The position numbers and the translations under genes are program-made. 64,000 nt of DNA from Synoicihabitans lomoniglobus (lineage in GTDB: Bacteria > Verrucomicrobiota > Verrucomicrobiia > Opitutales > Opitutaceae): the NCBI RefSeq assembly GCF_029023725.1, contig NZ_CP119075.1, forward strand, positions 1,607,501 through 1,671,500. The letters are read 5' to 3'. The notes under the pieces were generated by a model. The model was not told where the DNA came from, ran no database searches, and was given only the letters and a program-made list of their open reading frames with translations. How positions within the stretch are numbered: the stretch's first letter is position 1; each line of letters starts with the position of its first letter. Below are positions 1 through 64,000 of this stretch, piece by piece.

Positions 1-283
1 GTTGGCTTTTATTCAGTTGGAGAACATTCAGGTGGAGCTGTTGTCCCCGCTCGACGACGAACCCAACCATTGGCAGGAATTTTTGGATACCAAGGGCGAG
101 GGCGTGCACCACATGGCGTTTGCGGTGAAGGGACTGGGGGAGGCGTATGTGGATGCCTACGACGCCGCGGGTTTGCCGATTATCATGTCCGGTGGTTGGG
201 ACGGCGGAGAATACGGCTATGCCGACACGCATGACGCGCTGGGCGCCACGGTGGAACTGCTCGAACGTTACGGCGAGCCCTGA
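1..283 (+). CDS. VOC-fold (glyoxalase/methylmalonyl-CoA epimerase-like) protein, 3' part
   Basis: The gene runs in from the left edge, so only about 93 C-terminal residues are visible. The segment GEGVHHMAFAV and the terminal ATVELLERYG fit the second metal-binding half of vicinal-oxygen-chelate proteins, where a His of the HH pair and the Glu near the C terminus bind a divalent metal. The pattern is closest to the Glyoxalase_4 and methylmalonyl-CoA epimerase branch, but the substrate cannot be decided from this fragment. The gene ends at a TGA 44 bases before a secreted hydrolase gene on the same strand. Confidence 0.7.
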   Translation, partial: LAFIQLENIQVELLSPLDDEPNHWQEFLDTKGEGVHHMAFAVKGLGEAYVDAYDAAGLPIIMSGGWDGGEYGYADTHDALGATVELLERYGEP

Positions 284-327
284 TCGGAGGCTGGCGGAGT
301 TCCCGGCGCGGCGGGGTTGACCTTCGC

Positions 328-1833
328 ATGAAGCGTGTTCCGTGCCGCCTATTTCGTCCGATCGGTCTGAGTCGTCCGCAACTCCTGTTGCTTTGCGCCC
401 TCGTCAGTGGGCTGAGAATTTCAGCTCAGAACGTGGACATTTACGAGGATGTGAGTGTGCCGGGACTACCGGGGCGGTTATACGTCCCGCCGGAGGCAAT
501 GAGTGGCGGGTCACCGCGGCCGCTCATCGTGGCACTGCATGGCGGAGGGGCGATTGGCACGGACAATCGGTCCAATGTCGTCGATTTTTGGAATCTGTTG
601 GCGGTGGCGCAGAAACGTGGAGCTTTTCTTTACGCTCCCCAAGCGACCGCCACCTGGCGGTCGGCTGAAAGTCATGCGCGGGTGCTCGCGCAGGTGCAGG
701 TAATCATGGCCAACCGGGAGGTGGATGCGGATCGGGTTTACCTTACCGGATTTTCCATGGGCGGCGGCGGGGTGTGGAATCTATTGGTCGCGCAGGCGGA
801 GACTTTTGCGGCGGCGGTTCCGATCTGCGGGGTCACGCCCGCCACCGGGTTCACGCCGGCGGCGATGCGAGGCGTGCCGCTGTGGGTGTTTCACGCCCGG
901 GATGACCCCGTTGTTTCCGTCGGGACCAGCCGAGCCGTGGTCAATTCGATCTTGGTCGAGCATGGCCAGGTCGTGCCCTCGTATCCGACTGCACGCACGG
1001 GGGATTTTGAAATAGTGGAGACGGCTTCGAACTTGCGCTACACGGAATGGGCGTCCGGCGGGCACGGCATCTGGAATGCCGTCTACGCTCATGCGGCACT
1101 CGCCGAGTGGATGTTCGCACAATCCCAATCAGGCGATGTCACGGTCGCGCGCGGACCACGCATCGTCCGACATCCCGTGAGTGTGGTGGCGACAGTGGGA
1201 GACGATGTGACATTCACGATTGAGGCTCAGGCTCGATCCGGCCCGCTGGCCGTAACGTGGTGGCGGGAGGACGCAATTGTGCCGGGGGAACACGATCTCG
1301 AACTCAATTTACAGCAGCTCAACCAAACCCAGGCGGGCGTGTATCGGGCGCGGTTGAGCGACGATACCGGCGAAGTCTGGACGTGGCCGGCCGAGTTGAA
1401 ATTCGGCGATACCGAACCGGGGGCCATTCTCAATGTATCCATGCGCGGCACGTTGGCTGAGACGGCCCCGAAACTGACGGCCGGTTTCGTGATAGGCGGA
1501 TCGGCTCCGGGTCGAGTGTTGGTGCGAGCGGTGGGGCCGGGGTTGGTCGAACACGGCGTAGCGGACGTGGTCGAGGACCCGGAACTTGCGGTTTTCTGGC
1601 ATCGCGACGGCGGGGCTGAGCAATTCGCGATCAATGATGATTGGTCGGCCGAGCCCTTGGTCACGGCTTCATTGGTCAGCGCCATGGCGCAAGTGGGGGC
1701 CTTTCCTTTGACGCCCGGAAGTCGGGACGCGGCGTTGGTGGTCGATCTCCCGGCAGGGGTGTTTTCCGTGCAGGCGCGTGGCCGAACGGCCGACGCCGGG
1801 GACGTGCTGATCGAAATCTACGAACTGCGCTGA
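328..1833 (+). CDS. Secreted alpha/beta-hydrolase (PHB depolymerase/feruloyl-esterase-like) with Ig-like and C-terminal surface domain
   Basis: The 501-residue protein has a Sec-type signal peptide (hydrophobic LLLLCALVSG, ending near residue 34). Residues about 40-270 form an alpha/beta-hydrolase: nucleophile Ser143 in GFSMGG, an acid candidate in RDDPVV (Asp192/193), and His246 in GGHGIW. Residues about 280-360 look like an immunoglobulin-like domain. Residues about 365-501 carry ILNVSMRG, GFVIGG, VRAVGPGL and NDDW, a domain recurrent at the C termini of secreted verrucomicrobial proteins. It probably cleaves an ester in a polysaccharide or polyester outside the cell; the substrate is unknown. 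Its stop codon overlaps the convergent FMN-reductase gene by 16 bases. Confidence 0.82.
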   Translation: MKRVPCRLFRPIGLSRPQLLLLCALVSGLRISAQNVDIYEDVSVPGLPGRLYVPPEAMSGGSPRPLIVALHGGGAIGTDNRSNVVDFWNLLAVAQKRGAFLYAPQATATWRSAESHARVLAQVQVIMANREVDADRVYLTGFSMGGGGVWNLLVAQAETFAAAVPICGVTPATGFTPAAMRGVPLWVFHARDDPVVSVGTSRAVVNSILVEHGQVVPSYPTARTGDFEIVETASNLRYTEWASGGHGIWNAVYAHAALAEWMFAQSQSGDVTVARGPRIVRHPVSVVATVGDDVTFTIEAQARSGPLAVTWWREDAIVPGEHDLELNLQQLNQTQAGVYRARLSDDTGEVWTWPAELKFGDTEPGAILNVSMRGTLAETAPKLTAGFVIGGSAPGRVLVRAVGPGLVEHGVADVVEDPELAVFWHRDGGAEQFAINDDWSAEPLVTASLVSAMAQVGAFPLTPGSRDAALVVDLPAGVFSVQARGRTADAGDVLIEIYELR

Positions 1834-2345
1834 CGCACCAGCTCGGCGGTGGCGTGCGCACACGCGGCAATGCGCTCGACGATCTGAGGGTTGCCGATGG
1901 CGCCAGCGGCAAAATCACCGGGCACGGCGTAGACGAACCGGGGCACGATCACACAGCGAAAATCCAGCATCAGGCTGTTGGCCAGCGCCATGATCGACAT
2001 GTAGGAGGAGGCCCCTCCGGCGGCATTGAGGAAGGCCACGGTTTTGTTCTCCCAAGCCGCCTTGCCTGTGAGCTCGATGAGATTCTTGAGCACGGCGTTG
2101 ACGTCGTAGTTGTAAATCGGAGACGCGATAATCACGCCGTCGGCGGCGGAGATTTTGGCGCTGACCAACGCCACATTGGGATCGCCGTAGGCCGCGCCAC
2201 CGTCGCAAAGCGGAAGCGGAGAGTCGCGCAGATCCAGAAACTCGACCTCGATGTTGTCGGTTTGCAAAGCCGAGAGAGCGGCTTGTGCGAGGAGTCGGCT
2301 TTTGCTGCCCGGATTGAGGCTGGCGGAGATAATGAGGAGACCCAT
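1818..2345 (-). CDS. NADPH-dependent FMN reductase family protein
   Basis: A flavodoxin-fold protein of about 175 residues. The N-terminal LLIISASLNPGSKSR is the FMN-phosphate-binding loop of the NADPH-dependent FMN reductase/azoreductase family, and the middle SPIYNYDVNAVLKN is the second family signature (SPxYNxxxPxxLKN). It should transfer electrons from NAD(P)H to flavin or quinone-like acceptors in the cytosol. I chose the ATG at 2345 because it places the beta strand at the very N terminus, as in the family; an in-frame ATG at 2357 would add four residues. It lies just downstream of cydB on the same strand. Confidence 0.82.
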   Translation of the reverse strand: MGLLIISASLNPGSKSRLLAQAALSALQTDNIEVEFLDLRDSPLPLCDGGAAYGDPNVALVSAKISAADGVIIASPIYNYDVNAVLKNLIELTGKAAWENKTVAFLNAAGGASSYMSIMALANSLMLDFRCVIVPRFVYAVPGDFAAGAIGNPQIVERIAACAHATAELVRQRSS

Positions 2346-2409
2346 GCCGTTCACCATTGGGAACTTTGGCGGTGGCGCAATTCCTCGTGCGGTAGATTTT
2401 CCCGCGGTC

Positions 2410-3420
2410 TCAGTCGGAGGGCGGTGAAAGTTTGAATACGCGCAGCAGATAGTAGAGCGCGGGGAAGATCAATCCACTGCCCACCACCAGCGCGATCAAG
2501 AGTTGCGTGAGAGTGGCGGGTGGCGCGGCGACATCATGGAAGCGAACCGGCCCCGTCACGGTGGTGACGGCGCGCGGCACATAGAGCAAATACCAGCCGC
2601 CGAGGATGAGTGCGACCTGACCGGCCGCCATGGTTCGCACGAGCAGCGTGCGGCGTCGATTGACGAAGTTCCACAGCAGGACGAGCAACCCGGTGGCCGC
2701 TGCGACCAGCACCCAGATCGCGGGAGTTTGGGTCACGGCGTTGAAGAGGTTTTCCCGTTCGTAAAATGAACTGAGGAACACGGCCCCGCCGGCGAGCACC
2801 ACGGCAATGTTAGCCCGAATGGCGGCGCGGGTGAACCGCCGACGCAACGCCGGATCCTCGGTTTCCCCGATCAGGAAGACCGAGGCGAGGAATACGAAAA
2901 TACAGGTGACGAACCCGGCCACCGCCATGGGATACCAGCCCCACCACGGAGCGAAGTAAGCCGACCAAACACTCCGCGCTTCCGGGTCGATGATGCCCCG
3001 ATGCAGGCTGGCCGCGATCGTGCCCAGCCACCACGACGTCCACAAACTGGAGAGCCCGAACAACCAGGTGTAAACCCGCTGCGAACGCGGAGACTGCACC
3101 GCGTCGTAGTGTCGAAACGTGAACGCGCAACCGCGCACGACAATGCCTCCGAGCAGCGCCAGCATTGGCACGTGCAGCGACACCATCAGCGTGGTGAAGA
3201 GCGGCGGAAATCCCATGAACAGAATCACGACCACCAAAATCAGCCACATGTGGTTCGCCTCCCACACCGGTCCCATGGCGGCATTGACGGCGCGTTTTTG
3301 GGCATCACGCAATTCGCCAGCGGGCAACAGCTCGAGGATGCCCGCGCCAAAATCGGATCCGCCCAGGGTGATGTAGAGCAGCAGGCATGCCCCGATGATA
3401 ACGATGAGCAGATCAACCAT
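2410..3420 (-). CDS. cydB: Cytochrome bd ubiquinol oxidase subunit II
   Basis: A polytopic membrane protein of 336 residues with eight or nine hydrophobic segments. It has the CydB hallmarks: an N-terminal GGSDFGAGIL, then GPVWEANHMWLI and SLHVPMLALLGGI. With CydA it forms the quinol-oxidising, proton-non-pumping terminal oxidase of the inner membrane. The start ATG overlaps the end of cydA by 8 bases, so the two are translated together. No cydX-like small gene follows in the 52 bases before the FMN-reductase gene. Length and lack of CydCD genes nearby fit the compact CioB type. Confidence 0.95.
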   Translation of the reverse strand: MVDLLIVIIGACLLLYITLGGSDFGAGILELLPAGELRDAQKRAVNAAMGPVWEANHMWLILVVVILFMGFPPLFTTLMVSLHVPMLALLGGIVVRGCAFTFRHYDAVQSPRSQRVYTWLFGLSSLWTSWWLGTIAASLHRGIIDPEARSVWSAYFAPWWGWYPMAVAGFVTCIFVFLASVFLIGETEDPALRRRFTRAAIRANIAVVLAGGAVFLSSFYERENLFNAVTQTPAIWVLVAAATGLLVLLWNFVNRRRTLLVRTMAAGQVALILGGWYLLYVPRAVTTVTGPVRFHDVAAPPATLTQLLIALVVGSGLIFPALYYLLRVFKLSPPSD

Positions 3421-4720
3421 GATGTTCGGCGGCGGATGATTGCAGCGTCTGCATCTGTCGTCGCAACAGCCAGACCGTGGCCGCGGCGAGCGTCAGATAC
3501 ATGACGAGAAACAGGGCGAAGTGCCACACCATGCCCGGCACCGGCGTCACGGCATCGGCCGTCCGCATGACTTCGTAGATGATCCAGGGCTGGCGCCCGA
3601 CCTCCGTCACCACCCAGCCGGCTTCGATCGCGATCACTCCCAAGGGAATGCAGCCCACCAACGTGCGCAAAAACCAGCGTGGGTAACGTTGGCGGCGTCG
3701 ATACCAGAAATAGAGCAGCCCCAGCCCGGCCATGAGCATGCCGATTCCCACCATGACCTGAAACGCGATGTGCACGATCACCACCGGTGGCCAGTCTTCG
3801 CGGGGAAACTGGTCGAGACCGATGACTTCGGCGTCAATATCGTTGTGGGCCAACAGACTCAGCAGGCCGGGCACCGGGATGCCGTAGTCGACGCGTTGTG
3901 CTTCCACATCGGGAATGCCGCCAATGTAGAGCGGCACGCGGCGGGACGTCTCAAAGTGCGCTTCCATGGCTGCGAGTTTGGCCGGTTGAAAGTGAGCCAC
4001 CTGATGCGCGGCCAAATGCCCGGCGAAGGGCTGCAGGATCGCGGCGGTCGCGCCAAACGCCATGGCGATGGTAAACGCCTTGCGGTTCAGATCCGGCGCC
4101 CGACCGCGCAATAACAGCGACGCGTGGATGCCGCCCACGGCAAACCCCACGGCCTGCACGGCGGCGAGCTGCATGTGCAGACTTTGATGCAGCCACGCGC
4201 GGTTGAACATGGCGGCGACAGGGTCGATGTTAACGGCCTCGCCATTGACCCAGTCGAAACCGGCCGGCGAGTTCATCCACGCGTTGGCCGCCACCACGAA
4301 AATGCCTGAGATGAAACCTGAAATGCCGACCATTAACCCAGTGGCCCAGTGCGCCCAGCGATTCATGCGTTTCCAACCGTAGAGGAACAGTCCGATTGCG
4401 ATGGCTTCGATGAAGAAGGCGGTGCCTTCCCACGAAAACGGCATGCCGATGATCGCGCCCGCATGCTCCATGAAACCGGGCCACAGCAATCCGAGCTCAA
4501 ACGACAATACCGTCCCGGAAACCGCGCCAACCGCGAAGAGAATGGCGACGCCTTTCATCCACGTCTTGGTCAACGCCAGGTAAACCGGATCACCCGTGCG
4601 CAAATGCAGGTAGTGCGCGGTCGACATGAGGAACGGCATCGTCATGCCGATGGCGGCGAAGATGATGTGAAACCCCAACGAGAATGCCATGGTGGCGCGG
4701 GCGGCTTCGAGATTGTCCAT
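3413..4720 (-). CDS. cydA: Cytochrome bd ubiquinol oxidase subunit I
   Basis: A protein of 435 residues with about nine transmembrane helices. His18 in SLGFHIIFAA is the family's conserved N-terminal haem ligand, HMQLAAVQ holds the other conserved His, and GWVVTEVGRQPW near residue 370-380 is the CydA signature. The Q loop appears short, as in cyanide-insensitive CioA-type enzymes. The start is the ATG at 4720 (MDNLEAARATMAF), which matches family N termini. The open frame continues 63 codons upstream, but that stretch overlaps the neighbouring permease gene and has no CydA character. It is the upstream gene of the cydAB pair. Confidence 0.95.
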   Translation of the reverse strand: MDNLEAARATMAFSLGFHIIFAAIGMTMPFLMSTAHYLHLRTGDPVYLALTKTWMKGVAILFAVGAVSGTVLSFELGLLWPGFMEHAGAIIGMPFSWEGTAFFIEAIAIGLFLYGWKRMNRWAHWATGLMVGISGFISGIFVVAANAWMNSPAGFDWVNGEAVNIDPVAAMFNRAWLHQSLHMQLAAVQAVGFAVGGIHASLLLRGRAPDLNRKAFTIAMAFGATAAILQPFAGHLAAHQVAHFQPAKLAAMEAHFETSRRVPLYIGGIPDVEAQRVDYGIPVPGLLSLLAHNDIDAEVIGLDQFPREDWPPVVIVHIAFQVMVGIGMLMAGLGLLYFWYRRRQRYPRWFLRTLVGCIPLGVIAIEAGWVVTEVGRQPWIIYEVMRTADAVTPVPGMVWHFALFLVMYLTLAAATVWLLRRQMQTLQSSAAEHHG

Positions 4721-4817
4721 GCCGACCGGAACGTTGGTTATCCCGGTGGCCGGGCGCAAGTGATCAGCGGATCGATCCGCCAGACAGTAGCACGATTTCG
4801 CGGCCCGAATCAGGCGG

Positions 4818-6029
4818 CTACTCGTAGCGCAGCGCGTCGATGGGGTCGAGCATGGCGGCTTTGCGCGCCGGATAAAATCCGAAGAAGATACCGATGGCGG
4901 CGCTGACACTCAGCGCGATGACGATGGCCGGAACCGAAATCAACACGGGCCATTTCAAGGTGTCAGCGACGATTTGCGATGCACCCACGCCCAGCGAAAC
5001 GCCCAATGCGCCGCCGAGCACGCTGAGGAACACGGCTTCAAAAAGGAACTGCGCCAGCACGTCGGTGCTGTGGGCGCCGACCGCGAGGCGGATTCCGATC
5101 TCGCGGGTGCGCTCGGTCACACTCACGAGCATGATATTCATAATCCCGATACCACCCACCAGCAACGAAACGCCGGCAATGGCACCGAGGAGCACGGTCA
5201 TCGTGCGGGAGGTTTCGGTGGCGGTTTCGGCAAGTTCGAGTTGATCGCGCACCATGAAGTCGGGTTCGCGACCCGAGCGCCGCTGGGTGAGCAGGGACTC
5301 GACTTCGGCTTTTACCGAAGGGATCAATTCGGGCGAAAGCGCCTGGATGGTGATGCTGCTCAGATTGGTGCGGGGACGGCTCAGGCGTCGCATGACCGTG
5401 GTGTAAGGCAGCACGACGGCGTCGTCCTGATCGGAGCCGAAATAGTTGTAACCCTTCTTGGACAGCACACCGAGAATCTTCACCGGCACGGAGCCAATGC
5501 GCAGGGTTTGGCCGACGGGGTCTTCGCCTCCGAAAAGCTGATCGACTACGGTTTGGCCGACGACACAGACCTTGGCGGAGTTGCGCACATCCTGCGCGGT
5601 GAACATGTCACCCGAGACCAAGGGCCAGACCCGGATCTGCAAAAACTCGGGGTCCTCGCCCTGAATCGACGGCCGCCAGTTTTGACCGTTGGCTTGAACC
5701 TGTTCGCGACTGCGCACGCTGCGACTGACGGCGACGATGCCGGGGACTTCGTCGGCGATGGAGTCGGCGTCCTCGGCGGAAAGGGTGCTGGCACCGCCGA
5801 AGCCACCACGCACGCCGCCGGTGGTCACACTGCCGGGAAAGACGGTGACGATGTTTTGACCGAGCGAGGCGATTTGGGCTTCGACTTGGGACTTGGCTCC
5901 GTTGCCGATACTGACCATGGCTATCACGGCGCCGACGCCGATGATGATGCCGAGGGCGGTCAGCACGGAACGCATGGTGTTGCGGCGCAAGGCGCGCATG
6001 GCGATGACACTGGTGGCGGCGATTCTCAC
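4818..6029 (-). CDS. MacB-type ABC transporter permease (FtsX family)
   Basis: A 403-residue permease with one N-terminal transmembrane helix (VLTALGIIIGVGAVIAMV), a large periplasmic MacB_PCD domain (about 45-240), and three C-terminal helices ending in FGFYPARKAAMLDPIDALRYE, the classic FtsX/MacB tail. No ATPase domain is fused, unlike E. coli MacB; that activity comes from the adjacent gene. The start is GTG. It is the last gene of a three-gene operon (adaptor, ATPase, permease), 25 bases after the ATPase gene. The system probably exports a peptide, antibiotic or lipid-like substrate across the periplasm; the substrate is not predictable. Confidence 0.92.
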   Translation of the reverse strand: MRIAATSVIAMRALRRNTMRSVLTALGIIIGVGAVIAMVSIGNGAKSQVEAQIASLGQNIVTVFPGSVTTGGVRGGFGGASTLSAEDADSIADEVPGIVAVSRSVRSREQVQANGQNWRPSIQGEDPEFLQIRVWPLVSGDMFTAQDVRNSAKVCVVGQTVVDQLFGGEDPVGQTLRIGSVPVKILGVLSKKGYNYFGSDQDDAVVLPYTTVMRRLSRPRTNLSSITIQALSPELIPSVKAEVESLLTQRRSGREPDFMVRDQLELAETATETSRTMTVLLGAIAGVSLLVGGIGIMNIMLVSVTERTREIGIRLAVGAHSTDVLAQFLFEAVFLSVLGGALGVSLGVGASQIVADTLKWPVLISVPAIVIALSVSAAIGIFFGFYPARKAAMLDPIDALRYE

Positions 6030-6054
6030 GGGAAAGTGGGGTGGTTAAAGAGGT

Positions 6055-6825
6055 TCAGACGGTGTCGGCCGTCAGCGCGGCTTCCGCTTCGAGGCGGGCG
6101 AGGCGACTGAGTTCGGCGGCGGGCTGCAGGCGTTGCTTGACCGTCTCATCGCGGACCAAACGGCCGTCGCGCAGGATCAGGTTGCGTTTGCAATAGTGGG
6201 CGACGTCGAGCTCGTGCGTGACCATGATGATCGTGATACCCTGGTCGTTGAGGTCCTGAAAAACGCCCATCACCTCGACGGTGGTGCGGGAGTCGAGATT
6301 GCCGGTGGGCTCGTCGGCGAGCAGCACTTGCGGATGGTTCACGAGGCTGCGGGCAATGGCGACCCGCTGCTGTTGACCGCCGGAAAGTTGACTGGGGTGA
6401 TGGTCGGCGCGTTCCGCCAACCCGACGATGTCGAGGGCGGCCATGGCGCGGTCGCGCATGACCTTGGCGGAGATGCGTTCGGCGGCGTAGAGCATGGGCA
6501 GCTCGACGTTTTCCAATGCGGTGGTGCGGGAGAGCAGATTGAAGCCCTGAAAAACGAAGCCGAGTTTTTGGTTACGGATGTCGGCGCGTTCGTTGCGGCC
6601 GAGGTTGGAGACATCGACGCCGTCGAGAATGTAGCTGCCACTGCTCGGTCGATCGAGGCAGCCGAGCGTATTCATCAACGTGGACTTACCCGAGCCGGAC
6701 GCACCCATGAGGGCGACAAACTCGCCGGGTTGGATCGACAGCGTGACCCCGCGCACGGCGTGCACCTCGATGTCGCCGGTCCGATAGGTCTTGTGGATTT
6801 CGGTGAGTTGGACGACGGGAGTCAT
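6055..6825 (-). CDS. MacB-type ABC transporter ATP-binding protein
   Basis: A 256-residue ABC ATPase of the LolD/MacB class. Walker A is GASGSGKST, the Q loop FVFQGFNLL, the signature LSGGQQQRVAIARSL, Walker B VLLADEPTG, followed by the D loop GNLDSRT and H-loop VTHELD. The start is set at the ATG at 6825 (MTPVVQLTEI), one base after the adaptor gene's stop; upstream in-frame codons lie inside that gene. It energises the neighbouring permease, and the tight spacing supports one transcript. Confidence 0.94.
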   Translation of the reverse strand: MTPVVQLTEIHKTYRTGDIEVHAVRGVTLSIQPGEFVALMGASGSGKSTLMNTLGCLDRPSSGSYILDGVDVSNLGRNERADIRNQKLGFVFQGFNLLSRTTALENVELPMLYAAERISAKVMRDRAMAALDIVGLAERADHHPSQLSGGQQQRVAIARSLVNHPQVLLADEPTGNLDSRTTVEVMGVFQDLNDQGITIIMVTHELDVAHYCKRNLILRDGRLVRDETVKQRLQPAAELSRLARLEAEAALTADTV

Positions 6826-6826
6826 G

Positions 6827-8275
6827 TCAGCGACGGGGACCGCGGCTGGGAGCAGCGAAGGGATTGTTGGCGGCCGTATCGTCGCCGGCGGCAACGATCA
6901 TGAGGCCGGTAATGATCTCGTCGCCTTCGTTGAGTCCGTCGAGCAGTTCAGTCGTCGAGCCGTCGGTGATGCCGAGACGCACTTTGACGCTTTCGAGCAC
7001 GGGAGTGGGATCGGTGCTGACGACACGATACAAGGTCCGGACCGTCGGGCGATTGTCGGCCGGCGCTTGTCGCTGGGGGCGAGCATTGTTACCGCCCGCG
7101 CCGTCACCGCCACCTCCACCGCGTTGCGGAATTTCAACGCCGCGTTGTTCGGCCAGGGCCCGGGCCTTGACCATGATACCGCGATCGGGACGACCTTCGC
7201 CGTCCCAGCCCGCCTCTTTCATGAGGGCCCGAAATTGTTCGCGCGGATCGGCCGGTTCGGCGGTGACGGTGGCGTCGGCGAGGGCGGCGGTGTCCGGGCG
7301 CTCGTTGATCGTGATCGTATCGGGTATGCGGACCCGCAGGGCGCTGTTGGGCACGCGAAGCACGTTGGGGCGTGAGGCGATCACGATGGAAACGTTGGCG
7401 GTCATGCCGGGTTTCAGCTTCAGCTCGCGATTGTCGACTTTGATGATGGTGGAGTAGACGACGACGCTTTGTTCGCTCTGCGGGGAGTTGCGGATCTGGC
7501 GCACGAGGCCGCGGAAGGTGCGGTTGGGAAATGCATCGACGGTGAACTCGACCGGTTGGCCCTCCGCGACGAGGCTGATATCGGCCTCGGATACGAAGGC
7601 GTTGATCTCCATTTCGGAGAGATCGTTGATCAAAGTGAAGAGCGTGGGGGCGTTGAGGCTGGCGGCGACGGTCTTGCCGACCTCGGCGAGTCGATCGATT
7701 ACGATGCCGTCAATGGGCGCGTAAAGCGTGCAGCGGGCCAAATCGGTCTCGGCGTTGGCGACAGCCGCACGCCGGATCAGCAGTTGCGCGTTGGCTTGGG
7801 CGAGGGTGGCCTGAGCCTGATCGAGCTCCTGACGGGAAACCAATTTTCGCTCAAACAAGGAAACGACGCGATCGTTGTTGAGACTGGCGAGGCGGTGATT
7901 GGCTTCGCTGTTGGTGAATTCGGCCTGCGCGGATTCCAACCGGGACTGGTAGGTGGCGGGGTCGATTCGCGCGAGCACGTCGCCCGCTTTCACGATGTCG
8001 TTAAAGTCGACCAGCACCTCGGTCACCAGTCCGGAGATTTGCGAACTCACCTCAACCTCGATGACGGGTTGGAGCTCGCCGGTGGCGGTGATGGTCTGGG
8101 TCACGGCACCGCGGCTGATCGCGGCGGTGCGAAATTGCAGGTCGGACCCCGTGGTGCCACCCCGGGCGTAGAACCACCAATAGGCGGCACCGCCGACCAG
8201 AGCGAGGACGACGATGATGAGGACAAGCGAGGCACCGGTTTCACGGGAACGACGGGAGGGAAGGGAGGAACGCAC
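6827..8275 (-). CDS. MacA/HlyD-family periplasmic adaptor of efflux system
   Basis: A 482-residue membrane-fusion protein. It has one N-terminal transmembrane anchor (LVLIIVVLALVGGAAYWWF, about 17-35), a lipoyl/barrel-sandwich half (TATGELQPVIEVEVSSQISG), a coiled-coil hairpin (about 105-165), the second barrel half (APIDGIVIDRLAEVGKTV) and a beta-barrel domain. A Gly-rich linker (GGGGGDGAGGNN) sits near residue 400. Start is GTG. It should link the MacB-type permease and ATPase to an outer-membrane factor; no TolC-like gene is in the window. It is the first gene of the operon. Confidence 0.92.
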   Translation of the reverse strand: MRSSLPSRRSRETGASLVLIIVVLALVGGAAYWWFYARGGTTGSDLQFRTAAISRGAVTQTITATGELQPVIEVEVSSQISGLVTEVLVDFNDIVKAGDVLARIDPATYQSRLESAQAEFTNSEANHRLASLNNDRVVSLFERKLVSRQELDQAQATLAQANAQLLIRRAAVANAETDLARCTLYAPIDGIVIDRLAEVGKTVAASLNAPTLFTLINDLSEMEINAFVSEADISLVAEGQPVEFTVDAFPNRTFRGLVRQIRNSPQSEQSVVVYSTIIKVDNRELKLKPGMTANVSIVIASRPNVLRVPNSALRVRIPDTITINERPDTAALADATVTAEPADPREQFRALMKEAGWDGEGRPDRGIMVKARALAEQRGVEIPQRGGGGGDGAGGNNARPQRQAPADNRPTVRTLYRVVSTDPTPVLESVKVRLGITDGSTTELLDGLNEGDEIITGLMIVAAGDDTAANNPFAAPSRGPRR

Positions 8276-8441
8276 GGGAGTGTATGAACGTTGAAATCCG
8301 ATGAGAAGAATCGGGGTGATGAGGCAATAGACGCATGACGGGGAGGGCGGTTACGCGAAGTTGTGGTCCGGGCAAAACATGTTGCGGCTCCACTCTCCAG
8401 CAGGTTGTTTCGGCTCTGCTTTGACCTATTTTTCGCGCCGC

Positions 8442-11180
8442 ATGATTGCCCACATTCGCCTCCTTCGAGGAATCGCCGCCGGAATGGCGCTCCTCGCCAC
8501 TGCCACCGGATTGTGGGCTCAAACGCCGACGCCTCTGCTCGTGCCGGTGGAGCAACCGTTCGATTTTTATAGCACCGGCGAATACAGGGAAAAGTTGCCT
8601 CGACCGGAAACCTTACTCGGCTACGAGCCGGGGGAAGCCTACGCGCAGTATGGCGCGTTTTTGGAGGTGCTGGAGACGTATGCCCACTCCGACCGCGTGC
8701 GGGTGTTTCCGACCGGTGCGACCAACGAACGCCGCCCCATGCATGTGGTCGCGATCTCGTCGGCCAAAAACCTGCGCCGATTGGACGACATCAAAGCGGC
8801 CAATCAACGCTTGGCTGACGGCCGTGCGGAGCTTTCGGATCGGGAAATCGATCGTTTGATCGCGAAGCAGCCGATCATCGTCTGGCTGGGCTACAATATT
8901 CACGGCGATGAAGCTGCGGGCACGGAAGCCGCCATCCGGGTGCTTTACGAGTTGGTCGCCAGCGAGAGCAAGACCGTGAAGGCCTGGCTCGATGACGTGG
9001 TGGTCATCATGAACCCCTGTCAGAATCCCGATGGTCGCGAACGATTTGTGGTGTGGGCCAACGCGCATGGTCTGGGTCGGCCGGAACGGTTTGCTTACGA
9101 GAAAGAGAACCCGTGGAATGTCCAAGGGCGTTACAACCACTACTATTTCGATCTGAACCGGGACATGATCCCGACCTCGCAGGTGGAAAGCCGGAACAGC
9201 GGGGCGGCATTCTTGGAATGGCTGCCGCAGGTCGCGGCCGATCACCACGGTGAAACCAAAGAGTTTTTCTTCCCGCCGGCGGCCCTGCCTATCAATCCCA
9301 ACCTCCCGCGCGAGTCGTTGGAGCGTTGGCTGGATGTGTTTGGGCGGGGTAATGCGGCCGCGTTCGATCAGCAGGGCTGGATGTATTACGTGCGCGACTA
9401 CTTTGACATTTTCTATGCCGGTTACTGGGACAGCTGGCCCGCGCTCCAAGGGGCGACGGGCATGACCTACGAGACCAGTGGTGGCGGCAAACGCGGCTTC
9501 AATTATCTGCGCGACGACGAAACGATCATGACGCTGCGGTCGGCGATCGCGAAGCACTTCACGGCGAGCCTGGCAACAATCGCGACGGCGGCCGCCCATC
9601 GCGAGGCGCGCTTGCGGGATTTCCGGGAGCACTTTGTATCGGCCGTGAAGGCAGGGCGCGAAGCCGACCTTCAGCAGGTATGGATTCCGGCGGGCACAGA
9701 CCCGCATCGCACGCGTGAACTGGTGCGGGCGCTACGCCGGAGCGGCGTCGAAGTGCAGACCACGACGGCAGTCGCCACATTGCCGACCGCAACGAACTAT
9801 TTCGGCGTCAATACGGCCGAAATCACCATGCCGGTTGGCACGTTCGTGGTCGATATGGCGCAGCCCAAAGGCCACGTCGCCCGAGCTTTGCTGGAACCCG
9901 ACACCGCTATCGATGACGCGTTTATCGAGCGGCAGCAGGAGAAGATGAAACGCAACCGCGATCGCGGTGAAAATGCACCGGACGACGACTACGAATTTTA
10001 CGACGTCACGGCGTGGACGATGCCGTTGGCCTACGACGTCGAGGCGTATCAAGTCGGCGCAGCGGTCAACTTCAGCGGCGACGTGATCGGCGAGGTGGTC
10101 GCGCCCTCGGTGGCGGCACCACCGCGAGCCACGGCCGCGTATGTCATCCGGCCAGGCACGGAAGGCGCCGTGCGACTGGCGCTTGATTTGCTGGAGGAAG
10201 GTTACCGCGTGGCGACGGCGGTGCGCTCCATGGATGTTGGCGGCGTAGCGTATCCGCGCGGTTCCCTAGTCGTGCGGATCGAGCGCAATCCGACCTCGCT
10301 GCACGAGCGCATCGGCGAGCTTGCCCGAAGGCATCGAATCGAGGTCGGCGTGGCGAACACGGCCTTTACGGAATCGGGCATCACCGGCATCGGCAGCGAA
10401 TCCACCTTCGCATTGACCGCGCCCAAGGTTTTGGTGGCGACGGGCGACGGCGTGATTCCGTCGAGCTACGGGGCGCTGCACTACCTGTTTGAAGAAACTT
10501 ACGGTCTGGAATTTGTGCCGGTCGCGGTTGATACGCTCGGTTCGATCGACCTGCGCAAGTTCAATGTGGTGGTGCTGCCGGCCGGCAGCCCGCATCACTA
10601 CGGCCGGCTGCTGGGCGACGGCGGCAAGTCCAACTTGAAAACCTGGGTCAGCCAAGGCGGCACGTTGATCTGTCTCGGCTGGGCCACGGAGTTCGCGATC
10701 GATGCCGACACGGGCTGGACCAGTATCAAGCGAGTTGGTGCGGACGATGATGATGACGCCAAAGCCGATGACGCCGACGGTGAAGACGAACCGGACGCGG
10801 AACCCTTACCCGTGCCGGGCGCGATGATGCGCACGATGGTCGATCACGATCACTTCCTGTCGTTTGGTTACGAGCAGGATGAGCTCCCGTTTCTGGTGAA
10901 TTCGGATACGTTTTTCACCGCGTCGGAGACGGGCTTCAACGTGCTGAAGTTCCCCCAGGAGAATATTCGTCTGGCTGGTTACGTATGGCCGGACAACACG
11001 GAGCGCCTCATCGGAGGCACAGCCGCAGTGGTGGACGAGCCGGTGGGCCGCGGTCACATCATCCTCTTCAGCGACGAACCCGGTTACCGCGCCTGGTGGC
11101 ACGCCACGACGCGCATGTTGATGAACGCGATTCTCTACGCGCCAGGCTTGCAGAACCAAACCGGGGGATACTCGCGATAG
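8442..11180 (+). CDS. Large secreted zinc carboxypeptidase (M14 family)
   Basis: A protein of about 912 residues. The start ATG at 8442 gives a clean signal peptide (IRLLRGIAAGMALLATATGLWAQ split by Arg/Gly, cleavage near AQ). The Zn-binding HxxE is in YNIHGDEAAG (His154, Glu157), the third ligand in ADHHGETKEF (His268/269), and the catalytic Glu candidate in TYETSGGG. The C-terminal half, a glutamine-amidotransferase-like alpha/beta region (KVLVATGDGV…), is typical of the roughly 900-residue M14 proteins of Bacteroidota and Verrucomicrobiota. An Asp/Glu-rich insertion lies at about 766-790. It probably degrades exogenous peptides in the periplasm or outside. It is the last core gene before the mobile island. 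Confidence 0.88.
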   Translation: MIAHIRLLRGIAAGMALLATATGLWAQTPTPLLVPVEQPFDFYSTGEYREKLPRPETLLGYEPGEAYAQYGAFLEVLETYAHSDRVRVFPTGATNERRPMHVVAISSAKNLRRLDDIKAANQRLADGRAELSDREIDRLIAKQPIIVWLGYNIHGDEAAGTEAAIRVLYELVASESKTVKAWLDDVVVIMNPCQNPDGRERFVVWANAHGLGRPERFAYEKENPWNVQGRYNHYYFDLNRDMIPTSQVESRNSGAAFLEWLPQVAADHHGETKEFFFPPAALPINPNLPRESLERWLDVFGRGNAAAFDQQGWMYYVRDYFDIFYAGYWDSWPALQGATGMTYETSGGGKRGFNYLRDDETIMTLRSAIAKHFTASLATIATAAAHREARLRDFREHFVSAVKAGREADLQQVWIPAGTDPHRTRELVRALRRSGVEVQTTTAVATLPTATNYFGVNTAEITMPVGTFVVDMAQPKGHVARALLEPDTAIDDAFIERQQEKMKRNRDRGENAPDDDYEFYDVTAWTMPLAYDVEAYQVGAAVNFSGDVIGEVVAPSVAAPPRATAAYVIRPGTEGAVRLALDLLEEGYRVATAVRSMDVGGVAYPRGSLVVRIERNPTSLHERIGELARRHRIEVGVANTAFTESGITGIGSESTFALTAPKVLVATGDGVIPSSYGALHYLFEETYGLEFVPVAVDTLGSIDLRKFNVVVLPAGSPHHYGRLLGDGGKSNLKTWVSQGGTLICLGWATEFAIDADTGWTSIKRVGADDDDDAKADDADGEDEPDAEPLPVPGAMMRTMVDHDHFLSFGYEQDELPFLVNSDTFFTASETGFNVLKFPQENIRLAGYVWPDNTERLIGGTAAVVDEPVGRGHIILFSDEPGYRAWWHATTRMLMNAILYAPGLQNQTGGYSR

Positions 11181-11189
11181 GTCATTTAG

Positions 11190-11381
11190 AATGAAAAGCT
11201 ATGGAATTCCCGCCCGCAGCCAATCAGTCAAGATTCAAGCAATGTCCCCTTTTTCGGACCTTCCAGTTTTGCTGGGTCAGCTGCAGGTGCCGGACCGAAC
11301 GGAATAAATCCAGCGAGCGTTACTGATTTCGTCGCTGGTCAAATCGGAGGTATATTTGATGAATGGGAACCAGGTGGATAG
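11190..11381 (+). pseudogene. C-terminal coding relic, AT-richer than host, cut by a repeat end
   Basis: An open frame without a plausible start runs to a TAG at 11379-11381. From 11256 on it reads like real protein, containing AGSAAGAGPNG, TDFVAGQIGG and IFDEWEPGG, and uses codons with more A/T at third positions than the flanking core genes. Its 5' side is formed by a solo repeat matching the Y1-transposase element end (11227-11252), so the rest of the gene seems lost. The acidic, Gly-rich tail before a small membrane-protein gene 10 bases downstream recalls toxin-immunity arrangements, but no toxin domain is visible. The family is not identified. Confidence 0.4.
11227..11252 (+). repeat. 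Solo copy of the Y1-transposase element end (2 mismatches)
   Basis: The 25 bases from GTCAAG onward match the right inverted repeat at 14148-14173 (same orientation) with two substitutions (GAG to GAT, AAA to AAG). No transposase gene accompanies this copy, so it is either a relic of another insertion or a REP-like passenger repeat mobilised in trans. Confidence 0.7.
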
Positions 11382-11391
11382 TTATAGATAG

Positions 11392-11610
11392 ATGAAGAAT
11401 TGGCATTTTTATATTATATTGTCATTAGGTTTATATTATCTAATAACAGGTGAATTCAGGTATGGCGCAGCCCGGCTAGGGCCGACAGGCTCTCGGATAT
11501 TTGGGGTTACATCTGTATTGATTTCATTGTTTGTGATCTTGCGTGATCCAAAAGGGCGTAAAGAAACGTCTAGGCCCCAAAAAGGGAGCAAAAAAAAGGG
11601 TCAATCCTGA
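11392..11610 (+). CDS. Small two-helix membrane protein, unknown function
   Basis: A 72-residue protein with two hydrophobic segments (WHFYIILSLGLYYLI at about 3-19, and FGVTSVLISLFVIL at about 38-51) and a very basic tail (KGRKETSRPQKGSKKKGQ). The coding sequence is AT-rich (for example the TTTTATATTATATTG stretch), unlike the genes around it, which suggests recent acquisition. It starts 10 bases after the stop of a truncated upstream frame, so the pair may once have been co-transcribed. Small two-helix proteins in such positions are often immunity or antitoxin-like factors; that is inference only. I do not recognise the family. Confidence 0.55.
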   Translation: MKNWHFYIILSLGLYYLITGEFRYGAARLGPTGSRIFGVTSVLISLFVILRDPKGRKETSRPQKGSKKKGQS

Positions 11611-11665
11611 ATGGCACTTAGTTAAGGGGGTTGATCGTCAATTTATGTCGCCGGGATTTGAAGCA

Positions 11666-11736
11666 AGCCGGACAGGGTGGGACAGCCGGACGGGGTCGGG
11701 ACGAGCCAACCGAAGAGCCAACCGAAGGGAGCCAAA
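11666..11736. repeat. Short tandem direct repeats left of the IS481-type element
   Basis: Two near-identical 18/19-base units beginning AGCCGGAC lie head to tail at 11666-11683 and 11684-11702. They are followed by two perfect 12-base units GAGCCAACCGAA at 11703-11714 and 11715-11726 and a degenerate third. A related CAACCGAAGGG sequence recurs, twice, on the right side of the insertion sequence (13089-13132), so similar repeats flank the IS on both sides. Confidence 0.65.
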
Positions 11737-11748
11737 GGGTATGAACCG

Positions 11749-11790
11749 GGGACATAGGTAACAGATAGTCTAGGGACATAGGTTACACTT
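11749..11790. repeat. Left inverted repeat of the IS481-type element (bipartite)
   Basis: It contains two direct copies of GGGACATAGGTWACA spaced 24 bases start to start. It pairs with 13022-13063. Bipartite ends of this kind probably give two binding sites for the transposase helix-turn-helix. Confidence 0.78.
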
Positions 11791-11801
11791 AAACTGGGCG
11801 T

Positions 11802-13007
11802 ATGCCCTGGAAAGAAGTGTCACCAATGGACCAGAAGATGCAGTTCATCAGCATGGCGGCTACGGGCCGCTTTACCGTCTCGCAGTTGTGCGAAGACTTT
11901 GATATCAGTCGCAAGACCGGTCATAAGTGGCTGCGTCGTTACGCGGCGGAAGGTTCCGCCGGTTTGGGCGATCGGTCCCGTCGTCCCCGTGGCTGTGCCC
12001 ACCAGACGACTACGGAGCTAGTCGAGCTGGTGCTCCAGGAGCGCAAAGCCAAGCCCAGTTGGGGCCCCAAGAAGCTACAGGATCTACTGCACTGTAAGCA
12101 CGGGATAATGCAGCCTCCGGCGCGCAGCACGATCGCCTCGTTGCTGAAGAGTCACGGCCTGATCAAGAAGCGGCGGCGTAAACCTGGACTCTATCATCCC
12201 CGGCCCAGCGAGTTGACCGATCCGACTCACCCCAACCACGTGTGGACGTTCGACTACAAGGGTTGGTTCCTGACGCAGGATCGCATCCGCTGTGATCCGT
12301 TGACGGTGTGTGATCGGTTCTCGCGCTACGTCGTGTGCTGCCAAGCCCGATATGATCAGCAGTTCCGAGGCACCCACCTGGCCTGTCGTAACATCATGCG
12401 CTACCACGGGGTTCCGGAGATCATCCGCGTCGACAACGGCTCACCCTTCGCTTCCAACGGCTGGGGCAGGCTCTCTCGATTGAGCGTGTGGTGGATCAGC
12501 CAAGGCATCCAAGTGGAGTTCACCCGACCGGGGCATCCGCAGGATAATGGGTCCCACGAACGCATGCACCGCGACCTGAAAGCCGAGACCCTGCAGCCCA
12601 GCGCACGCAATCAACGCGCCCAACAACGCCTCTTCGACCGGTGGCGCTTTACCTACAACCACGAGCGTCCTCACGAAGGCATCAACATGCAAAAACCGGC
12701 CGAGATTTACCACTCCAGTCAGCGGCGCCTAAACGAGAACGACAACGCCGTGCGTTACCCGGCCGACTATCTGCGTCGACGTGTTACCGAGGCCGGGTTC
12801 ATCAACTACCGCAAACGCAGCTATCATGTCGGGGAGGCGTTTGCCGGAGTCACCGTGGGAATCCACCGCACGGATGCGGGCACGAGCGAGCTGCACTTTG
12901 CGAACATCCACCTCGCCAACCTCACCCTCAATGCGGGGGACCCATTCCGGCCTGCGGCCTACATGGTTCCCCCGCATCAGGTTCCCCTCGCCAAACACAA
13001 CCCGTAA
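11802..13007 (+). CDS. IS481-family DDE transposase
   Basis: A 401-residue protein. It opens with the family N terminus MPWKE, followed by a helix-turn-helix (FTVSQLCEDFDISRKTGHKWLRRY, given here in two parts: residues about 24-37 and 38-47). The integrase core follows, with catalytic triad candidates Asp150 (WTFDYKG), Asp210 (RVDNGSPF) and Glu252 (NGSHERMH); RPGHPQDNG just before the Glu is typical of IS481. The frame is intact, so the element may be active. It lies alone between the inverted repeats at 11749-11790 and 13022-13063. Confidence 0.92.
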   Translation: MPWKEVSPMDQKMQFISMAATGRFTVSQLCEDFDISRKTGHKWLRRYAAEGSAGLGDRSRRPRGCAHQTTTELVELVLQERKAKPSWGPKKLQDLLHCKHGIMQPPARSTIASLLKSHGLIKKRRRKPGLYHPRPSELTDPTHPNHVWTFDYKGWFLTQDRIRCDPLTVCDRFSRYVVCCQARYDQQFRGTHLACRNIMRYHGVPEIIRVDNGSPFASNGWGRLSRLSVWWISQGIQVEFTRPGHPQDNGSHERMHRDLKAETLQPSARNQRAQQRLFDRWRFTYNHERPHEGINMQKPAEIYHSSQRRLNENDNAVRYPADYLRRRVTEAGFINYRKRSYHVGEAFAGVTVGIHRTDAGTSELHFANIHLANLTLNAGDPFRPAAYMVPPHQVPLAKHNP

Positions 13008-13021
13008 ACCCAACCTCCCAA

Positions 13022-13063
13022 AAGTGTAACCCATGTGCCTGGACTTTGTGTAACCCATGTCCC
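13022..13063. repeat. Right inverted repeat of the IS481-type element (bipartite)
   Basis: It contains two direct copies of TGTAACCCATGT (13025-13036 and 13049-13060), complementary to the left end. The outer boundary is set at the terminal CCC at 13063. Confidence 0.78.
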
Positions 13064-13086
13064 GATCATTCCGGGGCGGACGAAGA

Positions 13087-13132
13087 GATCAACCGAAGGG
13101 GACATTGTTGATCAACCGAAGGGGACATTGTT
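13087..13132. repeat. Perfect 23-bp tandem duplication overlapping the Y1 element left end
   Basis: The unit GATCAACCGAAGGGGACATT plus GTT occurs at 13087-13109 and again, immediately, at 13110-13132. The second copy runs on into the left inverted repeat of the transposase element. The first copy therefore looks like a partial extra element end. Confidence 0.85.
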
Positions 13133-13144
13133 TGACTCTTGACA
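13119..13144. repeat. Left 26-bp inverted repeat of the Y1 element
   Basis: It is perfectly complementary to 14148-14173 with no mismatch. Its inner six bases are TTGACA. Confidence 0.9.
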
Positions 13145-13170
13145 AAATCCTGATGGCTCTCGTCTATATT
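13139..13170 (+). promoter_or_regulatory. Candidate promoter of the Y1 transposase gene
   Basis: TTGACA at 13139-13144 (the inner edge of the left inverted repeat) and TATATT at 13165-13170 resemble -35 and -10 boxes, but the 20-base spacer is longer than the usual 17. The -10 ends four bases before the ATG at 13175, so a transcript would be nearly leaderless. No Shine-Dalgarno sequence precedes the ATG. Confidence 0.4.
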
Positions 13171-13174
13171 GGTC

Positions 13175-14176
13175 ATGCCGCGAACCGCCCGACTTGAATA
13201 CGCAGGAGCGTGTTACCATGTGATTAATCGGGGTAACTACCGTCGCGATATCTTTGAGAGCGACGGAGCTAGAGAGGCCTTCGAGCGCACGTTGCTTGAA
13301 GCTTGCGAGCGTTATCACTGGCGACTGCACGCCTATGTGATCATGCGAAACCATTTTCATTTAGCGCTGGAAACCCCGGAGGCGAATCTGAGCTCGGGCA
13401 TGAAGTGGCTGCAGGGGACGTGGGTGGCGCGCTTCAATCGTTTACGCGGGCTAGTCGGACGTCCGTTTCAGGGGAGGTTTAAATCGCTGCATGTCCAGCC
13501 CGGTCACGCTTTGGCGGAGGTGTGCCATTATATTCATCTCAATCCCGTGAGGGCAGGGGTGGTGGGGGCGGACGAAGTAGCTTCATTTCGGTGGAGCTCC
13601 CTGTATCAATTTACCTGCAATTCGGGACTTGGATCGCTTATTGGCAACACGGTGCTGACGGAAGCAGGTCAACTGCCGGATTCTCCCGCTGGTTGGCGTC
13701 GATATTTGCGATATTTGGTTTTCAGGGCAGCGGAGGATCCAGGGGACCGAGACGAGCAGTATCGTCACTTGAGCCGGGGCTGGTGCATTGGCTCGGAGGC
13801 GTTCCGATCTGAGCTTAGCGAGCGGCTCAGTGCAGGAACCGACACCTCAGGCAAGCGGCGCTTTGGTGGATTGGAGTCGAAGGCTCGGCAAATCGAACGT
13901 GAACGTGGCTGGGAGAAATGCCTGCTCGTGGGGGCAAAAGCTGCCGGACTCGACCTCACGCAGTTGCCCGCGAGAAAATCAGATCCCGCAAAAGTATTGG
14001 TAGCAGCGGCGATGAAAATGGTGACCGATGCGAGTAACGGTTGGTTGGCAAATCGATTGGCGATGGGCGAACCGGCCAGCGTAAGCCAATTTGTGAGGCG
14101 TTTTACGCTGCAACGAGGCGATGAAAGCGCTGAGTTTCAGGCAATTCTGTCAAGAGTCAAACAATGTCCCCTTTGA
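13175..14176 (+). CDS. REP-associated tyrosine transposase (IS200/Y1, HUH type)
   Basis: A 333-residue protein. The TnpA_REP opening MPRTARLEYAGACYHV and NRGNYRRDIF is clear. The HUH motif is His60-Phe61-His62 in MRNHFHLALE, and the catalytic Tyr is Tyr119 in CHYIHLNPVRAG. The C-terminal 170 residues form the extended domain of longer RAYTs, including a helix-turn-helix-like end. RAYTs cut and join single-stranded DNA at REP-like hairpins. The ATG at 13175 is preferred over a TTG at 13169. The codons for the last eight residues (SRVKQCPL) are the right inverted repeat itself, with the stop immediately after. Confidence 0.9.
   Translation: MPRTARLEYAGACYHVINRGNYRRDIFESDGAREAFERTLLEACERYHWRLHAYVIMRNHFHLALETPEANLSSGMKWLQGTWVARFNRLRGLVGRPFQGRFKSLHVQPGHALAEVCHYIHLNPVRAGVVGADEVASFRWSSLYQFTCNSGLGSLIGNTVLTEAGQLPDSPAGWRRYLRYLVFRAAEDPGDRDEQYRHLSRGWCIGSEAFRSELSERLSAGTDTSGKRRFGGLESKARQIERERGWEKCLLVGAKAAGLDLTQLPARKSDPAKVLVAAAMKMVTDASNGWLANRLAMGEPASVSQFVRRFTLQRGDESAEFQAILSRVKQCPL
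14148..14173. repeat. Right 26-bp inverted repeat of the Y1 element
   Basis: The perfect partner of 13119-13144. It lies inside the transposase reading frame and encodes its C-terminal residues; the TGA stop follows at 14174-14176. Confidence 0.9.
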
Positions 14177-14204
14177 TGGGGCGGCTGATATTCCGGTGGG
14201 TCAT

Positions 14205-14687
14205 TCAATCCGTTGCGTAGGCCCGCGCTAGGGATTGGGCTACGTTGGCGGGGACGAACTTGGAGACGTCGCCGCCGTATTTGGCGACTTGTTTCACGAG
14301 ATGTGAACTCGTGTAGGAGTAGGCTTCGGCTGGCATGACGAAGATGGTTTCGATGTCGTTTTTCAGGTGCCGGTTCATCAACGCCATGTTGAACTCGAAC
14401 TCGAAGTCGGAGAGCGCTCGCAGGCCGCGGATGATCGCGACCGCGTTTTGCTCCACGGCAAAATTCACCAGCAAGCCGCTGAACGTCGTGACTTTGACGT
14501 TGGGCAATTTGGCCAGTGACGGCTGGATCATGGCCACGCGCTCCTCGGGCGTGAAGAGCGGGGCTTTACCGGGGTTGTGAGCCACCGCGAGGGTGACTTG
14601 GTCGAACAGTTTGGCGGCCCGGGACAAGACGTCCAAATGGCCGTGGGTGATCGGATCGAAGGTGCCGGGGTAAATGCAATGGCGCAT
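14205..14687 (-). CDS. coaD: Phosphopantetheine adenylyltransferase
   Basis: A 160-residue cytosolic enzyme for the fourth step of coenzyme A synthesis: ATP plus 4'-phosphopantetheine gives dephospho-CoA. The N-terminal YPGTFDPITHGHLDV contains the T/HxGH nucleotidyl-transfer motif, and YSYTSSHLVKQ near residue 125 is the usual second signature. The start is the ATG at 14687; the much longer open frame upstream has no homology-like content and exceeds the family length (about 160). It is divergent from pgsA across a 150-base gap. Confidence 0.95.
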   Translation of the reverse strand: MRHCIYPGTFDPITHGHLDVLSRAAKLFDQVTLAVAHNPGKAPLFTPEERVAMIQPSLAKLPNVKVTTFSGLLVNFAVEQNAVAIIRGLRALSDFEFEFNMALMNRHLKNDIETIFVMPAEAYSYTSSHLVKQVAKYGGDVSKFVPANVAQSLARAYATD

Positions 14688-14849
14688 GGGGCGGGGAAAG
14701 ACGTCAGCAACGAAGGAGGACCGGAGTGAGTCAGCCGGGAGGAGCGTTACTAGACGAACGACCGGGGATCGGCGCGAGCGCAAATCGTGACGTTTCCGGG
14801 GTTGCAAGCGGGCGGGTGCGTCGAGTGAATCTCCAGAATGCGTTGGAAC

Positions 14850-15440
14850 ATGCCAAACATTCTCACCGTGTCTCGTATCCCCATGCTCTTTGTGGTGGTC
14901 GGCATGATGGAGATGACGTGGTCGGGAGCCGCGACTTGGGCCTTTTGGCTCTTCATTCTCGCGGCCCTCACGGACTGGCTCGATGGCCTGTGGGCGCGCA
15001 AATCCGGGCAAGTGTCGACCTTCGGCCGGTTCATGGATGCGGTCATCGACAAGGTGATGGTGCTCGGTCTCATGATGGCGTTGGTGAATGCGGATTTTTT
15101 CGGCCGCTTCACGCTGGTCGCCCTGTTGCTGCTGCTCTGCATTCTGACCCGCGAGTTGGCGATCTCGGGGTTACGAATGGTGGCGGCGTCTAAGAATATT
15201 GTGGTCGAAGCCGACAAGAGCGGGAAAGTGAAGACGTTCACGCAGCTCAACGCCATTGGTTGGCTGCTGGGGGCGAAAATGTTTCGCGATGATTTCGGGC
15301 ATCTATTCCCGACCGATGAGAAACTATTTCTCGATGCGATCCATTGGGTCGGACTGGGCCTTTACGTGTTGGCCGCTATCCTGACGGTGACGTCGGGGGC
15401 GTCGTATTTTAAACGACACGCGCACGTGATGGCCGACTAA
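14850..15440 (+). CDS. pgsA: CDP-diacylglycerol-glycerol-3-phosphate 3-phosphatidyltransferase
   Basis: An integral membrane protein of about 196 residues that makes phosphatidylglycerol phosphate. The CDP-alcohol phosphotransferase motif DG(x)2AR(x)8G(x)3D(x)3D is complete: it begins DGLWARKSGQ and ends GRFMDAVID. I placed the start at the ATG at 14850 (MPNILTVSRI), the usual family N terminus; an ATG at 14838 adds four residues. pgpA, the next enzyme of the pathway, follows with no gap. Confidence 0.93.
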   Translation: MPNILTVSRIPMLFVVVGMMEMTWSGAATWAFWLFILAALTDWLDGLWARKSGQVSTFGRFMDAVIDKVMVLGLMMALVNADFFGRFTLVALLLLLCILTRELAISGLRMVAASKNIVVEADKSGKVKTFTQLNAIGWLLGAKMFRDDFGHLFPTDEKLFLDAIHWVGLGLYVLAAILTVTSGASYFKRHAHVMAD

Positions 15441-15956
15441 GTGATGAAATTGAAACAACCGAATTGGCCGCGTTTTTTGCGGCGGGAGCTTGTGCTGAAT
15501 TTTGCGACCATCGGTCCCGTGGGCCGCATTCGCAAGGCGCCGGGCACGTGGGGTTCTGTCGCTGGTCTGCTTTATTTCACCCTGTTCTTCTACGACCTCG
15601 GTATTTTCGGCACGCTGCTCATCGGTGGTCTCGGCGTTTACCTGGCGATCGCCATGTGCGGCGAAGCCGAGTTTCGCCTCGGCAAGCGTGACCCGGGCGA
15701 GATCGTGTTGGATGAGTTTGTGGCGATTCCGTTTTGCTTCCTCGCGTGGCAACCGCTGATGCGCGTGGCCCCGCCCTGGGCGATCTTCCTGGCCGGCTTC
15801 GCGCTGTTTCGATTTTTTGATATTTTGAAGCCGCTGGGGATCAGCAAACTGCAGGACTTGCCCGACGGTTGGGGCGTCGTCGCCGACGACGTGGCCGCCG
15901 CGCTGGCGACGAATCTTACGCTGCATGTCATTGCCGCGATAATAATGCGGTTCTAG
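15441..15956 (+). CDS. pgpA: Phosphatidylglycerophosphatase A
   Basis: A 171-residue membrane phosphatase that converts phosphatidylglycerol phosphate to phosphatidylglycerol. The family features are IGRIRKAPGTWGS-like (here PVGRIRKAPGTWGS), VLDEFVAIPF with its conserved acidic pair, and FRFFDILKPLGI near residue 120. The start is GTG at 15441, directly after the pgsA stop; an ATG one codon in is also possible. The pgsA-pgpA order gives the last two steps of phosphatidylglycerol synthesis in one transcript. Confidence 0.93.
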   Translation: MMKLKQPNWPRFLRRELVLNFATIGPVGRIRKAPGTWGSVAGLLYFTLFFYDLGIFGTLLIGGLGVYLAIAMCGEAEFRLGKRDPGEIVLDEFVAIPFCFLAWQPLMRVAPPWAIFLAGFALFRFFDILKPLGISKLQDLPDGWGVVADDVAAALATNLTLHVIAAIIMRF

Positions 15957-16154
15957 CCGGGGTGTAACAGGCCAAACCTGTCGGGTCGTTGCTCGCGGCG
16001 ACCGCGTCGATCACGCTGCGGCATTCGCAAGCGAACGCCCTACCCAGCGTGGCGGGAACCGGTCGGGCTTATGTGCGCTCCTCCAATAGCTCACCGCGAT
16101 TAGTCAGGAGCCAACGGTCTTCCGGTGGCGTCGCTTGGTCAATGGTCTCGGCGT

Positions 16155-16179
16155 GTTTGTCACCTATTAGGTGACAAAC
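16155..16179. promoter_or_regulatory. Perfect 25-bp palindrome between pgpA and rsmG
   Basis: GTTTGTCACCTA and TAGGTGACAAAC are exact reverse complements around a single central T. It sits 9 bases past the rsmG stop in the convergent gap. There is no T run on either strand, so it is not a standard intrinsic terminator; a dimeric regulator site or a hairpin with processing role are alternatives. The remainder of 15957-16188 shows nothing recognisable. Confidence 0.5.
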
Positions 16180-16188
16180 GGGAGGGGG

Positions 16189-16845
16189 CTATTTTCGGCG
16201 GGTGGCGGAAACGAGCGTGACGGTGGGGTTGATCCAGCCGGCGCCACACGTGATGATTTTAGCATCTTTGGCGGCGCTCCACCGGTGCAGCACTTTGTGG
16301 GCGGCGACGAGTTCTTCGGCGGCTTTTTGGCCCTTCATGGCGAGGAGGCGTCCTCCGATGCGCACGTGAGGAAAGCACCATGGCGCGAGTTTTTTGAGGG
16401 CGGCCACCGCGCGGGAAGTGACGATGTCCGCTTCGAGCGGTGCGATGGTTTCGGCGCGGCCCCAAATGACTTCGACGCGATCGCCGAGGTCGAACTGGGC
16501 GACCATCTCTTGCAGAAATTCGCAGCGCCGTTGCAGGGTGTCGACGAGGACGACGCTCAAGTCCGGGCGCACGAGCGCGAGCACCATGCCAGGCAGACCG
16601 GCACCGGTGCCGATGTCGGCGACCTTGAGGTTGGGTTTGAGCGCTTCGGCCATGGCGGCGCAATTGAGCAAGTGGCGGTCCCACAGGATGGGCACTTCGC
16701 GTGGTCCGATGAGGCCGCGGACCACGCCGTCGGTGGCGAGCGCCTCGCCGTAAGCCGTCAAGCGAGCGATGGCGGCGGTATCAAGGCGTTTGGAGGCGTG
16801 AGCCGGAACGGGCGGCAGTGGCACGAGCTCGACTTCCTCGCTCAT
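16189..16845 (-). CDS. rsmG: 16S rRNA (guanine(527)-N7)-methyltransferase
   Basis: A 218-residue SAM-dependent enzyme (formerly GidB) that methylates G527 of 16S rRNA. The SAM loop is ADIGTGAGLPG (about 76-86), preceded by WDRHLLNC, a strong family signature. VTSRAVAALKKLAPW corresponds to the TSRAxA motif. The start ATG overlaps the stop of the NusG-like gene by 4 bases, so it is the last gene of a four-gene operon (nif3, aroQ, nusG paralogue, rsmG). Confidence 0.93.
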   Translation of the reverse strand: MSEEVELVPLPPVPAHASKRLDTAAIARLTAYGEALATDGVVRGLIGPREVPILWDRHLLNCAAMAEALKPNLKVADIGTGAGLPGMVLALVRPDLSVVLVDTLQRRCEFLQEMVAQFDLGDRVEVIWGRAETIAPLEADIVTSRAVAALKKLAPWCFPHVRIGGRLLAMKGQKAAEELVAAHKVLHRWSAAKDAKIITCGAGWINPTVTLVSATRRK

Positions 16846-17384
16846 TGTTGGAGCAATTTGAGGTCGGCCAAATTGATGGCGATGTGCAGGCCTTGCTGGA
16901 GCACGTCGACGGCGACGATGATGCCGGAAGGATTTTTTGGATCGTCGATGATGCCTTCGACGCCGCGCAACGGTCCGCTCACGACGCGCACGGGCGCCCC
17001 TTTTTTGAAGAGGGGGTGGATGGTCGTTTCGAAGCCGGAGCTGACGATTTTTTGCACGTCGGCCAGCTGTTGCAGGAACTGCGGTTCATCGGTCACCGGG
17101 ATCGTGCGGGCGAGCAGATCCATTTGGTAGATACGCGCCTTTCGCTCCAGGGGAACGCGAGCGAACACGTAGCTGGGAAACAGTGGTTTGGTGAAACTGC
17201 GTTCCCGATTTCCGTAGCGGCGGATGCTCGTGATGGTCGGCAGGTAGTGCGCCATGCGTTCGGCACTGAGCAGCGCGGCGAATTTCTTTTCGCAGCGCGG
17301 CTTCGTGTGGCAAACCCACCAAGCTTCGTTGGCGGCACTCGCGAAGGTGGAGAATGCCGGCGGTTGATCGGTCGCAGTGCTCAA
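16842..17384 (-). CDS. NusG/RfaH-type transcription elongation factor paralogue
   Basis: A 180-residue protein. The NGN domain spans about 20-120 (WWVCHTKPRCEKKFAALL, then FPSYVFARV) and is followed by a KOW-type domain (KGAPVRVVSGPLRGVEGII). The KPR.EKK pattern is the specialised RfaH/UpxY/LoaP style, not housekeeping NusG, which normally sits next to secE and rplK. Such factors bind RNA polymerase and reduce pausing in selected operons. It overlaps aroQ and rsmG by 4 bases each, so it is translated with them. Its target is not visible from the sequence. Confidence 0.85.
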   Translation of the reverse strand: MSTATDQPPAFSTFASAANEAWWVCHTKPRCEKKFAALLSAERMAHYLPTITSIRRYGNRERSFTKPLFPSYVFARVPLERKARIYQMDLLARTIPVTDEPQFLQQLADVQKIVSSGFETTIHPLFKKGAPVRVVSGPLRGVEGIIDDPKNPSGIIVAVDVLQQGLHIAINLADLKLLQQ

Positions 17385-17812
17385 GCTTCGAGCAGGAGAA
17401 AACGAACAGCGGCGTAGTAGCCTTCGAGTCCGAGACCGGTGATGACGCCGACGCAGGCGGGACCGGTGAATGAGTGATGACGGAATTCCTCGCGGAGGTA
17501 GAGGTTGGAAATGTGCACTTCAACGGCGCGCAGTTTCGAACCGAGCAAGGCGTCGCGGAGTGCCACACTGGTGTGCGTGTAGGCGGCACCGTTGATGACG
17601 AGTCCGTCGATGCCGGCTTCGGCCAGGGCGGAGATTTTGTCCACGAGGGCGCCTTCGTGATTGCTTTGGAAGAAGGTGAGTTCGGCCTGGCCGTCGAAGG
17701 CGGCGGAAAGCTGCGTCTCGAGGTCGGCGAGGGTGGTCGAGCCGTAGATCTCGGGCTCGCGTTTACCGAGCCGGTCGAGGTTGGGGCCGTTGAGAATGGC
17801 GATGCGTTTCAT
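17381..17812 (-). CDS. aroQ: Type II 3-dehydroquinate dehydratase
   Basis: A 143-residue shikimate-pathway enzyme that dehydrates 3-dehydroquinate. The N-terminal ILNGPNLDRLGKREPEIYG contains the active-site loop with its Arg and Tyr (Tyr23), FFQSNHEGALVDKI and INGAAYTHTSVALRDAL carry further catalytic residues, and VHISNLYLREEFR has the His of the family. Length is normal. The stop overlaps the start of the NusG-like gene by 4 bases; nif3 ends 51 bases upstream. Confidence 0.96.
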   Translation of the reverse strand: MKRIAILNGPNLDRLGKREPEIYGSTTLADLETQLSAAFDGQAELTFFQSNHEGALVDKISALAEAGIDGLVINGAAYTHTSVALRDALLGSKLRAVEVHISNLYLREEFRHHSFTGPACVGVITGLGLEGYYAAVRFLLLEA

Positions 17813-17863
17813 GGGCAGGAGAACGAGAAAGAGAAAGAGAACGATAAAGAGGAAGCTTTTCCC

Positions 17864-18616
17864 TCAGAGCGGGTTGTCGGTGCGGATGAATTCCCAAGGC
17901 AGATCGAACTTGGCGGCAAGCTCGGTCGCGAGGGCCTGGACGGCGTGGACCTCGGTGGCGTAGTGTCCGCAGAGGAAAACATTGATGCCGCGCTCCTGAG
18001 CGACGTTGAACCATTCCTCCCGGAGTTCGCCCGTCACCATGGTGTCGATACCGGTTTTGATGAGCTCCTTCATGGCGCTGTTGCCACTGCCGCTGCAAAA
18101 GGCGATGCGGCGGGGGGAATCCGAGCCGCAAGTGATGGGCACGACACGTTCGTAGTGAGTGGCGAGGGCGGCGTGCAAATCGGCGCGGGTGCCGGACCAC
18201 GGCGCGGATACGCCCACCGGCTCACCGTCTATCATCATGAACGGTTGGTCGGGCGTGAGGCCGAGTTGCTTGGCGAGCAGGACGTTGTTGCCGATCTCCT
18301 GATGTCCGTCGAGCGGCAGATGATTGGAATACAGGGCGCAGTTGCCGGTGATCAACGTGGCCACGCGATCGTAGACCGGACCGGTGAGCAACTGGGGCAT
18401 GTCCCAATACATGCCGTGGTGCACGATGAGGAAGTCGACGCCCGCGGCGACGGCGGCGCGAAAGGGCACGAGACCGGCGTCGACGGCCGCCCCGATCTTG
18501 GTGACGGTGCCGTTATTGGCGACCTGCAGGCCGTTCTTGGCCCCGGGGGCGTCGGTGTAGGCGTGCAGGCGGGTGCGGTCGTTGCAGTAGGCAACCAATT
18601 GATCGAGTTGAGCCAT
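17864..18616 (-). CDS. Nif3-like dinuclear metal-centre protein
   Basis: A 250-residue member of the Nif3/YqfO (DUF34) family. The metal-binding His pair is in FLIVHHGMYWD, further ligands are in YSNHLPLDGHQEIGNN, and the C-terminal GHYATE supplies the last His/Glu. The biochemical role is unsettled; GTP cyclohydrolase-like and metal-insertion roles have been proposed. The start at ATG 18616 matches the family. The frame stays open far upstream on this strand, but that part lies antisense to the dCMP deaminase and yqgE genes and is not coding. Confidence 0.9.
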   Translation of the reverse strand: MAQLDQLVAYCNDRTRLHAYTDAPGAKNGLQVANNGTVTKIGAAVDAGLVPFRAAVAAGVDFLIVHHGMYWDMPQLLTGPVYDRVATLITGNCALYSNHLPLDGHQEIGNNVLLAKQLGLTPDQPFMMIDGEPVGVSAPWSGTRADLHAALATHYERVVPITCGSDSPRRIAFCSGSGNSAMKELIKTGIDTMVTGELREEWFNVAQERGINVFLCGHYATEVHAVQALATELAAKFDLPWEFIRTDNPL

Positions 18617-18691
18617 GGAGAAACGAGTTAGGGGGAAACCGGAGTGGCTTTCGAGGTGGATTTTTTCCGAGGGAGGTTTACGGGTGAAGTC

Positions 18692-19183
18692 ATGGAGCCC
18701 GCCGTCCCCGAACTCGACCTGACCTCGCCCGTGGATTTGATCGCTGATGCGGCGGCCAAATTCGGGCAACGCCCGTCGTGGGACGACTATTTCATGGCCA
18801 CGGCGGTCATTCTCTCCACGCGTTCGCCGTGTGAACGGCTCCACGTGGGATGCCTGTTGGTCAGCGGTGGTGAACGACGCAACCGCATCGTCGCGGCGGG
18901 TTACAATGGTTACCTGCCGGGCACGCCGCATGTTTCGCGGGTGCGCGACGGCCACGAACAAGCGACGGTGCACGCCGAACAAAACGCGGTCGCCGACGCG
19001 GCGCGGCGGGGCAGTTCGCTCGAAGGTTGTGTGGCTTATGTGACACACTACCCGTGCATCAATTGCGCGAAAATTTTGGCCTCGGCCGGCATCGTGGAAG
19101 TGCGTTATCGCGAAGATTATCACAATGATCCGATCGTGGCGGAGGTGTTGGGCGACGCCGGTGTGACGGTGACAAAACTCTGA
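18692..19183 (+). CDS. dCMP/cytidine-type deaminase (ComEB family)
   Basis: A 163-residue zinc deaminase. The zinc and catalytic motif HAE is His94-Ala-Glu96 in TVHAEQN, and the second motif PCxxC is PCINC (Cys122, Cys125). It probably deaminates dCMP to dUMP for thymidylate synthesis. The ATG at 18692 is chosen because upstream GTG options add residues with no family match. It diverges from nif3 and is followed by yqgE after 33 bases. Confidence 0.88.
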   Translation: MEPAVPELDLTSPVDLIADAAAKFGQRPSWDDYFMATAVILSTRSPCERLHVGCLLVSGGERRNRIVAAGYNGYLPGTPHVSRVRDGHEQATVHAEQNAVADAARRGSSLEGCVAYVTHYPCINCAKILASAGIVEVRYREDYHNDPIVAEVLGDAGVTVTKL

Positions 19184-19216
19184 CCGGCCCCACGAGAAAA
19201 ACAGGAACGCGAAGCG

Positions 19217-19780
19217 ATGAGAGAACGAGGCAAAACGACGGCCAAACTGGCGGGGTCGCTGCTGCTTGCGCATCCAGGGCTGCAGGACCCGAATTTTCGC
19301 CATGCGGCGATATTGTTGTCGGCGCATGATGACGAAGGCGCGATGGGCGTGGTGCTCAATCGACCGACGGGGCAAACCTTGGCGGAGTTGGATGACGCGT
19401 TCGGCAGCGACGCTTTGGCGAAGGTGCGCGTGTTTGCCGGCGGACCGGTGCAGACTGATCGGTTGCTGATTTGCGCGATCGGGTTTCACGAAGACGGCGA
19501 AGGGTTGCGACTCCACTTTGGTCTCGAACCGGCCGCGGCGGAATCGCTTGTCGCGGCGCAAGGCGATGCAGTGACCTTGCGGGCGTTTCTCGGTTATTCC
19601 GGCTGGGGCGCGGGGCAGCTCGAAAACGAGCTCAAGCAAGACACGTGGGCGGTGAGCGCCATCCCGTCGGATATTTTGGATTTCACCTTCGACGACTCGC
19701 TGTGGCGTCACGTGATTTCACGGGTCAGCCCGGAGTGGCGGTTGTTGGCCAACGAGCCCGAAGACCCCGAGCTCAACTGA
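19217..19780 (+). CDS. yqgE: YqgE/AlgH (UPF0301) family protein
   Basis: A 187-residue cytosolic protein. The family signatures are the N-terminal GSLLLAHPGLQDPNF with FRHAAILL, then GVVLNRPTG and the later FLGYSGWGAGQLENEL. The molecular function is not established; E. coli and Pseudomonas members have been linked to regulation and redox. Length is normal. It follows the dCMP deaminase and converges on alr across a repeat-like hairpin. Confidence 0.93.
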   Translation: MRERGKTTAKLAGSLLLAHPGLQDPNFRHAAILLSAHDDEGAMGVVLNRPTGQTLAELDDAFGSDALAKVRVFAGGPVQTDRLLICAIGFHEDGEGLRLHFGLEPAAAESLVAAQGDAVTLRAFLGYSGWGAGQLENELKQDTWAVSAIPSDILDFTFDDSLWRHVISRVSPEWRLLANEPEDPELN

Positions 19781-19795
19781 GCTCAATACACTGCC

Positions 19796-19878
19796 GGAGG
19801 GACGGGTTCCACCCGGTCCGCGTTGCCGTTGCGCACGGATGGCCAGCAGGACGCGGACGACGTGGAAGTCGTCCTTCC
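19796..19878. repeat. REP-like 83-bp imperfect inverted repeat in a convergent gap
   Basis: Arms 19796-19822 (GGAGGGACGGGTTCC…GTCCGCG) and 19852-19878 (CGCGGACGACGTGGAAG…TTCC) pair over 27 positions with only a few mismatches, around a loop of about 29 bases. It fills nearly all of the yqgE-alr gap, where it may also end transcription from both sides. It resembles the extragenic 'GGAGGGACG…CGTCC' repeats I associate with Opitutaceae genomes, but a copy count needs the whole genome. Confidence 0.65.
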
Positions 19879-19882
19879 CTGA

Positions 19883-21031
19883 CTAGATCCCCAGCGAGGT
19901 GCGGTAGAGTCGCGGCACGCGCTTGGTGACGGAGCAAAGGGTTTCCCACGGGATGGATTCCGCCCACGCGCTGAATTCGACGACCTTGATTTCGGCGTCC
20001 CCCTGGCGTCCGATCAACACGACTTCATCGCCCGAAGCGACGGCTTCGAGATGGGTCACATCGACGATGGTTTGGTCCATGGTCACCCGACCGAGGACGC
20101 GGCAGCGTTGGCCACCGATGAGCACCTCGCCGCGGTTGCTCAGACTGCGCGTGATGCCGTCGCCGTAGCCGGCGGTGAGAATGGCGACACGTGAATCCTG
20201 GGTGAGACGATACGTTTGCCCGTAGCTGATACTGGTGCCTGCGGGGAGATGCTTCACCAAACCGACTCGGGTGCGAAAACTGAACACCGGCTCCGGCAAA
20301 ACGTCGTCGAGCAGCGAACCGCGGCGGGGCGAGATGCCAAATTGGAGCAAGCCGACGCGAACGGCGTTGAACGGCCCGGCGCGCTCGATGGTTTCGAGAC
20401 CGGCACTGTTGTCGGCGTGAATGAGCAGATGCGTCGTGTCCAACTCGCCAAATGAAGCGAGGGCACGGCGGAAGCGTTGGCGTTGTTCGCTGGTGAACGC
20501 GGGATCGTCGTCGGGGCTCGCGTAGTGCGTGTAGATGCCGACGAGACGCAAGTGGGCGGCGTCATGGATCGCCTGATACACGGCGGTCGCGGCAGTGTGC
20601 CACACGCCGGAACGTCCCATGCCGGTATCGATCTTGAGATGGACATCGATGGGCCGCTTCGCATGGGACCCGGCGCGATCGAAGCGATGCACTTCGTCGA
20701 GCGATGAAACCGTCACGGCCACGTCGTAGCGGGGAATGTATTCGTCCTCATCCGGCACCAACGGACTGAGCAGGAGAATGGGCCAACCCGGACCCAATTC
20801 GCGCAGCGCAGCGGCTTCGGCGAGCGTCGCGACGGCAAACAAATCGGCCCCGGCGTGCATCAGCCGCGCCGCGACTTGGTGCAAACCATGGCCGTAGGCG
20901 TCCGCTTTCACCACCGCGACGTAGCGCATGTGGACGGGCAGGGCGGCCCGGATTCGCCGCAGATTGCGTTCAAGGGCAGCGAGATCGATCTCGGCCCAAC
21001 ACCGCAGCGGAAGTTGCGCGCGGGGAATCAT
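19883..21031 (-). CDS. alr: Alanine racemase
   Basis: A 382-residue PLP enzyme that makes D-alanine for peptidoglycan. The PLP lysine is Lys42 in VVKADAYGHG. The second catalytic Tyr is in SISYGQTYRL, and the C-terminal domain has TMDQTIVDVT and GDEVVLIG. The ATG at 21031 overlaps the tsaB stop (ATGA), a typical coupled start; an upstream in-frame ATG at 21070 lies within tsaB. Length matches the family. Confidence 0.95.
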   Translation of the reverse strand: MIPRAQLPLRCWAEIDLAALERNLRRIRAALPVHMRYVAVVKADAYGHGLHQVAARLMHAGADLFAVATLAEAAALRELGPGWPILLLSPLVPDEDEYIPRYDVAVTVSSLDEVHRFDRAGSHAKRPIDVHLKIDTGMGRSGVWHTAATAVYQAIHDAAHLRLVGIYTHYASPDDDPAFTSEQRQRFRRALASFGELDTTHLLIHADNSAGLETIERAGPFNAVRVGLLQFGISPRRGSLLDDVLPEPVFSFRTRVGLVKHLPAGTSISYGQTYRLTQDSRVAILTAGYGDGITRSLSNRGEVLIGGQRCRVLGRVTMDQTIVDVTHLEAVASGDEVVLIGRQGDAEIKVVEFSAWAESIPWETLCSVTKRVPRLYRTSLGI

Positions 21032-21687
21032 GATTTGGGCGGCGGAGCTTGGTGAACTTGGGGTGTCCACGTTGCGTAACTCGGATCTTCGTGGAGAAAG
21101 GCATCGGGGTCGTTCGTCTCGCGTAACAGAGGCGTGTTCGCCAAAGTGCCGGACAGGGCGGTGGGATCGTAGGGCACCGTGCGGGGGGCGGCGGCGGGCA
21201 GGGCACTCCAGCGGCGAAAGCCGTCGGGGGTGAGCAAGCCGGAACCCGGGAGGTCCGCCGTGGCTACCCGTTTAATCGGGCCGAGCGTGGCGTCGGTGGC
21301 GCGAGTGAGGGTATGCCAGCTTTGCCGACGGGCGTCGCAAATGACGGCCTCCCCGGGCTGGGCCCATTGGTGAGCGGTTAGTTCCAAACTCCGGTAGGCG
21401 TAGACCGGACGTGATTGCAGCGCGATCCACGTGCGCAGCACGGTGGCGACGGTGCGGATACCGAGGATGGATCCCGGTCCTTCGCAGAATACAAAACATG
21501 CCGCTTCGCGGGGCTGAGACCCCAGATCGGAGAGCACTTGAAAGATCCCCGCACTGGCCTCGGCTTCGATTCGGGTCCAGCGAGCGTCACCGCTGACCGG
21601 TAGCCAACCGCCGTGAATTACGGTGGAGCTGGCATCGAGGATCAGAGTGGGGCCGTGGCGGGAATGGATGTCGTTGAGAGCAAGCAC
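21028..21687 (-). CDS. tsaB: tRNA t6A37 synthesis factor TsaB-like protein
   Basis: About 219 residues. The N-terminal TLILDASS is the ASKHA-fold entry and CEGPGSILGIRTV corresponds to the TsaB motif GPGSFTGLRIG, though Phe-Thr is replaced by Ile-Leu, so it is a divergent member. TsaB pairs with TsaD to make threonylcarbamoyl-adenosine in tRNA; tsaD is at 48735. The start is uncertain: GTG at 21687 gives normal length, while the frame is open to 21822, across the tig start on the other strand. It is co-transcribed with alr. Confidence 0.75.
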   Translation of the reverse strand: MLALNDIHSRHGPTLILDASSTVIHGGWLPVSGDARWTRIEAEASAGIFQVLSDLGSQPREAACFVFCEGPGSILGIRTVATVLRTWIALQSRPVYAYRSLELTAHQWAQPGEAVICDARRQSWHTLTRATDATLGPIKRVATADLPGSGLLTPDGFRRWSALPAAAPRTVPYDPTALSGTLANTPLLRETNDPDAFLHEDPSYATWTPQVHQAPPPKS

Positions 21688-21830
21688 GAGGCGAACCGCG
21701 ACGAAACGAACCGGGACGCAACGGGGCAAGCGCACAGCGCGCTGATCGCACAATCCGGCATTGACCGAGCGGAACGCCGAACCGTAGTTTGTCCAATTCT
21801 CTGCATAAATCTCTCTCCGCAAATCCGGTT

Positions 21831-23156
21831 GTGAACATCCAAACTCAAGACGTCTCCGAAACCCGCAAGAGCCTCGTCGCCTCCTTTGAGGCGGCCGAAG
21901 TTACCGCTGAATACCAAGCGGTCGTGGCTGAATTTACCAAAATGGCGCGCCTGCCCGGCTTCCGCCCCGGCAAAGCTCCGGTCGCGATGGTGACCAAGCG
22001 CTACGCCAAGGACATTAACGAGGAGTTCCGCAAAAAGGTCGTCACCAAGGCTTACCAAGACGCCATGAGCGATTCCAAGCTGGAGGTGCTTAATGTCATC
22101 AATGTCGAGGAGGGCGAAATCGCGCCGGACCAAGCGGCCGAGATCACCATCACGCTCGACGTGCAACCCACCTTCGAATTGCCCGATTACGAGGGCATCG
22201 CCACCACGGTCGAAGCCACCGATGCGACCGACGATGAGGTCGAAAAGACGCTCGAACACATGCGTTCCGAGCGGGCCGACTTTAATGTCGCCGAACGTCC
22301 GGCCCAAAAAAGTGACTACGTGAAACTCGCTTACGAAGGCACGATCGACGGCACCCCGATTCTCGAAATCGCGCCGGAGAAGCAAATTTACGGCAAAGTT
22401 CCTCAGACTTGGGAAGAGGTCGAAGGCGAGAACGAAGGCCTGATTCCCGGTCTCGGTGCGCAACTCGGTGGTTTGTCCGCTGGTGACAAGAAAGACATTA
22501 CGATCACGTTCCCGGCCGAATTCGCCGCCGTAGAGGCGCTGGCTGGCAAGCAAGCGGTTTACGCCGTCGAGGTGCAGGAAGTGCGCGAGCGCATTTTGCC
22601 GGCGATCGATGAAGAATTCTGCAAAGCCCATCAGGCTGACGACGAAGCCGGCCTGCGCACCAACATCCGTAACAACATCAAGATGCAAAAGGAGGGACGC
22701 AATCGCTCCGAACAGCGTCGCCAGGTGACGGAAGCCATGTTGAGCAAAGTCACGATCGCCGCACCCGAATCCCTCGTGGAGCAGGAAACGCAGGGCGTGC
22801 TGCGCCAATTCATCGACCAACAAATGCGCCAAGGCGTAAAGCCCGAGCAGCTCGAATCCGACAAGGAGGCGCTCTACGCCAACGCTCGCAAGGCGGCCGA
22901 GACGCGCGTGCAAAGCCAGCTGTTGCTCGCTAAAATTGCCGAGAAGGAGAAGGTCAAGGTCGAGGAAAACGACATGAACCAGGTCATTTACCAGCAGGCC
23001 ATGCAGAGCGGTCAGGCTCCGGACAAGTTCGTCAAGGAGCTCACAAAAAACCGTGATCGTTTGCGTTCCCTGCAGCAGTCGATTCTCTTCGATAAGACCC
23101 TTGATCTGGTGGTGTCCAAAGCCACTGTGACCGAAGGCAAGCCCGCAGCTGAGTAA
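21831..23156 (+). CDS. tig: Trigger factor, ribosome-associated chaperone
   Basis: About 441 residues. The N-terminal ribosome-binding domain has the signature GFRPGKAP, preceded by EFTKMARLP. The FKBP-type PPIase domain (about 155-245) contains DYVKLAYEGTIDG and IPGLGAQLGGLSAGDKK, and the rest is the helical substrate-binding C-terminal domain. I prefer the GTG at 21831 (NIQTQDVSETRKSL follows), where the family begins, to a TTG at 21789. It leads the tig-clpP-clpX cluster: it handles nascent chains while the next two genes encode the protease. Confidence 0.94.
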   Translation: MNIQTQDVSETRKSLVASFEAAEVTAEYQAVVAEFTKMARLPGFRPGKAPVAMVTKRYAKDINEEFRKKVVTKAYQDAMSDSKLEVLNVINVEEGEIAPDQAAEITITLDVQPTFELPDYEGIATTVEATDATDDEVEKTLEHMRSERADFNVAERPAQKSDYVKLAYEGTIDGTPILEIAPEKQIYGKVPQTWEEVEGENEGLIPGLGAQLGGLSAGDKKDITITFPAEFAAVEALAGKQAVYAVEVQEVRERILPAIDEEFCKAHQADDEAGLRTNIRNNIKMQKEGRNRSEQRRQVTEAMLSKVTIAAPESLVEQETQGVLRQFIDQQMRQGVKPEQLESDKEALYANARKAAETRVQSQLLLAKIAEKEKVKVEENDMNQVIYQQAMQSGQAPDKFVKELTKNRDRLRSLQQSILFDKTLDLVVSKATVTEGKPAAE

Positions 23157-23198
23157 CCTCTCGGCGGCGGCGTTTCTCCCTCAACTTTATTTCCGCCT

Positions 23199-23822
23199 GT
23201 GAGCTCTTACTACGTCCCTTACGTCATCGAAAACACCGGCCGCGGCGAGCGGTCGATGGATATCTACAGTCGGCTCCTGAAGGACCGGATCATTTTCATC
23301 GGCACGCCGATCGACGATGGGGTGGCCAACAGCGTCATCGCGCAGTTGTTGTTCCTGCAAATGGAGGATCCCAAGAAGGATATCCACCTCTACATCAACT
23401 CCCCGGGTGGCGTCGTCACCGGCGGCATGGCGATCTACGACACGATCAACTTCCTGCAATGCGATGTGGTGACCTACTGCATCGGCATGGCCGCTTCCAT
23501 GGCGACCGTGCTACTGGCCGCCGGCACCAAGGGGAAACGTTTCGCGCTGCCGAACAGCCGGGTGATGATTCACCAGCCGTCGGGTGGGGCGGGTGGTCAA
23601 ACCGCCGACATCACCATCGCCGCCAAGGAAATCCTGCGTTGGCGCCAAACGCTCAACGAGACCATTGCCAAGCACACCGGTCTTTCCGTCGAGCAAGTCG
23701 CCAAGGACTCCGATCGCGACTACTACCTCAGCGCTCAGGAAGCCAAGGATTACGGTATCGTCGACCACGTGGTCGAATCGACGCGTGAAGCCGCCTCGCT
23801 GGCCGTGCCCTCGGCGGCCTGA
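23199..23822 (+). CDS. clpP: ATP-dependent Clp protease proteolytic subunit
   Basis: A 207-residue serine peptidase of the ClpP family. The catalytic triad is Ser100 in GMAASMAT, His125 in MIHQPSGG, and Asp174 in DSDRDYYLS. The oligomer forms the double heptameric chamber fed by ClpX. Start is GTG, 42 bases after tig, and a strong intrinsic terminator follows before clpX. No second clpP is seen in this window. Confidence 0.97.
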
Positions 23823-23850
23823 GCCAAGTCGTAACGTCCTCTGTTTTTCG

Positions 23851-23885
23851 AGCCGACTCCGCTTTGCCGGAGTCGGCTTTGTTTT
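23851..23885 (+). terminator. Intrinsic terminator after clpP
   Basis: An 11-bp perfect stem (AGCCGACTCCG / CGGAGTCGGCT) with a 6-base loop is followed by TTGTTTT. It separates clpP from clpX, which begins 42 bases later, so clpX may have its own promoter or depend on read-through. Confidence 0.9.
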
Positions 23886-23926
23886 AGACCCTCGACACGG
23901 TTGAGCGGCCTCGTAAATCTCGCGCC

Positions 23927-25213
23927 ATGGCCAAATCATCGCGGATGACGCTTTGTTCCTTCTGTGGGAAATCCCAGACCGAGGTGAAAAAAATCATCGC
24001 GGGGCCGGGCGTCTACATCTGCGACTCCTGCGTCAATGTCTGCAAAACGATCATCGACCGGGAGACCAAGCAGAGCCCGATCGAAGCCAAACCGGCGTTT
24101 AATTTGCTGCGTCCGGCGCAGATCAAAGCGACGCTGGATGATCATGTCATCGGGCAGGAGCACGCGAAGAAGGTGCTGTCGGTCGCCGTCTACAATCACT
24201 ACAAGCGGTTGGCGTTCGATTCCGGGCAGGGATTTGAGCGCGATTCCAACGCCCTGACGCCGGAGTTCGATGGCGTGGAGGTCGAGAAGAGTAACATTCT
24301 CCTTACCGGTCCCACCGGCTCGGGCAAGACGCTGCTCGCGCGTTCTTTGGCGCGAATTTTGGATGTGCCGTTCGCCATCTCCGACGCCACCACGTTGACG
24401 GAGGCCGGTTACGTGGGCGAAGACGTTGAGAATGTGGTCCTGCGTTTGCTGCAGGCGGCCAATTACGACGTAAAAAAGGCCGAGTGCGGCATCATTTATG
24501 TCGACGAAATCGACAAGATTCGGCGCACCACGGAGAATGTTTCCATTACGCGCGACGTCTCCGGCGAAGGCGTGCAGCAGGCCCTGTTGAAAATCCTCGA
24601 AGGCACGGTGTGCAATGTGCCGCCGCAAGGTGGGCGCAAGCACCCGAATCAGGAATACATCCAGATCAACACCGCCAACATTCTGTTCATCTGCGGCGGT
24701 GCCTTCATCGGGCTCGACGACATCATCAAAAAGCGGCTCGGCAATAGGTCGCTCGGTTTCAAGCGCGATCAGGAAGTCGAAATCGATCCCGTCTCGATGA
24801 TGCAACAGATCGCTCCCGAGGATTTGGTCCGTTTTGGCATGATCCCGGAGTTCATCGGCCGCCTGCCCGTGGTATCGGTGCTCAATCAGTTGCAGGTCGC
24901 GGACTTGGAAAAAATCCTACTCCGCACGAAGAACGCGACGGTCAAGCAATACTCCAAACTCTTCGCCATGGACGGCGCGCGGCTGCGCTTCACCCCCGAC
25001 GCCATCAAAGCGGTCGCGCAAAAAGCAATCGATCTGAAGACCGGAGCCCGGGCGCTGCGCTCGATTATGGAGAAACTCATGCTTGAAGTGATGTATGAGC
25101 TGCCCGAGCGCGACGACGTGGCGGAAGTTGTCATCGATGCCGCGGTGGTGGCGGGGAAGCGCCGGCCCTCATTGCGTCGCGCCCCGAAACGTGAATCCAA
25201 GAACGCGGCTTAA
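23927..25213 (+). CDS. clpX: ATP-dependent Clp protease ATP-binding subunit ClpX
   Basis: A 428-residue AAA+ unfoldase. The N-terminal zinc-binding domain has CSFCGKSQ and ICDSCVNVC. Walker A is GPTGSGKT (about 128-135), Walker [11 protein letters not shown], and the pore and RKH regions are present ([20 protein letters not shown]). The small domain ends with [21 protein letters not shown]. It hands substrates to ClpP. It belongs to the tig-clpP-clpX cluster; compare the ClpX-like paralogue at 53515, which lacks the zinc domain. Confidence 0.97.
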
Positions 25214-25381
25214 TTTTCGATCTTTTGACCAAAACCAACCCAAATTTGGGATTAGCGAAAACCAAAGTGAGAGCTGATCCCGCTAATAGTTCCCTTTCGT
25301 CAACTTCGAGGGGAATTTTTGTTTTACTTTGGAATACCCGACCGGTTCTTTGACCGGCTGACCGTGACCACTCAACAACCC

Positions 25382-25567
25382 GTGAGCCAGACACATACGC
25401 GCAAGACCTTCTTCGGCCGCCTCGGAGCGATTTTTACCGCTTCCGTCGTTGCGCCTAAACTATTCGCGAAGTCCGCCACCAAGGCGGTCGTCCACCCCTC
25501 GGGGCGGACCAAGTTCGAACTCAAGCCCGAGGCCCGTGCCATCGCACGGGACACGGATTCGCTCTAA
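25382..25567 (+). CDS. Small Tat-like leader protein upstream of ACIII operon, unknown function
   Basis: A 61-residue ORF from a GTG at 25382. The N terminus, TRKTFFGRLGAIFTASVV, resembles a Tat-type signal (polar-basic, then FF, then a weak hydrophobic stretch), and parallels [12 protein letters not shown] in ActB, but only one Arg of the pair is present. The rest is basic and short (SGRTKFELKPEARAIAR). It starts 30 bases before actA, so it is probably co-transcribed with it. It may be a small anchor or assembly factor; an open frame continues upstream to 25319, but without a better start. Confidence 0.5.
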   Translation: MSQTHTRKTFFGRLGAIFTASVVAPKLFAKSATKAVVHPSGRTKFELKPEARAIARDTDSL

Positions 25568-25597
25568 CCGAGACGCGCCCTCGAAGCATTCCGGCCC

Positions 25598-26254
25598 ATG
25601 TCGAATCTCTTTCCTAAATCGGCGAATCGCCTGCCGCTGCAGATCATCATCTTTCTGGTGATTTTCGGTGGTATCGTGACCGCTGCCACGACCTATTACG
25701 CGACACCCAAGTATACTCGGGTGGGCTACGCTCCGGTGCAGCCCGTGCCGTTCAGCCACGCCAAACACAATGGCGAGCTGGGCATCGACTGTCGCTATTG
25801 CCACTCCACGGTGGAGAAGGCCGGCCACGCGGCCGTGCCGACGGCGCAGACCTGCATGAACTGCCACTCGCAGGTCAAGAACACCAGCCCGCTGCTCGCG
25901 CCCGTCCGCGCCAGCTACGAATCCGGTGATCCGGTCGAGTGGGTGCGGGTGCACCAGGCGCCCGATTACGTTTACTTCGATCACTCCGTCCACGTGAACC
26001 GCGGCGTTTCCTGCGTCGAATGTCACGGCCAGATCAATGAGATGGAAGTGGTGACCCACGCCAAGCCGCTCTCGATGGGCTTCTGCTTGGATTGTCACCG
26101 CGACCCCGCTCCACATCTGCGCGACCCAAAACTCGTTACCCAGCTCGATTGGAAACACCCCGGCGGCGTGGAAGGCCAAACCGCTGACGGCGAAAAGTTT
26201 ATCCACGACTGGAACATCAATCCTCCGCAAAGCTGCTCCGGCTGCCACCGATGA
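25598..26254 (+). CDS. actA: Alternative complex III pentahaem cytochrome c subunit
   Basis: A 218-residue membrane-anchored periplasmic protein. One N-terminal helix (about 10-28, IIIFLVIFGGIVTAATT) is followed by five CxxCH haem sites: CRYCH, CMNCH, CVECH, CLDCH and CSGCH. This is the ActA pattern. In ACIII it takes part in passing electrons from the quinol-oxidising core to the soluble or oxidase-bound cytochromes. The stop overlaps actB by 4 bases. Confidence 0.95.
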   Translation: MSNLFPKSANRLPLQIIIFLVIFGGIVTAATTYYATPKYTRVGYAPVQPVPFSHAKHNGELGIDCRYCHSTVEKAGHAAVPTAQTCMNCHSQVKNTSPLLAPVRASYESGDPVEWVRVHQAPDYVYFDHSVHVNRGVSCVECHGQINEMEVVTHAKPLSMGFCLDCHRDPAPHLRDPKLVTQLDWKHPGGVEGQTADGEKFIHDWNINPPQSCSGCHR

Positions 26255-29200
26255 AACGCAAAGTTGAACATCCCGAACCCTCCGCCCGTGAGCTGAGTGG
26301 TCCGCGCTACTGGCGCAGCCTCGATGAACTCGTGGAGACACCCGGTTTTCAGAATAAACTCGCCAAGGAATTTCCCGAAGGCGCGTCGAACCTGAACGGC
26401 GTCGATCGTCGCCACTTCTTCAAGTTGATGGCCGCGTCCTTTGCCCTCGGTGGCATGGGACTCGCAACCGGCTGCCGTCGTCCCGAGGCCAACATTCTGC
26501 CCTACGGTAAATCCGTCGAAGGCATCATTCCGGGCGTGCCGCAGTATTATGCCACGTCGTTCCCACTCCGCGGTGCGGCGTTGCCATTGCTCGCGGAAAC
26601 CCACCAGGGGCGTCCGACCAAACTGGAAGGTAACCCGAGCTACACGCCTTACGGCGGGGCATCCTCGCTGTTGGCGCAAGCCTCTGTGCTCGATCTCTAC
26701 GATCCGGATCGCGCCACCACGCACACGACCGGTGGAGCGGCTTCGACCGTGGTCGCGATGCGCGACAAACTTTCCGCCGTGCACGCCGCCGCCGCTGCCA
26801 ATGGTGGAGCGGGACTTGCCGTTCTCGCCGAATCTTCTTCCTCCCCGAGCCGCGCTCGCTTGGTGGAAGCGTTGAAGGGCAAATTGCCCAACGCGATGTG
26901 GGCGGAATACGACGCCGTTTCTGATTTGCCGCCGGCGGCCGCCGCTCGCGCCGCTTTCGGTCAAAACGTCAAGCCGCTGTATCGCTTCGCCAAAGCCAAG
27001 CGTATCGTCTCGATCGACGCCGACTTTTTCCACGCTGAATCCGGCGCGTTGGGCTATTCCCGCGATTTCGCCAAGGGTCGCAAGGTCCTCAAGGCCAACG
27101 ATCCGATGAACCGCCTCTACGCGGTGGAGAGCACATTCTCGCTCACCGGTTCGATGGCGGATCACCGTCTGCGTCTCGCGAGCAGCCACATGTTGGCGTT
27201 CACCGCCGCATTGCTGGCGAAGTTGTCCGGTCAGGATTCCGTGGCGCGTCTCGCGCAGGGCTTGAACTTCAAGGATCAGGACAAGTGGATCGAAGCCTGC
27301 GCCACCGATCTCGCTCACCACAAGGGGGAGTGTCTGGTCGTCGCCGGGGCGCACCAACCTGCGCAAGTCCACGCGCTGGCCTACGCCATCAACGCGTTCC
27401 TCGGTAACATTGGCAAAACGATCGACTTCGTCGAAGTGCCGCAAAATGACGCCGCTTCGCTGGCCGATCTCGCCGCTGCCGCCAAGGCCGGCAAGGTTTC
27501 CACGCTCGTCGTGCTCGGGGGTAACCCGGCTTACAACGCGCCGGCTGATCTCGATTTTACGGCGCTGGCCGATGCCGTGGACGATGTCATTCGTTACGGC
27601 TACTACGTCGACGAAACCTCGGCCCTGGCCGATACGCACATCGGTGCCACCCATTATTTGGAATCGTGGGGCGATGCCCGCACGGCCGATGGCACCATCG
27701 TGCCGGTGCAGCCGATGATCATGCCGTTGTTCGACGGTCTGACCGAACTTGAAGTCGTGGCGCGTCTCGCCGGCGCCGACACCACTGATCCTTACTCGAT
27801 CGTTTTCGATACGGTGGTGCAATATGTCGAAGGCCGCCTCCTGTTCCACGGCCGCCCGGCCAACCCAAACATCAAGCGCTCCGAAACCCTCGGTAGTGCG
27901 CAGGACGTTTTCCGCAAGTTCCTGCACGACGGCATCATCGCCGATTCGGCCTACGCCACTGCGACCGTCCGTTATGATCAGGCTGGTGCCGGAGTGCTCT
28001 TTGCTGACGCGCCGTCCTATCCGGCGTTGTCCAAGGACAACCTCGAAGTGCGTTTCACCTTCGACCACAAGATGGACGACGGTCGCTACGCCAACAACGG
28101 CTGGCTGCAAGAGTGCCCGGATCCGATCACCAAGATCTCTTGGGACAACGCGATCCTCGTCAGCCCACGTCTCGGAGCCGAACTCGGCATTGAGCCGGGC
28201 GGCGCCGCGCTGCAGGTCGCCCGCAAGGAGCTCGCTGAATACCCGCAAGGTAAAGAAAATGCCTTCGTGGGCGAAGTGACCGTGAATGGCACGACTGTGC
28301 GCGGTCCGATGCACATTCAACCGGGTCTCTCCAACTGGACCATTGTGCTGCCACTCGGTTACGGTCGCCAAGTCAGCGGTCGCGTGGGGCAGGGCGCGGG
28401 ACATGATTTCTACCCCGCTCGCACGTCGGCACATCCGGACTTCGTGACCGGTGCCACCATCAAGGTGCTCGACGAGCGCTACAAGATGGCGAACCAGCAA
28501 GAGCACTGGTCGATGGAAGGCCGTGATCTCGTGCGTGAAGCCAACAAGGAGGAGTTCGATACCGATCCCAACTTCGTCGACAGCTTCGGCATCGAATCCC
28601 ACGCCCCGGCCAATCTCGGCAAGGACAAGAATATGCCGCTCGCCGCGGTTTCCGTCGAAACGCCACGTGGCAACTCGCTTTACGAGACTCCGAATTTCGA
28701 AGGCACGCATCAATGGGGCATGTCGATCGACCTGAATACCTGCATTGGTTGCAACGCTTGCGTGATCGCCTGTCAGGCCGAGAACAACATTCCGATCGTC
28801 GGCAAGGAACAGGTCATGCGCGGTCGCGAGATGCACTGGATCCGCCTCGATCGTTATTACTCGGACGGAAACATTTCCGCCGGTGCCTTTGGTGGCCCGA
28901 AAAACAAGGTGATCCCCGAGGATCCCCAAGCCTCGCTCATGCCGGTCGCCTGTATGCAGTGCGAACTCGCGCCTTGCGAAACGGTTTGCCCGGTCAACGC
29001 CACGGTGCACGACGACGAAGGCCTGAACGTCATGGCCTACAACCGCTGCATCGGCACGCGTTACTGCGCCAACAACTGTCCTTACAAGGTCCGTCGCTTC
29101 AACTTCTTCGACTGGAATGACCGGTCGCTCGACCAGCTCTACATGGGCCCGGCCGGCGACAAGGGCATGCCCGAGCTCGTGCAGATGGCGAAGAATCCGG

Positions 29201-29706
29201 ATGTCACCGTGCGCATGCGGGGTGTGATGGAAAAGTGCACCTACTGCGTGCAACGCATCCAGCAGGCCAAGATCGCCCAAAAGGTGAAGGCCCGCGATAC
29301 CGACAATGTCGTCGTCCCCGACGGCACGATCAAGACGGCCTGTCAGCAAGTCTGCGCGGTCGACGCCATCGAGTTCGGCAACATCAAGGATCCCGAGAGC
29401 GCGGTTTCCCAAGCCAAGGCCCGCGAGCAAGACTACGCGCTCCTCGGCTACCTCAATATCCGTCCTCGCACCACTTATCTGGGCAAGCTGCGCAACCCGA
29501 ATCCGGACATGCCGGACTACGCGTCGCTGCCGCTCAGCCGCATTGAATACAACACCAAGAATCATCCTGCTCACGGCGATGACCACGGTGGCGGCAGCCA
29601 CGGTGAGGCCCATCCCGCCGCAGACGACCACGGTCACGCTCACGACGAGCCTGATGGACACACTTCGATCATGAAGAACGCCCTGTCGACGGGAGGACTT
29701 AGCTAA
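26251..29706 (+). CDS. actB: Alternative complex III molybdopterin-like/Fe-S subunit
   Basis: A 1151-residue fused subunit. It has a Tat signal-like start ([19 protein letters not shown]). Residues about 60-780 form a domain of molybdopterin-oxidoreductase fold, which in ActB is known to lack the cofactor. Residues about 820-1090 form a ferredoxin-like domain with Cys quartets at 831/834/837/841, 901/904/909/913, 933/939/943 and 996/999/1031/1035. Family members carry three [4Fe-4S] and one [3Fe-4S] cluster. A His/Asp-rich tail ends the protein. It joins the actC start by a 1-base overlap. Confidence 0.95.
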
Positions 29707-31133
29707 TGTCGCACGCCGATTCCGCCGCCGCCAAGCCGGCTATTCTCAATGAAGTTCAACCCGCGGAGCTGCCGCGTGCCACCTTGGTGGAGCACGGTCG
29801 CAGCTTCTCGTGGATCACTGATAAGATCTGCGGCATCATCGAGGGCAAGACCCCCGGCTGGTGGTGGGTTTGCTTCGTGCTCGCCTGTTTCGTCGCCACC
29901 TGGACGGTGGCTGGCATCGTCTACCTCGTCGCCACGGGCGTCGGTGTGTGGGGCCATGCCAATCCCGTCAACTGGGCGTGGGACATCGTCAACTTCGTGT
30001 TCTGGATCGGTATTGGTCACGCGGGCACGTTGATTTCGGCCATTCTCTGTTTGTTGCGCCAAAAGTGGCGCACTTCGATCAATCGAGCCGCCGAGGCCAT
30101 GACGATTTTCGCGGTGGTTTGCGCCGGTATCTTCCCCGTGTTCCACGTCGGTCGCGTCTGGTTTGCCTGGTATCTGTTCCCGATTCCCAATTCGAATTAC
30201 ATCTGGCAGAACTTCCGTTCGCCGCTGGAGTGGGACGTGTTCGCGGTGTCGACCTACGGCACGGTTTCGGTGCTCTTCTGGTATGTGGGTCTGATTCCCG
30301 ACCTGGCGATTCTGCGTGATCGTTTTTACAAGGCCGGCAACAAGTTCCGTTCGTTCCTCTATGGTTTCTTCGCCATGGGCTGGCGCGGCGCGAATCGCCA
30401 CTGGTCCAACTACGAAATGGCTTACCTCGTGTTGGCTGGTATCTCGACGCCGCTGGTGTTGTCGGTGCACACGATCGTTTCGTTCGACTTCGCGGTTTCA
30501 TTGCTGCCCGGCTGGCACACCACCATCTTCCCGCCCTACTTCGTGGCCGGCGCTATTTTCTCCGGCTTCGGCATGGTGATGACGCTGATGCTGCCACTGC
30601 GCTCGATCTTCAAACTCGAGGATCTCATCACGCAGTATCACATCGACTGCATGTGTAAGATCACATTGGCGACGGGCACCATCGTGGGATACGCCTACGG
30701 CATGGAGTTCTTCATCGCTTGGTATGGCTCCAACCCCTACGAGGGCTTCGCCTTCATCAATCGCGCCTTCGGTCATTATGCGTGGGCCTACTGGATCATG
30801 ATCTCATGTAACGTGATCACACCGCAGTTCTTCTGGTTTAAGAAGATCCGCGATAATACGTGGTTCGTCTGGGTGCTTTCGATCTTCGTCAACGTCGGCA
30901 TGTGGTTCGAGCGTTTCGTGATTATCGTCACGTCGCTGGCGCGCGACTTCCTGCCTTCCAGCTGGGGTTACTACAGCCCGTCGATCGTGGAAATCTTCAC
31001 CTTCTTCGGCACGTTCGGCGTGTTCAGCGTCTTGTTCCTCCTGTTCATCCGCTTCCTCCCCATCATGCCGATGGCGGAAATCAAGTCGGTCACTCCGCAA
31101 GGCGATCCGCACGCGGGTCACGGCGATCACTAA
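29706..31133 (+). CDS. actC: Alternative complex III NrfD-like membrane subunit
   Basis: A 475-residue integral membrane protein with about ten transmembrane helices, of the NrfD/PsrC family. Helices contain the conserved [11 protein letters not shown] and GSRRNHW-like [11 protein letters not shown] region, and the last helix is preceded by [12 protein letters not shown]. ActC binds quinol and, with ActF, delivers electrons to ActB. The N terminus of about 50 residues is cytosolic. The start codon ATG overlaps the actB stop. Confidence 0.95.
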
Positions 31134-31160
31134 TTCACGCGCAACCTTTTTATACCAATC

Positions 31161-31694
31161 ATGGCTGCTCCTTCACATGGCGTGATCGCCACTTTCGACA
31201 CCGCGTCGGACATCTACCACGCGGCGCAGAAAGTGCGCGACGCCGGCTTCAAATTCTGGGACTGCATCACCCCGTGCCCTGTGCACGGTCTCGATGGTGC
31301 GATGGGCGTCAAACGCTCCAAGGTTCCTCGTTTCTCTCTCATTGGCGGTCTCATCGGTTTCACCACCGGTATGTCGATGATCTTCTTCACCGGTGCGGTG
31401 GACTACAAACTGATCGTCGGCGGCAAGCCGCTCTTCAGCCCGATGTTCGCATTCCCGGTCTCCTACGAATTGACGATTCTGTTCACCGCCTTCGCCACGA
31501 TCGGAGGCATGTTTCTTCTCAACGGTCTGCCGATGCACTATCATCCGGTGCTCAAGACCGATCACATCCACCGCGGCCTCGATGATAAGTTCCTCATCGT
31601 GATCGAAGCCCGCGACCCCAAGTTCGATCTGGCCGCCACCAAGGCGTTGCTGGAATCGGCCGGGGGTAAAGACATTGCCGAAGTCGAGGCCTGA
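31161..31694 (+). CDS. actD: Alternative complex III membrane subunit ActD (DUF3341)
   Basis: A 177-residue protein with two transmembrane helices (about 56-75 and 98-120) and soluble ends. The N-terminal [24 protein letters not shown] matches the DUF3341 part: a ferredoxin-like fold with an alternating charged helix. ActD holds the membrane parts of the complex together. It lies between actC and actE, and actE follows after 4 bases. Confidence 0.93.
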
Positions 31695-31698
31695 CCCG

Positions 31699-32313
31699 AT
31701 GCGATACGTCTACTTATCCGTCTTTTTTCTGGTCGTATTGACCGTGGGAGCCCTTGGGTTCCGCGGCTCAATTTCGACTAAACCGCCCCTCGAGGTATTC
31801 CCCGATATGGACCGGCAGTCGAAATATCTGCCGCAGGACCGTTCGGAGTTCTTCGCCGATGGCCGCACGGATCGTCCGTTGCCCGCCGGCGTGGTGGCTC
31901 GTGGTGATCTCAAGGCCGACACGCACCTTGATCTCGGTCGTGATGCTTCCGGCGAGTTCGCCCGTGGTTTTCCCGTCGCATTGACGATTGATCGTCAGTT
32001 CATCGACCGCGGTCGCGAGCGTTACGAAATCTACTGCGCTCCGTGTCACGGCAACATGGCCGATGGTCGTGGTATCGTCACCCAATACGGATGGGGCACT
32101 CCCGCCAATCTGCACAGCGATCTGTATCGCAGCCAGGCTGAGGGCGAAATCTTTAACACCATTACTCATGGCAAGAACACCATGTTCGGTTACGGCGACA
32201 AGCTGGTCTCGGAAGATCGCTGGGCCGTCATCGCTTATGTTCGCGCCTTGCAACGTTCCCAGGATGGCCGTCTCTCCGACGTGCCGGCCTCTCATCAAGC
32301 GGAGTTGAACTAA
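31699..32313 (+). CDS. actE: Alternative complex III monohaem cytochrome c subunit
   Basis: A 204-residue membrane-anchored cytochrome. It has an N-terminal helix (YVYLSVFFLVVLTVGAL, about 3-19) and one haem site, CAPCH (Cys113, Cys116, His117). The Met axial ligand candidate is in NTMFGYGD. The start is taken at ATG 31699, 4 bases after the actD stop; a longer frame overlaps actD by 20 bases. ActE is the likely partner delivering electrons to the oxidase. Confidence 0.92.
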   Translation: MRYVYLSVFFLVVLTVGALGFRGSISTKPPLEVFPDMDRQSKYLPQDRSEFFADGRTDRPLPAGVVARGDLKADTHLDLGRDASGEFARGFPVALTIDRQFIDRGRERYEIYCAPCHGNMADGRGIVTQYGWGTPANLHSDLYRSQAEGEIFNTITHGKNTMFGYGDKLVSEDRWAVIAYVRALQRSQDGRLSDVPASHQAELN

Positions 32314-32315
32314 AG

Positions 32316-33605
32316 ATGTCTGCCTCCAACACCAACGGCACTCCCGCAGGAAAAGCCCTTATCATCGGTATCGTCGGCATCGCGCTGACGGCGGTCGGCA
32401 TCGCCGTATCCGGCGGACCCAAGGTCGCCTTCTCGTGGCTCACCGCGATGACGTTCTGGACCGGAATCGCGATCGGCATGCTCATGCTGATCATGATTCA
32501 CCATATCTTCGACGCGAACTGGTCGACGGTGATCCGTCGTCAATTCGAGCACGGCATCTCCGCCTTCAAGTGGCTGGCCCTCTTGTTCGTCCCTCTGATC
32601 GTCGCTTCATTCATCGACCCGAGCATTTTGTGGAAGTATTTCGATCCTTCTTACAATCTGGCGGACATCGGTGGACACGGCACGGTGGGCGAAGACGTTC
32701 TGTGGGTGAAGAAATCGGTGCTGTTGAACCCGAAGATGTTCCTCTTCATCACGATCGGTTCGTTCCTGGGATGGATTTTCCTTTCCAGTCGTTTTCGTCG
32801 CAACTCGTTCACGCAGGATGGTGACGGTGACATCAAGTGGACCACCTCGAGCCGTAAATGGTCGGCTGCTGGTATCCCGTTCACGGCTTTTGCGCTGACG
32901 TTCTGTGTGATCTTCTGGGTCAAGGCCCTCGATTACCACTGGTTCTCCACCATGTATGGGGTGTGGTTTTTCGCCAACTGTGTCCGCGCTGCGCTCGCGA
33001 TCGGCATCCTGATCATGTGCTGGCTGTGGACCCGAGGTGACTACAAGGGCGTGCTCAATACCAACCATTGGTATTCCATCGGCATGCTGTCCTTCGCCTT
33101 CACGGTGTTCTGGGCCTACGTCACGTTCTCCCAATACTTCCTGATTTGGAACGCCAACGTGCCGGAAGAAACCTTCTGGTATAACCTGCGTGAAATTAAC
33201 AATTCCACCGGTGAGGCCAACCAATGGAAGTGGATCGGCATGCTGCTCCTCTTCGGTCATTTCTTCTTCCCATTCCTGGGGCTCATCAGCTACCCGGCGA
33301 AGATCTCCAAGAAGTGGATGAAGTTCATGGCTACCTGGATTCTGCTGATCGTGTTCGTGGACATGATCTACAACGTCTGGCCGTCCAAGAAGGTGACGAC
33401 CGAAATGGTCGAAACCGGCCACGGCTTCGGTCTTGGGGTCGGCGATCCGCTGCCATTTCTCGCCGTTCACCAGCTGTGGACATTCACCGCGCTCATCGGC
33501 ATCGGTGGCATCTGTGCCTGGGCTTACTTCAAGAGCTTTCCGACCGCCAAACTCATCCCGATTCGTGATCCCCGTATTGGTGAATCTCTGACCTACCATG
33601 AGTGA
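32316..33605 (+). CDS. actF: Alternative complex III NrfD-like membrane subunit ActF
   Basis: A 429-residue protein with about ten transmembrane helices, a second NrfD-like subunit as found in ACIII. IHHIFDANWSTVIRRQFEH and the AYVTFSQYFLIWNANVPEE segment are typical of ActF. It probably contributes the proton-coupled quinol half together with ActC. It starts 2 bases after the actE stop and overlaps the next small gene by 8 bases. Confidence 0.93.
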   Translation: MSASNTNGTPAGKALIIGIVGIALTAVGIAVSGGPKVAFSWLTAMTFWTGIAIGMLMLIMIHHIFDANWSTVIRRQFEHGISAFKWLALLFVPLIVASFIDPSILWKYFDPSYNLADIGGHGTVGEDVLWVKKSVLLNPKMFLFITIGSFLGWIFLSSRFRRNSFTQDGDGDIKWTTSSRKWSAAGIPFTAFALTFCVIFWVKALDYHWFSTMYGVWFFANCVRAALAIGILIMCWLWTRGDYKGVLNTNHWYSIGMLSFAFTVFWAYVTFSQYFLIWNANVPEETFWYNLREINNSTGEANQWKWIGMLLLFGHFFFPFLGLISYPAKISKKWMKFMATWILLIVFVDMIYNVWPSKKVTTEMVETGHGFGLGVGDPLPFLAVHQLWTFTALIGIGGICAWAYFKSFPTAKLIPIRDPRIGESLTYHE

Positions 33606-33918
33606 TACTCAATCGACTCCTTCCGCGGCGACCTGGCCGCTCGTAGCCGCCATCGTCGGTGTGTTTGCGATCTTCCTGATCATCATGCAGGTCGCTCGCA
33701 CGCCGGTGACGCCGCTTTCCCAAGCGGTGAACATGCCGGAGGATGCCCAGTGGCGTCTGACCAGCGAGGGCCGCAAAGCCAAACTCGCGGAGCTGCGGGG
33801 CAACGCCGCCTCGTCGGCCAACAGCTACGGCTGGATCAATCAAGATGCCGGGGTGGTGCGCCTCCCGGTCGAACGGGCCATTGAGCTGACCTTGGCCGAG
33901 ATCAACGCCGACCGCTGA
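33598..33918 (+). CDS. Small single-helix membrane protein of the ACIII-oxidase operon
   Basis: A 106-residue protein with one N-terminal helix (WPLVAAIVGVFAIFLIIM, about 14-31). The C-terminal motif NSYGWINQDAGVVRLPVERAIELT recurs in small proteins of ACIII and cytochrome oxidase operons, as far as I recall. The function is not established; it may be an accessory or assembly subunit. Its start overlaps actF by 8 bases and the next gene follows in 5 bases, so it is part of the same transcript. Confidence 0.75.
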   Translation: MSDTQSTPSAATWPLVAAIVGVFAIFLIIMQVARTPVTPLSQAVNMPEDAQWRLTSEGRKAKLAELRGNAASSANSYGWINQDAGVVRLPVERAIELTLAEINADR

Positions 33919-33923
33919 CCCGT

Positions 33924-34109
33924 ATGGATTGGTTTTTCTACGCTGTAGCGCTTCCTTTCGCGCTCCTGTTTCTTGCCTCGGCGGCCTACGCGCTTCATTG
34001 GGCGGCCAAAAATGGCCAGCTCAAGGAGTTCGAAAAAGGGGCCGCTTCCATTTTTGACGAAGAGGAGCCGGTGGGTAAACAAACCGACTTCTTCCCGCCC
34101 AAACGCTGA
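33924..34109 (+). CDS. CcoS-like small membrane protein
   Basis: A 61-residue protein with one helix (FFYAVALPFALLFLASAAY, about 4-22). The following HWAAKNGQLKEFEKGAASIF and DEEEP show a resemblance to CcoS, where a helix precedes a WxxxxGQxxDLE-like segment and an acidic end; CcoS is an assembly factor for cbb3 oxidases. The match is weak. Its position just before ccoN fits an oxidase assembly role. Confidence 0.55.
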   Translation: MDWFFYAVALPFALLFLASAAYALHWAAKNGQLKEFEKGAASIFDEEEPVGKQTDFFPPKR

Positions 34110-34134
34110 TTTTCTTTCTGCTTCAACCTGACTG

Positions 34135-35619
34135 ATGGCCTCCGCTCCTAGCCTTGTTCAATCCCTCAAGCCGTCGACCTCGACGGACTCCGCCACTCGG
34201 GCGGAATTGAGTGAGATTGACGCCTCCACCAAAGCCCCCGCGCTGTTCTTCCTGATCTCCAGCGTGCTCTGGCTGTTGGTGGGAACCGCGTTCGCACTCA
34301 TCGCATCGTTCAAGATGCATTCGCCCGAGTTTTTGGGTGACTACGAATGGCTCACGTTCGGTCGGGCCCGCGCGGCCCATTTGAACACCGTCATCTACGG
34401 TTGGAGTGTGAATGCCGCGTTCGCTGTGGCTTTTTGGCTCATGGCCCGTCTGTCGCGCTCGGTGTTGCGCCACCCCACGCTGTTGTTCGTGGCCGGTGCG
34501 TTCTGGAACATCGGCGTATCCCTCGGGGTGATTGGTATTCTGCGGGGTGATTCGACCTCGATCGAGTGGCTGGAATTTCCGTCCTACGCCACGCCGCTGC
34601 TCTTCGTCGCCTATGCGCTGATTGGGGCTTGGGCGGTGATTACGTTTCGTTTTGGCAAGTCCAAGCATATCTACGTGTCGCAATGGTATATCCTCGCGGC
34701 ACTGTTCTGGTTCCCGTGGCTCTACTCGGTGGCGCAGATCATGATGATTTTCGATCCGGCGCGTGGCACGGTGCAGGCGTTGGTCAACTGGTGGTTCGCT
34801 CACAACGTGCTGGGGCTGTGGTTCACCCCCATCGGCTTGGCGGCGGTTTACTATTTTCTACCCAAGGTCTTGGGAAAGCCGATTCACAGTTATTACTTGT
34901 CGGTGCTCGGATTCTGGTCACTGGCGTTCTTCTACAACTGGGCGGGCGTGCATCACCTCATCGGCGGCCCGGTCCCGGCTTGGGTGCAAACGGCGGGTAT
35001 CGCGGCCTCGTTCATGATGGTCGTGCCCGTGGTGGTAGTGGCGATCAATCACCACATGACCATGGTTGGCAGCTTCGGCGCGCTGAAGTATAGCCCGACG
35101 CTTCGCTTCATTGTTTTTGGCGCGGTTTCCTACACGCTCACCTCCCTGCAGGGATCGTCCATGGCGATCCGCAGCTGGGCGGAAGTGACGCACTTCACCC
35201 ACTACACCGTGGCGCACGCGCACTGGGGCATGTATTCCTTTTTCACGATGGTGATGTTCGGCAGCATCTACTACATCATGCCTCGCCTCATGCATAAGGA
35301 ATGGCCGTCGGCACGGATGATCAGCATCCACTTTTGGGCCACGGCGATTGGTATTATTATTTACGTCGCGGGTCTCTCCTGGGGTGGCATCGAACAGGGT
35401 TTTGCCCTGAACAATGTCGAAAAGTATCCGGTGTTCTTGGACATCGTGGAGCTGACCAAGAAGTATCTGCTCAGCCGCAGCTATGCTGGTATTCTCATCA
35501 CGGTGGGCCACATTGCCTTCGCGGTTAACTTTACCTGGATGTTGATTACTCCGAGCCGCAAGGGAGCCACCGCCCCGACGCTGTTCCGCAACCCTGCTTC
35601 CATGGAGATGACCCGATGA
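34135..35619 (+). CDS. ccoN: cbb3-type cytochrome c oxidase subunit I
   Basis: A 494-residue catalytic subunit with about twelve transmembrane helices. The CuB-binding region is HNVLGLWFTP and WAGVHHLIGGPVP; the last helices hold haem ligands in HFTHYTVAHAHWG. It reduces oxygen to water. It is placed in the cbb3 (C-family) group by the HFTHYTVAHAH pattern and the adjacent CcoO. It overlaps ccoO by 4 bases. No ccoQ or ccoG-I assembly genes are in this window. Confidence 0.93.
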   Translation: MASAPSLVQSLKPSTSTDSATRAELSEIDASTKAPALFFLISSVLWLLVGTAFALIASFKMHSPEFLGDYEWLTFGRARAAHLNTVIYGWSVNAAFAVAFWLMARLSRSVLRHPTLLFVAGAFWNIGVSLGVIGILRGDSTSIEWLEFPSYATPLLFVAYALIGAWAVITFRFGKSKHIYVSQWYILAALFWFPWLYSVAQIMMIFDPARGTVQALVNWWFAHNVLGLWFTPIGLAAVYYFLPKVLGKPIHSYYLSVLGFWSLAFFYNWAGVHHLIGGPVPAWVQTAGIAASFMMVVPVVVVAINHHMTMVGSFGALKYSPTLRFIVFGAVSYTLTSLQGSSMAIRSWAEVTHFTHYTVAHAHWGMYSFFTMVMFGSIYYIMPRLMHKEWPSARMISIHFWATAIGIIIYVAGLSWGGIEQGFALNNVEKYPVFLDIVELTKKYLLSRSYAGILITVGHIAFAVNFTWMLITPSRKGATAPTLFRNPASMEMTR

Positions 35620-36323
35620 ATCGCGCTCCTCTCATTTTTCTCGGTGTGTTTGTCGCGCTGGCGTTCTCCTGGACCGGCATCATTCTCACCAACCAAGTCG
35701 CCTACGGCAACCTTACGCCTTATTACGATGAGACCGAAGAAGCGGTGTTTCCCGTCGCCACGCCCGGTCTCGCGGCCCGTGGCCAGCTCGTCTACCAAGA
35801 CCTCGGCTGCGTTTATTGCCACACTCAGCAAGTGCGTCGTCCGGGCTACGGCTCCGATATCGAACGTGGCTGGGGCGAGCGTCAAAGCGTAGCGCGCGAT
35901 TACATCCGTGAAAAACGCGTGATGCTCGGCACCATGCGCACGGGGCCGGATCTCCGTAACATCGGCGCCCGTCAGGCCGATCCGACGTGGCATATGCTGC
36001 ATCTCTACGATCCGCAGATCACCTCACGGGGATCGAACATGCCTCCCTTCCGTTTTCTCTTCGAGCAACGCAAGATCATCGGCGAAGCCAGCCCGGATGC
36101 CATCACTTTGCCGACTTCCTATGTGGACGGCACGCCGCTGCCGCCACACTCGTTGCCGGCCGAAGGCTACGAACTGGTGCCGACCGAGCGCGCCAAGTCA
36201 TTGGTCGCTTATTTGATCAATCGCAAGGACACCTACGCCTACCCGGAAACCTTTAACGTCTTCCCCGAGGACGACGCAGGTGAAGCCGAGGCCAAGACCG
36301 AAAGCGAAGGGGAGGGGCACTAA
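35616..36323 (+). CDS. ccoO: cbb3-type cytochrome c oxidase subunit II, monohaem
   Basis: A 235-residue subunit with an N-terminal helix (LIFLGVFVALAFSWTGIIL) and one haem site CVYCH (Cys65, Cys68, His69), followed by TQQVRRPG. The Met axial ligand candidate is in LGTMRTGPDLRNIG, the CcoO hallmark. The C terminus is acidic (EDDAGEAEAKTESEGEG). It transfers electrons from the ccoP-like cytochrome to CcoN. The gene overlaps ccoN and is followed after one base by the ccoP-like gene. Confidence 0.93.
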   Translation: MNRAPLIFLGVFVALAFSWTGIILTNQVAYGNLTPYYDETEEAVFPVATPGLAARGQLVYQDLGCVYCHTQQVRRPGYGSDIERGWGERQSVARDYIREKRVMLGTMRTGPDLRNIGARQADPTWHMLHLYDPQITSRGSNMPPFRFLFEQRKIIGEASPDAITLPTSYVDGTPLPPHSLPAEGYELVPTERAKSLVAYLINRKDTYAYPETFNVFPEDDAGEAEAKTESEGEGH

Positions 36324-36324
36324 G

Positions 36325-37014
36325 ATGAGCGACGAGGAAATTAAAAAGTCAGATCCGACCATTGAACAGGGCGCCGCCTCGGATGAACAAATCCAGGAAG
36401 TGCACTCCGTTTTGCTGCGTGAAAAGCGCGAGCCAAGCGAAGGCTACACCCCGATGCCGTTGTTCCTGTTGGGTTTCGTATCGTCGATGATCTTTATCGT
36501 TTCGATTTACTTCATCCACTATCGCGGCGGTCTGACGGAAGGCATTGGGGAAGCCGCCATGATTTACGACGAACGCTTCGACCCGAAACTTCACGGTGGC
36601 GCCGCCAATGTGGTGAAAGAGGTCGATCCGATGGTCGCGGGTAAAAAGGTCTACACCCAAGTGTGCGCCACCTGTCACCAAGTCACCGGTTCCGGTGTCC
36701 CGGGCGTCTACCCTCCTTTGGCCGGATCCGACTGGGTTTCCGGTAGTGAAGAGCGACTCATCAACATTCTGGTCCACGGTCTCGCTGGTCCGGTTGAGGT
36801 CGCCGGCACGACCTACAACGGCAACATGCCGGCCTTCGGTAAAGGCAGCGCCTACAACTGGGGCGACGATCGGATCTCCTACGTGCTGACCTACATCCGT
36901 GCCGAGTTCGGCGGTGGAGCCGCTCCGGTTACGGTGGAACGCGTGACTGAGCTTCGCGAAGGCAGCTCGCGCACAACGCAGTTCAGCGCCGAGGAACTGC
37001 TGGCCTTGCCGTAG
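36325..37014 (+). CDS. CcoP-like membrane cytochrome c, one haem
   Basis: A 229-residue protein starting at ATG 36325, one base after the ccoO stop. It has a single transmembrane helix (about 45-64) and one haem site CATCH (Cys114, Cys117, His118) with a Met ligand candidate in GNMPAFG. Canonical CcoP has two haems; this protein ends after one, so it is a shortened CcoP or a dedicated cytochrome c. It is the last gene of the respiratory operon, with a terminator 30 bases later. Confidence 0.85.
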   Translation: MSDEEIKKSDPTIEQGAASDEQIQEVHSVLLREKREPSEGYTPMPLFLLGFVSSMIFIVSIYFIHYRGGLTEGIGEAAMIYDERFDPKLHGGAANVVKEVDPMVAGKKVYTQVCATCHQVTGSGVPGVYPPLAGSDWVSGSEERLINILVHGLAGPVEVAGTTYNGNMPAFGKGSAYNWGDDRISYVLTYIRAEFGGGAAPVTVERVTELREGSSRTTQFSAEELLALP

Positions 37015-37044
37015 TCCCCATCGAGTTCATCGCCTGAGAATTTT

Positions 37045-37076
37045 AAAACCGCCGTTGCTCAACGGCGGTTTTTTTT
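37045..37076 (+). terminator. Intrinsic terminator closing the ACIII-cbb3 operon
   Basis: A 12-bp perfect stem (AAAACCGCCGTT / AACGGCGGTTTT) with loop GCTC and eight or more T residues. The opposite strand also ends in TTTT after the stem, so it may serve convergent proC as well. Confidence 0.93.
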
Positions 37077-37099
37077 GGGACCTCGGTCGCTGGCCGAGA

Positions 37100-37903
37100 C
37101 TAGTCCCGCGCCAGTTCGGCGGATCGCGCTTTGGCCGTCAAAACGGCGTCCTTCATCATGCCGCGAATATCGTGCGCGGCCATGCGTTGCAGACCGGCGA
37201 ACGTCGTGCCGTTGGGGGAAGTGACCTGATCGCGCAGGGCCTCGGGCGACTGGTCGCTGCGGGCCATAAGGCGGGCGGAACCCAGCACCGTTTCGATCGC
37301 AAGTTGTTCGGCCTCCTCGGACGTAAGACCCGCCGCGATGCCGCCATCGCGTAGGGCCGCCGTGAACTCAAAAACAAACGCCGGACCGCAACCGCTCACG
37401 CCCATGAGGGCATCGATTTTCGACTCGGGAACTTCGATTTCGCGTCCGATCGATCCCAGTAGTCCCGTGATCGCGACCCGGTCCTCGGCATTCAACGTCT
37501 GATGCGAGCACCAGCCGGTGATTCCGGCCCCAATCGCGCTCGGGGTGTTGGGCATGGTGCGAATGATATTGCGAGCCGCCGGGAATACGCGGTGGAGATG
37601 CTCAAGAGTTTTGGCGGCCAAGACGGAAAGCACCAATTTTCCCTTGGTGAGGTCGGCAAGTCTGGGATCGGCCGACGCCAGATGATACGGCTTGAAAGCG
37701 ATGACCACGACATCGGCATCGCCGAGCAGTTCGGGCAGATCGGTAGCCTGCCGGATACCGGTCCGTGCCGCGAGTTGTTGCGCGCTGGTGCCGCTGGCAC
37801 TGTAGCAACCAATCTTGGCTTTGGCTTCAGGGTTCTGAGCGATGAGCCCGTCGACGATGGCAGTGGCCATGCGGCCGGCGCCTACAAATGCGATTTTATC
37901 CAT
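37100..37903 (-). CDS. proC: Pyrroline-5-carboxylate reductase
   Basis: A 267-residue enzyme for the last step of proline synthesis (NADPH-dependent). The Rossmann motif is AFVGAGRMATAI at the N terminus, the middle has IRTMPNTPSAIGAGITG, and the C-terminal dimer domain has GVSGCGPAFVFEF and QVTSPNGTTFAGLQ. The start is ATG 37903 (MDKIAFVG), which matches the family; it overlaps the receiver-kinase stop by 8 bases, so it is the last gene of that operon. Confidence 0.95.
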   Translation of the reverse strand: MDKIAFVGAGRMATAIVDGLIAQNPEAKAKIGCYSASGTSAQQLAARTGIRQATDLPELLGDADVVVIAFKPYHLASADPRLADLTKGKLVLSVLAAKTLEHLHRVFPAARNIIRTMPNTPSAIGAGITGWCSHQTLNAEDRVAITGLLGSIGREIEVPESKIDALMGVSGCGPAFVFEFTAALRDGGIAAGLTSEEAEQLAIETVLGSARLMARSDQSPEALRDQVTSPNGTTFAGLQRMAAHDIRGMMKDAVLTAKARSAELARD

Positions 37904-39017
37904 GTCCGGTTTGACTGCGGGTGATGGGATGAAGGGCGATGGCAACGGTGCCGCCGTCCGGCATATCGTGCAGGGTCAGGTCGCCGCCCATGTGCCGCAG
38001 GGCATGGCGGGCGACCGTCAATCCCATGCCGACGCCGACGGTGTGTTTGGAGCTGATGAACGGTTCAAACATTTGGTCGCGGATGGCGGAATCGATGCCG
38101 CGACCACCATCTTCGACCCGAATTTCGAGAGTGGGGATGTCGACGCCCTCCGCCATGGCCGTCTTGATGACCACGGTGCGATCATTGTCCTCGCTGTCGC
38201 CGTAGGCTTCCCACGCGTTGGTAATGAGCGCAGCGAACGAACTCTCAAACACCTCGATGTGGCTGTCGATGGCGAGATCCTCGAGTGAGTTGATCAAGAC
38301 CACCACGTCGGAGGCGCCGGTTTCCTGTTCAAAGCGGGCGATGGCTCCCCGCAGCAGATCGGATAGCTTGAACGGTTTGGTTGGCAGCCGGGTTTTAACG
38401 ACCATCGAGCTGAGTTGCTTGATGATGGAGACAATGCGCTGGACCGCTTTTTCCACGGCCTCGGCGTTGCGTCGCACGGCGTCGGGCTTATCGGCCATGC
38501 TCTTGATAAGATCGAGGTAGCCGATCACGACGCCGAGCAGGTTGTTGAGGTTGTGCGCGATGCCCTGGGTTACGGCTCCGATGGTGGCGGCGCGGCGGGC
38601 TTCGACCAACCGGCGCTGCAGATCGACCATCTCGCGATTGATGGAGACGAATCGCAACTGCGTCTGCACGCGGGCCAGGGTCTCATCGAGATCGATGGGC
38701 TTCGTGATATAGTCCACCGCGCCGACGGCGAGACCCTCGATTTTACCTTCCTTGGAATTTCGTGCCGTGATGAAAATCACGGGAATGGAGCGCGTCTCTT
38801 CACGCGATTGCAGACGCGTGCAGACCTCGATGCCGTCCATGTCGGGCATCATCACATCGAGTAGAATCAGATCCGGTTTTTCCGCCGCGACGGCGTCGAG
38901 CGCTTCCTGACCGGAGTAGGCTGAGTCCACCGTGATGCCTTCACGCTCCAGTTTTCGTTTGAGCAACTGGACGTTGATGAGCTGGTCATCAACGACCAAA
39001 ATTCGAGGGGCGAGCAT
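37896..39017 (-). CDS. Receiver-histidine kinase hybrid, soluble
   Basis: A 373-residue cytosolic protein. An N-terminal receiver domain (about 4-122: ILVVDDQ, phosphoacceptor Asp in LLDVMMPDMDG, Lys in YITKPID) precedes a short coiled coil and a histidine kinase (His in GIAHNLNNLLGV, N box LITNAWEAY, G1 EDGGRGID, G2 GVGMGLTVA). There is no sensor or membrane segment. The arrangement suits a phosphorelay partner that itself receives a signal. The start is ATG 39017 (MLAPRILVVDD). It overlaps proC by 8 bases; folD ends 52 bases upstream. Confidence 0.9.
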   Translation of the reverse strand: MLAPRILVVDDQLINVQLLKRKLEREGITVDSAYSGQEALDAVAAEKPDLILLDVMMPDMDGIEVCTRLQSREETRSIPVIFITARNSKEGKIEGLAVGAVDYITKPIDLDETLARVQTQLRFVSINREMVDLQRRLVEARRAATIGAVTQGIAHNLNNLLGVVIGYLDLIKSMADKPDAVRRNAEAVEKAVQRIVSIIKQLSSMVVKTRLPTKPFKLSDLLRGAIARFEQETGASDVVVLINSLEDLAIDSHIEVFESSFAALITNAWEAYGDSEDNDRTVVIKTAMAEGVDIPTLEIRVEDGGRGIDSAIRDQMFEPFISSKHTVGVGMGLTVARHALRHMGGDLTLHDMPDGGTVAIALHPITRSQTGHG

Positions 39018-39069
39018 CTTGGGAGCTACGTAAACCGCTATTCGATCTAGGCTGCAATCTTCTTGCGCA

Positions 39070-39945
39070 TCAGATGTGCGGACCAAGCAGCCGGGCCTTG
39101 ACGGTGTTTTTCATCAACATCGCCACGGTCATGGGACCCACGCCACCGGGGACGGGCGTGATTTGGGCGGTCTTGGGGGCGACGGCGTCGAATTCCACGT
39201 CGCCCACGAGGCGGTAGCCGGATTTGCGCGATTCGTCCGGTATCCGGTTAATCCCGACGTCGATCACGACGGCACCGTCCTTGACCATGTCGGCGGTGAC
39301 GAAGTGGGCGCGGCCGATGGCGGCGATCAACACGTCGGCCTGGCGGGTGATTTCCGGGAGGTTGGCGGTGGCGGAATGGCAGATTGTGACGGTGCCGTTG
39401 GCCCCGGCCTTTTTTTGCAGAGCGAGCAGGGCGATGGGTTTGCCTACAATCAACGAACGGCCGAGCACCACGACATGCTTGCCCCGCAGGTCCACGTTGC
39501 TGCGGCCGAGCAGTTCCATGATGCCAGCGGGCGTGCAGGAGGCGAAACCGGTGTCGTCTTCCTGGGCGATCTTGCCGAGATTGAGCGTATGAAATCCATC
39601 GACATCCTTGCCGGGATTCACGCGGCGGAAAATGGCGAGCTCGTCGAGCGGCTGGGGCAACGGTGACTGCACCAGAATGCCGTCGACCGTTTCGTCGGCG
39701 TTGAGCTCGTCGATCAGCGCTTCCAATTCCGCCTGCGAAATCGTCACCGGAGGAAGGATGATCCGACTGGTCACGCCGATCTCGGCGGCCGTCTTTTCTT
39801 TCTTTTTAACGTAGGAAACTGAAGCGGGGTCGTCACCCACGCGAACGAGCGCGAGGCACGGTTTACGGCCCTCGATGTGGGCAACTTCGGTTTTCAGTTC
39901 GGCGATGATGGAGGCGGCAATCTTATTGCCTTCGATGAGTTCCAT
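39070..39945 (-). CDS. folD: Bifunctional methylenetetrahydrofolate dehydrogenase/cyclohydrolase
   Basis: A 291-residue one-carbon enzyme. [16 protein letters not shown] carries the catalytic Lys and Tyr region, [12 protein letters not shown] and [13 protein letters not shown] are the substrate-binding signatures, and [15 protein letters not shown] begins the NAD(P) domain. [16 protein letters not shown] ends the family pattern. It is the third gene of the five-gene minus-strand operon ending in proC. Confidence 0.96.
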
Positions 39946-39976
39946 GAAAGGGGCGAGCGGGATGAAGTGATGCGCT

Positions 39977-40789
39977 TCAGCGCATTTGCAGGGATTCGAC
40001 GGCGATCACGATGTCCTTGGTTTCGGGCACCGGGCGGGCGACTCCGTAAACCACCACCGTGCGGTCGAGGTATTTTTCGATCTGCTCGGTGAGCAACAAC
40101 TTGGTGAGATCGAGATAGGCGAAACGCGTGCCGTCTTCCGCTTCCAGCGCGAAATCGTAAGGGCGGCGCGGACGCAGCGGCGCGCGGGTGGAGGCGAGCT
40201 TGCCCTCAAACAGACGGGGCAGGGCGGCGAGGCTGGAACGCTCCTCAGCGCTCCGAGTGATTTGACGGCCGGCAGTGGGAACGGGCGCATGGGCGGGAGA
40301 GACGCTGCCGGTATGGCGGGGCGGGGCGTCCTGCACCGGGGAGCGCGTGATGGCCGGGGCGGTGCGGGAAACGGCCGGAGCAGCGTCGCTTTGAATGTAG
40401 CCGACGATGGCGTTTTTGACCCGAAGCTGGGTCCAGCGACCGCGCAGGCCGGTGATCTCAAGGTCCTCGTTGGCCGCACTCTGCATGAGCACGGGGGAGT
40501 CGGACTTGGCGGCGGCGTGCAGCGGCGAACCCGGTTTGACGTCGAGATCTTTGCCAATGAAACGGTTTTCCACGTAGACCTCGTGCGGGCCCGGCAACTT
40601 CACCGCGGTCCAGCCCGCCGGGGCGGTCACGGCGTAGTCCCGCGAAGGGATGGGGTCACCGGCTTTCACCAAAAGCGCGACCGGTGCGGTGGGGCTGGGT
40701 TCGGTGTGAACCGGCGTGGCCCGCGTGGCGGTTTGCGCGATTATCGGAGCGGCGAGCAGCGTGAGGAGAGAGAGCGTCTTAACGAGCAT
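39977..40789 (-). CDS. Secreted SH3-like domain protein, unknown function
   Basis: A 270-residue protein with a signal peptide ([17 protein letters not shown]). Two bacterial SH3-like segments follow (about 20-80 and 85-140, for example [18 protein letters not shown] and [16 protein letters not shown]), then a Pro/Ala-rich linker. The C-terminal 90 residues ([33 protein letters not shown]) look like an OB-type fold. It may bind the cell wall. It overlaps the upstream pseudouridine synthase gene by 11 bases. The family is widespread in Opitutaceae-like genomes as I recall, but has no known function. Confidence 0.7.
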
Positions 40790-41582
40790 GACTGGGACGG
40801 GTTTTGCGAACAACCGCCGCTTGATGGCCCGGCAAGGGAGCTTCCGGCACCTTGAACAGCAGATTGATCTCTTTGGTAGAAAGGAGTTTCACGGCGCGCA
40901 ACGGGATTCCCTTTAACGGCAGCGCTCCGATTTGGTATCGCCTTAGCTTTTTCACGGGGAAGCCGAGCGCAAGAAACAGCTGCCGAATCTCACGCTTCTT
41001 GCCGTGATGCATCCAAACGTCGAGGTCGGCGGACTCGTCCTTGCGGGGGTTGATCAAGGCGGCGCGCTCCACCTTGAACCACTCGTCCTCCATTTTGACG
41101 CCCTTGACCAGACGGGCGAGGCGGGCGGCCGGGAATGGCTCTTCGAGTTTTACCTGGTATCGCTTCACGACGACGTTCCGCGGGTGCATCAGCTTGTTGG
41201 CCAGATCGCCGTCGGTGGTGATAATGACCAGCCCCTCGGAATCCTTGTCGAGGCGACCCGCGCAAAAGAAGCGGCGTTTGGCCAACTGGGGCGGAAGCAG
41301 ATCGAAAATCGTGGCGGGGTTGTGCGGATCGTCGTTGGAGCAGATCAGGCCGCGGGGCTTGTGCACGGCTACGGTCATGTGGGTGTCGCGCACGGGTTTG
41401 ACGCGTTGACCGTCGACGCGCACGTCGTCCTCGCCGGGCGTGACTCGCTGGCCCAACTCGGCGATTTTGCCATTGATGGAGACATCGCCATCCTTGATCA
41501 GCGCCTCTGCGGCGCGACGGGAACACACCCCGGCGTCAGCCAAATATTTTTGCACGCGGATACTCTCGGTTACCATGGTCAT
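40779..41582 (-). CDS. RsuA/RluB-family rRNA pseudouridine synthase
   Basis: A 267-residue protein with an N-terminal S4 domain (IRVQKYLADAGVCSRR, VRVDGQRVKP) and a catalytic domain with Asp in FCAGRLDKDSEGLVIIT, followed by HGKKREIRQLFLALG, as in RsuA/RluB/E/F. It isomerises uridine in rRNA; which site cannot be decided. It is the first gene of a five-gene operon. The start ATG at 41582 is two codons before another ATG. Confidence 0.92.
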   Translation of the reverse strand: MTMVTESIRVQKYLADAGVCSRRAAEALIKDGDVSINGKIAELGQRVTPGEDDVRVDGQRVKPVRDTHMTVAVHKPRGLICSNDDPHNPATIFDLLPPQLAKRRFFCAGRLDKDSEGLVIITTDGDLANKLMHPRNVVVKRYQVKLEEPFPAARLARLVKGVKMEDEWFKVERAALINPRKDESADLDVWMHHGKKREIRQLFLALGFPVKKLRRYQIGALPLKGIPLRAVKLLSTKEINLLFKVPEAPLPGHQAAVVRKTRPSHAR

Positions 41583-41701
41583 CGCAGTTGGTTTGATTTG
41601 CGACGCACTGGCAAGCCCGCCGCCGTTACGTTGGGCACGAATTCCGCTAACATAAACAAAGTCTTGCGCGAACTCGGCGCGAATTGATCAACTTTCCCAC
41701 T

Positions 41702-42874
41702 ATGTCCGCACCCGCTGCTGAATCAGAATTCTCCAAGACCAACCCGTTCCCGGCGAAAATCGTCGAGAACCGCCTGCTCAATCAGCCCGGATCCTCCAAG
41801 GAAACGCGCCACTTCGTCGTTGATATCGCGGGCAGCGGGCTTTCCTACACCGTGGGCGACTCCCTTGGCGTCTTTGCGACCAATCGCCCGGTCGAGGTGG
41901 CTGAAATCCTCGAGGCCATCGGTGCCTCCGGCGAAGAAATGGTTTCACCCGCCATGCTCAAGCTCGACGAGCCGATCACCTTACACGAGGCGTTGACCTC
42001 CCGCTTGGCCCTGGCTTCGCCGACGCCAAAGCTGCTGAACGCGCTGGCAGACAAAGTCACCGATCCGGCGGAGAAGTCCAAACTGGACGAATTACTGGCC
42101 CCGGAAAACAAGGAAGCCCTGCGCGGCTGGCTCGAACAACGCGCCTACATTGACATCTTGCAGGAGTTTTCCAGCGGCCGACTCAGCCCGCAGGAATTGG
42201 TGGATCTCCAACGCAAGCTGATGCCACGGCTTTATTCGATCGCTTCGTCCCCCAAGGTTTCGCCGCAAGGCGTGCACCTCACCGTGGCCATTGTGCGTTA
42301 CGAGACCAACCACCGGGAGCGGGTGGGGGTGTGCTCAACTTTCATGGCGGATCGCGTCGTGACCAGCGAGACGCCGGTGCCGGTATTTGTATCCAACTCT
42401 CACTTCGGTCTGCCGGAAGATCACGCGGCGCGTGACATCATCATGGTCGGTCCGGGCACGGGTATCGCGCCGTTCCGGGCGTTTGTGCAGGAGCGTGCGG
42501 CCGACAAGGCCCCGGGGCGCAATTGGGTTTTCTTTGGCGACCAGCATGCGGCCACCGACTTCCTCTACGAAGACGAATGGAAGGACTACATGGCGAGCGG
42601 TGCCGTGACCAAGCTCGATCTGGCGTGGTCCCGCGACCAGGAAGTCAAAGTCTACGTGCAGGACAAAATGCGCGAAAGCGCGGCCGAGCTGTGGTCCTGG
42701 CTCGAAGGCGGGGCGATTTTCTACGTCTGCGGTGATGCCAAGCGCATGGCCAAGGACGTCGATCAGGCCCTGCACGACATCGCCGCCGAGCAAGGCGGCA
42801 TGAGTGTCGAAGCAGCGGCCGCATGGGTGAAGCAATTGAAGAAGGACAAGCGCTACCAACGCGACGTTTACTGA
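41702..42874 (+). CDS. CysJ-like FAD/NADPH reductase without flavodoxin domain
   Basis: A 390-residue protein. FAD-binding part: RLYSIASSPKV and VGVCSTFMAD; connecting domain about 60-180; NADPH part: IMVGPGTGIAPFRAF and FYVCGDAKRMAKDV; C-terminal aromatic Tyr (RDVY). This is the FNR module of sulfite reductase alpha (CysJ). The FMN/flavodoxin domain is absent, so electrons would go directly to a partner (ferredoxin, flavodoxin or a sulfite reductase beta subunit not seen here). Start is ATG 41702. It is divergent from the pseudouridine synthase operon. Confidence 0.9.
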   Translation: MSAPAAESEFSKTNPFPAKIVENRLLNQPGSSKETRHFVVDIAGSGLSYTVGDSLGVFATNRPVEVAEILEAIGASGEEMVSPAMLKLDEPITLHEALTSRLALASPTPKLLNALADKVTDPAEKSKLDELLAPENKEALRGWLEQRAYIDILQEFSSGRLSPQELVDLQRKLMPRLYSIASSPKVSPQGVHLTVAIVRYETNHRERVGVCSTFMADRVVTSETPVPVFVSNSHFGLPEDHAARDIIMVGPGTGIAPFRAFVQERAADKAPGRNWVFFGDQHAATDFLYEDEWKDYMASGAVTKLDLAWSRDQEVKVYVQDKMRESAAELWSWLEGGAIFYVCGDAKRMAKDVDQALHDIAAEQGGMSVEAAAAWVKQLKKDKRYQRDVY

Positions 42875-42897
42875 TTTCACCACCGTGGTGCGGGATC

Positions 42898-42936
42898 GGT
42901 CGGAATGGGCACTTTGCCCTTTCCTCCGACCCGTTT
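42898..42936 (+). terminator. Possible imperfect terminator after the CysJ-like gene
   Basis: GGTCGGA and GGGCA pair with TGCCC and TCCGACC around a short loop, with unpaired internal bases, followed by CGTTTT. It is weaker than the other terminators here and may simply separate the gene from fabG. Confidence 0.4.
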
Positions 42937-42984
42937 TCGCGTCTGTTTGCGTGAAACCCCTCTCGATTAATCCCACCCAATTTC

Positions 42985-43725
42985 ATGACATTTACTGATC
43001 GCACCGCGCTCGTCACCGGCGCCGGCCGAGGCATTGGCAAAGCCATTGCTGAAACGCTGGCCGCCCAAGGCGTCAAAATCATCTGCGTATCCAAAAACCC
43101 CGCCAGTTGCGGTGGCGTGGCCGATGCCATCAACGCGTCCGGCGGCACCGCCGTGGCCCGCGCCGTTGACGTGTCGGATGGTCCCGCCGTCGAGGCCGCC
43201 GCCGCCGAGCTCATCAAGGAGTTTGGCAAAATCGACATCCTCGTGAACAACGCCGGGATCACCCGGGACGGATTGCTCGCCCGGATGTCGGAAGAGGATT
43301 GGAACGCGGTGATTCAAACGAACCTCACCAGCTGCTTCCATTGGACCAAAGCGATTGGCTGGCCGATGTGCCGCAACCGCTGGGGGCGCATCGTCAATAT
43401 TTCCTCGGTTTCCGGTATCACCGGCAACCCCGGCCAGGCCAATTATTCGGCCGCCAAAGCCGGCATGATCGGTTTTTCCAAAACCGTCGCCAAGGAATTC
43501 GCTCGCCGCAACGTGACGGTAAACGTCGTTGCGCCGGGCTTTATCAAAACCGATATGACCGCCGAGTTGAGCGAAGAGGTGCAAAAGGGAGTGACTGATT
43601 TCATTCCCATGCGCCGCTTCGGTGAACCCGCCGATATCGCCAACGCCACCGCCTTCCTCTGCTCGGAAGAATCCGCCTATATGACCGGGCAGGTTTTTAC
43701 CGTTGACGGCGGTATGGCGATGTGA
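42985..43725 (+). CDS. fabG: 3-oxoacyl-[acyl-carrier-protein] reductase
   Basis: A 246-residue short-chain dehydrogenase. The cofactor motif is [21 protein letters not shown] follows at about 85-95, and the catalytic Ser, Tyr and Lys lie in SSVSGITG and NYSAAKAG. It reduces 3-oxoacyl-ACP with NADPH in fatty acid elongation. acpP starts 28 bases later and fabF follows, so this is a small fab cluster without fabD or fabH. Confidence 0.96.
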
Positions 43726-43753
43726 AGCCTCCAGACCTTTAGTAGCACTCCAC

Positions 43754-44017
43754 ATGTCCGACCAAAAAACCATCGAACAACGGGTTAAGGAAATAATCGT
43801 TAACCAACTCAATGTGAACGAAGAACAAATCACTCCAGAGGCTTCGTTCCTGGATGATTTGGGCGCCGATTCACTCGATACTGTCGAGCTGATCATGGCC
43901 TTCGAAGAAGAATTCAAGGAAGAGATTCAGGGCGAAATCCCCGAGTCCGATGCCGAGAAGCTTCAGACCGTCGGTCACGTGACCGACTACATCAAGGGTA
44001 AGGCTGGTAACAGCTAA
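43754..44017 (+). CDS. acpP: Acyl carrier protein
   Basis: An 87-residue acidic protein. The phosphopantetheine attachment Ser is in [13 protein letters not shown], the usual DSL motif. It carries acyl chains between the fatty acid synthesis enzymes. ATG 43754 is the start; the open frame upstream overlaps fabG. A rho-independent terminator follows before fabF. Confidence 0.97.
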
Positions 44018-44036
44018 GAATCCCGGCACATTTTTT

Positions 44037-44090
44037 GGCGTCCTATCCGGTCTCGCGAGAGCCTGCGGGTAGGGCGCCTTTTTTGTTTTA
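44037..44090 (+). terminator. Intrinsic terminator after acpP
   Basis: GGCGTCCTATCC pairs with GGGTAGGGCGCC, including G-U wobbles in RNA, around a loop that can itself fold; six T residues follow, then GTTTT. It partly insulates highly expressed acpP from fabF, which starts 22 bases later. Confidence 0.82.
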
Positions 44091-44111
44091 ACCCGACTCT
44101 TCGCTTTTCGT

Positions 44112-45362
44112 ATGCCAACTCTGCCCGACTCGCAACGTGTGGTCGTGACCGGCCTCGGGGCCATTCACGGTCTGGGACATGATCCGGACGCCTTCTGGGC
44201 CAGTCTGGCCGCCGGCCAGCCCGGCGTCGATCGGGTGTCGCTGTTTGATCCCGAACCTTATGCCTGCCACATCGGTGCCGAAGTGCGGGACTGGCAGGTC
44301 GAGGATCACATGGATCCCAAGGAAGCGCGCCGCAACGACCGTTACACGCATTTTGGGTTCGTGGCGGCCAAACAGGCCGTGACTGATTCCGGACTCGATT
44401 TTGACCGGGAAAATCCGGACGAGATCGGGGTGCTGGTGGGGTCCGGCATCGGTGGCATGCTGACTTACGAACAGCAGTTGCGTCGCTTGGTCGAGGGTGG
44501 TCCGCGGCGCGTGTCCCCGTTCACGATTCCCGCGTTGATCGGCAATATTTGTTCGGGCTTGGTCGCGATCCATTACGGCGTGCGCGGACCCAATTTCGGC
44601 GTCGTTTCGGCGTGTGCCACCGCCACGCACGCTATCGGCGAAGCCATGCACATGATCCGTCGTGGCGATGCCAAGGTCATGATTGCGGGCGGAGCCGAGG
44701 CGGCCATCACGCCGTTTGCCTATGCCAGTTTCTGCTCGATGAAAGCGATGAGCACCCGCAACGACGATCCGCAGACCGCGAGCCGTCCGTTTTCCCAAGG
44801 GCGCGATGGATTTATCATGGGTGAAGGCGCGGGCGTTACCGTGCTGGAATCGCTGGAACACGCCAAGGCCCGGGGAGCGCGCATTTACGGCGAAGTGGCG
44901 GGTTATGCGGCCACGGCGGATGCGCATCACATCACGATGCCCGATCCGGAAGGCAAGGGACTCGGCATGGCGATGACGCGGGCGCTGCGCGCTTCCAGCG
45001 TGGCAATTGATGAAGTGGACTACATCAACGCGCATGGCACCTCCACGCCCTACAACGACAAGTTTGAGACCATGGCGATCAAGCGACTCTTTGGTGATCA
45101 CGCCGCCAAGCTCCCGGTTTCATCGACGAAATCCATGACCGGCCACTTGTTGGGAGCGGCCGGCGGTATCGAAGCCGTGGCCTGCCTGAAAGCGATCGAG
45201 CATCAGACGTTGCCGCCCACGATCAATTTGCATGAACCCGATCCAGAGTGCGATTTGGACTACGTGCCCAATGTGGCGCGCGAGGCCCGGATTGACGTGG
45301 TGTTGAGTAACAACCTGGGTTTCGGCGGCCAAAACGCCGCCATCGTGTTTCGCAAGGTTTAG
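44112..45362 (+). CDS. fabF: Beta-ketoacyl-[acyl-carrier-protein] synthase II
   Basis: A 416-residue condensing enzyme. The catalytic Cys is in VSACATATHAIG and the two His in NAHGTSTPYND and KSMTGHLLGAAG, giving the C-H-H triad. The C-terminal SNNLGFGGQNAAIVF closes the thiolase fold. It extends acyl-ACP by two carbons. Start ATG 44112. It follows acpP after a terminator. Confidence 0.96.
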   Translation: MPTLPDSQRVVVTGLGAIHGLGHDPDAFWASLAAGQPGVDRVSLFDPEPYACHIGAEVRDWQVEDHMDPKEARRNDRYTHFGFVAAKQAVTDSGLDFDRENPDEIGVLVGSGIGGMLTYEQQLRRLVEGGPRRVSPFTIPALIGNICSGLVAIHYGVRGPNFGVVSACATATHAIGEAMHMIRRGDAKVMIAGGAEAAITPFAYASFCSMKAMSTRNDDPQTASRPFSQGRDGFIMGEGAGVTVLESLEHAKARGARIYGEVAGYAATADAHHITMPDPEGKGLGMAMTRALRASSVAIDEVDYINAHGTSTPYNDKFETMAIKRLFGDHAAKLPVSSTKSMTGHLLGAAGGIEAVACLKAIEHQTLPPTINLHEPDPECDLDYVPNVAREARIDVVLSNNLGFGGQNAAIVFRKV

Positions 45363-45400
45363 CTATCGCCGCACCGGTGCGATCCGGCTCCGGTGGCGGG

Positions 45401-46033
45401 TTAGCTCAGGGTAGCGAGTCCCGGCAATCCCAGCGGATCGCTCCGATCCACCGGCTGCGTATCCTGATCCTCGGGCAGACTGCATCGTTCGATGAAGCGG
45501 TGCAGCGCGACCCATCCATGCGGGGCCTCACCCTTGGTTTGTTCGAAAATCAAACGGCGACCCGATCGCAGCATCACCTGACTGAGTGCCTCGGAGCGGG
45601 CCGATTTCGCGGGTAACTCTCCGCTGCCGGTGCGGAAATCGATCCACGGCACGAGCGTGAGACGTTCGTTCCACCAGCCCGCGGTGCGAACCACGGCCAA
45701 GTTGCTCTTGGGCCAAATTTCAAAGTGGGTCACAAAATTCCGGGAGTATTGCACCGTGGCGCGGACGAAGAGTATTGCCGTGAGCGCGATGATGCCGGCG
45801 AAGATTCCGATACCGACCGAGAAGGCGGCGACGCCGTGGTTTGGCAGCATCCACCCGAGCGCCACGCCCAGCGCGACCAGCGCTCCGGTGCCAATGACCG
45901 TCGCGGTAATGGCCATGCTGCGGATGCGGGATCCATAGCGATGTCGAAACAACACCGGATGATCCGAGGGAAGGGCCGCCAAAGATTTCACCCGCCGACT
46001 ATACGCGAGGCGTTTTATTCGCAACATACGCAT
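45401..46033 (-). CDS. Two-helix membrane protein, unknown function
   Basis: A 210-residue protein with two adjacent hydrophobic segments in the N-terminal half (about 43-62 AITATVIGTGALVALGVALG and 69-92), followed by a soluble C-terminal domain (VTHFEIWPKSNLAVVRTAGWW, LVPWIDFRTGSG). No family is recognised. The N-terminal start may be at 46033 or one of the later Met codons (46027 or 45916). It is convergent with fabF and transcribed in the same direction as the upstream rpmB. Confidence 0.6.
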   Translation of the reverse strand: MRMLRIKRLAYSRRVKSLAALPSDHPVLFRHRYGSRIRSMAITATVIGTGALVALGVALGWMLPNHGVAAFSVGIGIFAGIIALTAILFVRATVQYSRNFVTHFEIWPKSNLAVVRTAGWWNERLTLVPWIDFRTGSGELPAKSARSEALSQVMLRSGRRLIFEQTKGEAPHGWVALHRFIERCSLPEDQDTQPVDRSDPLGLPGLATLS

Positions 46034-46074
46034 CCTTACGTAAACGGGGAGAACCCGTTGTTCCTTGCGACGAA

Positions 46075-46108
46075 TTCAAAAAAAAACCGCCACCCCAAAG
46101 GTGGCGGT
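46075..46108 (-). terminator. Intrinsic terminator after rpmB
   Basis: On the minus strand AACCGCCACC pairs with GGTGGCGGTT around a 5-base loop and runs into nine T residues. It lies 30 bases past the rpmB stop. Confidence 0.92.
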
Positions 46109-46138
46109 TGAAAAGTGAGGAAGGGAACGCGCGAGCGA

Positions 46139-46369
46139 TCAGACCTTTTGCACGAGGCCGGCCTTGATGGCCTTCACCGAGACCCACATGCGCTTCACGG
46201 TGCCGTTGGGCAGCTTGACGCGGATACGTTGGACGTTCGGCTTGAAGGTGCGCTTCGTGACTTTGGTCACGTGCGTGCCGATGCCGCCGCTCTTTTTGGC
46301 GACACCTTTGCGGTGAATGATGCTGCCCGTGGTAGGGCGCTTTCCAGTAATGGCACAGATTCGGGACAT
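46139..46369 (-). CDS. rpmB: 50S ribosomal protein L28
   Basis: A 76-residue basic ribosomal protein. The N-terminal SRICAITGKRPTTGS and the later KRTFKPNVQRIRVKL match L28. The Shine-Dalgarno AAGGAG lies 8 bases before the ATG, one of the few clear ones in the window. It is followed by a strong terminator and so is probably monocistronic. Confidence 0.97.
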   Translation of the reverse strand: MSRICAITGKRPTTGSIIHRKGVAKKSGGIGTHVTKVTKRTFKPNVQRIRVKLPNGTVKRMWVSVKAIKAGLVQKV

Positions 46370-46433
46370 GGGCTTCTCCTTAGTTAAAAGGGTCGGAATT
46401 AAAGGTTTGGGTCATGCCGAAGCAAGGGGAATT

Positions 46434-47426
46434 TTAGCAAACGTCGCGCCACGCCGTCAGGGCCTGAAATTTCTGCCCAAGGGCCGATGGATGAAGGAGT
46501 TGCATGAGTCCACTTTTTCGCGCCGACAACCCGTGCGCTTCGGATTGCATAATTTCTGCGAGCGCCCGGGCGGCATTTTTTACGAAAAACGCTTCCTGCG
46601 ACAGCACGGGATCCACTTTGAAGCCGGCGTTGTGCAGAGCCGCCGAGAGGTCATCCCAGCAAATATGGCAGGTCAGATCCTGGGCACCGGGGGAGGCCAG
46701 CACATCGGTCACTTGGCGATGGCGATGATAGGCACGCACCGTGCCGTGGGGACATTCCTGGGTGAGTTCGCGGGCGCTCTTGCCGTAGTCAAATGCCACG
46801 AAAAGACCGTGCCAGGGGTGGTCGGCAATTTCCTTCGCCAGGGCGGCGGCGCGAAAGGGCCAGTCCAGTTGGTAGCCGGTCGCAGCGGCCGCAGGTAAGG
46901 CGATGGTCGCAGCGGCCGGGCGGGAGACTTCTTTGACCTGGCCGTCGTCAAGCATCACGCCGCGTTCCAACCAGCCATCGTCCGCTCGAATGAAACGGGC
47001 GCAGGGTTGCGCATCGAAAAGTTCGTTGGAGAACACGACGCAGGGACCGGACAACGTGAGGGCGTCATGGATGCCCACGCGTTTGAGGGCACGAAACGGG
47101 TGCGCCACGTCGTCGAGCACGGACCGGCCGTCTTCGGCGCCGAGTTCGATGAAGGTGTAATCGGCAGGATTCCGGGAACCGAGTTGGGTGCGAACGACCG
47201 CTGTCACCAGCTCGCCGAAAATCGGCCCGAGGGAAGACGCGGTGTAAAAATCGGTGGCGCGGTCCTGGCCGACGCGGGGTCGGTCGGTCGTGTAGTAGCC
47301 GCAAGTCGGATCATAGAGGGCCAGGTCCATGAACTGCTCGAAGGATACAAATCCATCCAGAGGAGCGACGGCTTGGAGGGCGGCGGCGAAGGCGGGAGAA
47401 ACAGTGCGGTCGGTGGATGAACCCAT
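46434..47426 (-). CDS. MidA/NDUFAF7-type SAM-dependent methyltransferase
   Basis: A 330-residue protein of the DUF185 family. The N-terminal SFEQFMDLALYDPTCGYYT and FYTASSLGPIFGELV are its signature; FIELGAEDGRSVLDD is the SAM-binding loop and SNELFDAQP the following motif. The mitochondrial relative methylates an Arg of a complex I subunit; bacterial targets are unknown. It is divergent from the S41 protease gene, whose start lies only 34 bases away. Confidence 0.88.
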   Translation of the reverse strand: MGSSTDRTVSPAFAAALQAVAPLDGFVSFEQFMDLALYDPTCGYYTTDRPRVGQDRATDFYTASSLGPIFGELVTAVVRTQLGSRNPADYTFIELGAEDGRSVLDDVAHPFRALKRVGIHDALTLSGPCVVFSNELFDAQPCARFIRADDGWLERGVMLDDGQVKEVSRPAAATIALPAAAATGYQLDWPFRAAALAKEIADHPWHGLFVAFDYGKSARELTQECPHGTVRAYHRHRQVTDVLASPGAQDLTCHICWDDLSAALHNAGFKVDPVLSQEAFFVKNAARALAEIMQSEAHGLSARKSGLMQLLHPSALGQKFQALTAWRDVC

Positions 47427-47460
47427 TTACAAGAGCGATGCATTGGTCACAGTCGCCGGG

Positions 47461-48738
47461 ATGCTCAAACGGATTCTCACGATCACGACCGGTATGATGA
47501 TCGGCAGCCTCATCGCGATGGGGGTGTTGCATGTGGTCGGAATGTTGGGATTTTCGGGCCACGCGGAGGTCGATGACGCGGCGGACTATTACCGGGAAGT
47601 GCTGGCGTTGGTGGAGAACAGTTACGTCGACGGTGCCCAAACCGACCCGGCGGAAATGACGCGCACGGCGTTGGAGGGACTGCTGGGGGCGCTCGATCCC
47701 CACTCGGAATTTATGCGGGCGCGGGACTATTCCAGCATGCAGGAGGATCTCGACAGCACGTTTGGCGGCATCGGGGTGCAGATCGAACGCCGCGACGGCG
47801 ATGTGGTGGTGATCGCACCGATTTCGGGCACCCCGGGGGAACGGGCCGGTATTCGACGGGGCGATCGCGTGCTCAAAGTCGACGGGGAGAACATGCGGGG
47901 GCGATCGATTGATGATGTCGTGGGTGTGATGCGGGGAAAGCCCGGCACCGAGGTACGCATCGCGTTCGGTCGTGAAGGTCGCGAAACGCCGTTTGAAGTC
48001 ACCATCGTGCGGGAGATTATCAAGGTGGAGAGTGTTTCCGATGTGACACTACTGCCGGGGGGAATCGGTTATCTGCGACTGGTGCAGTTTTCGGAACCGA
48101 CGGCGGCGGAATTTCACGCCGGAATCGCCCGACTCCAGTCCGAAGGCATGCAGGCGTTGATCATAGATGTGCGTAACAATCCGGGCGGTCTTTTGACCTC
48201 GGCGGCGGATGTATTGGAACCGTTCTTTGCAGAGGGGGAGTTGATGGTCTATACGCAGGGGCGGCGGAAAAACGACCGGGAAGAATTTCGTTCCACCAAT
48301 GCCGATGCCCCGTTTGATCTGCCGCTGGCGGTGTTGATCAATGCCGGCAGTGCCAGCGCTTCCGAGATCGTGGCCGGTGCCCTCAAGGATTCCGGTCGGG
48401 CGGTGATCGTCGGCGAGCGCTCGTTTGGCAAAGGTTCGGTGCAAAGTCTTTATCGTTTGCGCAACGGCGAGGGACTGCGACTCACCACGGCCAAGTATTA
48501 CACGCCGAGTGGCGTGGTGATCCACGAACGTGGGGTGGAGCCGCAGGTCGACGTCATCATGACTCCGGAGGACGATGCCAACGTGGCGGTGCAACGGGCG
48601 CGCAGCGACTTGACCGATCCGGTGGAGTTTGAGCAACGCTTCGGCTTTGCCCCGGTGCCCGATCGGCAGTTGGACGCGGCCGTGGCGATATTGAAAGCGG
48701 CACTGCTCGTCGATCAACGCAAGGGTTCGGAAGAATGA
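47461..48738 (+). CDS. S41-family C-terminal processing protease
   Basis: About 425 residues. An N-terminal membrane segment (ILTITTGMMIGSLIAMGVL) is followed by a PDZ domain (about 95-175; FGGIGVQIERR, GIRRGDRVLKVDG) and the protease domain with nucleophile Ser in NAGSASASEI and Lys in RSFGKGSVQ. It cuts proteins at their C termini in the periplasm. I prefer ATG 47461; a GTG at 47413 is possible but overlaps the MidA-type gene. It overlaps tsaD by 4 bases. Confidence 0.92.
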   Translation: MLKRILTITTGMMIGSLIAMGVLHVVGMLGFSGHAEVDDAADYYREVLALVENSYVDGAQTDPAEMTRTALEGLLGALDPHSEFMRARDYSSMQEDLDSTFGGIGVQIERRDGDVVVIAPISGTPGERAGIRRGDRVLKVDGENMRGRSIDDVVGVMRGKPGTEVRIAFGREGRETPFEVTIVREIIKVESVSDVTLLPGGIGYLRLVQFSEPTAAEFHAGIARLQSEGMQALIIDVRNNPGGLLTSAADVLEPFFAEGELMVYTQGRRKNDREEFRSTNADAPFDLPLAVLINAGSASASEIVAGALKDSGRAVIVGERSFGKGSVQSLYRLRNGEGLRLTTAKYYTPSGVVIHERGVEPQVDVIMTPEDDANVAVQRARSDLTDPVEFEQRFGFAPVPDRQLDAAVAILKAALLVDQRKGSEE

Positions 48739-49784
48739 TTTTGGCGCTGGAAAGTTCCTGCGACGAAACCGCGCTGGCGCTGTTTGATCCGGCGCGCGGA
48801 TTAGTGGGGGAGTGGGTGAATTCCCAGATGGCGCTGCACGAACGCTACGGCGGTGTGGTGCCCGATCTGGCGACGCGGGAGCACCTGCGCACCGTTGGGC
48901 CCATGCTGGAGGTGGTGCGGGCACAACACGACCTGGCAGCGGTCAGCCAAATCGCCGTGACGCACGGACCGGGCCTGGCCGGCTGCCTCGCCATCGGCTC
49001 GGCCGCGGCCAAAGCGTTGTCGGTGGCGCTGGGTGTGCCGTTGGTCGGCGTGAACCATCTGCGCGGGCATGCCTTTTCGCCCTTCATCACGTTGCACGCG
49101 GTCGCGCCGGCGGAATTCGAGGCGCGCCTGGCGGCGTTGTTGCCGCATCTGGGATTGGTGGTTTCGGGCGGAAACACGCTGTTGTTTTCGCTCGATACGG
49201 ACCGACGCATCAAGCTCATCTCGTCCACCCGCGACGACGCCGCCGGCGAGGCCCTCGACAAGGGGGCCAAATTGCTGGGGCTGGGCTATCCGGGCGGTCC
49301 GTTGGTGGAGAAGCTGGCGCAGAACGGTGACCCGACGGCCTACGATTTCCCTCGGGGCATCGGCAACAAAGCCGAGTTGGATTTCAGTTTTTCGGGTTTG
49401 AAAACCTCGCTGCGCTATCAGCTGGAGAAAATGTCTCCCGACGAGATTGCCGTCCGCACTCCCGACCTTTGCGCCAGTTACCAGCAAGCCGTAATCGATG
49501 CGTTGGTGCGCAAGTCAAAGCTGGCCCTGCGCACGGGCACATTTCGCAGTATCGGCTTGTCCGGCGGGGTGGCCAACAACCGCCCGCTGCGGACGGCGAT
49601 GAGCACGATGGCGCAACGACAGGGCGTCGCGTGGGTCGCGGCTGAGCCCCGGCACACGGGCGACAATGGCGGCATGATCGCGTTCGCCGCGTGGGTTGAT
49701 CCCACGGTGGCATCAACCGATCCGGTGCGTCTGGAAATTCATCCGAGTCTGCCGCTGGCCGTCCCTGCGGCGAACCAGGACTGA
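48735..49784 (+). CDS. tsaD: tRNA N6-adenosine threonylcarbamoyltransferase
   Basis: A 349-residue ASKHA-fold enzyme that transfers the threonylcarbamoyl group to A37 of ANN-decoding tRNAs. The metal-binding HxxxH is His108-Leu-Arg-Gly-His112 (VNHLRGHAFS). ESSCDETALAL starts the family, and LVVSGGNTLLF and SGGVANNRPLR are further motifs. It requires TsaB (21028-21687) and TsaE. The start overlaps the S41 protease stop by 4 bases. Confidence 0.96.
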   Translation: MILALESSCDETALALFDPARGLVGEWVNSQMALHERYGGVVPDLATREHLRTVGPMLEVVRAQHDLAAVSQIAVTHGPGLAGCLAIGSAAAKALSVALGVPLVGVNHLRGHAFSPFITLHAVAPAEFEARLAALLPHLGLVVSGGNTLLFSLDTDRRIKLISSTRDDAAGEALDKGAKLLGLGYPGGPLVEKLAQNGDPTAYDFPRGIGNKAELDFSFSGLKTSLRYQLEKMSPDEIAVRTPDLCASYQQAVIDALVRKSKLALRTGTFRSIGLSGGVANNRPLRTAMSTMAQRQGVAWVAAEPRHTGDNGGMIAFAAWVDPTVASTDPVRLEIHPSLPLAVPAANQD

Positions 49785-49793
49785 GCCCACGCG

Positions 49794-51272
49794 TTACGCG
49801 TATTCGCGGCGCAGGTTGCTCGGTAGGATGCCAAGTTCTTCGCGGTATTTGGCGACCGTGCGGCGGGCGATTTTGATGCCTTTGCCCTGCAGTTTCGCCA
49901 CGAGTTCCTGATCGCTGTAGGGACGACTGCGGTCCTCAACCGTGATGAGATCGTTGATCATTTCCTTCACGCTGGTATTGGAAACCGAAGCGCCGCCGTC
50001 GGACTGGTAGCCCGGCGTGAAGAAGAACTTGAACTCGAACACGCCGTGCGGCGTGCGGATGTATTTGTTGGCGATGGCGCGGCTGACCGTGGTTTCGTGG
50101 ACACCGACGGTATCGGCGATCTGCGTCATGGTCAGCGGGCGGAGTTTGGAGACGCCTTCGTTGAAAAACTCCTCCTGCACTTTAATGATTTCGCGGGTGA
50201 TGCGCTCAATGGTCTGTTGGCGCTGATCGATCGAATTGATCAGGAACCGGCCGGAACGAATGCGTTCCCGCAGATACTCGCGCTCCTGGCGGGAGAGCGA
50301 ACCCTTCGCGATCATATCCTTATAGGTATTCGAAATTCGGAGACGCGGGATGTAGTCGTTGTTGAGATCGATTTTCCAGATGTCGCCATCACGTTCGACG
50401 GTGACATCGGGCGTGACGACGCGATTGCTGTCGTCGGCAAACCGGCGGCCCGGAGCCGGATCGAGGGTGCCGATTTCTTCGATCGCGAGTTGCACGTCTT
50501 CCAGGCTCGCTCCGGCGCGGCGGGCGATGTCGGGGATGCGGCGGCGGATCAACAGGGGGAAATGATTGCGCACGATGCGGGCGGAGAGCGAGTCGCCGCG
50601 ACCTTTGGAAACGAGCTGCAGCGAAAGGCATTCCTTGAGATCGAGCGCTCCGATGCCGGGCGGGTCGCACGTTTTGAGCAACGCGTGGGCGCTTTGCACG
50701 GCATCGAGCGGCAGGCCCATCTGGAGGGCGATGTCGGAGACCGATTGAGTGAGAAAACCACGATCGTCGAGACTGCCGACGAGGTAGCGCATGGCTTCGA
50801 GCGTCGGTTCATCCACGTCGGCCATTTCGGCCTGACTCATCAAATGTTCCTGGAGGGAGGTGACGCTGACGAGGGAATCGAAAAAGTGCTGTCGCTTCTC
50901 GTCGTCTTCGCTGGTGCGGGGTTGGTTGCCACCCGCATTCGCCATGTAGTCGCGCCAGTCCTGATCGAGCTTGGTGAGGATCTCGAATTCCTTGTCCTGG
51001 GAGAAATCCATTTCGTCGCGACCGGATTGAGCGTCCTCCTCGTTGTTGTTGGACGTGGTGGAGTGCTCCTCACTCGTTTCGCGGTCGATGCTGATGCCCT
51101 CCATGGGCATCTCTTCGAGGGTGGGGTTGGCCTGCAACTCCTCTTGGATGACGGTGCGCAGATCCATCGCTGCGACTTGCAGGATTTTGAGCGACTGCCG
51201 CAATTGCGGCGCCAACACGAGTGATTGGGTCTGGCGTTGACTGAGACCTTGGGAAAAACCGGGACCGGCCAT
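49794..51272 (-). CDS. rpoN: RNA polymerase sigma-54 factor
   Basis: A 492-residue sigma factor of the sigma-54 class. Region I is Gln-rich (LSQRQTQSLVLAPQLRQSL), the middle has the acidic region II (NNNEEDAQSGRDEMDF), and the C terminus has the HTH and the RpoN box ARRTVAKYREELGI. Sigma-54 needs AAA+ activators; none is in the window. It lies 21 bases downstream of a Ser/Thr kinase gene on the same strand, an unusual partner. Confidence 0.96.
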   Translation of the reverse strand: MAGPGFSQGLSQRQTQSLVLAPQLRQSLKILQVAAMDLRTVIQEELQANPTLEEMPMEGISIDRETSEEHSTTSNNNEEDAQSGRDEMDFSQDKEFEILTKLDQDWRDYMANAGGNQPRTSEDDEKRQHFFDSLVSVTSLQEHLMSQAEMADVDEPTLEAMRYLVGSLDDRGFLTQSVSDIALQMGLPLDAVQSAHALLKTCDPPGIGALDLKECLSLQLVSKGRGDSLSARIVRNHFPLLIRRRIPDIARRAGASLEDVQLAIEEIGTLDPAPGRRFADDSNRVVTPDVTVERDGDIWKIDLNNDYIPRLRISNTYKDMIAKGSLSRQEREYLRERIRSGRFLINSIDQRQQTIERITREIIKVQEEFFNEGVSKLRPLTMTQIADTVGVHETTVSRAIANKYIRTPHGVFEFKFFFTPGYQSDGGASVSNTSVKEMINDLITVEDRSRPYSDQELVAKLQGKGIKIARRTVAKYREELGILPSNLRREYA

Positions 51273-51293
51273 AAGTATGGAACGTGTGGTTCG

Positions 51294-52271
51294 TTACGTG
51301 GCGATGGGGCTGCGCACTGGTGGATTTGTGCCAGGTGGCGCGTATCCGGTGAGATCCCGGAGGTAGACACCTAGTTTTTCATTGGTGGGGCCGTAGCGGT
51401 CGGAGTAGAGGTAAACTTCGAGATCGGTCAGCATCTCATAGGCCGTTTGATAGCGGCGGTCGCGGTCGCGGCGGAGGGATTTTTGAATAATCTCCTCGAG
51501 CGCGGGATCGATGTCCGATCGCAGTTCGCTGAACTTGGGCACGGGCATGGTGAGAATGTTGCGGCGGGAATCCAGCCGATCGGGCGCACGGAAAATGTTC
51601 TTCGAAAGCAGCAGTTCCGTCAGCACGATGCCCAAAGCGAAGAGGTCGGCCCGGGCATCCGTCACCGCGTAACTCGCTTGTTCCGGCGACAAGTATTCGT
51701 CTTTGCCCGCGATCACCTTGCCTTCCTCGTTATACATCAGGTCGAGCGCCTTCGCGATGCCGAAGTCGGTGAGCTTCACGTCACCTTCCCAGGCGAGCAG
51801 GACGTTCTTCGGGCCGATATCGCGGTGCACGATGCCGAGCAAACGGCCGCGCGCATCACATTTTTGGTGGGCGTAGGCCAGACCGCGGGCGATGCGAGAG
51901 ATGATGAAAACCGCCATTTCAACCGGGATGGGGCGGTTGAGTTCGCGGTGTTTTTCCAAAAATTGCTCCAAACTTAGGCCGTTAACCAACTCCATCACCA
52001 TGAAGTATTGGCCGCCCACTTCACCCAGATGATAGGTCTGGACGATATTGGTGTGAATCAAGTCGGCGACCAGTCGCGCCTCACCGATGAAGTTCTTTTG
52101 AAACTCCGCGATTGCGGAATACTCTTCACGGATCAGCTTTACTGCCACGCTTTTGCGGAATTGACCCGAACCGTTTTGCAGGGCCTCGTAGACAAGGCCC
52201 ATGCCGCCATCGGCGATCTTGCGCACCATCTCGTAGTGGACCTCGTTAAAGAGATGTTTCAGCTTGCTCAC
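51294..52271 (-). CDS. Soluble Hanks-type Ser/Thr protein kinase
   Basis: A 325-residue protein with a complete kinase domain: G-loop ([12 protein letters not shown]), ATP Lys45 in VAVKLIREE, catalytic HRD with Asp151 in [14 protein letters not shown] Asp169, and YLSPEQ. The HRDxKPxN Lys is replaced by Gly, a change also seen as HRDxSPxN in myxobacterial-type kinases. It lacks a membrane helix or sensor domain. GTG 52271 is chosen; the frame can extend to a TTG at 52307. The tandem position with rpoN suggests co-transcription. Confidence 0.85.
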
Positions 52272-52403
52272 TGCGACCACCCAAGTCGACCCGGCCGAGT
52301 GATGCAAGAAACATAAAATTCATCTAGCACGATTCTTGCTCTTGACGAGTTTGAGAGGACGGCGGGGATTTGACAGCGGACGCAACGCACTCAACTTGGA
52401 GGC

Positions 52404-52721
52404 GTGATCACCTTAACCGAGAGAGCTGCCCGACAGATTGAATCCATGCGCGCCGAATCCGCCTCCGAGGGGCAATTGCTCCGCGTGTTGGTGGAAACCG
52501 GGGGCTGTTCGGGCTTTCAGTATGGCATGTCGTTCGACGAGCCGAAGGCGGATGACCAGACCTTGGAGAGTGAAGGCGTTTCGTTTGTGATCGATCCAGC
52601 GAGCCACGCTTATCTTGACGGTTCCAACATCGACTTCGACGACGGCTTGCAGGGGAAGGGGTTTGAAATTCAAAACCCGAACGCCCAGAGCACGTGCGGT
52701 TGCGGCAAGTCGTTTAACTGA
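52404..52721 (+). CDS. IscA/ErpA-type iron-sulfur carrier
   Basis: A 105-residue A-type carrier. The three conserved Cys are in ETGGCSGFQYG and STCGCGKSF. It transfers Fe-S clusters to apo-enzymes. The start is GTG 52404; the 135-base gap to the divergent kinase start is AT-richer and may contain promoters for both, but no box is convincing. The gene converges on menG/ubiE. Confidence 0.92.
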   Translation: MITLTERAARQIESMRAESASEGQLLRVLVETGGCSGFQYGMSFDEPKADDQTLESEGVSFVIDPASHAYLDGSNIDFDDGLQGKGFEIQNPNAQSTCGCGKSFN

Positions 52722-52746
52722 CGGAGCGTTCGCGCTGGTCTCGTCT

Positions 52747-53454
52747 TCAGCGGATCGGGGCCTTGTGCCCGCCATGCAGCGCGACGATGCCGCCGGTGAG
52801 CCGCTGCACCTCCACCGAGGCGAATCCGGCTGCCCTCATCTCGGCCGCGATACCGTCGTGATCGGGAAACGTTTCGATCGATCCACACAGGTAGTCATAG
52901 GCGCTTTTATCGCCGGTCACGATGCCCGCGATGATTGGCAGGATGTGCTTCAGGTAGAAATAATAGAACGGGCGGAACGCCCGGTAGGGTTGGGAAAACT
53001 CCAGCACCCACAAGCGACCGTCCGGTCGCAGCACCCGGTGAAGTTCGCGCAGGCAACGATCGCGATCGGCCATGTTGCGCAGACCGAATGAAATCGTGGC
53101 GGCATCAAACGTGGCGTCTGCCAGCGGCAGGTTCAAACCGTCGCCCTCGTTGAACGAGACGTTGGCGTAACCGCCGCGACTCGTTTGTTTGACCTCCGCT
53201 TCGTCGAGCATCGGTCGGCAGAAATCCATGCCGTTGATTTGCGTCGCGGCGGGCAGACCGTCGGCGAGGGCAAACGCCACATCGCCGCTGCCGGTGGCGA
53301 GATCGAGCACGTCGCGCGGCGCGTATTGCGCGACGTTGCGGATCAGGCGTCGACGCCACCAGACATCAATGCCGCCGCTGAGCAGGCGATTCGCGAAGTC
53401 ATAGCGACCGGCGATGCGTCCGAACATGGAATTGACGGCTTGAGGATCAGGCAT
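52747..53454 (-). CDS. menG: Demethylmenaquinone/ubiquinone methyltransferase
   Basis: A 235-residue SAM enzyme of the UbiE/MenG family. The signatures are VNSMFGRIAGRYDFANRLLS at the N terminus, VLDLATGSGDVAFAL for SAM binding and FGLRNMADRDRCLREL. It methylates the demethylated quinone in the last step of menaquinone (or ubiquinone) synthesis, so it supplies substrate to ACIII and the bd oxidase. MenG or UbiE cannot be separated by sequence alone. Confidence 0.92.
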   Translation of the reverse strand: MPDPQAVNSMFGRIAGRYDFANRLLSGGIDVWWRRRLIRNVAQYAPRDVLDLATGSGDVAFALADGLPAATQINGMDFCRPMLDEAEVKQTSRGGYANVSFNEGDGLNLPLADATFDAATISFGLRNMADRDRCLRELHRVLRPDGRLWVLEFSQPYRAFRPFYYFYLKHILPIIAGIVTGDKSAYDYLCGSIETFPDHDGIAAEMRAAGFASVEVQRLTGGIVALHGGHKAPIR

Positions 53455-53514
53455 GGCGTGGAAGGGAGGCGGTCGGCGAGTTAGGCGGGTGAGCCTGAGC
53501 TCGACGAGTCGTAA

Positions 53515-55134
53515 TTACTCCGATTCCGCCGCGGTGGCGGTTTTCGCTGAATCTGCCGTGTCATGGCGAAACCGCTCCACGACCCAATGGGAAAGTGCCT
53601 TCTCCGGATCCGCCACCACTTCCGCCGTGATTGGAATCGTCGTGGTCGTGTCGTCTTTGGCGAGCAGGGTCAGCCCGTGATGGAAATCGTGAAAACGTTC
53701 CTCGCACAGCGCGCGAATGGTTTTGTCGATGGCCAGGCTTTGCTCGATCAGCGCCGTGATGGCGCCCTCATCGAAGGCGAGCGTGAAACCGTGGTCTTCG
53801 GCGAACCGGTCGGCGAAGGCCTGCACTTCGCTGCGCAAGACATCGCGCTGCTCATCGGCATTGGCGGATAACAGCTCCCGCAACGCGGCTTCGGGTTTGG
53901 CGACCGTGGACTCGTCGATTTTAAACGACGTGATACCGGTCGAGGGCAGTTCGAATTTGAAGTTGCGAAACACTTGCTCGAGCACGGTCATGAGACCGCG
54001 CGCGCCGGTGTTTTCCTCGTGGGCCCGGCGGGCGATCTCCGCGACGGCATCGGGGGTGATGTCGAAGTCGATTTTATAGCCGGCAAAGTCCGCCCGGTAT
54101 TGTTGCAGAATACTGCCTTCGCTGGTGAGCAAGACTTTCTGCAGGTCCGACGCCGTGAGTGATTGGCAGGCGACCCGCACGGGCAGGCGGCCGACGAATT
54201 CGGGCTCCATGCCGTAGTCGATGATATCGCGCGACTGCGCGTGTCGCAAAAACTCACTCAAGGGCGTGTCCGCGGTCGCGCCGGCGCCGAACCCGATTTG
54301 CGAGCTCTGGATGCGTTTCTTGACGGATTCCGCCAACTTGTCGAAGGCGCCGCTGACGATGAAGAGAATGTGGCGGGTGTTGATGGTGCGCTTGCGGGGT
54401 TTGCCGCCGCGTTGCATCTCCATCATCGCCTGCATTTGGGAGGCGATGTCGTTTTGGCTGGTAAGGGATACGTCGGTTTCCTCCATCAATTTGAGCAGAT
54501 TGATCTGCACGCCACGTCCGGAGACATCGCGTCCGCCGCTGGAGCCCGAGCTCTGGGCGATCTTGTCGATTTCATCAATGTAGACGATGCCGTATTGGGC
54601 GAGATCGACGTCCCCGTCGGCGGCTTTGACCAAATCACGGACAAGATCCTCGACATCGCCGCCCATGTAGCCCGTTTCGGAGAACTTTGTCGCATCCGCG
54701 CGCACGAACGGGACGCCGATCATGCGGGCGATGCAGCGCATCAAATATGTCTTGCCGACGCCGGTGGGCCCCAGGAGCAGGATATTCTGTTTGGCGTAGT
54801 CGCGTTCCCGCAGCGCCGGATTCTCTAAACACCGACGCACGTGGTTGTAATGATCGCAGATGGCCACCGAGAGAACTTTTTTGGCCTCTCGTTGCTGGAT
54901 GACAAAACGGTCCAAGTGATCGCGGATTTCCCGCGGACGCAGGTTGAAATTGCGAATCCGATCGAGCACTTCTTCATGCGCTTTATCTTCGGAATCCGGT
55001 GCAGTGTAGGAACTTCCCCTATCTTCCGGGGTCACTCCAGATTGAGCTCCACCGCCAAACGGTGAAGAACGCAGTAGATCTTTGATCTGCTTTGGCAGTT
55101 GTTCGAATGGATCTTGAGGGGTTTTTTCACTCAT
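53515..55134 (-). CDS. ClpX-like AAA+ ATPase without zinc domain
   Basis: A 539-residue protein. It has the ClpX AAA+ core: Walker A GPTGVGKT (122-129), Walker B IVYIDEIDKI (183-192), pore-type GYMGGDVEDL and MEPEFVGRLPV (309-319), and small-domain GARGLMTVLEQVF. In place of the N-terminal zinc domain are 60 disordered polar residues. After the small domain, residues about 430-500 look like a second small-domain-type repeat, and the tail is acidic. The LGF/IGF-type loop for ClpP binding is not obvious; IGFGAG at 280 is a candidate. It may serve ClpP or act as a separate unfoldase. Confidence 0.88.
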   Translation of the reverse strand: MSEKTPQDPFEQLPKQIKDLLRSSPFGGGAQSGVTPEDRGSSYTAPDSEDKAHEEVLDRIRNFNLRPREIRDHLDRFVIQQREAKKVLSVAICDHYNHVRRCLENPALRERDYAKQNILLLGPTGVGKTYLMRCIARMIGVPFVRADATKFSETGYMGGDVEDLVRDLVKAADGDVDLAQYGIVYIDEIDKIAQSSGSSGGRDVSGRGVQINLLKLMEETDVSLTSQNDIASQMQAMMEMQRGGKPRKRTINTRHILFIVSGAFDKLAESVKKRIQSSQIGFGAGATADTPLSEFLRHAQSRDIIDYGMEPEFVGRLPVRVACQSLTASDLQKVLLTSEGSILQQYRADFAGYKIDFDITPDAVAEIARRAHEENTGARGLMTVLEQVFRNFKFELPSTGITSFKIDESTVAKPEAALRELLSANADEQRDVLRSEVQAFADRFAEDHGFTLAFDEGAITALIEQSLAIDKTIRALCEERFHDFHHGLTLLAKDDTTTTIPITAEVVADPEKALSHWVVERFRHDTADSAKTATAAESE

Positions 55135-55192
55135 TTTGGGCAGTTTAATCCGACGTAATTGATTGACCTTTTAAGACTTCTGAAAATCATCT

Positions 55193-55226
55193 GTTATCAA
55201 AATAAGTTATCATTTTTAACTAAGGA
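55193..55226 (+). promoter_or_regulatory. AT-rich leader with two GTTATCA repeats and a Shine-Dalgarno before the HU gene
   Basis: GTTATCA occurs at 55193-55199 and 55206-55212, 13 bases apart. AAGGA at 55222-55226 lies 9 bases before the ATG at 55236. A TTGACC at 55163 is a possible -35, but no matching -10 is seen at the right distance. The AT-rich gap 55135-55235 is divergent between the ClpX-like gene and this one. Confidence 0.45.
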
Positions 55227-55235
55227 AAACTCTTC

Positions 55236-55556
55236 ATGCCTACTAATCTTCCCAATCTCACGAAACGCGAAATCGTGCTTCAAATTTACGAGAAGACCGG
55301 ATTTCCCCAAAAGGAAGTCGTGGAAACCGTTCAGATGACTCTGGACATCATCATGAACGCGCTCGCGGAAGGCCGCAATGTGGAGCTGCGTAATTTTGGT
55401 GTTTTGGAGGTGCAACGGCGTAAATCCCGGATTGGTCGCAACCCGAACAAACCGGCGGCGGAGGTCGTCATTCCTGAGCGGGCCGTGGTCAAGTTCAAGT
55501 CGGGCAAGATTCTCAAGCAGAAGCTCAAGCAGCTCGATATCGCCACGATCAACTGA
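55236..55556 (+). CDS. HU/IHF-family DNA-binding protein
   Basis: A 106-residue basic protein. The N-terminal TKREIVLQIYEKTGFPQKEVVETVQM and the arm-like RRKSRIGRNPNKPAAEVVIPERAVVKFKSGK, shown here as positions about 8-33 and 69-98, match the HU/IHF fold, with the RNPxT-like RNPNKP and its Pro at the arm tip. The C-terminal extension of about 12 residues exceeds the usual 90-95. It bends DNA in the nucleoid. A strong terminator follows. Confidence 0.93.
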   Translation: MPTNLPNLTKREIVLQIYEKTGFPQKEVVETVQMTLDIIMNALAEGRNVELRNFGVLEVQRRKSRIGRNPNKPAAEVVIPERAVVKFKSGKILKQKLKQLDIATIN

Positions 55557-55583
55557 TCGGCGAAGACACCACAACCCTTTCCC

Positions 55584-55610
55584 AGCCGGATCTACGGATC
55601 CGGCTTTTTT
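55584..55610 (+). terminator. Intrinsic terminator after the HU-family gene
   Basis: A 9-bp perfect stem (AGCCGGATC / GATCCGGCT) with loop TACG and six T residues. Confidence 0.9.
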
Positions 55611-55682
55611 GTGCCCGGTGGGAGCGCTCCAACGTTTTTCGGTTGGCGCTGACCGATCCCGCCGCCCAAGTTTCCCGATTCC

Positions 55683-56996
55683 ATGGCTACGTTTCAGTCT
55701 TTGCCCGGTTTTCGTGAGTTCTATCCCGAGTCTTTAGCCCGTCGGAATCATCTGTTCCGATGCTGGCGGCAGTCCGCGCACGCGTATGGATTTCAAGAAT
55801 ACGACGCGCCCGTGCTCGAACCGCTCGATCTTTATAAAGCCAAGTCGGGCGACGAAATCGAGGCGCAGCTGTTCAGCTTTACCGACAAGGGCGGACGCGA
55901 GGTCGCGCTGCGTCCGGAGATGACCCCGACGGTGTGTCGGCTGGTGGGGGCCAAGGCCAACGCGCTGAAACGTCCGATCAAGTGGTTCAGCATCGCCGAC
56001 TTTTACCGTTACGAGCGGATGCAGAAAGGCCGCGGTCGCTGCTTTGCCCAATTCAACGCCGACATCTTCGGCGAGGCCGGACCCGAAGCGGAGATCGAGT
56101 TGATCGGTTTGCTCGTGCAATGCCTGCGCGGATTGGGTCTCACGGCAGACGATTTTTACGTGCGACTCAGCGATCGCAATCTGTGGTTCTTTTACCTCGA
56201 AGCGCTCGGACTCAATGCGGAGCAAACGCGGAGCATGCTCGGTGCGATCGACAAGTATGAGCGCCTCGAAGATGCCGCCTTTAAAATCTACACGGACGCG
56301 CAGGGCGCTTTGGACGAGGTCATCAAGGCCAAGATCGTTGCCTTTCTCGGCATCAAAACGCTCGCCCAACTCGAAGCCGTGGTGGCCGATCTCGCCAGCG
56401 ATGACCTCACGGCGCGGCTCGATGATTGGCGTCGCGTTTTGGGCGGCCTTGAGGCGATGGGTCTCAGTGATTTCGTGACGGTCGACCTCGGCGTGGTGCG
56501 TGGTCTGGCTTACTACACCGGCTTCGTGTTTGAAGCGTTCGACCGCAAGGGCGATCTGCGAGCGTTGGCGGGTGGTGGACGCTATGACGACCTCGTGAAA
56601 AAGCTCGGCGGTCCCGAGCTGCCGGCGGTGGGATTCGCGATTGGCGACATGACGATGGAGTTGTTGCTGGCGCAACGCGGCTTGCTGCCGGATTTGGTCA
56701 GCGCGCCGGACGTTTATGCCATCATCGGTGGGCCGGACGAGCGGCTGGCGGCCTTTGGCGATATCAATTTACTGCGTGCCGCGGGCTATCGCGTGGACTA
56801 CCCGATGCGAGAACTCGGTTTCGGCAAACAGTTCAAAGTGGCGGCGGAATCCGGTGCCCGAGTGGCGTTGATTTACGGCAGCGATGAGTTGGCGCGAGGT
56901 GTCGTCAAACTCCGCGACATGACGCAGCGTGAAGAGGTGGAAATCCCACGCGACCAAGTTGCCGTCGCCGTGCGCGATTTCCTTACTGCGGAATGA
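55683..56996 (+). CDS. hisS: Histidine-tRNA ligase
   Basis: A 437-residue class II aminoacyl-tRNA synthetase. Motif 2 is KWFSIADFYRYERMQKGR, and LRPEMTPTVCRLVG is the conserved histidine-tRNA ligase segment. GLAYYTGFVFEAFDRKG and AGGGRYDDLV are the histidine-binding HisA and HisB motifs. The C-terminal anticodon domain is present (about 330-437). It charges tRNA-His. The next gene overlaps by 4 bases. Confidence 0.95.
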   Translation: MATFQSLPGFREFYPESLARRNHLFRCWRQSAHAYGFQEYDAPVLEPLDLYKAKSGDEIEAQLFSFTDKGGREVALRPEMTPTVCRLVGAKANALKRPIKWFSIADFYRYERMQKGRGRCFAQFNADIFGEAGPEAEIELIGLLVQCLRGLGLTADDFYVRLSDRNLWFFYLEALGLNAEQTRSMLGAIDKYERLEDAAFKIYTDAQGALDEVIKAKIVAFLGIKTLAQLEAVVADLASDDLTARLDDWRRVLGGLEAMGLSDFVTVDLGVVRGLAYYTGFVFEAFDRKGDLRALAGGGRYDDLVKKLGGPELPAVGFAIGDMTMELLLAQRGLLPDLVSAPDVYAIIGGPDERLAAFGDINLLRAAGYRVDYPMRELGFGKQFKVAAESGARVALIYGSDELARGVVKLRDMTQREEVEIPRDQVAVAVRDFLTAE

Positions 56997-57388
56997 ATTC
57001 ACCGATGCCCGCCCTTCGTTACCGCGTGCTGCCCGGCGACTTTGCGGTGTGTCGTCTCTCCCCGGATGAGGCTGAACCGTCGTGGGTGCGAGGGGCGGGA
57101 TTTTGCAACGTCACCCGCACGGCGGAAGAGCTTTCCATCATATGCGCCGCCGAACGCGTGCCCGCCGAAATTCGGGCCGAACGCGGTTGGCGAGTGATGC
57201 AGGTAGTGGGGCCCTTACCTTTTGACGCCGTGGGTATCCTGGCACGGTTTGTCAGCCCCCTGGCCAAAGTGGGTATTCCGATTCTCGCCGCCGCGACATT
57301 CGACACCGACTACGTGCTGGTGCGACAGGATGCGTTGATGCTGGCCGAGCAGGCGCTGGCCCAAGCTGGGCACGAACACGTCGAGTAG
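56993..57388 (+). CDS. ACT-domain protein
   Basis: A 131-residue protein. After about 40 residues comes an ACT-like region (EELSIICAAERVP and GWRVMQVVGPLPFDAVGILA, then FVSPLAKVGIPILAAATFDTDYVLV), similar to the ACT-type proteins related to CASTOR amino-acid sensors. It may bind an amino acid and regulate a partner. The start can be 56993 (overlap with hisS) or the ATG at 57005. The pairing with hisS hints at amino-acid control, but no partner is known. Confidence 0.82.
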   Translation: MNSPMPALRYRVLPGDFAVCRLSPDEAEPSWVRGAGFCNVTRTAEELSIICAAERVPAEIRAERGWRVMQVVGPLPFDAVGILARFVSPLAKVGIPILAAATFDTDYVLVRQDALMLAEQALAQAGHEHVE

Positions 57389-57390
57389 GC

Positions 57391-57804
57391 TCAGGAGAGG
57401 TCGGCGGGACCAAATGCTCCCGGCAACAGCGCGGCGATGGTCGAGTCGATGCGTTCCTTGCCATCACACACACTCACGACCCGTGCAGTCGGTCCAAACT
57501 CGTGGATGACCTGCCGACAGGCTCCGCACGGCGCGGTGGCTCGGGCGGTGGGAGTGTAAACGACGACGCAGCTGAGCTGCTTTTTCCCCGCGGCGACGGC
57601 GGAGAATATGGCCGTGCGTTCGGCGCAATTGCACAGCCCGTAGGAGGCGTTCTCCACGTTGCAGCCGGTAAACACGTCGCCGTTGGACATCAGGACCGCC
57701 GCGCCGACCGTGAATTGAGAGTAGGGCGCGTAGGCCTTCTTCGCGGCAGCCTTGGCGGCACGTTCGAGTTTACGCAGGGTGGCGGCGGCAGGAGACGCAG
57801 GCAT
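57391..57804 (-). CDS. cdd: Cytidine deaminase
   Basis: A 137-residue zinc deaminase of the homotetrameric type. CNCAERTAIF (Cys60, Glu62) and APCGACRQVI (Cys93, Cys96) supply the zinc ligands and catalytic Glu. It converts cytidine and deoxycytidine to uridine forms. It follows kbl after 5 bases on the same strand and ends 2 bases from the ACT-domain gene. Confidence 0.95.
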   Translation of the reverse strand: MPASPAAATLRKLERAAKAAAKKAYAPYSQFTVGAAVLMSNGDVFTGCNVENASYGLCNCAERTAIFSAVAAGKKQLSCVVVYTPTARATAPCGACRQVIHEFGPTARVVSVCDGKERIDSTIAALLPGAFGPADLS

Positions 57805-57809
57805 GGTGC

Positions 57810-59000
57810 TCAGAGGTTCATTTCGGCTTTGATGGTCGTAAAGGCCGCAATGGCGGCATCGAGATCTTCCTTGGTGTGGGCGGCACTTACCTGAGTGCGA
57901 ATCCGGGCTTCGCCCTGCGGCACCACGGGATAAAAGAAACCGATGGCGTAGATCCCGAGTTCGAGCAGACGATTGGACACGCGTTGGGATAAGGCGGCAT
58001 CACCGACCATGACGGGCACGATGGGATGCTCTCCGGCTTTCAAGTTGAGCCCCGCGGCTTCGAGGCCTGCCCGATAGTAGGCGGTGTTACTTTCGAGACG
58101 ATCGCGCAGCGCGGTGGAGGCCTGCAACAGCTCCAACGTTTTCAATGAAGTGGCGGCGATCACAGGTGCGAGCGTGTTGGAGAATAGATATGGCCGCGAA
58201 CGTTGGCGGAGCAGGGCCACGATGTCTTTGCGGGCGCTGACGTAGCCACCGCTGGCTCCGCCGAGCGCTTTGCCGAGAGTGCCGGTGACGATGTCGATAC
58301 GGTCCATCACGCCACAGCGTTCGGGCGTGCCGCGTCCACGGGGACCGACGAAACCCACGGCATGGCTGTCGTCGACCATCACCATCGCGCCGTAGCGATC
58401 GGCGAGGTCGCAGATCTCGGCGAGGGGCGCGATGAAACCGTCCATCGAAAACACGCCATCTGTGACGATGAGTTTAAACCGTGCGCCCGCCGTATCGGCG
58501 GCCTGCAGTTGCGCCTCCAAATCGGCGAGGTCTCGGTTGCGGTAACGGAACCGTTTCGCTTTGCACAGCCGGATGCCATCGATGATCGAGGCGTGGTTGA
58601 GGGCGTCGCTGATGACGGCGTCTTCGGCCGTGAGTAGAGTCTCGAACACCCCGCCATTGGCGTCGAAGCACGATGAATACAGGATCGTGTCCTCGGCACC
58701 GAGAAACGCGCTGAGCGCCTGCTCCAAATCGCGGTGCACATCCTGGGTCCCGCAGATGAAACGCACCGAAGCGAGACCGTAGCCCCAGCGGTCCAGCGCC
58801 GCGTGGGCGGCGGCGACGACGTCGGGATGATTGCCGAGACCGAGATAGTTGTTGGCGCAAAAATTGAGCACTTCGCGACCGTCGTGCAGCGCGATGCGCG
58901 CGTCCTGCGGGGAGGTGATCAGGCGCTCGGTTTTGTGCAGTCCGGCGGCCGCGATTTCGTCGAGGGTCGAAGTGAGGTGGGCTTGGTAAGCGGGAGTCAT
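57810..59000 (-). CDS. kbl: 2-amino-3-ketobutyrate CoA ligase (glycine C-acetyltransferase)
   Basis: A 396-residue PLP enzyme of the alpha-oxoamine synthase family. The PLP lysine is in [14 protein letters not shown], and [16 protein letters not shown] and [21 protein letters not shown] are family motifs. It cleaves 2-amino-3-ketobutyrate with CoA to glycine and acetyl-CoA. It is downstream of tdh in the same orientation, so the two degrade threonine in tandem. Confidence 0.95.
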
Positions 59001-59028
59001 GAGCGTGGTGAAGTTGAGCGCGTCGGCA

Positions 59029-60078
59029 TCAGTGGGTGTTTTCCCAATCGAGAATGATTTTACCGGAGCGACCCGAGCGCATGAGGTCGAAACCTTCCTC
59101 GAAGGCGGTGAAGGGAAACCGGTGCGTGATGACCGGCGTGATATCCAGTCCGCTTTGGATGAGGGCGGTCATCTTATACCACGTCTCATACATTTCGCGG
59201 CCGTAGATGCCACGGAGTGTCAGCATGTTGAATACAACCTTGTTCCAATCGATGGCGGCCGATTCGGGCATGATGCCCAACAGCGCGATGCGCCCGCCGT
59301 GGGCCATGTTGTCGATCATTTCGCGCAGGGCGGCGGGGTTGCCCGACATCTCCAAACCGATGTCAAAACCCTCCTTCATTTTGATCTGTTGCTGCATGTC
59401 GCGCAGCGAAGCGTGGGCGACGTTCACGGTGGCCGTCGCGCCCATGCGGGCGGCCAGCGCGAGACGCTGGTCGTTGACATCGGTGACCACGATGTTGCGG
59501 GCCCCGGACTTGCGGGCGATGGCCGTGGCCATGCAACCGATGGGGCCGGCACCGGTGATCAGAATGTCTTCGCCCACGAGATCCCATTGCAGGGCGGTGT
59601 GCGTGGCGTTGCCCAGCGGGTCGAAGCACGAAAGCACGTCGAGCGGGATCGATTTGTCCACGTGCACCGCGTTGCTGGCGGGCAGGCAAAGATACTCGGC
59701 GAACGCACCGTCGCGGTTCACGCCGACGCCCCGTGACGCCTTGCACAGGTGGCGGCGACCGGCGAGGCAGTTGCGACACTGGCCACACACGATGTGACCT
59801 TCGCCGTCGACCAGATCGCCCGGCACGAAGCCCTGCACGTTTTGACCGACTTCGACAATTTCACCCACGAACTCATGTCCGATGATGAGCGGCGCTTTGA
59901 TGGTTTTTTCCGCCCATGCGTCCCAGTTGTAGATGTGCACATCGGTGCCGCAGATGGACGTGCGTTTGATGCGGATAAGCACGTCGTTGATGCCCAATTG
60001 GGGCACGGCAGTTTCGATCAGGGAAAGACCGGGTCCGGCCGCGGTCTTGGCGATGGCTCGCATGGTTCTTTCAGGCAT
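59029..60078 (-). CDS. tdh: L-threonine 3-dehydrogenase
   Basis: A 349-residue zinc alcohol-dehydrogenase-type enzyme. Catalytic zinc ligands are Cys43 in [10 protein letters not shown] and His68-Glu69 in GHEFVGEI. The structural zinc Cys cluster is [15 protein letters not shown] (near 100-114). NAD site: [11 protein letters not shown]. It oxidises threonine to 2-amino-3-ketobutyrate, which Kbl uses. Start 60078 or the ATG at 60063. Confidence 0.95.
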
Positions 60079-60147
60079 AAGAAGGAAACGGCCAACTTGT
60101 TCCGGTTGTCATCGGTAAACAACCGGGAAAGAATTTTCATGCAATTT

Positions 60148-60777
60148 TCAGCCGCCGCCGGCCGGATCGAGCGAGCGCCAGAGATACCAACTCGCCACGC
60201 TGCGCCACGGTTTCCAACGATCGGCGTGCGCGAGCAACTCCGCCGGCGTGACCGTTTCGCTTTGTCGAAAATGGCGCGCAAACGCCAAGCGAATGGCGAA
60301 ATCTCCCGTGGGCATGACGTCGGGTCGACCGAGGCGGAAGAGCAGAAGCATGTGCACCGTCCACGGTCCGATGCCGCGCACGGTGGTCAGACGGGCGATG
60401 AGTTCGTCGTCGTCCATCCGCCGGGCGATGGCGAGCGAGGGCACGGTGCGGGCCGCGGTTTTCGCACTGAGATCGCGCAGCGCGGCGAGTTTGGCGGCGG
60501 AGAGGCCGGCCGTCCGCAATTGTGTGTCGGTCAATTCATCGATCGCCTCCGCCGTGGGACGCGGTCCGGTCAATGCGAGGACGCGCCCGTGAATACTCGC
60601 GGCGGCTTTGCCATGGAGCTGCTGATAGATGATGGAGCGCAGTAACGATGCGAACAGGTCTCCGGTCCGATGCAGTCGCAGGTCGAAAGGACCGCAGGCA
60701 TCCATCAAATCCGCGAGGTCGGAGTCGGCGGCGCGCAGGTGAGCCACGGCGGTCGCCGCGTCGTATCGCGGTTTCAT
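60148..60777 (-). CDS. AlkA-like DNA-3-methyladenine glycosylase
   Basis: A 209-residue HhH-GPD glycosylase. The helix-hairpin-helix is TTVRGIGPWTVHMLLLF (131-147) and the catalytic Asp is Asp159 in MPTGDFAIR. No Fe-S Cys cluster is present, as in AlkA/Mag and not EndoIII. It removes alkylated bases. The ATG at 60777 overlaps the ogt stop by 4 bases, so the two repair genes are translated together; the longer frame upstream lies in ogt. Confidence 0.9.
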   Translation of the reverse strand: MKPRYDAATAVAHLRAADSDLADLMDACGPFDLRLHRTGDLFASLLRSIIYQQLHGKAAASIHGRVLALTGPRPTAEAIDELTDTQLRTAGLSAAKLAALRDLSAKTAARTVPSLAIARRMDDDELIARLTTVRGIGPWTVHMLLLFRLGRPDVMPTGDFAIRLAFARHFRQSETVTPAELLAHADRWKPWRSVASWYLWRSLDPAGGG

Positions 60778-61253
60778 GCCGGGAAAAGTTCGCTGCCTTC
60801 GATCGCCAGTAGTTGCAGCTTCGTGGTGATTCCGCCGCGCGCGGAAAATCCCGTCATCTTGCCGTTGGCGCCGATGAAGCGGTGACACGGCACGAGCAAG
60901 GGCCACGGGTTTTGACCGAGCGCGGTGCCGACCGCCCGACTGACCGCCGGAGGCTGGCCGATGGCGCGGGCGAGATCACCGTAGGTCGCGGTTTGACCAG
61001 ACTTGATTTTCAGCGCGGCGTGATAAATCGAGGCTTGGAAATCACTGACCTGATGCCACGCGTAAGCGACGTCGGTGAAATCCTGCGGCTCACCGCGCAG
61101 ATGGCTCTGCACCCGTGCGATGAGCGCATTGACCCAGGCGGGAGCCGGCGCGGACGTTTCGGCGGGGGCCAACAGCGCAAAGCCCGTCACCACATCGCCG
61201 TCCCAACTGATACTGCAGTCTCCGATGGCGGTGGCGAAATTGTGAGCCGACAT
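60774..61253 (-). CDS. ogt: Methylated-DNA-[protein]-cysteine S-methyltransferase
   Basis: A 159-residue single-use alkyl acceptor. The active Cys is Cys123 in LLVPCHRFIGANG, and ATYGDLARAIGQPPAVSRAVGTA is the DNA-binding helix-turn-helix with its Arg finger (residues about 89-111). It repairs O6-methylguanine. It is the third gene of the cluster, 54 bases after the GyrI-like gene, and overlaps the alkA-like gene. Confidence 0.95.
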   Translation of the reverse strand: MSAHNFATAIGDCSISWDGDVVTGFALLAPAETSAPAPAWVNALIARVQSHLRGEPQDFTDVAYAWHQVSDFQASIYHAALKIKSGQTATYGDLARAIGQPPAVSRAVGTALGQNPWPLLVPCHRFIGANGKMTGFSARGGITTKLQLLAIEGSELFPA

Positions 61254-61307
61254 GATGCCTCCACGCTGGGACTCGCGCGGCGCTTGTCGAGAACGCGCGC
61301 GTCGGTT

Positions 61308-61916
61308 TCAGGCGGTCTTTGAAACGGGCTGACGTAAAATGGTTTTCAGCCGCGCCGGTTCCACCCGCCGCGGGTCTGACAGGTAGATTTCATGGGGATC
61401 ACCATCGCTGGCATAGCCTTCGGCGGTGGCGTATCGGGCCATGGCGGCAAACGTGGACGGTTCATCCTCGTAGGGACCGACGTGCAGCATCTGCACCACC
61501 AAACCTTCATCGATTTCGACCCGTTGCACTTCTCGAACCGTAGCGGGTTTTTTCTTCTCGATCAGCACCGCAATGGTCTCATCAAGTTCGGCCGCTGTGA
61601 TGAAGTCGGGCACGCGCATGAGCAATTGCCACCGCCAGCCGTCGGAGTCGCGTTCGGCGGGCAAATGCTTCCAAATGCACTCAAGCTTGCCCACCGCGTA
61701 GTCGGGACCCGGGCCCAGTTTGCGGCGGAATTTCAGCGTGTAGCCCACGGCGTAGAGTGCCCCGATGCCATCGCCGAAGCGGTCGCCACCGGGACGACCG
61801 GAGCCGTTGAACGCTAGATAGAGCCCCGGTGTGGTGGGCACGAGTTTGGGCGTGCGGGGCGACGCGTATTCAGATTTCAGCGACTTGAAGAGATCGATTT
61901 TTCCGGGAGTGGGCAT
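61308..61916 (-). CDS. Stand-alone GyrI-like (small-molecule binding) protein
   Basis: A 202-residue protein of the GyrI-like superfamily (a SHS2-type fold that binds small, often cationic, hydrophobic molecules). YLAFNGSGRPGGDRFGDGIGALYAVGYTLK and VVQMLHVGPYEDEPSTF (in 15-residue pieces, about 32-61 and 145-161) are the main features, and EIYLSDPRRVEPARLKTILR ends the domain. No DNA-binding domain is present. It may buffer, sense or hydrolyse toxic compounds. It begins 12 bases after the AraC-GyrI gene. Confidence 0.85.
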   Translation of the reverse strand: MPTPGKIDLFKSLKSEYASPRTPKLVPTTPGLYLAFNGSGRPGGDRFGDGIGALYAVGYTLKFRRKLGPGPDYAVGKLECIWKHLPAERDSDGWRWQLLMRVPDFITAAELDETIAVLIEKKKPATVREVQRVEIDEGLVVQMLHVGPYEDEPSTFAAMARYATAEGYASDGDPHEIYLSDPRRVEPARLKTILRQPVSKTA

Positions 61917-61928
61917 GGGGGCGGCGGG

Positions 61929-62837
61929 TCAAGGGGTGAGGGGAATCAGCGGGGCGTGGATGTCGGTCAGCAAATCGGCCGCCGCCGTGGAATCGGGGTC
62001 GGTGAGGTAGATCTCAAAACAAGGCGTGTCGGCCAACTCCCGACCGCTGCGCGGCAGCCAGGTCCCCATCAAATGCCGATACGATCGGCCGAGATCACGG
62101 TAGGATCCTTGATGCGTCAGCACGGCATACTCACCGCCGGTGACTTCCCGCACCGTGATACCGACGGGAGGCTCGAAGTCGTCGGTCACCGTGATCGCAG
62201 CGTCGTAGCGCAGGGCCTCCGGCGGTGTGTTGTCGGGGTCGTCATAGCTGATCCCCATCATTTGGGTGCCGGGGCCCAGATCGCCGGTGGCGCCCAAGGC
62301 GGAGGTGAGTTGGTCCCAGGCGAGACCACAGGTGGCGTAAGGTCCGACATGACGCACGCAGGCGACCCGACGGGCCGGGAGGGTTTGGATCGATACTTTC
62401 ATGGCAAAGGGACGATAGGGAACGGAGCGAAAATCGACGCGGTGACTCTCCGCCTCGTAGTGGATGCGCGAACGCGCGGGCAGGGCGTAGTTGCGCAGCC
62501 GGAGGCGACGGAATGCGCTGGGGCTCTGGGTGTAGGCGCGGGCAAATGCGCGGCTGAAGGCCTCGTGAGACTCGTAGCCGGCGGCGAGGGCGACTTCGAG
62601 AATGCCGTCGGATCGGCAGTTCAGCTGCCAGGCCGCGCGTTCGAGTCGCAGTCGGCGCACCAGGGCGTGCATGGTTTCCCCGGTCATGCCCGTGAAGACC
62701 CGGTGGAAATGATACGGAGAGAGGCAGGCGACGTTGGCCAAAGCATCGACGGGCAGCGGCTCGTCCAAGTGTGCTTGAATGTAGTCCAGCACGCGCAAAA
62801 CGCGTTGTTTGTAGTCTTTGAGAGTGACGGCCTGCAT
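61929..62837 (-). CDS. AraC-family regulator with GyrI-like effector domain
   Basis: A 302-residue regulator like Rob and BmrR-type effector fusions. The double HTH (about 10-110) includes LANVACLSPYHFHRVF and ALAAGYESHEAFSRAF. Residues about 145-300 are the GyrI-like effector pocket (VACVRHVGPYATCGL, EYAVLTHQGSYRDLG, CFEIYLTDP). It probably senses a small molecule and controls its operon, which goes on with a GyrI-like protein, ogt and the alkA-like gene. Confidence 0.93.
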   Translation of the reverse strand: MQAVTLKDYKQRVLRVLDYIQAHLDEPLPVDALANVACLSPYHFHRVFTGMTGETMHALVRRLRLERAAWQLNCRSDGILEVALAAGYESHEAFSRAFARAYTQSPSAFRRLRLRNYALPARSRIHYEAESHRVDFRSVPYRPFAMKVSIQTLPARRVACVRHVGPYATCGLAWDQLTSALGATGDLGPGTQMMGISYDDPDNTPPEALRYDAAITVTDDFEPPVGITVREVTGGEYAVLTHQGSYRDLGRSYRHLMGTWLPRSGRELADTPCFEIYLTDPDSTAAADLLTDIHAPLIPLTP

Positions 62838-62937
62838 CGGGATTAAAACGACGGTGCAGTTATATCACGAAGCGTTCCGCCCCTGCTTGATCGAACTTGC
62901 GCAATGAGCGGGGGGCGGAGCCGATCATGCCCGAAAC

Positions 62938-63558
62938 TCAACTCTCGACGGCAGGGGTGAGCAGTCCGTCTTTGACCGCTTCGTCGAGAATCGCCGCCAT
63001 GTGTTCCCACAAGGTGGTGGAGCCGTCCGCGATGTGGCAATTGCGAGCGACCACTTGATCGTGGGTGATGCCGTGCTTTCGCCAAGAGGCACCCTCGGTA
63101 TTGATGTTGAGCAGCATGGGCTGAATGCGGTCGCACGCGGCGGCAAATTTGGCCTCGGGGGTGGTGCGGGCTTCAAACTCATCCCAGAGTGCGCGGAACT
63201 CCGCGGTTTGATCGGGTGGCAACAGACCAAAGAGCCGATCGGCGGCCACGGCCTCGCGCTCGTGTTGATTTTGCATGCCCGCCGTGTCGTAGGCGAAGGT
63301 ATCACCGGCATCGATTTCCACGATATCGTGGAGGATGAGCATCTTCAGCACGCGCAGCATGTCCAAGTGAGCGGAGTTGGCGTGCTCGGTGAGCACCAGC
63401 ACGAGCAGGCAGAGATGCCAGGAGTGTTCGGCGTCGTTTTCGCGCCGTCGACTATTGATAAGTAACGTCTGGCGAAAGATTTCCTTCAATTTGTCGACTT
63501 CGACAATGAAGGCGAATTGACGCTGCAGGCGTTCGGCGGTCGGGGAAACAGGGTCCAT
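62938..63558 (-). CDS. HD-domain phosphohydrolase (YfbR/HDDC2-like)
   Basis: A 206-residue HD protein. The metal residues are His in DAEHSWHL, the HD of LILHDIVEIDAGDTFAYD and a later Asp in CDRIQPML, as in the HDDC2/YfbR 5'-deoxynucleotidase family. It may dephosphorylate dNMPs. It is separated from the AraC-GyrI gene by 100 bases, and is divergent from serA. Confidence 0.88.
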   Translation of the reverse strand: MDPVSPTAERLQRQFAFIVEVDKLKEIFRQTLLINSRRRENDAEHSWHLCLLVLVLTEHANSAHLDMLRVLKMLILHDIVEIDAGDTFAYDTAGMQNQHEREAVAADRLFGLLPPDQTAEFRALWDEFEARTTPEAKFAAACDRIQPMLLNINTEGASWRKHGITHDQVVARNCHIADGSTTLWEHMAAILDEAVKDGLLTPAVES

Positions 63559-63704
63559 ACGCCACGAGAGAGGGTTTGCCGCCCAAACGCAATCAGGCAG
63601 CGTTCGCGCCCCGGTTTTGGGTGGCGACCGGTCGGCTGAAACTCGTGACCGCTTTTCCTTGCTCGGTCTGGGGCGGAGCTCTTCGATTCGGTCCGTTTGC
63701 CCTC

Positions 63705-64000
63705 ATGAAAATCCTCGTAGCCGACAAGATATCTGCCAAAGGAGTTGCCTATCTGCGTGAGCAGCCGGGCTTCGAAGTCGTGGAGGCATATGGCTCCTCC
63801 CCCGAGCAAGTGCTCGAACTGGTGAAGGACGTGCACGCGATCGCGGTGCGCTCCGAAACCAAAATCACCCGCGAGGTGCTGGACGCCGCTCCGGAACTGA
63901 AAGTGGTGGGCCGAGCCGGCGTGGGCGTGGACAACGTCGACGTCGAGGCGGCCACCGAGCGCGGCGTCGTGGTGATGAACACCCCGTCCGGCAATACGAT
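63705..64000 (+). CDS. serA: D-3-phosphoglycerate dehydrogenase, 5' part
   Basis: The first 98 residues of the gene are visible and it runs off the right edge. The N-terminal [17 protein letters not shown] and [20 protein letters not shown], then [20 protein letters not shown], give the substrate-binding domain and the family signature of SerA (2-hydroxyacid dehydrogenases). It begins serine synthesis from 3-phosphoglycerate. The start ATG at 63705 follows a 146-base divergent gap. Confidence 0.92.

Follow-up and report, generated by a model that had tools for sequence, protein, structure and literature searches.

The closest described relatives of the locus analysed here are the TIRYTs, or TIRtrons, of Di Nocera et al. 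(2013, PMC3733652), in which a Y1 transposase gene is flanked by long inverted repeats. Most TIRYTs have been equated with TnpAY1 subclass 2.1 (Quentin et al. 2018, PMC6006769), which ranks second in size among the Y1 subclasses and is found in 14.9% of strains in the same source. Clusters of GTAG REPs show tandem reiteration together with flanking DNA 'of variable length' (PMC3733652), and the spread of REP- and TIR-like repeats has been called poorly understood (PMC8266576). The element described below lies at positions 13119-14176 of the window, that is, the whole 64,000-nt stretch of Synoicihabitans lomoniglobus DNA that was analysed (NZ_CP119075.1, positions 1,607,501 to 1,671,500). It is a TIRYT/TIRtron of subclass 2.1, and this name fits it better than the RAYT label used in a preliminary description of the sequence, as no REP hairpin is present.

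Organisation of the element and its gene

A Y1 transposase gene stands between perfect 26-bp inverted ends, as the preliminary description had it. The parts of the locus are as follows.

13087-13109, forward strand: outward ladder unit, made of an 11-nt flank GATCAACCGAA (13087-13097) and the first 12 nt of the end, GGGGACATTGTT (13098-13109)
13110-13120, forward strand: 11-nt flank of the resident left end (again GATCAACCGAA), with a putative top-strand nick at 13109/13110
13119-13144, forward strand: left terminal inverted repeat, perfect over 26 bp, with GGGGACA and a direct repeat of 7-bp period, TTGAC (13132) and TTGACA (13139)
13175-14176, forward strand: Y1/HUH tyrosine transposase (TIRYT) of 333 aa, PF01797, with HUH motif N59-H60-F61-H62 (13349-13360) and catalytic Y119 (13529-13531)
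14148-14173, reverse strand: right terminal inverted repeat, perfect over 26 bp, translated as part of L325 to L333 (..SRVKQCPL)
14172-14182, reverse strand: 11-nt flank of the right end, including the stop codon at 14174-14176
11226-11250, reverse strand: solo end of the same family with 3 mismatches, without transposase, downstream of a peptidase-like open reading frame (8361-11180)

The right outer boundary is predicted at 14182/14183, by analogy with the ladder junctions described below. An inverted-repeat search paired 30-nt arms at 13119-13148 and 14144-14173 that are 97% complementary, with the perfect core AAGGGGACATTGTTTGACTCTTGACA at 13119-13144 and, inverted, at 14148-14173. The open reading frame runs from an ATG at 13175 to a C-terminal ...ILSRVKQCPL and the stop codon TGA; the window copy has its stop codon one base past the 26-bp repeat, which spans part of residue 325 to residue 333. 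The product matches Pfam Y1_Tnp (PF01797, E = 1.3e-11) and carries NHFH at residues 59-62 and YIHLNP at residues 119-124, and H60, H62 and Y119 are invariant in 69 aligned proteins. The predicted structure (mean pLDDT 90.6) has as its best PDB match 4er8, a REP-associated tyrosine transposase (E = 3.7e-06, TM 0.73 by target length), with 2xqc and others also among the fold matches. Its C-terminal part, which has no Pfam match, was modelled as helical at 271-283, 288-294, 300-312 and 319-329. A profile sequence search of the PDB gave 0 matches at 0.01, a search of PHROGs returned only 'transposase', and a phage collection yielded one weak match.

An IS481-type element (11802-13060; open reading frame 11802-13007, 217.6 bits against a cut-off of 224) adjoins the ladder. 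The same IS481 end adjoins another solo end (L033, G000:C1:4836746), and an insertion preference is possible.

Copies of the end in the host genome

The preliminary description had suggested looking for the end elsewhere in the host. In the 5.93-Mb genome (one contig), the 25-mer end was found in 17 copies at up to 3 mismatches, against 0 for the same pattern read backwards, and its copies therefore exceed chance. The genome also holds 18 Y1_Tnp matches. Seven congeners carry the coaD locus, and the relevant side is visible in three of them (L328, L330 and L333). The transposase gene is absent beside coaD in all three, and no precise empty site was found there.

Two further observations concern the same genome. 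Pieces of more than one end family lie side by side in one intergenic stretch (L026, G000:C1:5628064), and other Y1_Tnp genes, of about 180-230 aa, have different GC-rich palindrome-like repeats alongside (G000:C1:5878288-5879213, 3465636, 3752133 and 4356763). The latter are perhaps true REPtrons.

The right end and the C terminus across relatives

Homologues were drawn from 200 family genomes (126 with a match at E ≤ 1e-30), 141 class genomes (61 at E ≤ 1e-20) and a named collection (80 loci), which gave 134 distinct homologues with enough flank, counted without weighting for relatedness. Segments from tblastn were set aside when partial (144), with too short a flank (64), without a stop in the locus (53) or in the same place (1,271). 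Inverted pairs were sought up to 130 nt before the start and in 60 nt around the stop and accepted at a score of at least 14. On this basis 96 of the 134 homologues have inverted ends, while cross-paired ends of different elements reached that score in 35 of 1,000 cases.

The stop codon falls wholly within the right end in 80 of these 96 homologues (48/55 in a smaller, earlier count), to be set against an estimated quarter or so for a random end, given that the search for ends reached only 60 nt from the stop. In 85/96 the right end and the coding sequence overlap. The doubling of the right repeat as protein C terminus, already pointed out for the window copy, is thus general among its relatives. 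The commonest stop context, TGACCCC (42/96), is the complement of GGGGTCA. GGGTCA stands at both ends in 71/96, and GGGGACA at both ends only in the window element; because of this, the usual TGA there reads TGT, and three codons (CPL) are added before the next stop.

Outside the phylum, seven of 12 plasmid records were covered, the remainder being the Pseudomonas aeruginosa, Legionella, Collinsella and Cylindrospermopsis records and a second R. rubrum record. An inverted-end score of at least 12 was reached in 5/7, and the right end overlaps the coding sequence in 3/7, in one of them by a single base. Conserved ends lying well outside the gene, which the preliminary description had held to speak against its reading, are a minority within the phylum, whereas among these seven records the stop codon falls inside the right end in only one.

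Concerted change of the two ends

Over end positions 8-24 in 75 elements, left-right identity was 0.91 within an element and 0.40 between elements, and of 575 cases in which a left end departed from the majority, 496 recurred on the right. The two ends of an element therefore change in concert. The tail encoded by the inverted repeat is the least conserved block of the protein, with a mean majority frequency of 0.22 against 0.29-0.85 in the other blocks. As the tail is least conserved and the ends are concerted, the tail follows the end and not the reverse, and it is the DNA end that seems to be under constraint, with the protein yielding to it. The earlier statement that the gene cannot be changed without changing the mobile end is accordingly half true.

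In 43 non-redundant ends, the letters after GGGGTCA recur at a 7-bp period (identity 0.370, against 0.237-0.305 at other periods). The stem potential of the 43 ends is that of shuffled sequence (mean 3.84 against 3.67), with no excess. The window ends have no GTAG foot, and an Rfam search of 11000-16000 returned nothing. A hairpin or REP reading of the ends was discarded because of the stem potential and the Rfam result.

Outward ladders of truncated units

Positions 13087-13109 and 13110-13132 form a perfect 23-nt direct repeat with 11 nt of flank (n = 11) and 12 nt of end (k = 12). The preliminary description had rightly noted a tandem duplication extending the left end outward; it is one unit of a wider pattern. 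A ladder unit consists of a locus-specific flank, F, plus k nt of the element, with k ranging from 1 to about 900 nt, and the units stand in tandem and extend outward. Flank sequences and unit lengths differ among the ends that have ladders.

At unselected loci the upstream flank was repeated at 38 of 314 GGGGWSA anchors (not made independent), and the common flank was 11-13 nt long in 31 of the 38; controls gave 0/85, 1/107, 2/292, 3/354 and 1/105. An enlarged set, in which flanks within 3 mismatches of an earlier flank were counted once, gave 60 independent junctions at 892 anchors (54 at 812 GGGGWSA and 6 at 80 GACGTCA). Part of its loci had been picked for GGGGTCA pairs, so this rate is inflated; the count of 38/314 predates them. 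The common flank measured 11 nt at 13 junctions, 12 nt at 14, 13 nt at 6, 7-10 nt at 22 and at least 14 nt at 5. Lengths of 11-13 nt thus occurred 33 times at 892 anchors and 3 times at 3,404 control anchors; the seven control motifs, taken at the same loci, gave 46 junctions in total, 35 of them in the 7-10 class. Counted per element, a ladder is present in 23 of 84 (18 left, 9 right, 4 both), against 1 of 783 displaced positions.

Some units approach the size of the gene. At L142 in a complete genome (G000:C1:2622719-2626259), as much as about 900 nt of the element separates one flank from the next; three of five junctions tested end their homology exactly 11 nt before GGGG (k = 108, 584 and 170), and the other two are compound, with 21 nt (two tandem flanks) and 31 nt. 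In genome G075 (L287), two tandem 3'-truncated copies with a period of 836 precede the full gene, are 99.4-99.7% identical and have a common flank of 12; the second 836-nt unit is probably a recombination copy of the first. At L144, a 105-bp inverted pair and its copy lie 1,080 bp apart and have a flank in common that extends over about 11 nt, with one substitution, on the left outer side and over 12 nt on the right; beyond that they diverge. The copy is itself tandemly doubled with a period of 278.

Between elements the flank is unconserved from -10 to -5, whereas A at -2 reaches 93%. It follows that distance, not sequence, sets the unit start. The idea that the flank is conserved element sequence was rejected between elements and is partly true within the window's own family of ends. 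There, pairwise identity among 17 copies (three from one array) is 0.21-0.37 at -30 to -11 and about 0.48 at -10 to -7, a step from which it follows that some copies carried their own flank, with the boundary at -10 or -11.

Two other observations relate to such repeats. Genome G033 (C3:86600-86835, L289) has at least 59 matches to GGGGTCA-N2-30-GGGGTCA, including a perfect 14-nt array, and among the matches listed, which include a chance background, it far exceeds other genomes in GGGGTCA pairs. Ladder-like repeats, judged by eye, are also present in three records from outside the phylum (L338, L340 and L343).

A cut, extension and rejoining model and its alternatives

The fixed start and variable end of the units suggest that the DNA is cut about 11 nt outside GGGG and extended by a variable length before it is rejoined. 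The ends begin with (A)GGGG(T/A)CA, after which come two half-sites at a distance of 7 bp from each other. The transposase would bind this end and, about 11 nt outside GGGG, cut the strand that reads F-GGGG; the flank would then carry a 3'-OH, and F a 5'-phosphotyrosine. From the 3'-OH a polymerase would synthesise DNA and displace the old strand, until extension halts after F plus k nt, and the new 3' end would attack the phosphotyrosine and be joined to F. With each cycle the intact end would gain one truncated copy on its outer side; a single cycle with k = 12 would account for the 23-bp duplication at 13087-13132, and the same event with a long k for the gene-scale units. In TnpAREP, the 3'-OH left by the HUH enzyme can prime replication or attack the 5'P-Tyr link (PMC8266576). 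We infer nicking, extension and rejoining from the layout of the units, and we favour, with modest confidence, the view that the element is an autonomous TIRtron whose transposase nicks about 11 nt outside its end, extends and rejoins, and so produces ladders.

Several results count against this mechanism. The control rate (35/3,404) would explain about 9 of the 22 junctions, among 60, that share only 7-10 nt, and the excess means either that the ruler is inexact or that flanks have mutated. A further 14 of the 60 junctions lie at 12 and not 11, the window's own family of ends steps at -10 and not -11, 61 of the 84 elements are free of ladders, and two of the five gene-scale junctions at L142 are compound. 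The records from outside the phylum also weigh against it, with the stop inside the right end in one of seven and ladders judged by eye. Characterised TnpAREP enzymes cut at CT or CA, and the E. coli enzyme needed a C as the attacking 3' end (PMC8266576). No base preference of the CT or CA type was seen at the ladder junctions.

The tandem units could instead have been made by replication slippage or unequal exchange, without any cut by the transposase. Short tandem duplications are common, the G runs at the junctions give small homologies, and recombination is the simplest source of the second unit in G075. Slippage would not, however, fix one breakpoint 11-12 nt from the motif and let the other range between 1 and about 900 nt, and the control motifs at the same loci (46/3,404, with 3 in the 11-13 class) show no such concentration, so that we hold this explanation to be unlikely. 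The order F, fragment, F, element would also result if each unit were a fragment of an end that had entered, as a micro-insertion, beside a resident end through an 11-bp staggered cut, the repeated flank being a target-site duplication. Such fragments would always have to start at GGGG, and the window element itself has no flanking 11-bp direct repeat (left GATCAACCGAA, right TTTGATGGGGC). Larger target duplications are, moreover, not reported for Y1 transposases of the IS200/IS605 group in the parts of PMC2817692 that bear on this point. Micro-insertion appears improbable.

A different doubt concerns the ends themselves, whose coincidence with the C terminus might be mere compactness, the ends only delimiting a domesticated gene. 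The poorly conserved protein tail and the low copy number agree with this, and TnpAREP genes have been called domesticated (PMC8266576). Nevertheless, the ends change in concert and are dispersed as solo and 105-bp paired copies, and the gene is missing beside coaD in the three congeners (of 7) with that side visible, which leaves domestication very improbable. The preliminary description had also read TTGACA at 13139-13144, 36 nt ahead of the ATG, as the -35 box of the transposase gene, by which the left end would couple mobility with expression. This hexamer occurs in only 17 of 96 left ends; where it is present, the best -10 hexamer at 15-19 nt spacing averages 2.53 of 6 matches, against 2.28 in shuffled spacers, and the window's own -10 matches 3 of 6. 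TTGACA is also the second half of the 7-bp repeat, which is kept with other letters in other lineages. With TTGACA rare in left ends and the -10 barely above shuffled, the promoter reading was rejected, and we give it very little credence.

A broader proposition can be put forward tentatively, with confidence just short of even. TIRYTs would be self-stuttering nickases that cut by distance, at about 11 nt (one helical turn) and largely regardless of flank sequence; a polymerase would write F plus k nt before the strand is rejoined, and the ladders seen in genomes would be a fossil record of single events of cutting, extension and rejoining, whose products range from 1 nt to almost the full length of the gene.

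Comparison with known systems

Several features place the window element among the TIRtrons, beginning with the Y1/HUH domain and its catalytic Tyr. The GGGGWSAS motif is a less clear case: it is assigned, at a similar distance from the gene, to some TIRs only (PMC3733652), and the window's GGGGACAT fits 7 of its 8 positions. Some TIRs form dispersed families, dimers and clusters (PMC3733652), and the window end has its 17 genomic copies. The window ends are likewise long inverted repeats, unrelated to GTAG REPs and without excess stem potential. Some of the described repeats overlap the gene ('5'ov' and '3'ov' in the legends of Figures 8 and 9 of PMC3733652), and '3'ov' means that the repeat-gene overlap itself is known in kind. 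In the sections of that paper relevant here, the rule that the stop lies in the right repeat, the 7-bp internal repeat and the truncated outward units are not described. Nor did searches of the open-licence PMC literature yield a description of such units, of where they start or of the rule on the stop codon.

The protein agrees with TnpAY1 subclass 2.1 in the motifs NH[YF]H and Y[IV]HLNP, both present here, in a long C-terminal extension and in the lack of a REP hairpin (PMC6006769). The extension of that subclass is a helix-turn-helix (PMC6006769), and the C-terminal model here is helical, without a Pfam match. The passages of the same paper on this subclass report no REP-like sequence near the genes and do not describe outward ladders. 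With RAYTs/REPtrons and REPINs the element has in common the catalytic fold (4er8), and its inverted non-coding copies of about 105 bp resemble the REPIN layout. It differs from them in having no GTAG-tagged hairpin, in a stem potential equal to that of shuffled sequence and in a score of 60.8 bits to NCBIfam REP_Tyr_transpos (NF047646), under the cut-off of 80. The IS200/IS605 group has the same Y1 HUH chemistry and fold (2xqc and others), but the transpos_IS200 model NF033573 scores 30.5 bits against a cut-off of 55, and the window has long inverted ends in place of subterminal hairpins.

A right end that carries the stop codon shows how coding sequence can accommodate the recognition site of an element, the protein tail giving way to the DNA. 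If the model is true, the ladders give the in vivo cleavage position of a transposase class that, as far as we found, has never been studied at the bench, and solo ends, paired 105-bp copies and truncated gene arrays would all arise by one reaction. The ladders offer a testable cleavage position and a prime-extend-rejoin route for the spread of REP- and TIR-like repeats alike.
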